Below are positions 1-23,326 of a DNA stretch of 23,326 nucleotides, in pieces; position 1 is the stretch's first letter, and each line of letters begins with the position of its first letter. The DNA lies in IMG/VR virus record IMGVR_UViG_3300028027_000246, positions 1 through 23,326 of that record. One strand, written 5' to 3'. The position numbers were made by a program, and so were the translations under genes. The DNA is from a virus. The notes beneath the pieces were generated by a model. It saw only the letters and a list, made by a program, of their open reading frames with translations. It did no database searches and was not told the DNA's origin.

Positions 1-55
1 TAAAAATCTTCTTTATATTATCGTCAATGCTTTTTTTATTGAATACTACTTTCAT
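1..55 (-). CDS. 5' end of an unidentified gene, cut by the window edge
   Basis: An ATG on the minus strand at 53-55 opens a frame that stays open to the window edge and would begin MKVVFNKKSIDDNIKKIF. It lies five bases after the stop of the 61-897 gene and is preceded by an A-rich leader, as for the other genes here. With only 18 residues visible no family can be named. The position suggests a further structural gene in the same leftward operon. Confidence 0.6.
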   Translation of the reverse strand, partial: MKVVFNKKSIDDNIKKIF

Positions 56-60
56 TGTTT

Positions 61-897
61 TTATTTCTTAGCATCATCCGCAGAGTCATTCTGTACATCA
101 GCTATTTGCTTTTCCTCTACCATTAATTCTTTAGTCATAAACTCTAATACTATTAATCTAGCCATGTGAGCAGATACAGGATAGTTATCATCTTCTGTCA
201 TTGGAGCTTGGAAATTAGTATAATTAACTTCTGCCGTTCCTGTAAATGTGGTTACTCCTAATACTCCTGTAAATGTTTGACCGTTAATATAAACTACTGA
301 GTTATAGGTTACTGATGGTCCATTTACCGTATAAGATACGCCGGGCTTAATACTTCCTGATAAAACAGGTAAAGTATTTTTAACAGTTAATCCTTCAGTA
401 GTTTCGGGAACACCCATAAATCTTAAAAACTTAGTATTATTATTAACATAACCGTACTGACCAAATCTTGAATAATAATTAAACAAAGACCTAACATGTC
501 CGCTTGGTATCATTCTCCATCTTTCTAATGGGTAGTAAGTATATTGTTTTGAACCACAAGCAGATATAACTTTTAACCCCAAATCTAAATTTCCTTCTCC
601 TAAAGCCGTTAAATTCATTATAGGAACAGGTAGCTTAAACTTCATTATATCACAAGAACAATGAGTTATATTAGGGTCATCTGCGAAATTAACAGGGTAT
701 AATGGCAATGTTCCAAAGTCAACTAGCCAGTTTTGGTCTATTACTCCCGTATAGTTATATTCTTCAATTATCTTAGCGACTCTTATTTGTTCTATCTTAA
801 ATCCTATATATGTTTCATCTAATCGGCTATCATCAGTTCTTCCGAAGCGTGTTGCTAATATAAAAATATCATCTATGATTTGTCTTTTAGTAGGCAT
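61..897 (-). CDS. Head-tail connector-like virion protein
   Basis: A 278-aa protein with no signal peptide or membrane segment. Residues 1-60 are helical and contain a TDDSRLDE stretch and an IDQNWLVDFG stretch. This pattern recalls the N-terminal part of connector or adaptor proteins of Bacteroidota phages (recalled similarity, not searched). Residues about 183-224 form a beta-rich module with a YNSVVYINGQTFTGV core. A similar module occurs in the 271-aa protein at 10755-11570, and in both it is followed by a proline, a histidine and a C-terminal helix. The gene has its own leader with a TACATTTG element at 918-925. It stands apart from the rest of the head genes, separated from them by the lysis cassette and two opposed genes. 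The alternative is a baseplate or tail component. Confidence 0.55.
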   Translation of the reverse strand: MPTKRQIIDDIFILATRFGRTDDSRLDETYIGFKIEQIRVAKIIEEYNYTGVIDQNWLVDFGTLPLYPVNFADDPNITHCSCDIMKFKLPVPIMNLTALGEGNLDLGLKVISACGSKQYTYYPLERWRMIPSGHVRSLFNYYSRFGQYGYVNNNTKFLRFMGVPETTEGLTVKNTLPVLSGSIKPGVSYTVNGPSVTYNSVVYINGQTFTGVLGVTTFTGTAEVNYTNFQAPMTEDDNYPVSAHMARLIVLEFMTKELMVEEKQIADVQNDSADDAKK

Positions 898-917
898 GGC
901 AAGTTATTATATCTTAA

Positions 918-925
918 CAAATGTA
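918..925 (-). promoter_or_regulatory. Putative promoter -7 element (TACATTTG) for the 61-897 gene
   Basis: The minus strand reads TACATTTG, matching the Bacteroidota -7 consensus TAnnTTTG, 20 bases upstream of the ATG at 897. The 14 bases TTTTATTACATTTG are identical to those in the leader of the 373-aa gene (12798-12811). A TTG lies about 25 bases further upstream, longer than the usual -33 spacing, so only the -7 element is well supported. Confidence 0.5.
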
Positions 926-969
926 ATAAAAAAAGAGCTATATATAAATACAATATTCAATTAATTATA

Positions 970-991
970 TTACAAGCTTGTCATATTTTTA
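970..991 (+). repeat. 22-bp dispersed motif, copy 1, with a 10-bp palindrome
   Basis: The sequence reads TTACAAGCTTGTCAT followed by ATTTTTA, and ACAAGCTTGT (972-981) is a perfect palindrome. Near-identical copies occur at 22874-22895 (plus, one mismatch) and 12820-12842 (minus). This copy sits between the divergent 61-897 and 1071-2069 genes, so it could be an operator controlling one or both. It is followed at 991-1008 by a second inverted repeat, AATATTA-TTAT-TAATATT. Confidence 0.5.
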
Positions 992-1058
992 ATATTATTA
1001 TTAATATTACAAACTGTTAATAAATTGTGAGTTACGTTAATCACTATAAACAATTTAG

Positions 1059-1066
1059 TATTTTTG
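1059..1066 (+). promoter_or_regulatory. Putative -7 element (TATTTTTG) abutting the metallophosphoesterase start
   Basis: TATTTTTG matches TAnnTTTG and ends four bases before the ATG at 1071. If used, transcription would begin at or within a few bases of the ATG, giving a leaderless or nearly leaderless mRNA. No -33 TTTG is seen at normal spacing; the nearest TTG is at 1025-1027. Confidence 0.4.
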
Positions 1067-1070
1067 TGAT

Positions 1071-2069
1071 ATGGCAAGTAAACCAACTTTAAAGAATAAG
1101 ATAGTTAGGGAGTATATCAAAAAGTTTCCTAATACTTCAAACGCTGCATTATCTCGTAAGATATTAAAAGAACATCCATTGCAATTTGCTAACGCGGAAA
1201 GCATAAGGTCTTTAGTTAGGACTATTACAGGAAACAATGGAGTTTTAAGTAAAAAAAATATTACTGATAAAAGTTTATATAGACCAGCAAAAACATCAAC
1301 TGATTATTTGCTTCCTGAAAGTTACGCAAATGATTTTACTCCATACGAAATAAAACAATCTCGTATATTAATCATAAACGATTTACACTTTCCTTATCAG
1401 GACAATAAAGCTATTACTTTAGCACTTGACTATGGTAAAGAGAAGAAAATAGATTGTATATTAATCAATGGAGATTTGATTGATTTCGCAAATATCAGCC
1501 GCCATGAATCCGATTGGAGGATGAGAAGTGTAGCTGAAGAGTTTGAGGCAGTTAGAGTGTTTTTAAAGTCTTTACGTTTAAATTTCCCTAAAACAAAGAT
1601 AGTCTTTAAACATGGGAACCACGATGAGCGTTGGGAGAAGTTCTTGTACGCAAAAGCTCCTGAAATATTTGATGTAAATGATTTTCAATTAGAAGTATTA
1701 TTAAGATTAGGAGAATTAAAGATAGATACCGTTAAAGATAAACGACCTATTAAGCTTGGTAAGTTGACAGCTCTACATGGACACGAACTTGCAGGTGGGG
1801 CAGGTGGAGTTAATCCTGCGCGCTCTACATTCTTAAAAACATTATCTAATGTTATTGTCGGTCACTACCATAAAACATCTTCTAACACAGAAACAACTAT
1901 GGATGGAGATGTTGTTGCTGTTAATTCAGTCGGTTGTTTATGCGGATTAAATCCGTTGTATATGCCCATAAACAAGCACAATTTGGGTTTCGCGTATTGC
2001 GAATTGAATATAAAAACAGGAGAATACTTTTTAGAGAATAAGAAAATAGTAAAAAATAAAATTTACTAG
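1071..2069 (+). CDS. Calcineurin-like metallophosphoesterase with N-terminal helical domain
   Basis: A 332-aa predicted dimetal phosphoesterase. The family motifs occur in order: D104-L-H106 (NDLHFPYQD), NGDLID with D135, GNHDER at 182-187, HGHE at 236-239 and GHYHK at 264-268. All metal-ligand positions appear present, so the enzyme should be active. Residues 1-60, with SRKILKEHP and SIRSLVR, look like a small helical, possibly DNA-binding domain of the kind seen fused to other phage phosphoesterases (recalled). The substrate cannot be read from sequence; protein phosphatase, nucleotide or nucleic-acid phosphoesterase are all possible. The gene is on the plus strand, opposed to the late genes around it. 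A TATTTTTG element lies four bases before the ATG, and the next gene starts one base after its stop. Confidence 0.88.
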   Translation: MASKPTLKNKIVREYIKKFPNTSNAALSRKILKEHPLQFANAESIRSLVRTITGNNGVLSKKNITDKSLYRPAKTSTDYLLPESYANDFTPYEIKQSRILIINDLHFPYQDNKAITLALDYGKEKKIDCILINGDLIDFANISRHESDWRMRSVAEEFEAVRVFLKSLRLNFPKTKIVFKHGNHDERWEKFLYAKAPEIFDVNDFQLEVLLRLGELKIDTVKDKRPIKLGKLTALHGHELAGGAGGVNPARSTFLKTLSNVIVGHYHKTSSNTETTMDGDVVAVNSVGCLCGLNPLYMPINKHNLGFAYCELNIKTGEYFLENKKIVKNKIY

Positions 2070-2070
2070 T

Positions 2071-2412
2071 ATGGACGAATTAAAATGGTTTAAAATAGAA
2101 GTAATATATCCTTTAAATAACGCATTAGGAGGCAATGAAGAGCCTGATGAGATTGACCTTATAAGAATGAGGTCGGAAGGATTGGTTGATGATTATGAGA
2201 TTGATATAGCTATATTTAACCTATCTAACAATACTATAAGTCAATTAAATCCAAAGTGTTTTGTTCCTAGAGGAAAAACAAACAAGAAGTATTATACGGA
2301 AATAGTGTTTGAGAATGGAGATTTTGTATTTGCTTTAGGTAAGCCTGAACATGTTTATAGTAAAGTAAATGAGTATCTTTTAACTCTACCTACGTCAAAG
2401 AAAGAAAATTAA
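2071..2412 (+). CDS. Unknown 113-aa protein, cotranscribed with the metallophosphoesterase
   Basis: I do not recognise this protein. It is soluble, mixed alpha/beta and acidic in its first half (EEPDEIDLIRMR), with no signal peptide or membrane segment. It starts one base after the stop of the phosphoesterase gene, so the two should form a two-gene plus-strand unit. Its stop lies only three bases from the stop of the convergent 52-aa gene, with no visible terminator between them, so opposing transcripts would run into each other. A partner or regulator of the phosphoesterase is possible from position only. Confidence 0.7.
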   Translation: MDELKWFKIEVIYPLNNALGGNEEPDEIDLIRMRSEGLVDDYEIDIAIFNLSNNTISQLNPKCFVPRGKTNKKYYTEIVFENGDFVFALGKPEHVYSKVNEYLLTLPTSKKEN

Positions 2413-2415
2413 GAG

Positions 2416-2574
2416 CTATTCGCTTTCTTTTCCCGAATAATGTAAAAGCAGCTTTAGGTCTTTTTTAAGCTTTTCTAATTCTTCTTTTTTAGCTTCTGCC
2501 TTTTTTAAACTATCGTTGTATTCAACGTAAGTTTCTATTATTTTTTGTTTTATTTTTTCTATTTTATCTTCCAT
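2416..2574 (-). CDS. Small 52-aa charged coiled-coil protein
   Basis: This short frame begins MEDKIEKIKQK and ends HYSGKESE. It is almost entirely charged heptad-like helix, rich in Lys and Glu. Its ATG overlaps the stop of the spanin-like gene by one base (TAATG), the same coupling seen at several other junctions here, which supports it as a real last gene of the lysis cassette. It has no signal sequence or membrane segment. The function is unknown. Confidence 0.65.
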   Translation of the reverse strand: MEDKIEKIKQKIIETYVEYNDSLKKAEAKKEELEKLKKDLKLLLHYSGKESE

Positions 2575-3131
2575 TATTTCAACAGTAATCCTGCCCCTAC
2601 ATTTAAAGACTCAACTACTATTGCTCCTGCTGCAAACCCATGTTTAAATCCTTTCCAATACTTCTTTTTACTTTTAGTTAAAGAGTCTATTATAGCATCT
2701 TTTTTTACTATAACATTATCTCTATTGTAAAGCATATCTGATTTATCTTTATTTATATCAACCAGATTTTTATTTAATGTTTTTAAAGTACTAATCTCGA
2801 TACTATCTACCTCTATTACACTGTCACATATTTGTACAAATTTATACATGAGAACAGTGTCATGTATATTTATTGTCTTTTTTTGAACATGATAAATATG
2901 TAATATCTTTTCTCTAACTGTATCTAATCCTAATACAACTTTATTTAAACTATCTGTTATAACGTCCTTCTTAATAACTTCCTTGCTCAAACTGTCATAT
3001 CTTGAGTTTAAGCCATCTATATTATCTACAGGCTTAGTTACCTCACATTTAAGTAAAATCATCATAGCCATTACTACAATGACAAATAAATACACTCTAA
3101 TTGCAACATAGTTCCTATTTGTTTGATTCAT
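2574..3131 (-). CDS. Spanin-like membrane protein with coiled coil and hydrophobic C-terminus
   Basis: A 185-aa protein. Residues about 9-28 form an N-terminal membrane segment ending in LLKC. The middle (about 35-155) is polar and heptad-like (SLSKEVIKKD, KNLVDINKDKS). The C-terminus, after KKKYWKGFKHG, is a glycine/alanine-rich hydrophobic stretch. It lies just after the holin candidate, overlapping it by 17 bases, and near the endolysin, which fits a role in outer-membrane disruption. The residue before the cysteine is Lys, so this is not a good lipobox; an N-in inner-membrane spanin (Rz-like) is the simplest reading. The family assignment is inferred from context and topology only. Confidence 0.6.
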   Translation of the reverse strand: MNQTNRNYVAIRVYLFVIVVMAMMILLKCEVTKPVDNIDGLNSRYDSLSKEVIKKDVITDSLNKVVLGLDTVREKILHIYHVQKKTINIHDTVLMYKFVQICDSVIEVDSIEISTLKTLNKNLVDINKDKSDMLYNRDNVIVKKDAIIDSLTKSKKKYWKGFKHGFAAGAIVVESLNVGAGLLLK

Positions 3132-3348
3132 CTGCTGAAAAGAAGTTAGTTAAGAATTTACCTATAATGCCTACAAATAAAGTTACTCCTATGATTACTT
3201 TTAATTCTTTAGGAGAATATACATCTTTTAAGCTATCGTAAGCTATTAATCCTCCGCCGCCTATTAGGGCAGCACAAGCTAATAAAGCATCTCCAAATTT
3301 TCTTATTTTAACAGGAGTTGGTTTGTAATAATTTTTTAATGATTTCAT
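3115..3348 (-). CDS. Holin candidate, 77 aa, two membrane segments
   Basis: A small protein with a basic N-terminus (KNYYKPTPVKIRKFGD) and two predicted membrane segments, about residues 19-38 (ALLACAALIGGGGLIAY) and 50-68 (VIIGVTLFVGIIGKFLTNFF), followed by a short polar tail. Size, topology and position directly downstream of the endolysin and its small partner fit a class II-type holin that would release the endolysin to the periplasm. Its ATG overlaps the stop of the 39-aa gene (ATGA), and its end overlaps the spanin-like gene. A second membrane protein at 4155-4553 is a competing holin candidate. Confidence 0.65.
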   Translation of the reverse strand: MKSLKNYYKPTPVKIRKFGDALLACAALIGGGGLIAYDSLKDVYSPKELKVIIGVTLFVGIIGKFLTNFFSADESNK

Positions 3349-3464
3349 CTTCCTTGAGATTTATAAGGTTTAGTACTTTTATGTTTATTAGGATGTTTCG
3401 TAGCCTTTCCTTTTGATTTTGCTTTCTTTACTAGAACACTAGTAGACGATTCTTTCTTTGCCAT
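3345..3464 (-). CDS. Tiny basic protein (39 aa) between endolysin and holin
   Basis: This short frame begins MAKKESSTSVLVKKAKSKGK and ends KPYKSQGR. It is strongly basic, rich in Lys, Ser and Thr, and probably disordered. Both junctions are tight overlaps: its ATG shares one base with the endolysin stop (TAATG) and its stop overlaps the holin ATG (ATGA). Such double coupling is strong evidence that it is translated. Similar short lysine-rich proteins ending in a QGR-like tail seem to recur in Bacteroidota phages (recalled, unverified). The function is unknown; a nucleic-acid-binding or lysis-timing role is speculation. Confidence 0.7.
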   Translation of the reverse strand: MAKKESSTSVLVKKAKSKGKATKHPNKHKSTKPYKSQGR

Positions 3465-4153
3465 TATAGTGATTTAATTAATTCAATTAACTTAGGATGA
3501 GGATACATATCTGATTTATCTGCTCTTAAATTAGTATGAGTCCATAAGCCAGGATAACCTTTTGTTGCAGCTTGATTAAGCTCGAAGCAATCATCATTAT
3601 CTAAAAACTCTTGCAATCCCTTTTTAAGATTAATCTTTGGATGTCTTTTGGCAATATCTATTAACAATAATCTTAAACTTTCTATTTGCTTATCTGTGTA
3701 AGAATGATAATAAATATATCCTTTAAATGGTTTAGCTAAAGTAGTTACTTGTTCTTTAGGAACTATACTTTTTACATAGTTATAAAAGTTACCATCTTTG
3801 CCTTTAATTAAAGGACCATAGTTACAAACTTCAATAGCTACAGACTTCTTATTAAGTATAGAGTTGTTAGCAGTCTTGCTTCCGATATGATGAGCCCAAT
3901 ATTTGTCATCAAAACAACATACTACTACTCCGTCCCATGCAACATCTTTAACATCTCTAGTTGAAATTCCACCAACTATATAAGAAGTTGCAACCTTTAA
4001 AGATAAACCTGCTTTATTCTTGTCGTGTTCCCAACAAGCAACTGTCCAATCTGCCCTATGGCTTCCTGCGGTATGATGAATAACAATAGTATCTTTTTCA
4101 AATATTTCTTGATAATATTCATCTTTTTCTAATGGTATTTTTTTGATTTCCAT
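3464..4153 (-). CDS. Endolysin: N-acetylmuramoyl-L-alanine amidase (Amidase_2 fold)
   Basis: A 229-aa predicted zinc amidase that would cut the lactyl-amide bond between muramic acid and the stem peptide. The family signature IVIHHTAG lies at 23-30 (zinc ligand H26). WAHHIG (86-91) and SVAIEVCNYG (104-113) follow. The C-terminal THTNLRADKSDMYP (205-218) holds the second histidine (H206), the catalytic-type K213 and D215 as third ligand, the arrangement of T7 lysozyme and PGRP-like amidases, with Asp in place of Cys. There is no N-terminal signal peptide, so export depends on a holin, in keeping with the neighbouring holin candidate. There is no separate cell-wall-binding domain, as is common for phages of Gram-negative hosts. 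Confidence 0.9.
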   Translation of the reverse strand: MEIKKIPLEKDEYYQEIFEKDTIVIHHTAGSHRADWTVACWEHDKNKAGLSLKVATSYIVGGISTRDVKDVAWDGVVVCCFDDKYWAHHIGSKTANNSILNKKSVAIEVCNYGPLIKGKDGNFYNYVKSIVPKEQVTTLAKPFKGYIYYHSYTDKQIESLRLLLIDIAKRHPKINLKKGLQEFLDNDDCFELNQAATKGYPGLWTHTNLRADKSDMYPHPKLIELIKSL

Positions 4154-4154
4154 A

Positions 4155-4553
4155 TTATATGTTTTTGGCTTTTAAATAACCTGTTAGTTCAGCTAAATTA
4201 TTACTAATGTTTTGCTGCATTTTCTCTACAGTGTCTAACTTGTTCCATAACTTATTATGAGCTACTTCTTGTTCACTTTTAATTTCAGTTATTTTACTGT
4301 AAATTAAGTTCTCTTTTTTTTCTACTGTGTCCATGATATATTCAACTGTTGCTTTTTTAGTATTTTTAGAATGTAAAAATTTCTCATTTACAACTTTTTT
4401 AAAGTCATCTAATTCATCATTAACTTCAGATATTTTGATGTTAGCTTTTTCTGAACTTGATTTTATAACATAAATAAAACTAACTATAGAACCTAACCCT
4501 ATAATAATTGCTACTACGTCTTTTATTCCAAATATTAATTCTGAGGCATTCAT
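4155..4553 (-). CDS. Membrane-anchored coiled-coil protein upstream of endolysin
   Basis: A 132-aa protein with one hydrophobic N-terminal segment (about residues 13-30, VVAIIIGLGSIVSFIYVI). A long polar helical region with heptad-like spacing follows to the end (EVNDELDDFKKVVNEKF, KLWNKLDTVEKMQQN). It lies one base upstream of the endolysin gene, so the two should be cotranslated. The layout resembles small membrane coiled-coil proteins of phage lysis modules, either holin or holin accessory (XhlA-like in shape, not in recognised sequence). An inner-membrane spanin subunit is another possibility. Confidence 0.6.
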   Translation of the reverse strand: MNASELIFGIKDVVAIIIGLGSIVSFIYVIKSSSEKANIKISEVNDELDDFKKVVNEKFLHSKNTKKATVEYIMDTVEKKENLIYSKITEIKSEQEVAHNKLWNKLDTVEKMQQNISNNLAELTGYLKAKNI

Positions 4554-4568
4554 AGTTTTTAATTTCTT

Positions 4569-4772
4569 TTATTTTAAAGCAGCTATTAATTCGTAAATAT
4601 TGTTATAATTTATTTCGTTTACGCTTGTATTCGGATAGTCAAAGTAATATATGCCATATTCAGCTAAGGTTAAATGTAGTGCCAATTCATCTAATTTTTC
4701 AACACTAACTATTTTAGCGTTTTCAATATCTCGCCACGTTATCGTGTTATTTATTTTAATTAAATTTTCCAT
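4569..4772 (-). CDS. Unknown 67-aa protein
   Basis: A short soluble protein of unknown family, acidic and rich in Asn, Ile and Tyr (EYGIYYFDYPN). Its ATG overlaps the stop of the long fibre-like gene upstream (TAATG), which supports expression and coupling. It could be a chaperone or accessory of the preceding fibre protein, but this rests only on position. Confidence 0.6.
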   Translation of the reverse strand: MENLIKINNTITWRDIENAKIVSVEKLDELALHLTLAEYGIYYFDYPNTSVNEINYNNIYELIAALK

Positions 4773-6274
4773 TAAAATTTTTGAATTATTAGTGAACTCA
4801 TAACGGTACTATTACCAACTGCTGCATTTTGAAAAGCTGCAATCACATATTGATTAACACCCCAGTTAATGTTTAAATTTGATACACCTAAAGCACTTGT
4901 AACTGCTTCGCTTCCTGAAGAACTGCTTGATGCTAATAAAGTTTCCGTATTTGTTGCAGACTTAATATATAAACTACGTTCCATTGCAAAAAATATAGAT
5001 GCTGATGATTGACCGCCAATAAGTGTTGCACCTGTTAAAGTGTTTGTTGTATTAATGTAATAATAATTATTAGCCGTTCCCGTTGCCGTACTTCTAATCG
5101 CCCTATTTAATATTTTAATTACATCACCAGTTGTATAAGTATTAGCTGTTATTAAAATAGACTTCATTAAAGTAATAGCAGTTGTTCCTGTTAAAGCAGT
5201 GCTATCAGTAATGTCTTTTGATACAATTTGAATTGAGTTGCTAGGAGCCACATTTAAAGGTATAGGAACCAATGTCCTAACAGGAGCAGTTCCTCCAAAT
5301 TGAAAATTATAACTAGGGTCTGAACCGCCTGAAATTCTACTACCATAAAATTTTAAAACAATTCTATCAGTATTTACAAACATTCCATCATTCCACAATC
5401 CTGTTGCTGAAAATTCAGAATAACCTGTGTTTAATACAGGTAATGTATTATCGCTTGTTGTAATTAAGGTTTCAGTTCCAGCACTATCTCTTTTGTAAAC
5501 TTCAAAATAAAATTCAGCTTGACCGCTACCCGAAGTTCTTGTAATGTTACCAATAGTAGTAATATTAAATACACCTGGATTACCAATAATGATATTTGCT
5601 GATGTTACTAAACTAGATATTAATTGATTTGTAGTTGTTATAGCTCCTGTACTTACATCTACAGCAACTGAATTATAGCTAGGGTCTGTTATGCTGCTTA
5701 CTAATTTAAAGTATCCGCTAACATCACTTGACGCCGTTGTAGCATATAATATAAGGTTAGATGGTAAATCATTTAAAGATATAAAGTGAGATACTCCATC
5801 GTCTCCATCATTTATTAAATCAGAAGTCTTTGTTACGGCTAATGCTACAGTTTCTATTACTCTATCATAATTTAAAGTAGAATAGTATATTGACTTAATC
5901 TTAATTGAATAAATTAAAGCAACATTAGTGTCTGTATAAGTTTCTGATGATGTCCATGCTCCCGTAGTAGGATTAAGAGTTGCCGTTACTACAACCCCAC
6001 CTACCGTTTTAGGACTTTCATACGTTGGCTTATTCGAGCCATCAATTTTTGAAAGTATTGCATTACCCGATAAACCAAACTCGTCTGAGTTAATGGTTGA
6101 GTCTGTTGGGATTGTGAGGCTTCCGCTTGTTCCTGACACAATTTCATAATATGTAATTTTGTATTCATTGTTTTCTAAAGTTGTTACACGACCAGCTAAT
6201 GCAGGGTCAGAGCCTCCGCCTGATGAGGATTGACTGAATATTTTTCTAGGATTCTTTACTGCTGACTGTCCCAT
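4772..6274 (-). CDS. Fibre-like virion protein (500 aa) with N-terminal anchor peptide
   Basis: Residues 1-22 (SAVKNPRKIFS then a Ser/Gly stretch) resemble the first residues of the 80-aa protein at 8412-8654 and look like a virion-attachment peptide. A helical DPALAGRVTTLENN element follows, typical of trimeric fibre coiled coils. The rest is beta-rich, with Ser/Thr/Gly-rich repeats, an LINDGDDGVSHF element near residue 155 and two FGGTAP/GGSDPSYN-type loops. There are no enzymatic motifs. A role as tail fibre, baseplate or receptor-binding protein is likely from composition and its place between the head genes and the lysis cassette. The family is not firmly identified. Confidence 0.65.
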   Translation of the reverse strand: MGQSAVKNPRKIFSQSSSGGGSDPALAGRVTTLENNEYKITYYEIVSGTSGSLTIPTDSTINSDEFGLSGNAILSKIDGSNKPTYESPKTVGGVVVTATLNPTTGAWTSSETYTDTNVALIYSIKIKSIYYSTLNYDRVIETVALAVTKTSDLINDGDDGVSHFISLNDLPSNLILYATTASSDVSGYFKLVSSITDPSYNSVAVDVSTGAITTTNQLISSLVTSANIIIGNPGVFNITTIGNITRTSGSGQAEFYFEVYKRDSAGTETLITTSDNTLPVLNTGYSEFSATGLWNDGMFVNTDRIVLKFYGSRISGGSDPSYNFQFGGTAPVRTLVPIPLNVAPSNSIQIVSKDITDSTALTGTTAITLMKSILITANTYTTGDVIKILNRAIRSTATGTANNYYYINTTNTLTGATLIGGQSSASIFFAMERSLYIKSATNTETLLASSSSSGSEAVTSALGVSNLNINWGVNQYVIAAFQNAAVGNSTVMSSLIIQKF

Positions 6275-6302
6275 GTTTGTTATTGATATTAATTTAAAAT
6301 TT

Positions 6303-7718
6303 TTATTTCATTCCAGGGTCATTAATTAACATCTGGCTATTGTAAGTTGTTTGGTTTGTAGTACTAGGGTTGTTTTTAGCTATTCCATTTGGGCTTTGAT
6401 TAATATATCTTACGCCTAAGTTAGTTAAATTTCTTTTACTGTTTGTAAGAACTAATAATTGTAAAGGTTTTGATAAAGTGCAATTACTAATATTTACAAA
6501 TTTAGATATTTTCTCAAATTCATCTTGAAAAGCTATTGTGTAAGTTGAGGCACTTGTTGAACTTATATTAGTTACAAGTGATGGGCTACCACTAAAAAAC
6601 TCATTCATTGTTATAGTACCTCCTGCTGTTATTATGACATTTTTAAAAATTATTTTATTTAAACCTTTTAAAGTTTTTATCGTAGCACCAAAACTAATAG
6701 TTGTATTATTAGATTTTACAATTCCTTTAATATATGTTAAATCTCCATCGTGAGTTAAACTATTTGCTAATGTTATTATTCCATTTGTATTAATAATTAT
6801 AGGTGTTCTAAATGTGTTAGAGCTATTAGTTGCAGTCCAAAGTCCTGTACCCATTAATACAATAGTAGATGTACCTAGTACAATTCCATTTGCAGTTAGA
6901 TTCCCGCTTACATTTATATTAAATAAACCATTTATAGTATTAGTTCCACCACCTCCTGATGTTAAATTTTGGCAGTTTAAATCACTTGTTAAAGTTTGTG
7001 TACCTGTTGTTATTGTTACATTATTCCAAGTCATTCCACTTGTATTAAGTGTAGTTGAAGCTCCTATGTTTAACGTACTTCCTGTTGTTACTACTGTTCC
7101 TGCTGTGTAAGTTAGGATACCTGTATTGTAATAAACATTTGTACCTATTGTTAAAGTTCCTGCTGTATTAATATTAATATTATTTCTTATAACACCAATA
7201 CTAGAATTTGACCAAGTTCCCGTGCCATTAAATACTATATTAGTTGTTCCTGATGTTGTACTTGCGGTAGTTGATGTTAAATTTGAAGTATTAATCGTAT
7301 TTCCATTTATACTTATTCCGCCTGAATTAGAAAAATTTAATGCACCTGTAAAATTAAAATTATCCGCTAATGTGAAAATTCCACCTCCTGCAAAAGTCCA
7401 TAAACTACTCCAAGTTACTCCACCACTTGTTAGTGTGGCTGTAGCTGCTACTTGTATTCCTGATGTACCTGCTTGCGTATAACCTCCTGTTCCTAAATTG
7501 ACTGGACCATTAACTGTAAGTAAAGAATTGAACGTTATAGTATTAACATAGTTAGTAAAATCAATTCCAATGCAGGTTGATGAAACATTTACAGTTAAAT
7601 TACCACTTGTTGCAGTAAAAGCTACTGTATCTAAAGTTGCATTAGGAACCACACCACCAACCCAAGTTGTAGCCGAATTCCAATTTCCACCTAATATACT
7701 AACTGTTATTACTGCCAT
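6303..7718 (-). CDS. Beta-solenoid adhesin/fibre-like protein (471 aa)
   Basis: The N-terminus carries GNWNSATTWVGGVVPNATLD, a motif found at the start of many secreted bacterial and phage beta-helix proteins. The next 300 or so residues alternate short strands rich in Thr, Ser, Asn and Gly (TLTIGTNVYYNTG, STLNIGASTTLNTSG). This matches a right-handed beta-solenoid. The final 100 residues are less repetitive and may form a trimerisation or receptor-binding tip. No catalytic residues are recognised. It lies between the other fibre-like gene and small virion accessory genes, so a tail-fibre or host-adhesion role is the best inference. Simple-sequence composition opens long shadow frames on the plus strand here. 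Confidence 0.65.
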   Translation of the reverse strand: MAVITVSILGGNWNSATTWVGGVVPNATLDTVAFTATSGNLTVNVSSTCIGIDFTNYVNTITFNSLLTVNGPVNLGTGGYTQAGTSGIQVAATATLTSGGVTWSSLWTFAGGGIFTLADNFNFTGALNFSNSGGISINGNTINTSNLTSTTASTTSGTTNIVFNGTGTWSNSSIGVIRNNININTAGTLTIGTNVYYNTGILTYTAGTVVTTGSTLNIGASTTLNTSGMTWNNVTITTGTQTLTSDLNCQNLTSGGGGTNTINGLFNINVSGNLTANGIVLGTSTIVLMGTGLWTATNSSNTFRTPIIINTNGIITLANSLTHDGDLTYIKGIVKSNNTTISFGATIKTLKGLNKIIFKNVIITAGGTITMNEFFSGSPSLVTNISSTSASTYTIAFQDEFEKISKFVNISNCTLSKPLQLLVLTNSKRNLTNLGVRYINQSPNGIAKNNPSTTNQTTYNSQMLINDPGMK

Positions 7719-7720
7719 GA

Positions 7721-8140
7721 TTAATAATCTCCTGCGTAAGCAATAGCATCTGTTTGGTCATTTGCACCTACATAAACACTCATACAAACTGACATTATTT
7801 GACCTGATTTCATTACAATAGCTTGGTCAAAAGTGTATATTGAAGTTGCTCCAATTACAGTATTTGAACGAGTAGCTGCTGTCATAACTACCTCACCAAT
7901 TAATCGTGGATTTGCTCCACCTGTATCAGTTAAAAATATTCTTAATACTTTAGCGCCAGATGCTGCTGCTGTGGCTTGTGAGTTAATAAATCTAACTCCG
8001 TCTACTCTTGTTCCATCTATAACTGCTGTTACTAATGTTACTAAAGTGCCTGAGCCATCAGCCGCTGTATTTGCTGCTGCTATTCTTGCAGGGGTAAAGT
8101 TACCCTGTTTTACGAAAATTGGTGTTGTATTTGCTGCCAT
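7721..8140 (-). CDS. Small virion structural/decoration-type protein (139 aa)
   Basis: An alanine/threonine-rich protein of beta character starting MAANTTPIFVKQGNF, with ANTAADGSGTLVTLVTA and DGTRVDGVRF elements. This pattern recurs in small virion proteins of many phages (recalled, not searched). There is no signal peptide or membrane segment. It lies two bases upstream of the beta-solenoid gene and follows other small virion-like genes. A capsid decoration or fibre-base protein is likely; the exact place in the particle is unknown. Confidence 0.6.
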   Translation of the reverse strand: MAANTTPIFVKQGNFTPARIAAANTAADGSGTLVTLVTAVIDGTRVDGVRFINSQATAAASGAKVLRIFLTDTGGANPRLIGEVVMTAATRSNTVIGATSIYTFDQAIVMKSGQIMSVCMSVYVGANDQTDAIAYAGDY

Positions 8141-8141
8141 G

Positions 8142-8399
8142 TTATATTAATTTATTATTATTTTGATATTCAATTAATTCTTCATCTGAACTCATTATTA
8201 TTTCAATAGTCATATTATTATTATCAACTATTCTTTTAATATTAATTTGTTGTATTCCTATTTCAGTCGGTGCTCCAGTCGTTTCAATAGAATAGTAAAT
8301 ACCATCTACTATTTCTGAACATTTGCAATCATAAACTACCACCTTTGGATATGGTAAAGATTCGATTATGTGCCCATCTGGGGCTGTGTAAGTCATCAT
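8142..8399 (-). CDS. Unknown 85-aa protein
   Basis: An acidic soluble protein, begins MMTYTAPDGHIIESLPYP, with two cysteines close together (YDCKCSE). Two consecutive ATGs (8399 and 8396) are possible starts. It is separated from the next gene by one base. It is not recognised; its place among small virion-associated genes suggests a tail or fibre accessory. Confidence 0.55.
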   Translation of the reverse strand: MMTYTAPDGHIIESLPYPKVVVYDCKCSEIVDGIYYSIETTGAPTEIGIQQINIKRIVDNNNMTIEIIMSSDEELIEYQNNNKLI

Positions 8400-8411
8400 A
8401 TTGTTTTGTTT

Positions 8412-8654
8412 TTATATAAAGTTATAGTAAGCAAATAAATTACTTGTTGATGATGTTCCACCACCGCCTCCTGTTATACTAAGAGTAACTGCTGTGCCCA
8501 CTACGGATGAAGTTACACCAGCTCCAGTAAAGTCTATTGATGTCGCTGCTGCTGTTAAGGTAGAACCATTATCTTTTATTTCTAGGTTACTACCTCCTCC
8601 GCCACCTCCATTTATAGAAAATACTCTTTTTATATTTTTAATAGCTGAAATCAT
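8412..8654 (-). CDS. Short glycine-flanked fibre/decoration module (80 aa)
   Basis: Residues 3-13 (SAIKNIKRVFS) match the N-terminal peptide of the 500-aa fibre protein and are followed by a Gly6 run. The middle (LEIKDNGSTLTAAATSIDFTGAGV) is a beta module common in phage fibre proteins, here as a stand-alone copy. A second Gly5 run precedes a short aromatic C-terminus (LFAYYNFI). The gene may be a minimal fibre: anchor, linker, one beta module, linker, tip. The stop is followed at once by the next gene's leader, so there is no sign that it is a truncated longer frame. Confidence 0.6.
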   Translation of the reverse strand: MISAIKNIKRVFSINGGGGGGSNLEIKDNGSTLTAAATSIDFTGAGVTSSVVGTAVTLSITGGGGGTSSTSNLFAYYNFI

Positions 8655-8660
8655 GTTTTA

Positions 8661-9002
8661 TTATTTATAGTATTGTATGTGTAAAGTATGGGTAGAAGAA
8701 ACTGCAATAACTCTAAAGTTTGCTACGTTGTCTCCATTAGTAATATCAAAGAAATCTAAATAAGATAATGCCATGCCATCTGTAGTAGTTGGCAATGTAG
8801 TAGCTCCTAACATTAAATATCTCATAATTATACCACTAGTTGTAGCTGATTCAACTCTAACCTCTGCATATAAAGCACCTGTAGGTACAGTTAAAGCTTG
8901 AGCAGTTCCACCTGTTACAGTTAATTTTTGATAACCAAGTGCTACTAAATTAGGTGAGTATCTTATGGCTCTTACTATTTCTGTTGTTGATTGATTTTCC
9001 AT
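8661..9002 (-). CDS. Small virion structural protein (113 aa)
   Basis: A beta-rich protein with ALTVPTGALYAEVRVE followed by a weakly conserved strand-loop pattern ending HIQYYK, resembling small phage virion or decoration proteins. It is the first gene after the terminator behind the 535-aa structural gene, so it needs read-through or its own promoter. The leader (9003-9033) has no clear TAnnTTTG on the minus strand, only a TACTTTTA sequence. The function is inferred from composition and context. Confidence 0.55.
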   Translation of the reverse strand: MENQSTTEIVRAIRYSPNLVALGYQKLTVTGGTAQALTVPTGALYAEVRVESATTSGIIMRYLMLGATTLPTTTDGMALSYLDFFDITNGDNVANFRVIAVSSTHTLHIQYYK

Positions 9003-9033
9003 TATTTATTATATTTTTGTGCTATAAAAGTAA

Positions 9034-9066
9034 ATAAAAAAAGGTTACTTTTTACAGTAACCTTTT
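9034..9066 (-). terminator. Rho-independent terminator after the 535-aa structural gene
   Basis: A perfect 11-bp stem (AAAAGGTTACT at 9039-9049 with AGTAACCTTTT at 9056-9066) closes a 6-base loop and is followed on the minus strand by TTTTTTT. It lies 23 bases beyond the stop at 9089. Confidence 0.85.
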
Positions 9067-9088
9067 AATTTTAGTTAAGAATTAAATC

Positions 9089-10696
9089 TTAGTAGTTATA
9101 CAAAGTATCAGTAGCAACCGCTTCAAATTCAACTTCGTTAACAACCGCAGCAGCACTATTTAAGTTAGTGTATTGGAAGAATGGAATTAATACAGTTCCA
9201 GCAGGGAATACTAAAGGAGTAGTACCCGCAGAGTAAACTGGGTATTTAACATCATTCATCCACATACTAACAACACCGCTTGTAGAAACTTCAACAACAG
9301 CGGTGTTAACAGCATTGCTTACTAAGTTAGTAGCAGATGTGGTAACTACAGTGGAAAGTCCACCTAATATACCATAAGTAGCAACGGCAGAACCAGCAGC
9401 ACCTGTACCGATAGCAGCTAAGTTATTATAATCATTAAAATCAGCAGTAAACGCTTCTTTAACTCGGAAACCAGTTAAATAAACTACGTTAGCTACAGTT
9501 GTTACGGCAAACTTGTTAACCAAAGTCATAGAAGTTTTACCTACTACGAATTGTTGAGGGCAAGCAGCAACAACTTCAGGACAGTAATGAGCACCTCTAG
9601 CAGCAACAGCATCTTGTTCAATTAATAAACCGTTAGCACCTTGAATTGGAGCAAAAGTACTAGCGTGAGCGCCAACATTATAGTGATTTAATAAACCATA
9701 AGGAGTAATAAATTTATTTTTTAAACTTGTAGTACCAACAACAACAGCTCCAGCAGGACCTTGAATTAAGAAATTCTTATCAAAGAACTCTAAAGTAGCG
9801 TTAGGGTCTTGTCCATAAACAACACCTACTAAACGGTGTAATTCTTTTTCAATAGCTAAGTAACCCGCTAAATTAACAACAGAAGCACCTGCTCCATTAT
9901 CAACCCAAACAATACGTTGTTTAACTAATAAACCTGTAGTTCCTGTGATACCTGCAATTTGAGCATTCTCTAAATAAGTAATAGAAAAAGCATTGTATTT
10001 TTGACCTGCAACAGCAGAGGCACCTGATAAAGTTTTAGGAGCATCTACAGTACCAGAAATAACATTTCCAGTCATAAAGTCCATTACAGGAGCATTGTTA
10101 GCTAAATCTAAACCTACACCTACTGAATAAACAGCAGCAGTTGTTACTACGAAATCAGTTGCAGAGAAACCTGTAGCATCAGCGTTAGCTGCTAATACGA
10201 TTCTTGAAGCACCTTGACGAGTATTCATACCTTGGTGAGGGTAAGGGTAGTAACCAGCAGCATCAGTAATTGTGAAACCAGCACCACCTGTTAAAGTAGC
10301 AGCAGTTACAAAATTGTAAGTTGAAGCAGCATTGATTTTAGCAACTAAAGCAGCAGTGATAGCTTCACGCTGTAAAGCAGCAGTTGCACCTAAAGTTGTG
10401 ATTACAGGAGGAGTTGTGTAAGAATACTTCTTAAACGGCTCTGTGTAACCTTGACTTCTACGGTTAGAATCTCCGATTAATACTGTGTAAGCCGTAGAAG
10501 CTGTTGGAGTATAAAGAGACCCACCTACCGTAATTACTTGAACAACTTCCGCGCGGTAGTTAATTTGCGAAAAGTTGATGATTCTGTTTGTAGGGATAGG
10601 AGTTAATCCTGGGATTAACACATTACCACCACTGTACTGTACATCAGTTGATGCTGACGTATTAAACAGTACTGACCTGTTTACATTCTGTGACAT
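9089..10696 (-). CDS. Abundant virion structural protein candidate (535 aa)
   Basis: A long, alanine/valine/threonine-rich protein without signal peptide or enzymatic motif. It starts MSQNVNRSVLFNTS and contains IGDSNRRSQGYTEPFKKY near residue 75. It has its own leader with a TAAATTTG element and is closed by a strong terminator, giving it a separate transcription unit. Its composition is unusually rich in GCA/GCT codons. These features are those of a highly made virion protein. It could be a second major capsid-type or decoration protein, a tail-tube protein or a major tail protein; the sequence does not decide. The gene at 12897-14384 is the better major capsid candidate because it directly follows the scaffold-like gene. 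Confidence 0.6.
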   Translation of the reverse strand: MSQNVNRSVLFNTSASTDVQYSGGNVLIPGLTPIPTNRIINFSQINYRAEVVQVITVGGSLYTPTASTAYTVLIGDSNRRSQGYTEPFKKYSYTTPPVITTLGATAALQREAITAALVAKINAASTYNFVTAATLTGGAGFTITDAAGYYPYPHQGMNTRQGASRIVLAANADATGFSATDFVVTTAAVYSVGVGLDLANNAPVMDFMTGNVISGTVDAPKTLSGASAVAGQKYNAFSITYLENAQIAGITGTTGLLVKQRIVWVDNGAGASVVNLAGYLAIEKELHRLVGVVYGQDPNATLEFFDKNFLIQGPAGAVVVGTTSLKNKFITPYGLLNHYNVGAHASTFAPIQGANGLLIEQDAVAARGAHYCPEVVAACPQQFVVGKTSMTLVNKFAVTTVANVVYLTGFRVKEAFTADFNDYNNLAAIGTGAAGSAVATYGILGGLSTVVTTSATNLVSNAVNTAVVEVSTSGVVSMWMNDVKYPVYSAGTTPLVFPAGTVLIPFFQYTNLNSAAAVVNEVEFEAVATDTLYNY

Positions 10697-10727
10697 GGTT
10701 TTATTTTTTTAATTGGTTTATAATAGT

Positions 10728-10735
10728 CAAATTTA
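10728..10735 (-). promoter_or_regulatory. Putative -7 element (TAAATTTG) for the 535-aa structural gene
   Basis: TAAATTTG on the minus strand matches TAnnTTTG and lies 31 bases upstream of the ATG at 10696. A TTTG at 10751-10754 is a possible -33 element, but its 15-base spacing is short for this promoter class. Confidence 0.45.
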
Positions 10736-10754
10736 AGTATTATTTTAATACAAA

Positions 10755-11570
10755 TTAATTTTTAGATTCTTTTTCAGCAAATGCACTTGATTGAAAATCT
10801 TCAACTACACCTGCTAATATAGCTGCTGCTCTTTTAGCAATATCGGGATGAGTTTTAGCGGGTAATTCAATAGTTGTTAATAAACTAGTTAGTATTACTT
10901 GACCGCTTGTTAAATCTGTTAATACACCATTTGTAGAGAATACGGTTCCTGATGGATAAATAACTCCATTGTATTCAGAATCTTCAAAGGCAGTATAGGA
11001 AGTAGAGATAGTTAATACACCTACTCCTGCATCTATTAGATTAAGTTCGTTACCCATATTAAATTCAACAGGTTGCTTAACATAATCTAAAACAGAAGAA
11101 CTTACTGTTCCTGAAACTCCTCTATATACTTTTAATCCTGTAGAATCTTCTAAGAAGTAAATCTTAGTATTAGTAGGCTTTCTAAAACTGCATTCTAATA
11201 AAGGTCCTCTTTCGTTATAGGTAGTTTGTCTACCGTAAGTAGTAACTCCTCCTATTGTTAAACTTAATGCCGCAAATGCTCTATAATCAGTAGGAAAGTT
11301 TATATGGTTAACTAATACATCAGTATTATACAAGCCAACTACGGTAGGAACAAACGTATTGCTTTTCATTAAAGTATAAAGCTCATCTCTAAATACTTGG
11401 AATCTATCTAATCCACTAAGTTTATTTTGATTAGCAGTATCTGTAATATCATCAATGTGCATTTTCATAGCATCATTTACAGCTTTGTTAATTTCTTGAA
11501 AATAATACCTAGCTCCTTTACTTCTATCTACATAAAGTTGTACTGAATTATATACTTCTATCGCGTTCAT
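10755..11570 (-). CDS. Connector-like virion protein (271 aa)
   Basis: The N-terminal 70 residues are helical (EVYNSVQLYVDRSKGARYYFQ). Residues about 187-226 form a beta module (YNGVIYPSGTVFSTNGVLT) with the same pattern as residues 183-224 of the 278-aa protein at 61-897. In both, the module is followed by Pro, His and a C-terminal helix (here HPDIAKRAAAILAGVVEDF). This suggests homologous connector or ring-type subunits. It lies among head genes, downstream of a bidirectional-looking terminator and upstream of the 535-aa gene. No clear TAnnTTTG is seen in its leader. The function is inferred; a neck, ring or adaptor role is most likely. Confidence 0.55.
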   Translation of the reverse strand: MNAIEVYNSVQLYVDRSKGARYYFQEINKAVNDAMKMHIDDITDTANQNKLSGLDRFQVFRDELYTLMKSNTFVPTVVGLYNTDVLVNHINFPTDYRAFAALSLTIGGVTTYGRQTTYNERGPLLECSFRKPTNTKIYFLEDSTGLKVYRGVSGTVSSSVLDYVKQPVEFNMGNELNLIDAGVGVLTISTSYTAFEDSEYNGVIYPSGTVFSTNGVLTDLTSGQVILTSLLTTIELPAKTHPDIAKRAAAILAGVVEDFQSSAFAEKESKN

Positions 11571-11600
11571 TATTTAATAATTTTGATATAAAGATAAATT

Positions 11601-11638
11601 AAAAAAGCCTTACAATTTCTCATAAGGCTCTTTTTTTT
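11601..11638 (-). terminator. Terminator after the 373-aa gene, possibly bidirectional
   Basis: The stem AGCCTTA (11606-11612) pairs with TAAGGCT (11623-11629) around a 10-base loop. It is flanked by A6 on the left and T8 on the right, so U-tracts would form on either strand. It lies 12 bases beyond the stop at 11651. Confidence 0.8.
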
Positions 11639-11650
11639 ATATAGTATAAA

Positions 11651-12772
11651 CTATTTACCCTCTGCTTCGGTAATCTTAGCTAGCAGGGTTTCTTTTTTAA
11701 CTGATGGCAAGTGCGCACCAGGTATCTTTAGAGCTTTTGCTCTCTCTCTTAATTCTGCCATTTCAGATTCATCATCTTTAGGTTTTTCAGTTAAATTAAA
11801 AGGAGAAACAAATTCCACCTCTTTGTTATTTTCTTTTAATAGAGCTTCTGCCTCCATTAATCTTTTTCTTAATTCAGCAACCTCATCATAAACGTTTGAT
11901 TCGTTTTGCTCTTCGTAACGAAGTCTCATAGCTTCTTTTGAATCGTTCTCTAAAGAATTACATCTAGCGTCAATAGAAGTAGCTAAATTGTTATTATCTA
12001 CTAAATACTTAATAGCCATTTCTTTTGTATGACCCATTTGTAATCCGTTATATTTGTAAGTTCCTTCTGCAAGGTTGTAGTCCAATATACCTAAAGCCAA
12101 ACCTCTATTAAATATAGAAATATATTGTCTTTGTGGATTCTCATACATTTCAATAAATGATTTTGGATTTTCTTCCATCTTGCGATAAACTTCATCCGTA
12201 AGCATAGATATGTTTCTATTAGCCTCTACATTAACACCTAAGTTAATAGCCATCTCTTGTAAGGAAGAACCTTGTAATTTAGCAATAATAACTTCTGCTT
12301 TTTGGCGGATTGTTCTTCTGCTAATATTCTCAGCAGCTTTCTTTTCCTTGTCTATTACTTTGTAGTAAGGTTTACCGTAAAGATTAGGACTTCCTTCCAT
12401 ACAAGTACTATTCTTTAAAATAGCCCATGCAATAGCTTGGTCAGGAACAGATAAATCGAATATGTTTCTATCTTCTAATGTAAAAGATTTACACATCAAT
12501 TCCTTTGTATCAGGATTAATACTAATTGGTAATCCCCAATACAGACCTGTGTTTCTGTCTTTAGTTTTACGGATAATTTTTTGATTTAGATGCTTGTTAG
12601 TTACCTTTAAAGCTTCTACTTCAATAATGCCTTCCATTTGGCAATACTTAGGGTTTTCAAGATTAACAAATTTATGGGCGAAACCATTTCCGTCCAAAAC
12701 TTCTTTGTAATCTACATCTTTTTTTAAGCCTCTCGCCGTAGACTGTCTCAAGTCAAGATTAAATACATTCAT
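11651..12772 (-). CDS. Virion-associated protein with C-terminal HeH/SAP-like domain (373 aa)
   Basis: The start is set at 12772 (MNVFNLDLRQS). The open frame runs on upstream to 12946, but that extension covers a promoter element, the capsid-gene terminator and the end of the capsid gene, and encodes hydrophobic junk. The middle is helical. A coiled coil follows near residues 300-330 (EVAELRKRLMEAEALLKENNKE). The last 37 residues (AELRERAKALKIPGAHLP, then KKETLLAKI) fit the helix-extended-loop-helix (SAP/LEM-like) fold, often nucleic-acid binding and found in phage head proteins. The gene has its own promoter-like element and terminator, so its level can differ from its neighbours. It probably sits in the head or binds DNA; the exact role is unknown. 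Confidence 0.65.
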   Translation of the reverse strand: MNVFNLDLRQSTARGLKKDVDYKEVLDGNGFAHKFVNLENPKYCQMEGIIEVEALKVTNKHLNQKIIRKTKDRNTGLYWGLPISINPDTKELMCKSFTLEDRNIFDLSVPDQAIAWAILKNSTCMEGSPNLYGKPYYKVIDKEKKAAENISRRTIRQKAEVIIAKLQGSSLQEMAINLGVNVEANRNISMLTDEVYRKMEENPKSFIEMYENPQRQYISIFNRGLALGILDYNLAEGTYKYNGLQMGHTKEMAIKYLVDNNNLATSIDARCNSLENDSKEAMRLRYEEQNESNVYDEVAELRKRLMEAEALLKENNKEVEFVSPFNLTEKPKDDESEMAELRERAKALKIPGAHLPSVKKETLLAKITEAEGK

Positions 12773-12797
12773 TTTGTTTATTTTTAAATTGTTTAGG

Positions 12798-12805
12798 CAA
12801 ATGTA
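12798..12805 (-). promoter_or_regulatory. Putative -7 element (TACATTTG) for the 373-aa gene
   Basis: The minus strand reads TACATTTG 25 bases upstream of the ATG at 12772. The preceding TTTTAT is also shared, so 14 bases are identical to the leader of the 61-897 gene. A TTTG at 12832-12835 lies 26 bases upstream, long for a -33 element. Confidence 0.5.
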
Positions 12806-12819
12806 ATAAAATATTTTGA

Positions 12820-12842
12820 TAAAAAATATGACAAAGTTGTAA
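12820..12842 (-). repeat. 22-bp dispersed motif, copy 3
   Basis: The minus strand reads TTACAACTTTGTCAT then ATTTTTTA, differing from copies at 970-991 and 22874-22895 by a few bases and one extra T. It is placed 48-70 bases upstream of the 373-aa gene, immediately after the capsid-gene terminator. Confidence 0.5.
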
Positions 12843-12843
12843 T

Positions 12844-12872
12844 AAAAAAACCCCTGTATTTCTACAAGGGTT
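12844..12872 (-). terminator. Rho-independent terminator after the major capsid gene
   Basis: On the minus strand AACCCTTGTA (from 12872) pairs with TACAGGGGTT around a GAAA tetraloop, followed by TTTTTTT. One pair is G-U on the minus-strand RNA but would be a C-A mismatch on the plus strand, so the hairpin fits leftward transcription. Confidence 0.88.
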
Positions 12873-12896
12873 CTTAGTTGTATATCTATTCTTAGA

Positions 12897-14384
12897 TTAG
12901 AATGATTTACGGATGATACACCATCTACGAGTATTGTAGATAACAATCATATCTTCGCGTAACATAGACATTTTCCAAGCATCTTCTTCAGAGATAGCTT
13001 CTCCAGCCATACCTGTTAAACCGTTGATAGTAGCAACTACGTTAGAACGATTAACACCGTAAGCACCTTTAGCGATGATTTCGATATTTGAATCATTGAT
13101 AGCTCCTAAATCACCACCGATATAAGTAGATGACATGATAGATTTTCCATCAGAACCTTTAGCAGGGAAACGTAAATCATCATCAAATAAAGGATGTTGT
13201 ACGAAACAAACTGAACTTCCTGCGAAGTGCATTTTCATAATTTCGTAACCTACTTCGATAGAAGCACCACCTTTAACATCTTGACGTAAAGTAGCATTTT
13301 GAGTAGCTATAAAACGAGCCATCTTACGTTGAGCGTTATAATAACCATCTAATCCAGTCATAAATACTAAGTTTACACCTACAGTATCATTACTAGATTT
13401 AGTTAAGATATTCATTGCATCAATAAAGTCATCTTCAGTAGCTTCACCATTAGTACCAGAACCGAAAATTTCGTTACCACCACCAATTTGCTCTTCGATA
13501 CCATCACCGATAGTAATAGGTAATCCTGTTTCTTCATCAATTAAGTTAGAAACTGTTGCACGAGAACCATCAGCATTCTTCATAGAAGATACACCAAAGA
13601 TTTTAGCAAATTCGTTTTCTACAGCCCATTGAGCTTCAGCTTGACGAACTTTCTCGAATTTCCATCCTTTTACAGGACCGTTAGAGCTCATGTATTCATA
13701 CCATAAGATGTCTGTAGCAGCGCCACCAGAGATAGATACAGTCTTACGTTGAGTAGTCATATCTACAATGAAAGTATCAGGGAATTGGTCACGACCATAT
13801 CCTTTTAAAGATTTCTCAGAGTAAGCAGTAGTAGAAGGGAAACAAGTATAAGTACCACCTGTTTGAGATGCTACTACAGTTGCCCAAGAGAATACTGATT
13901 TTTGTTGATTTTGGAAAGATACTAACCATCCAGCAGCTACACGAGTAGGAGTAGACATAACTACAGCTTGGTAACGACCTGCGTTAGCAAACAATACGAT
14001 TTGTCCTTTGTAGATATAACATCCACGACCACCTTCGTCAGCGATAACTAATTGGAAAGACCCATCAGAACCACTAGAACCTACTTGAGATAAGATAGTA
14101 GCAGCTTTTTGGATACGACCCATAATGTTGAAACGGTAAGAAGAATCACCAATTAATTGGCTGTCTTTTACTTTTCCAAATTTAGTTTCAGCTTTAACGT
14201 CAATACCGTAAGGTCCTACAGCTCCTGAAGTTAATAATGTTGTTAATTGACGTCTGTCAACTCGCTCTAATACTTTGCGTATTTCGGGCATTTTTTGCAT
14301 GTTTCTTACTAAGTCGAACTCGGTTGTACAGTCTGCTGACCATGAACCTTTTACGATTTGAGTTTGTCCTGGATTTAATGACAT
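12897..14384 (-). CDS. Major capsid protein candidate (495 aa)
   Basis: It follows the scaffold-like gene directly, in the usual packaging-portal-scaffold-capsid order, and is about 500 residues as in crAss-like and related Bacteroidota phages. The N-terminus (GSWSADCTTEFDLVRNMQKM) and internal GYGRDQFPD and MTGLDGYYNAQRKMARF segments look like a HK97-type capsid subunit with an inserted domain around residues 100-200; this is recalled resemblance, not a search. Most arginines that I checked use CGT, unlike the AGA-rich neighbours, and a strong terminator follows at once, both expected for a very abundant protein. There is no enzymatic motif. The competing candidate is the 535-aa protein at 9089-10696. 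Confidence 0.75.
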   Translation of the reverse strand: MSLNPGQTQIVKGSWSADCTTEFDLVRNMQKMPEIRKVLERVDRRQLTTLLTSGAVGPYGIDVKAETKFGKVKDSQLIGDSSYRFNIMGRIQKAATILSQVGSSGSDGSFQLVIADEGGRGCYIYKGQIVLFANAGRYQAVVMSTPTRVAAGWLVSFQNQQKSVFSWATVVASQTGGTYTCFPSTTAYSEKSLKGYGRDQFPDTFIVDMTTQRKTVSISGGAATDILWYEYMSSNGPVKGWKFEKVRQAEAQWAVENEFAKIFGVSSMKNADGSRATVSNLIDEETGLPITIGDGIEEQIGGGNEIFGSGTNGEATEDDFIDAMNILTKSSNDTVGVNLVFMTGLDGYYNAQRKMARFIATQNATLRQDVKGGASIEVGYEIMKMHFAGSSVCFVQHPLFDDDLRFPAKGSDGKSIMSSTYIGGDLGAINDSNIEIIAKGAYGVNRSNVVATINGLTGMAGEAISEEDAWKMSMLREDMIVIYNTRRWCIIRKSF

Positions 14385-14419
14385 AATTTTTATTTTTTTA
14401 GGTTAATTATTAATTTATT

Positions 14420-15574
14420 TTAACCATTAAGATATGTGTCTCCTTTCAATCTTTCAAAATTACCTTCTGTGTTTGTTGTTATTGATTTTCCTGCTCCTCC
14501 AGTTGTTAATGGTGGTGTGTTATGCAGCTTTTTAGTTATTTCAAGTCTCCCCTTAGCATAGCTTTTAGCTTCTAGGTTTTTTTGAGCCTTTTGACCTAAC
14601 TCTATATACGCAATAAACTCTGCTTTTTTAATTGGGTCATTGAACATTTGGTCGTACTTTCCATTGTTCATTCTTTCCGTTAATCCTTGCTTAACCTCGC
14701 TCGTTAATGGAGAACCCATAAACTCTGACATATTATTCAAAGCTTTTGATACAGATTCTAGATTTTGAACGCGCTCTTGCATGGCGTATTTTTCAGCGTT
14801 TACTTTATAATTATTTACTATATCTTCTCTGCGATATTGTTCTTCTCTTTGGATGTTATCCAATTCAACAATTATCTTTTTATGCTCATGCTCTAATCTT
14901 CCATCTACAGCAGTTAAGATTTCCATCTCTGTATCTATCATATCAGGAGTCCAATCAGTATGAGTTAACTCTAAGTTCTTTCTTACTAATTCTAATGCAG
15001 GCATAGCTTTAAATTCATTTATCTTAGTAAATGGAGCTACAATCTCATCAAATGTTAATCCTGCTTCCGCTAATTGAAAAACCATCTTTACATTAGGGTC
15101 CTCAAACTTAGATATTAATTTCTCTGTAGTTAAAGATTCAACCTCTCTTAGCTTTTCTTCATAAGGAGCAGTTATAGCTTCTTTGTAAGCTTCTAAAGAA
15201 TCTTCTTTTAACTCTAATCCATCTAGTTTAGCTATGTAAGCCCAACTGCCATCTTCAGGTTCGTTTGAATTAGTATCCTCTAAAGATAAAGGCTCTAAAT
15301 CTAAGGTCTCCGTTTCAGTTGTAGGCTCTTCTTTAGCTTCAGTAGGCTTTGCAGCTTCTTCTACTTTAACCTCAGGCTCTAGTCCTAAATCTTTAACTTC
15401 ATCTTTTGAAGCATCTTCTTTTGTTATTTCCGTAGGCTTTGCTTCTTCTGTTGCTTCGTTGTAGTTTGAATTTAAAAACGTATCATCCGATAGTAACTCG
15501 AAGTTAGCACGAGCTGGCGCAGACGATTCCTCTCGAACCGTATCATTTTGCACTGCTGTTGTTTCTTCTGTCAT
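14420..15574 (-). CDS. Acidic scaffold-like head protein (384 aa)
   Basis: The N-terminal third (about 36-115) is a low-complexity stretch rich in Glu, Pro, Thr and Lys (KPTEAKEEPTTETETLDLEP). The middle is helical (LREVESLTTEKLISKF, MQERVQNLESVSKALNNM). The protein lies between portal and capsid genes. Composition and place are those of an internal scaffold. The motif NFELLSDDTFLN at 24-35 recurs as NFERLKGDTYLN at 372-383, eight of twelve positions identical, so the same short peptide caps both ends; such peptides could contact capsid subunits. A TATATTTG element lies 20 bases upstream of the ATG. No protease motif is seen, so scaffold processing is not indicated. Confidence 0.65.
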   Translation of the reverse strand: MTEETTAVQNDTVREESSAPARANFELLSDDTFLNSNYNEATEEAKPTEITKEDASKDEVKDLGLEPEVKVEEAAKPTEAKEEPTTETETLDLEPLSLEDTNSNEPEDGSWAYIAKLDGLELKEDSLEAYKEAITAPYEEKLREVESLTTEKLISKFEDPNVKMVFQLAEAGLTFDEIVAPFTKINEFKAMPALELVRKNLELTHTDWTPDMIDTEMEILTAVDGRLEHEHKKIIVELDNIQREEQYRREDIVNNYKVNAEKYAMQERVQNLESVSKALNNMSEFMGSPLTSEVKQGLTERMNNGKYDQMFNDPIKKAEFIAYIELGQKAQKNLEAKSYAKGRLEITKKLHNTPPLTTGGAGKSITTNTEGNFERLKGDTYLNG

Positions 15575-15594
15575 GGTTTATAATTTTAATTACA

Positions 15595-15602
15595 CAAATA
15601 TA
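15595..15602 (-). promoter_or_regulatory. Putative -7 element (TATATTTG) for the scaffold-like gene
   Basis: TATATTTG on the minus strand matches TAnnTTTG, 20 bases upstream of the ATG at 15574, in the short gap after the portal stop. No TTTG at -33 spacing is visible. Confidence 0.4.
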
Positions 15603-15608
15603 TAACTA

Positions 15609-17840
15609 TTATTCTAATATTTGATTTTGATTGTTAAGATTTTCTGTTTGAGCTTGGAAATTCATTTTAGTAACATCGTTTCCTGCCTTTGCAGCATTTA
15701 CTTTAATGTCAACTTCTCCTTGTGCAATAATCTCCTCTATTCTAGCAGCTTGTCTATCTTCTCTATCTGCATTAGATATTTCTAATTGCTGCTGAAGTTG
15801 TTGTTGCTGCATTTGAATTTGTTGTTGTTGCATTTGCATTTGAGACTGTTGTTGCATTTGTTGAGATTGAGATTGCATTTCTTTTACCTTATTCCAACCT
15901 TCTTTTAATATTTGTTTTTGCTCTACGGCAGTTTCAGACCAAGCAAATGATAAGGCATCTTCTGGACGTATTTCTTTTGCATTTAAAGAGTTAGCCATTA
16001 AGCTTTCCATATAACGCTTAACCTCTGCATACTTACCTGAATCTTGTAAATGTACACCATAATCCTTAAATCCTAATTCTTGGGTTACGCGCATAAACTT
16101 CCACTTATCAATACCTAATATTTGCTCTCCTTCTTCTACTTTATAGAATGCCCAAGTAACCTTAGTTGATTCTATAATTCTCATTAAAGTCTTATCAATA
16201 AAAGAATAAACTCCGTAGAAGAAAGGCTCTGTAATAGTTCTTGATGCTTGTATAGCAGAATTGGTGTTTGTAGCCGTTGCAGATGCCGCGATTTGACCTT
16301 CTCTATTCTCAGAAATTCCAGTCATTCTATCCATCATTTGAAGGATAACATCTTTGAATTGAATTAAAGCTCCAAATGAGTTACTTAATCCTAAATCTTC
16401 TACTTGTAATATGTTGTTTAAAGATACATCTCTACCATGAAAGTTACCACTAGCAGATGTATCATAAGTTACAAATCCATCATTAACCATATCGTATTGT
16501 ATAGCTTTAACGGATGATTTTGCAGGCAAGCCAGCTAAGTTAAATCCTAACACTTTACCTTTGAACTTATTAATATCTTTTAATATCTGATACATAACTA
16601 TATCAAATATATTACTCCAATTCTCCATTTGTTGAAACATAGAAATTCTACGTCCATCTACTGTGTTGAACAAATATCCAACGTAAGAGCTACTTAATAT
16701 GTAAGCAGGGTTGTCTACTTTTCTCATTTGGAATTGAACTCGTCTGCAATTAACATCTAATTCTTTTAATCCGCCGATACGAGTCGCTTCCCATAAATCT
16801 TCTCTATACTTAGCAATTACTTCAATCCCTGGCTTACTATCCCAATGCTCTTTATTCATCTCATACTTATCTGTATCTAAAGCAATATAGATATATTCTT
16901 CTGTTGGGTCTAACGCTAATTGAGTTGCCGTCTTTTTAATCTTTTGGTAGTATTCAGGTATAACTGAAATCCATTCAACATGAATAACCTCTGCGATTAA
17001 TCCTGTTCCACTTGGACCATCTTTAATACTATCTGAGTAATATGTTGTTGGGTTTTTACCAATAGATTCAATAGTTTCAATTTGCTTTTTATCTAATTGG
17101 TAACGTCTTAATATTTCGTGTAATGGCAACCATTGACGGCATCCTTTGATAGGACTTTTCTCTAAATGCGGGTCACCTTTAATCTCTTCGTAAATAGCAT
17201 CTCTAGGGTCAATGTTTATGTAGTCCGTATCTCCTTTTTCATTACGTTCTATTTTACCAAACATAACAGAAGTAATTGCACAGTCTAATAAGTTATCTGC
17301 AAACTTTTGTTTTAAATTCAACGCAGGTATTTGCTCATTAAGGATAGATTGCATAATTAATTCTTCCTTATCCTTTGTAGACATATTCTCCCAAATTGGG
17401 TCATTCTCATCTTCAGGAATTGGAGCGCCTTCCATTATATCTACCCCTGCTTTTTCCTTCAACTCTAATATCTCTTTCTTGGCAATCATTGCCCCTGTCA
17501 TAAACTCAAATTGAGACATCTTTTGGAATTTAGCATCTCTATTATTTGTAAAAACAGTTGCACTTAAAGGTCTTACTAAAAACTCTCCAACCATTAGTTG
17601 AATTTTTGTAGTACAAGCTCTGTAAGATATAAATTGAGCACGATTTTCCTTACCATGCGTGTTAATTAAATACTTATAACTACCTGCTCGCTTAACCCCA
17701 TTAAATTGCTTGTAATGGTTATCCATTTCTTGTTTAGCTAAGTTACTGTTTCTCAGTATTCTTTGACCGTAATCTAAGTGTAACTGACACCAAGCTTTAT
17801 CTTTTTTAAATTGCGGGACTGTTTGCGATGGAAATTGCAT
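15609..17840 (-). CDS. Portal protein (743 aa)
   Basis: It is placed directly after the terminase large subunit gene. The order, size and an MDRMTGISENREGQ segment (TGI ... GQ, followed by SAIQASR) match the long-helix region of portal proteins in Bacteroidota phages. The protein would form the dodecameric ring at one capsid vertex through which DNA enters. Residues about 653-685 are almost entirely Gln and Met with some Ile and Leu, and would form a polar helix or coiled coil; the last 58 residues are charged. A TATTTTTG element lies 18 bases upstream of the ATG. No frameshift or truncation is seen. Confidence 0.85.
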   Translation of the reverse strand: MQFPSQTVPQFKKDKAWCQLHLDYGQRILRNSNLAKQEMDNHYKQFNGVKRAGSYKYLINTHGKENRAQFISYRACTTKIQLMVGEFLVRPLSATVFTNNRDAKFQKMSQFEFMTGAMIAKKEILELKEKAGVDIMEGAPIPEDENDPIWENMSTKDKEELIMQSILNEQIPALNLKQKFADNLLDCAITSVMFGKIERNEKGDTDYINIDPRDAIYEEIKGDPHLEKSPIKGCRQWLPLHEILRRYQLDKKQIETIESIGKNPTTYYSDSIKDGPSGTGLIAEVIHVEWISVIPEYYQKIKKTATQLALDPTEEYIYIALDTDKYEMNKEHWDSKPGIEVIAKYREDLWEATRIGGLKELDVNCRRVQFQMRKVDNPAYILSSSYVGYLFNTVDGRRISMFQQMENWSNIFDIVMYQILKDINKFKGKVLGFNLAGLPAKSSVKAIQYDMVNDGFVTYDTSASGNFHGRDVSLNNILQVEDLGLSNSFGALIQFKDVILQMMDRMTGISENREGQIAASATATNTNSAIQASRTITEPFFYGVYSFIDKTLMRIIESTKVTWAFYKVEEGEQILGIDKWKFMRVTQELGFKDYGVHLQDSGKYAEVKRYMESLMANSLNAKEIRPEDALSFAWSETAVEQKQILKEGWNKVKEMQSQSQQMQQQSQMQMQQQQIQMQQQQLQQQLEISNADREDRQAARIEEIIAQGEVDIKVNAAKAGNDVTKMNFQAQTENLNNQNQILE
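15785..15885 (-). repeat. CAA/CAG-rich low-complexity tract encoding poly-Gln/Met
   Basis: The plus strand is a run of TTG/CTG/CAT/TTG triplets, read on the minus strand as CAA, CAG and ATG codons. It encodes QQMQQQSQMQMQQQQ-type sequence in the portal C-terminal region. Such triplet runs can change length by replication slippage without breaking the frame. Confidence 0.8.
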
Positions 17841-17858
17841 AGTTGATTATATTTTTAT

Positions 17859-17866
17859 CAAAAATA
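17859..17866 (-). promoter_or_regulatory. Putative -7 element (TATTTTTG) for the portal gene
   Basis: TATTTTTG on the minus strand lies 18 bases upstream of the portal ATG at 17840, in the 41-base gap after the terminase stop. A TTTG on the minus strand at 17890-17893 gives a 23-base spacing, at the upper end of the usual -33 range. It lies inside the end of the terminase gene. Confidence 0.45.
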
Positions 17867-17881
17867 GTAAATAATTGTGTA

Positions 17882-19876
17882 TTATCTACCAAAACCTTTC
17901 CAATCTTGTTCAAGACTTACTCTTTTTTCTTTTTCCTCTTCATCTTCAAATGAATTTAACATAAAAGGGTCATCTTTTAAACTATAATTCAAATCCCTTG
18001 GAGCAGTTCCTGTACTTATATCTTGCATTAAAGCTATACCATAAGCATCCGCTAAGTCATTATCACTTCCTACTGTAACTTCATCAAAATTACCTAATTG
18101 ATTAATAAGTTCAGGGAACCAAATATTTTGTACATAATCGTAAATAGCAGTTTGCATTAATCCTACCATTAATGGTCTACTATAAGTATTTAAAGATACC
18201 CAATACTCATGTGATTGTTCCGAGTTAGTACTTTCAAATTTAGTAGGACGTACCGCTAAATACTTTTGACAACCATGGTCTTTATACCAATTTATAATAC
18301 CCGAACTACTAGCCTTATCTCCTAATGTACTTCCAACTAGATTATAATAAACAGATAGCTTACAACACATATCAAAAAAGTATTCTTTTCTTTTAGGACG
18401 AGTACAAATAATTGCCACAGGTCCTAATTGGTATTCGGGATGTATAGTATTTCTTCTCATCAATACACACATAGCTCCTAAAGATTTAGATACACCTTTA
18501 TCTTGGTCATAAGCATCTATTCCGCCAACGTATAAGTTTTGAAACTTTGGATTAGGATGATAGGCATCCATTATTAATACACAATCTCTTTCATCATCCG
18601 TATCTTTAGCAGGAACAGCTCTTACTCTAGGATTGTCTCCGCGCTCTCCTTTATCATTTAAAATCCACTCTAATCTATACTTAGAATATTTATATTGAGT
18701 AGCGTTTATAGCATCCTGCTGATTATTTATCTTTTCAATATCAAAGTTGTTACTAAACATCTTTTTAAATATCTCAGTCTCGTCTAATGGAAAGTTTTGT
18801 AGCTCTTCTAAGTAATCTTTTAAAGGACCTTTCTTCTTAATAGCTCTATCTCTTAGTATTGATTCTTTAGCAGTAGTTTCATCCTCCACTCCTATTAATT
18901 GGTATGGTTTCTTATCTCCACTTAATAAAGATGGTATCTCTCCTACATCCTGGTCGTTATCTGTTGCTCCGCCATAGTGAGGAAAGTAAAATCTAGTAGC
19001 AGGTATTAGGAATTTAATAAAATTGTATGAATCTGGCTCATTCCACATCTCCATAAAGTCTTTTGAACCTTTATTAATGTTTCCTCCTGTACCATAGAAG
19101 AACATAGTTCCTATCTGCTTATTACCTTTAGTTAAACAAGCTCTTGTAGCCGAGTAAAACTCTTTTAATTTCTCAAACTCTCCACACTCCTCTGCAATTA
19201 CATCGTTTAAATACAATCCTTTAAACATATTAGGGTTAGTGTGCATGGTACGAACTAGTATTTTGCTATTAGTTCCTTTGTCTATGTATTGACCTTTGTC
19301 TTTTATCTTATATCCTGCTATAACCTCATCATCATTATTCAATAATGTACCCATCCTAAACTCAGGAACTATTAAAGAATCCGCCAAGCTCCACTTCTTC
19401 ATAAAATCCTCTGCGTAATCTTTTAATCCTGCCGCTACACCTGCTTGATAAGCAAAATTGAATCTGTAGCCATAATCTACAACTGCTTTTTGGGTAAACT
19501 CGGATATACCTTTACGTCTACCCTTAGCTGCCATTATATTCTTACCATTAGCCTTAGCATAGTCTATTAAGTAGGCTAATTCTAAGTGTAAATCACACAT
19601 ATCTGGAGTTACAACACCTCCAACAGTAGAGAATGTACTAAAGTTTAAGAAATAGTAGTATCTGCCAGGGATATAAACACCTCCTGTTTGAATGCCATTG
19701 TGAATATAGTATAATTGTTCTTCCCAATACTTTAAGTAATCAGGAGTTCCTACCACTTTAGGATTTAGTAAACTATCTGCATATCCAGGTATTCCGTATT
19801 TAACTACGGGATTAGGACAAAAGTTTTTTCCCTTATAATAAGGGGTTTTTAGAATAGGTACGTCTTTTATATCCAT
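17882..19876 (-). CDS. terL: Terminase large subunit (DNA-packaging ATPase/nuclease, 664 aa)
   Basis: The motor that cuts concatemeric DNA and drives it into the prohead. The ATPase domain shows a variant Walker A, AAKGRRKGIS at 117-126, and a Walker B with a paired Glu, VIAEECGEF at 226-234. A FFYGTGGN coupling-type motif is at 259-266. The C-terminal RuvC-like nuclease has GGIDAYDQD at 451-459 (catalytic-type D454 and D457) and a final acidic cluster, GSDNDLADAYG at 603-613. Motif order and spacing are as expected for a full-length TerL. Its ATG overlaps the stop of the 180-aa gene by one base (TAATG), so the two are probably translated together. Confidence 0.9.
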   Translation of the reverse strand: MDIKDVPILKTPYYKGKNFCPNPVVKYGIPGYADSLLNPKVVGTPDYLKYWEEQLYYIHNGIQTGGVYIPGRYYYFLNFSTFSTVGGVVTPDMCDLHLELAYLIDYAKANGKNIMAAKGRRKGISEFTQKAVVDYGYRFNFAYQAGVAAGLKDYAEDFMKKWSLADSLIVPEFRMGTLLNNDDEVIAGYKIKDKGQYIDKGTNSKILVRTMHTNPNMFKGLYLNDVIAEECGEFEKLKEFYSATRACLTKGNKQIGTMFFYGTGGNINKGSKDFMEMWNEPDSYNFIKFLIPATRFYFPHYGGATDNDQDVGEIPSLLSGDKKPYQLIGVEDETTAKESILRDRAIKKKGPLKDYLEELQNFPLDETEIFKKMFSNNFDIEKINNQQDAINATQYKYSKYRLEWILNDKGERGDNPRVRAVPAKDTDDERDCVLIMDAYHPNPKFQNLYVGGIDAYDQDKGVSKSLGAMCVLMRRNTIHPEYQLGPVAIICTRPKRKEYFFDMCCKLSVYYNLVGSTLGDKASSSGIINWYKDHGCQKYLAVRPTKFESTNSEQSHEYWVSLNTYSRPLMVGLMQTAIYDYVQNIWFPELINQLGNFDEVTVGSDNDLADAYGIALMQDISTGTAPRDLNYSLKDDPFMLNSFEDEEEKEKRVSLEQDWKGFGR

Positions 19877-20418
19877 TATTTCTTAAATCTAATTGAGTTA
19901 TAGTGCTTGATGTTAGTTTGCCAAGATTCCATAAGGCTTAATTCCCTATCTCCTTTAAGTTCAGCTTCTAATATGTTCTTTTCTATAATCTCTGTTTCTA
20001 AATCTCTAATATCTTTACGGAAACCAGATATAATCTCTCTTAGATTCTTTAATCTAGTAGAACTATCCTCCATTAATATCTCTTGTTGAGATTGCTCTAT
20101 TTTTTGTTGGTAAATAGAGATTAATTCCTCGTTTCTATTGTATTGTAAAGACTTATAGGCTTCTATTGCAGCTTGTATTCTCTTTTCCCTCTTATCTTCC
20201 TCCAATAACTTAGGGTTATTATCTCCGAATACATGCCAAATTGCTTTGGATAACCTTTGTCTTTCGGGATATTGCTTGTAAATGGAATTGTAATCAAAGG
20301 CTAGTACTATAAAAAGTACTTCTTTCTCGTTTAATAATCTTAACTCTGGACATAATCTAACTGCTTCAGGATGAAGAATAGCATTATTCTTTTGGTCTAA
20401 GTGAAATAAATAACTCAT
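19876..20418 (-). CDS. Protein of unknown function coupled to terL (180 aa), possible small terminase analogue
   Basis: A soluble protein with a mixed N-terminal region (HLDQKNNAILHPEAVRLCPE, EVLFIVLAFDYNSIYKQYP) and a long helical C-terminal half with heptad-like spacing (QQKIEQSQQEILM, LRDLETEI-type segments). Its stop overlaps the terL ATG (TAATG). Position and coiled coil are those of a small terminase subunit, but no helix-turn-helix is recognised. Similar proteins precede terL in other Bacteroidota phages (recalled). The small-terminase reading is therefore an inference. The gene begins only 13 bases after the terminator behind the nuclease gene, leaving almost no room for a promoter. 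Confidence 0.6.
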   Translation of the reverse strand: MSYLFHLDQKNNAILHPEAVRLCPELRLLNEKEVLFIVLAFDYNSIYKQYPERQRLSKAIWHVFGDNNPKLLEEDKREKRIQAAIEAYKSLQYNRNEELISIYQQKIEQSQQEILMEDSSTRLKNLREIISGFRKDIRDLETEIIEKNILEAELKGDRELSLMESWQTNIKHYNSIRFKK

Positions 20419-20431
20419 AATATGTTTCTAT

Positions 20432-20464
20432 AAAAAAATAGCGGACAACATCTCGTTTCCGCTA
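20432..20464 (-). terminator. Hairpin terminator between nuclease gene and packaging operon
   Basis: On the minus strand TAGCGGA pairs with TCCGCTA (plus positions 20439-20445 and 20458-20464) around a 12-base loop and is followed by TTTTTTT. It separates the early-type genes from the packaging genes. Because it ends 13 bases before the next ATG, it could also act as an attenuator or a leader structure. Confidence 0.75.
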
Positions 20465-20490
20465 CTAATTTATGTAATTTTTAGTTAATA

Positions 20491-21291
20491 TTAAAATTCT
20501 TCTATATCTAAGTTAGAATATACCGCATTTGGAGTCATATCACTTACTATTTTATCCTTAAAGTAATCTAATAGTAATTTAACATCATTCTTCATGTACA
20601 TAGCAGGTACAGCTTCGTTTTTATAGCTTTTTAAAGTACCATCTTCGTTCCAAAAAGGAGTAATTAAGTCAATAAATAACTTCTCGCACTTTCTTCCTGT
20701 TAATTCCTCAAATAAATGAGCATAATAACTTAATTGGAAGCAAATCTTCGTGTATTTGTTATTAGGGAGGTGACTAAATGGAGCATTTAAGAATGATTGA
20801 CCGCTAATCTTGAATAAACTATCGTATCCTTTAGCAAAACATTTAAAATCAGACAAATGGAACTTACTATCCTTTCTATTAGATACTAAACTAAGCTTAT
20901 CCCAACTACCCGCAAGCCTTCTTTCTAAATCATAAGGTATTCCTTGCTCGTAAGTCCTATTATAACTCTTGTACTTCTCTAATACGGCAATAACCAACTC
21001 TTTAATATCGCCATCTTCAGGTAAAAAAGTAGCAGTTTGAGCGTATAACTCCAATGCCTTATCTATTCTAGTTCCGTTTTCCGTAGATTTATTCCACCCA
21101 GCTTGAATTTCTTCTTGAGATACTCCGCTATTCCTAGCCATAATCCTAGATATGCCATCAGAATCAAACTTAGGAACTAAATATCCATAAAGTCTACTAA
21201 AACCCATATACTCTAAACCTTCGTTATCGAAATATTTATGAGCGATAGGGTCTAAGTAAACCTTATTTGGAAATAATGTATGGATAGCCAT
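20491..21291 (-). CDS. PD-(D/E)XK superfamily nuclease (RecB/Cas4-like), 266 aa
   Basis: The core runs RRLAGSWDKLSL (124-135, acidic D131), then SDFK (147-150, the D-x-K signature with D148 and K150), then FQLSYYAHLF (185-194, the Q-L-x-x-Y-A helix of RecB-family nucleases). An upstream NGTRIDKALELY (72-83) occupies the place of the usual GT-x-x-H-x-x-x-E motif, with Asp where His is common. The protein is probably a DNA exonuclease or recombination nuclease for replication, recombination or genome processing. Its ATG overlaps the stop of the 227-aa gene (TAATG), suggesting the two work together, perhaps as an exonuclease with a ssDNA-binding partner. Confidence 0.75.
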   Translation of the reverse strand: MAIHTLFPNKVYLDPIAHKYFDNEGLEYMGFSRLYGYLVPKFDSDGISRIMARNSGVSQEEIQAGWNKSTENGTRIDKALELYAQTATFLPEDGDIKELVIAVLEKYKSYNRTYEQGIPYDLERRLAGSWDKLSLVSNRKDSKFHLSDFKCFAKGYDSLFKISGQSFLNAPFSHLPNNKYTKICFQLSYYAHLFEELTGRKCEKLFIDLITPFWNEDGTLKSYKNEAVPAMYMKNDVKLLLDYFKDKIVSDMTPNAVYSNLDIEEF

Positions 21292-21974
21292 TAAGCTTTT
21301 AATTTAATTGGTTCAGCAATCTCTTCTAACATCAATACTTCTTCAGTAATATCAATACTACTAATATCCATATCCTCATTAGTTATAACGATACATCCCA
21401 ACTTTTCTAATACAGAAGTCATATAATCTCTCTTATCTTCATTAGACATCTCTTTAAATGCCTCCATGTCTATATTAGAGTCTTTACCTTGTTGGATATA
21501 ACGAACAGTAATCTCCTCGTTAGTAATCTTCTTTAATCCTTTTGTATAAGCATGAACCTCAATAAGAATCTCTCCTAATAATTGTTTAACAATATCAAAG
21601 AACTCATATCCATCCGAACTATCTACTTTAGGGGTAGAGAACTTAATGAACTTAGTATCGAATACACGACTCTCCACTTTCAATACGAAGTAATCATCGT
21701 TTACCTCAAAAGATAATACATTACAACTAGCTATTAAACTAGCCTTCTCACTTTTAGGTGTCGAATCTGTGATTAATCCCGCAATATTCATAGCATGGAA
21801 TCTTAAATCCTTAATCTTATCTTCTAAATCTAAGTGTATAGGATGGCGAACAGTATCCTTAAACCCATTAATAGCTATACGATTCTCTTTTACTGTCTCT
21901 ACAGTACCTTCAATAATTAAACCTTTCAATCCTTCTGAGGATAAGGTTACTTTTCTGATTTGTTTTTCTTTCAT
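21291..21974 (-). CDS. Unknown 227-aa protein coupled to the nuclease, possible DNA-metabolism partner
   Basis: A soluble acidic protein. The first 120 residues are mixed alpha/beta (VTLSSEGLKGLIIEGTVETV, HPIHLDLEDKIKDLRFHAMN) and the rest is helical and acidic, with an Asp/Glu-rich C-terminal segment (DMDISSIDITEEVLMLEEI) as in single-stranded DNA-binding proteins, though it ends in KLKA. It overlaps the nuclease ATG by one base and the upstream gene by four (ATGA). A recombination or ssDNA-binding partner of the nuclease is an inference from place and the acidic tail; no family is recognised. Confidence 0.6.
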   Translation of the reverse strand: MKEKQIRKVTLSSEGLKGLIIEGTVETVKENRIAINGFKDTVRHPIHLDLEDKIKDLRFHAMNIAGLITDSTPKSEKASLIASCNVLSFEVNDDYFVLKVESRVFDTKFIKFSTPKVDSSDGYEFFDIVKQLLGEILIEVHAYTKGLKKITNEEITVRYIQQGKDSNIDMEAFKEMSNEDKRDYMTSVLEKLGCIVITNEDMDISSIDITEEVLMLEEIAEPIKLKA

Positions 21975-22219
21975 TTTATTTTATTTTTGGTTTTACTTAT
22001 TATCACTTTATCAATTCTATCAAATAAATCTTGTAAATCTTTAGAAGAGTCTATTGACCACTTCTTAGTTTTTAAAACATAAAAGCAATTTTCATTTCTA
22101 TCAATACCTAAATCTGATTTACACTCTATAGTTAAAAATTCATCTATGCCATCTAGGCAATTACCTTCTTGAGAAAATTCAAATGATGCTGATTCTAATA
22201 TTGGCTTATCTTCTTCCAT
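21971..22219 (-). CDS. Unknown 82-aa acidic protein
   Basis: A small soluble protein (MEEDKPILESASFEFSQEG) with a lysine-rich end (KVIISKTKNKIK). Its last four bases overlap the next ATG (ATGA), and it starts one base after the preceding gene, so it is part of a tight operon. The function is unknown. Confidence 0.6.
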   Translation of the reverse strand: MEEDKPILESASFEFSQEGNCLDGIDEFLTIECKSDLGIDRNENCFYVLKTKKWSIDSSKDLQDLFDRIDKVIISKTKNKIK

Positions 22220-22220
22220 G

Positions 22221-22541
22221 CTATTTTTGATTTTTAAAATACTTACTATCTACTAAATACTTGTGAAGCTCCTTTAAATTTCGGCATATCTCCTTATCTA
22301 AATCATGGGCTTTAATATCCTTCCTAGGCTTACCACTAATACCACCCTTATCATACAAATACCAACCTAACCAATCAGAGCCCCTATCCGTTAATACCTC
22401 ATCCCAAAACATCTCTACCAAAGTATTATGTTCATCAAATGAATCTATAAGGTCTATCTTAAACTCACTATACAATTTATTTAACTTGCTACTATGACTA
22501 ACCATTAATCCAATAGCCTTTTCAAAATCTTTATACTCCAT
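22221..22541 (-). CDS. Unknown 106-aa phage protein with a DWLGWYLY motif
   Basis: The sequence MEYKDFEKAIGLM ... MFWDEVLTDRGSDWLGWYLYDKGG ... AHDLDKEICRNLKELHKYL follows the pattern of a small phage family with a D-W-x-x-W-F/Y-x-Y/F core and an Asp-rich C-terminal helix (recalled). That family has no established function. It is soluble with no signal peptide. It overlaps the upstream gene by 11 bases. Confidence 0.65.
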   Translation of the reverse strand: MEYKDFEKAIGLMVSHSSKLNKLYSEFKIDLIDSFDEHNTLVEMFWDEVLTDRGSDWLGWYLYDKGGISGKPRKDIKAHDLDKEICRNLKELHKYLVDSKYFKNQK

Positions 22542-22872
22542 ATTTTTCTATTATTACTTTATCATTACAATCATACAATTTCTTATCTATCTCGCTATTA
22601 AACACTATTACATGGACAGCAACCTTTTGGTCCCACCTCCTATAAGTAGCAGGCTTATCCTCAAATAAATAATTATCCCTATCCCATTCCTGACCAAAGA
22701 TACTAACACTTATTGAATAAGGCAAACTATTACCACTATCATCAAACGCCAACTCACTAATAGCGTCTAATTCGGCGGTAATTATAGGGTCTGTATCTGT
22801 ATCAGAATACAAATCATTTCCCTCCATCATAAATACACTAGTGTAAACCCTATACTTATCCTCTTTTACCAT
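22531..22872 (-). CDS. Unknown 113-aa protein
   Basis: An acidic soluble protein, begins MVKEDKYRVYTSVFMMEGND, with an internal SDTDTDPIITAELDAISELAF stretch and a strand-rich C-terminal half. No family is recognised. It overlaps the next gene by 11 bases and starts one base after the 63-aa gene, consistent with a small early-type operon. Confidence 0.6.
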   Translation of the reverse strand: MVKEDKYRVYTSVFMMEGNDLYSDTDTDPIITAELDAISELAFDDSGNSLPYSISVSIFGQEWDRDNYLFEDKPATYRRWDQKVAVHVIVFNSEIDKKLYDCNDKVIIEKYGV

Positions 22873-22873
22873 A

Positions 22874-22895
22874 TTACAAGTTTGTCATATTTTTA
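22874..22895 (+). repeat. 22-bp dispersed motif, copy 2, inside the end of the 63-aa gene
   Basis: The plus strand reads TTACAAGTTTGTCAT followed by ATTTTTA, one mismatch from copy 1 at 970-991. The first three bases are the complement of the 63-aa gene's stop codon, so the motif overlaps coding sequence. Its half-sites ACAA and TTGT are an inverted pair. Confidence 0.5.
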
Positions 22896-23065
22896 TCATT
22901 ATAAAATTCCATTACCATCTTGTCAATCTTACACCCCCTCATCAAATACTCTATATAACCCTCTTTACCTATCAAAGCTATATGACCACACAAATCAATC
23001 TCATACAAACAATCTACCAATGCCTTATCCAATAACTCTCTACCTTCTTCTTCTGTCATTTCCAT
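22874..23065 (-). CDS. Unknown 63-aa protein, first gene of the leftward operon
   Basis: A short acidic protein (MEMTEEEGRELLDKALVDCL) with three cysteines and no membrane segment. It has a promoter-like TAACTTTG element 25 bases upstream. Its last codons lie inside copy 2 of the 22-bp dispersed motif. The function is unknown. Confidence 0.6.
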   Translation of the reverse strand: MEMTEEEGRELLDKALVDCLYEIDLCGHIALIGKEGYIEYLMRGCKIDKMVMEFYNDKNMTNL

Positions 23066-23090
23066 ATCCGTTTTTTATACCTTATACGCA

Positions 23091-23098
23091 CAAAGTTA
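23091..23098 (-). promoter_or_regulatory. Putative -7 element (TAACTTTG) for the small-gene operon
   Basis: TAACTTTG on the minus strand matches TAnnTTTG, 25 bases upstream of the ATG at 23065. GTTACA occurs at 23095-23100 and again at 23106-23111, an 11-bp direct repeat that overlaps the element and could be an operator. Confidence 0.45.
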
Positions 23099-23135
23099 CA
23101 GTAAGGTTACAATTATTTTGCATTTTTGTGTAATA

Positions 23136-23226
23136 AAAAAAAATTTTTATAAAATATTTTATCGTGAGGATTAGTGTAATTTAAGTTACTTGAAAAAAAT
23201 TTTATAAAAAAAATATTGTTGTGAGG
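23136..23226. repeat. Two imperfect AT-rich direct repeats ending in GTGAGG
   Basis: Copy A (23136-23169) and copy B (23193-23226) are offset by 57 bases. Both have an A-run, a T-run, ATAAAA-type sequence and end in GTGAGG. They lie in a 261-base non-coding block upstream of the first leftward gene. An origin, regulator-binding region or packaging site are all possible. Confidence 0.55.
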
Positions 23227-23268
23227 GTATATAGCCTAAATTTCAAATTTCGATTGTGTCTGCCTGTA

Positions 23269-23278
23269 GGGGGGGGGG
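23269..23278 (+). repeat. G10 homopolymer run
   Basis: Ten consecutive G in a strongly AT-rich, non-coding setting (CTGTA before, CTTCG after). It could be a real slippage-prone or structural tract, or a sequencing or assembly artefact. Confidence 0.8.
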
Positions 23279-23283
23279 CTTCG

Positions 23284-23326
23284 TTTTGTCTGTCCTAAAT
23301 GCTTTTTGTCTTTGTTTTTTCTTGTC
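23284..23326 (+). repeat. TTTTGTC repeats at the window end
   Basis: TTTTGTC occurs at 23284-23290 and 23304-23310 and a variant TTCTTGTC ends at 23326, spaced 20 and 16 bases. The series may continue beyond the window. Iteron or operator function is only a suggestion. Confidence 0.4.

Follow-up and report, generated by a model that had tools for sequence, protein, structure and literature searches.

Terminal coat-binding elements have been described in several scaffolding proteins of tailed phages. The scaffolding protein of 80alpha and the CpmB protein of SaPI1 bind capsid protein via their C-terminal 16 residues, the same peptide being present in phage and satellite protein (PMC5644958). 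Similarly, P22 gp8 binds coat by a C-terminal hook, and a loop of this protein lies in the clefts of the portal (PMC12005531). In SPP1 gp11, N-terminal helices bind the major capsid protein (MCP), and the dimer, with its two hooks, has been proposed to connect two subunits of this protein (PMC6813328). For the Crassvirales, a passage of a 2023 review describes the mechanisms of capsid assembly as yet to be established and infected cells as suggestive of some scaffolding (PMC10136315). A figure legend of Yutin et al. names a "gene77 putative structural protein" between portal and MCP (PMC7886860); judged by its position, this is perhaps the gene considered here. A surface search of the largely open-access literature revealed neither a described two-ended scaffold nor a described crAss scaffold.

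The window analyzed in this study (the whole stretch of 23,326 nucleotides of IMG/VR record IMGVR_UViG_3300028027_000246) represents part of a crAss-like phage genome; it encodes an MCP of the crAss type along with a portal, a terminase, and a ring protein. In Pfam, the MCP matched Crass_capsid (41.7 bits, cut-off 27, E 6.8e-11), and a 278-aa ORF (61-897, minus strand) matched CrAss_Ring_2, PF25702, tail ring protein 2 (32.1 bits, cut-off 27). The portal matched its PHROG family with an E-value of 1e-49, and the terminase also matched a phage family in PHROG. Furthermore, 30 phage records were matched by the portal at 21-29% identity, the named ones being crAss-like. The features of the locus are summarized in Table 1. 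The gaps between portal and scaffold-like gene and between the latter and the MCP gene contain no ORF of at least 60 aa. The same order of portal, scaffold-position gene, and MCP is found directly adjacent in phi14:2; in cr53_1, cr115_1, and cr6_1 the portal also lies upstream of the scaffold-position gene, with up to three genes intervening. The ORF after the MCP (11651-12946, minus strand) ends in LKIPGAHLPSVKKETLLAKI, and its counterpart in locus L022 ends in a similar segment; this tail looks like a small DNA-binding tail, which we take to be SAP or HeH-like.

Table 1. Features of the scaffold locus (window coordinates unless a locus is named)
Feature	Coordinates	Strand	Evidence
Portal protein, alternative partner	15609..17840	-	phrog_6547; upstream of scaffold-like ORF; no extra correlation with motif
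Scaffold-like protein, 384 aa	14420..15574	-	sole ORF between portal and MCP genes; AF2 helical core
N-terminal motif copy, residues 24-35, NFELLSDDTFLN	15470..15505	-	repeat, conservation, AF2 turn
Acidic low-complexity linker, residues 36-104	15263..15469	-	predicted disordered; indel-rich among relatives, gap fraction 0.17
Helical core, residues 105-351	14522..15262	-	ten-residue blocks 111 to 350 at pLDDT 78-95
Short linker, residues 352-371	14462..14521	-	mostly disordered, pLDDT <50 at 359-371
C-terminal motif copy, residues 372-383, NFERLKGDTYLN	14426..14461	-	one residue short of protein end
Major capsid protein (MCP), crAss type, proposed binding partner	12897..14384	-	PF23898; downstream of scaffold-like ORF; partial correlation with motif
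RecX-annotated scaffold-position genes	L101:9176-10357, L102:8704-9900, L106:8922-10088, L107:8894-10111, L108:7640-8818, L109:8506-9666		

Judged by gene position and by its acidic, helical make-up, the 384-aa ORF most likely encodes the capsid scaffolding protein of this phage. It lies downstream of the portal and upstream of the MCP gene, as expected of the scaffolding protein of a tailed phage, and it has an acidic, mostly helical, elongated build with disordered tails; in the near-identical protein of locus L002 the fraction of D+E is 0.21. The protein had no match in PHROG at E 0.1 and none in NCBIfam at E 0.01, a single Pfam match under its cut-off, and no significant fold or sequence match in the PDB (best fold match E 0.7), so these four resources place it in no known scaffold family or fold. 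As known scaffolds are very diverse among themselves, this missing match weighs little. Two relatives matched phrog_16294, a family of unknown function (E 6e-6 and 6e-5). Neither the scaffold-like protein nor the window MCP matched a protein of the annotated phages, and a search of genome contigs returned 162 matched stretches with no relative among them.

The AlphaFold2 (AF2) monomer, built on a 19-row alignment (mean pLDDT 69.8, pTM 0.45), predicts helices spanning residues 111 to 351, with long ones at 226-281 and 314-351, between disordered tails. Acidic low-complexity sequence and helices in the rest of the protein, as described in an earlier reading of the sequence alone, were thus borne out by the acidic disordered linker and the predicted helices. 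The pLDDT falls below 50 at residues 1-22, 35-94, 96-104, and, within the short linker, 359-371. The only short helical turns predicted in the tails, 26-29 and 373-377, each lie inside a motif copy. As the low-scoring segments flank the two copies and spare them, the copies seem to stand out from the tails in this model; with block means of 43-56, their own pLDDT is also of low confidence.

The repeat itself is exactly as the sequence-only reading had claimed: eight of the twelve positions of the two terminal copies are identical, with an F/Y exchange at position 10. No other pair of 12-mers in the whole protein matches as well as the two copies, whose BLOSUM62 score is 42. Among all 12-mer pairs of this one protein, this score was reached in 1 of 3000 shuffles and at least eight identities in 37 of 3000, the identity count alone thus corresponding to about 1%. 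The terminal repeat of the window protein was therewith confirmed as genuine.

That reading had further held that the repeat would fall if homologues kept only one copy or neither. Both copies are kept in the 11 close relatives and in loci L121, L122, L124, L126, L127, and L229. All 11 close relatives found carry both copies, at a best-segment identity of 93-99%, and the only change among them, common to L004 and L005, is a T-to-K substitution in the N copy; these relatives are too near the window to tell much. More distant relatives were found with an alignment of the window and L022 MCPs, and still more with a five-MCP alignment. The scaffolds of L121, L122, L126, L127, and L229 are 41-44% identical to that of the window, and both copies are recognizable in each of them (N/C copies: L121, NFDLLSTDSYIN/NFEKLENDPHLN; L122, NFDLLSTDSFING/NFELLENDPHLNG; L126, NFDLLSTDATLNG/NFELLDGDTNLNG; L127, NFELLQSDTVLNG/NFEKLETDTHLKG; L229, NFDFLSSDANLN/NFERLAGDPNLG). 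In the scaffolds of the window, L121, L126, L127, and L229, the copies form islands of conservation with mean pairwise identities of 0.63 and 0.65; elsewhere in these five proteins the identity is 0.32 (first 22 residues), 0.45 (acidic linker), 0.50 (core), and 0.43 (second linker).

In farther lineages the peptide is replaced, but both ends are replaced alike. Examples chosen by eye are VEDRLLSDFG/VEQRLEADFG in L022, DLSKLASEPGLK/GLAKLRDEPGLK in L232, GLDRLSQDPNF/GIDRVANDPAF in L245, NWDALTSSQEFGD/NWTALDKEFGN in L249, PFAILETEPVFKS/QFDILKEEKAFSS in L130, and QFDILETEPIFAS/QFDILKEEFGEK in L133, and, in another family, NPFAGFNLL/NPFAGFKKL in L212 and DIFGGFDLF/DPFGGFDKL in L214.

This concerted change was quantified, with no such choice by eye, on two protein sets. 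The first (n=89) consisted of the window protein, those of nine annotated crAss phages, eight ORFs upstream of an MCP, and an acidity-filtered remainder. The eight ORFs stem from 13, of which five were dropped as identical repeats; four non-scaffold ORFs were removed by hand, and portal-bearing loci without such an ORF before the contig end were excluded. For the second set, 135 of 167 loci were used, and in 125 of these an ORF was obtained immediately upstream of the MCP; the 32 loci left out were 10 further near-identical relatives of the window, one duplicate (L135), and 21 with matches starting within 900 bases of the contig end. Together, the 214 proteins were reduced to 91 representatives (<60% identity) and, after removal of six possibly cut at the 5' end, to 85. 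The score was that of the best ungapped 10-mer shared by the first 50 and the last 22 residues.

Over the 85 scaffolds, the score averaged 17.8 within and 14.5 between proteins, a difference (z 7.5) that none of 20,000 permutations reached. For the window clade (n=14) the values were 26.1 and 17.1 (0 of 20,000), and in the other 71 scaffolds 16.1 and 14.3 (1 of 20,000, and 3 of 20,000 on repeat). When the proteins were grouped by their bodies, tails excluded, into 27, 23, or 15 families, each grouping gave 0 of 20,000. With one random member per family, the median permutation p over 300 draws was 0, and the largest values were 0.003, 0.007, and 0.067 for 27, 23, and 15 families, respectively. 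By the 10-mer score, 15 of 23 families were higher within than between; those that were not include L237, which belongs to the window's own clade, L031, L073, L083, L279, and cr124_1. Fifteen families outside the window clade gave 23 of 5000 permutations. Omission of the family of L042, L185, L212, and L214 left 67 proteins outside the clade, with 129 of 20,000 (z 2.55). Low-complexity matches, for instance that of L296 (PENPE), were rejected as spurious, and without both L296 and the L042 family the value was 245 of 20,000 (z 2.3). Tested singly against their own shuffled ends, 8 of the 14 clade members and 16 of all 85 proteins reached the 5% level. Suoliviridae-like phages carry, as judged by eye, an N-terminal GGF[ED]A and a C-terminal W[DE] pattern at similar spacing, which the score hardly catches (645 of 20,000 permutations, n=28). 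As the signal concentrates in the window clade and one other family, the concerted pattern is firm there and suggestive elsewhere.

A stricter test compared the copies at a single fixed offset, supplied by the 19-row alignment A7; this alignment does not align N and C copies to each other. It covered 17 phages, two near-duplicates having been dropped, in nine families grouped by hand. The N and C copies of one protein scored 15.9 against each other (13.2 averaged over the nine families), and across families the scores were 11.1 for N-N, 5.4 for C-C, and 5.2 for N-C. By these scores, the two peptides of one protein are on average more alike than the same peptide across families. With BLOSUM62, 0 of 20,000 permutations reached the observed value for phages and for families alike; with identities, the counts were 0 of 20,000 for phages and 1 of 20,000 for families. 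The covariation lies mostly in columns 2, 4, and 8 (1, 0, and 3 of 3000), and columns 6 and 7 never agree.

Most internal control windows of the same proteins were flat. Comparison of the C-end with residues 26-75, which overlap the N copy of the window clade, gave z 5.05 (89 of 5000 by family). For the C-end against residues 251-300, the values of 5 of 3000 and, by family, 8 of 5000 derive partly from self-overlap in the 310-aa protein of L083; without overlaps, a small residue remains (93 of 5000). The same fault affects two windows at the family level, with starts at 275 and 300; the former gave 366 of 5000 once overlaps were removed. Comparison of the N-end with the 22-mer that stops 44 residues short of the protein end gave 111 of 5000 by family and 286 of 3000 by protein. 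The reading that chance or a common composition of both tails produced the likeness, for which the modest identity count of the window pair would speak, is scarcely credible in view of the permutations over 85 proteins and 23 families and of the internal windows, most of which had no effect.

Gene conversion, too, makes sequences within a protein more alike than those of different lineages, and a recent internal DNA duplication or conversion could have made the copies alike without functional constraint. The codons point the other way. At identical residues with degenerate codons, 46 of 100 shared the same codon over 15 pairs, compared to 52.2 expected from the codon usage of each gene. The 15 pairs were the clear ones by eye, a choice that would favor seeing DNA copying if it were present. 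In the window pair, one of eight identical residues shares its codon; the highest values, 5 of 6 each, were found for L245 and L214 and would fit copying in these two. Furthermore, the flanks diverge while the motif copies stay conserved. Copying at the DNA level is hence very improbable. As identical residues share codons no more often than expected, selection appears to keep the copies equal. The twin peptide thus seems to be more than a repeat: going by the sequences, it is kept equal by selection while it changes.

The sequence-only reading had proposed a duplicated element binding capsid or portal. The concerted change of the copies speaks strongly for such an element; the choice of partner was narrowed only modestly, toward the MCP. 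Over the 17 phages, the distance between motifs correlates with that of the MCP (0.75), of the scaffold core (0.71), and of the portal (0.66). With the other two distances allowed for, the partial correlations were 0.39 for the MCP (2 of 2000 permutations), 0.21 for the core (122 of 2000), and -0.09 for the portal (1435 of 2000). Taken singly, the N copy gave a partial correlation with the MCP of 0.26 (67 of 2000) and the C copy one of 0.37 (0 of 2000). In a set thinned to 11 phages no partner was significant (MCP 0.19, 263 of 2000; core 0.17, 330 of 2000). A scan of MCP segments against the motif gave no clear site, and the N-arm, which is the binding place of other scaffolds, did not stand out; the best windows, 97-121 (1 of 300) and 289-313 (4 of 300), fail correction for about 40 windows. 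An AF2 model of the C-peptide fused to the MCP, a natural read-through in L126, had a mean pLDDT of 33, too low to inform on docking. Based on the partial correlation and on the analogy with known scaffolds, the MCP is the best guess of the partner.

Alternatively, both peptides could dock on the helical core of the scaffold itself, in the same or a neighboring chain, and drive multimerization, with the core as coevolving partner. The divergence of the core does follow that of the motif, in the raw as in the partial correlation, but motif divergence is explained more by the MCP than by the core in the 17 phages; in the thinned set the two are about equal and neither is significant. The AF2 monomer places both copies at low confidence, and we regard docking on the core as unlikely, if with some residual weight. 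The binding of one or both copies to the portal, nucleating assembly at the portal vertex, would have a parallel in P22, where part of the scaffold lies in the portal clefts (PMC12005531), and a portal segment, IYEEIKGDPHLE, bears a faint likeness to the motif. This likeness does not exceed what shuffling yields (17.8, the best shuffled matches averaging 18.8), and the portal shows no correlation beyond shared history, which makes this reading improbable.

The segment IYEEIKGDPHLE (residues 216-227 of the portal; IYEEIDGDTFLE in record G002) was accordingly rejected as a third motif copy. In the scan for further copies, which covered the window and five longer records, the motif models include each record's own copies (for G003, those of near-identical kin), so the scaffold copies score high by construction; exceptions are G006 and G004, whose gapped C copies score 19.5 and 20.0. 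No credible third copy was found in these six records, and nothing else was clear of 20 shuffled sets. A 535-aa ORF of the window (9089-10696, minus strand) ends in EFEAVATDTLYN (residues 523-534), which resembles the scaffold C copy in sequence and place. Its score is 22.9, and the near-identical G003 has it too, but scores of up to 25.3 occur in shuffled sets and G002 does not list it; it was therefore rejected. A 199-aa ORF of G004 (L314:110-709, minus strand) has SFEICNKKIFD near its end, at a distance of four residues; with the G004 scaffold motif this segment scores 25.0, marginally more than the top value among 20 shuffled sets (24.5).

A prohead protease could also read the two copies, as recognition or cleavage sites in the processing of the scaffold. 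Two equal sites with one coevolving reader would yield the same concerted pattern, and in some gut crAss phages a protease or peptidase is annotated between portal and scaffold-position gene. In the 15 pairs, however, the C copy stops 0-3 residues short of the C-terminus, an unlikely place for cutting, and in the window no ORF of at least 60 aa separates the scaffold gene from the portal or the MCP gene, and the MCP holds no copy of the motif. Processing is thus as doubtful as portal binding.

We consider the odds slightly in favor of a scaffold that acts as a two-ended clamp, both terminal motifs binding a single coevolving site, which the MCP most likely provides. Such a scaffold would consist of a helical core flanked by two disordered tails, with a lineage-specific short linear motif at or near each end. 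Each motif would dock at the same site of a single partner, the inner face of the MCP being the most likely place, and one chain would link two capsid subunits during procapsid assembly. Any change of the docking site would force both copies to follow, and the need to follow one changing site would explain why the copies are alike within a protein and divergent between lineages. Whether crAss-like capsids in general are built with such a clamp, capsid site and peptides forming a lineage-specific lock and key whose keys are kept equal by selection alone, we rate at even chances. If this holds, the pair of copies reports, from sequence alone, the scaffold residues that contact the capsid in gut crAss-like phages and their environmental kin. 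For the Crassvirales, the findings point to a scaffold gene with two functional ends and to residues for mutagenesis. They also offer a clear case of two short peptides evolving in concert without sign of DNA copying, in which concerted evolution, read from the sequence alone, serves as evidence for a shared binding site.

Counterparts of the gene are found in described crAss phages. Gene gp31 of crAss001 and the 'RecX regulatory protein' genes of cr-phages share the locus upstream of the MCP, the acidity, and a length of 374-405 aa. The terminal likeness of gp31, in contrast, is weak (score 17, 335 of 1000 shuffles), and the Suoliviridae-like group differs by another type of motif, with GGFEA.. 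at the N end and W[DE].. at the C end. The main text of two crAss001 virion papers (PMC10172136, PMC6235969) makes no mention of gp31, and the word "scaffold" is absent from that of the structure paper (PMC10172136). In phi14:2, an MS/MS note is attached to gp104 and gp102 and not to gp103 between them. In gut crAss phages the scaffold-position gene is annotated as 'regulatory protein' with a RecX note (Table 1); on an acidic helical protein in scaffold position, this label looks like a misannotation. In the scaffold genes of L102, L106, L107, and L108 and of loci L257, L261, L276, L277, L278, and L295, the reading frame can be continued across in-frame TAG codons, in line with the TAG recoding reported for crAss-like phages (PMC7886860).

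Among the well-described scaffolds, 80alpha gp46 and SaPI1 CpmB, with their RIIK helix-and-hook, resemble the window protein in having a short terminal amphipathic peptide on a presumably flexible tether that binds capsid protein (PMC5644958). The 80alpha peptide is described at the C-terminus, however, and the ends of gp46 are not alike (score 11, 820 of 1000 shuffles). P22 gp8 shares the helical body, the loops, and a C-terminal coat hook (PMC12005531), and the P22 gene order of portal, scaffold, and coat is that of the window, but its coat-binding hook is C-terminal and its ends are not alike (431 of 1000 shuffles). Similarly, the ends of T7 gp9 are not alike (810 of 1000 shuffles). SPP1 gp11 and phi29 gp7, set beside the window protein by their description, bind MCP by a terminal hook (PMC6813328); unlike here, the hook is N-terminal and the scaffold becomes two-handed by dimerization, whereas in the window protein both hands would lie in one chain. 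In each of the known scaffolds examined, a chain holds the coat by a single end. The window scaffold departs from them in its two matching terminal copies, both of which would bind, and such a two-ended chain would differ from the dimerizing solution of SPP1 and be useful for the design of protein cages.
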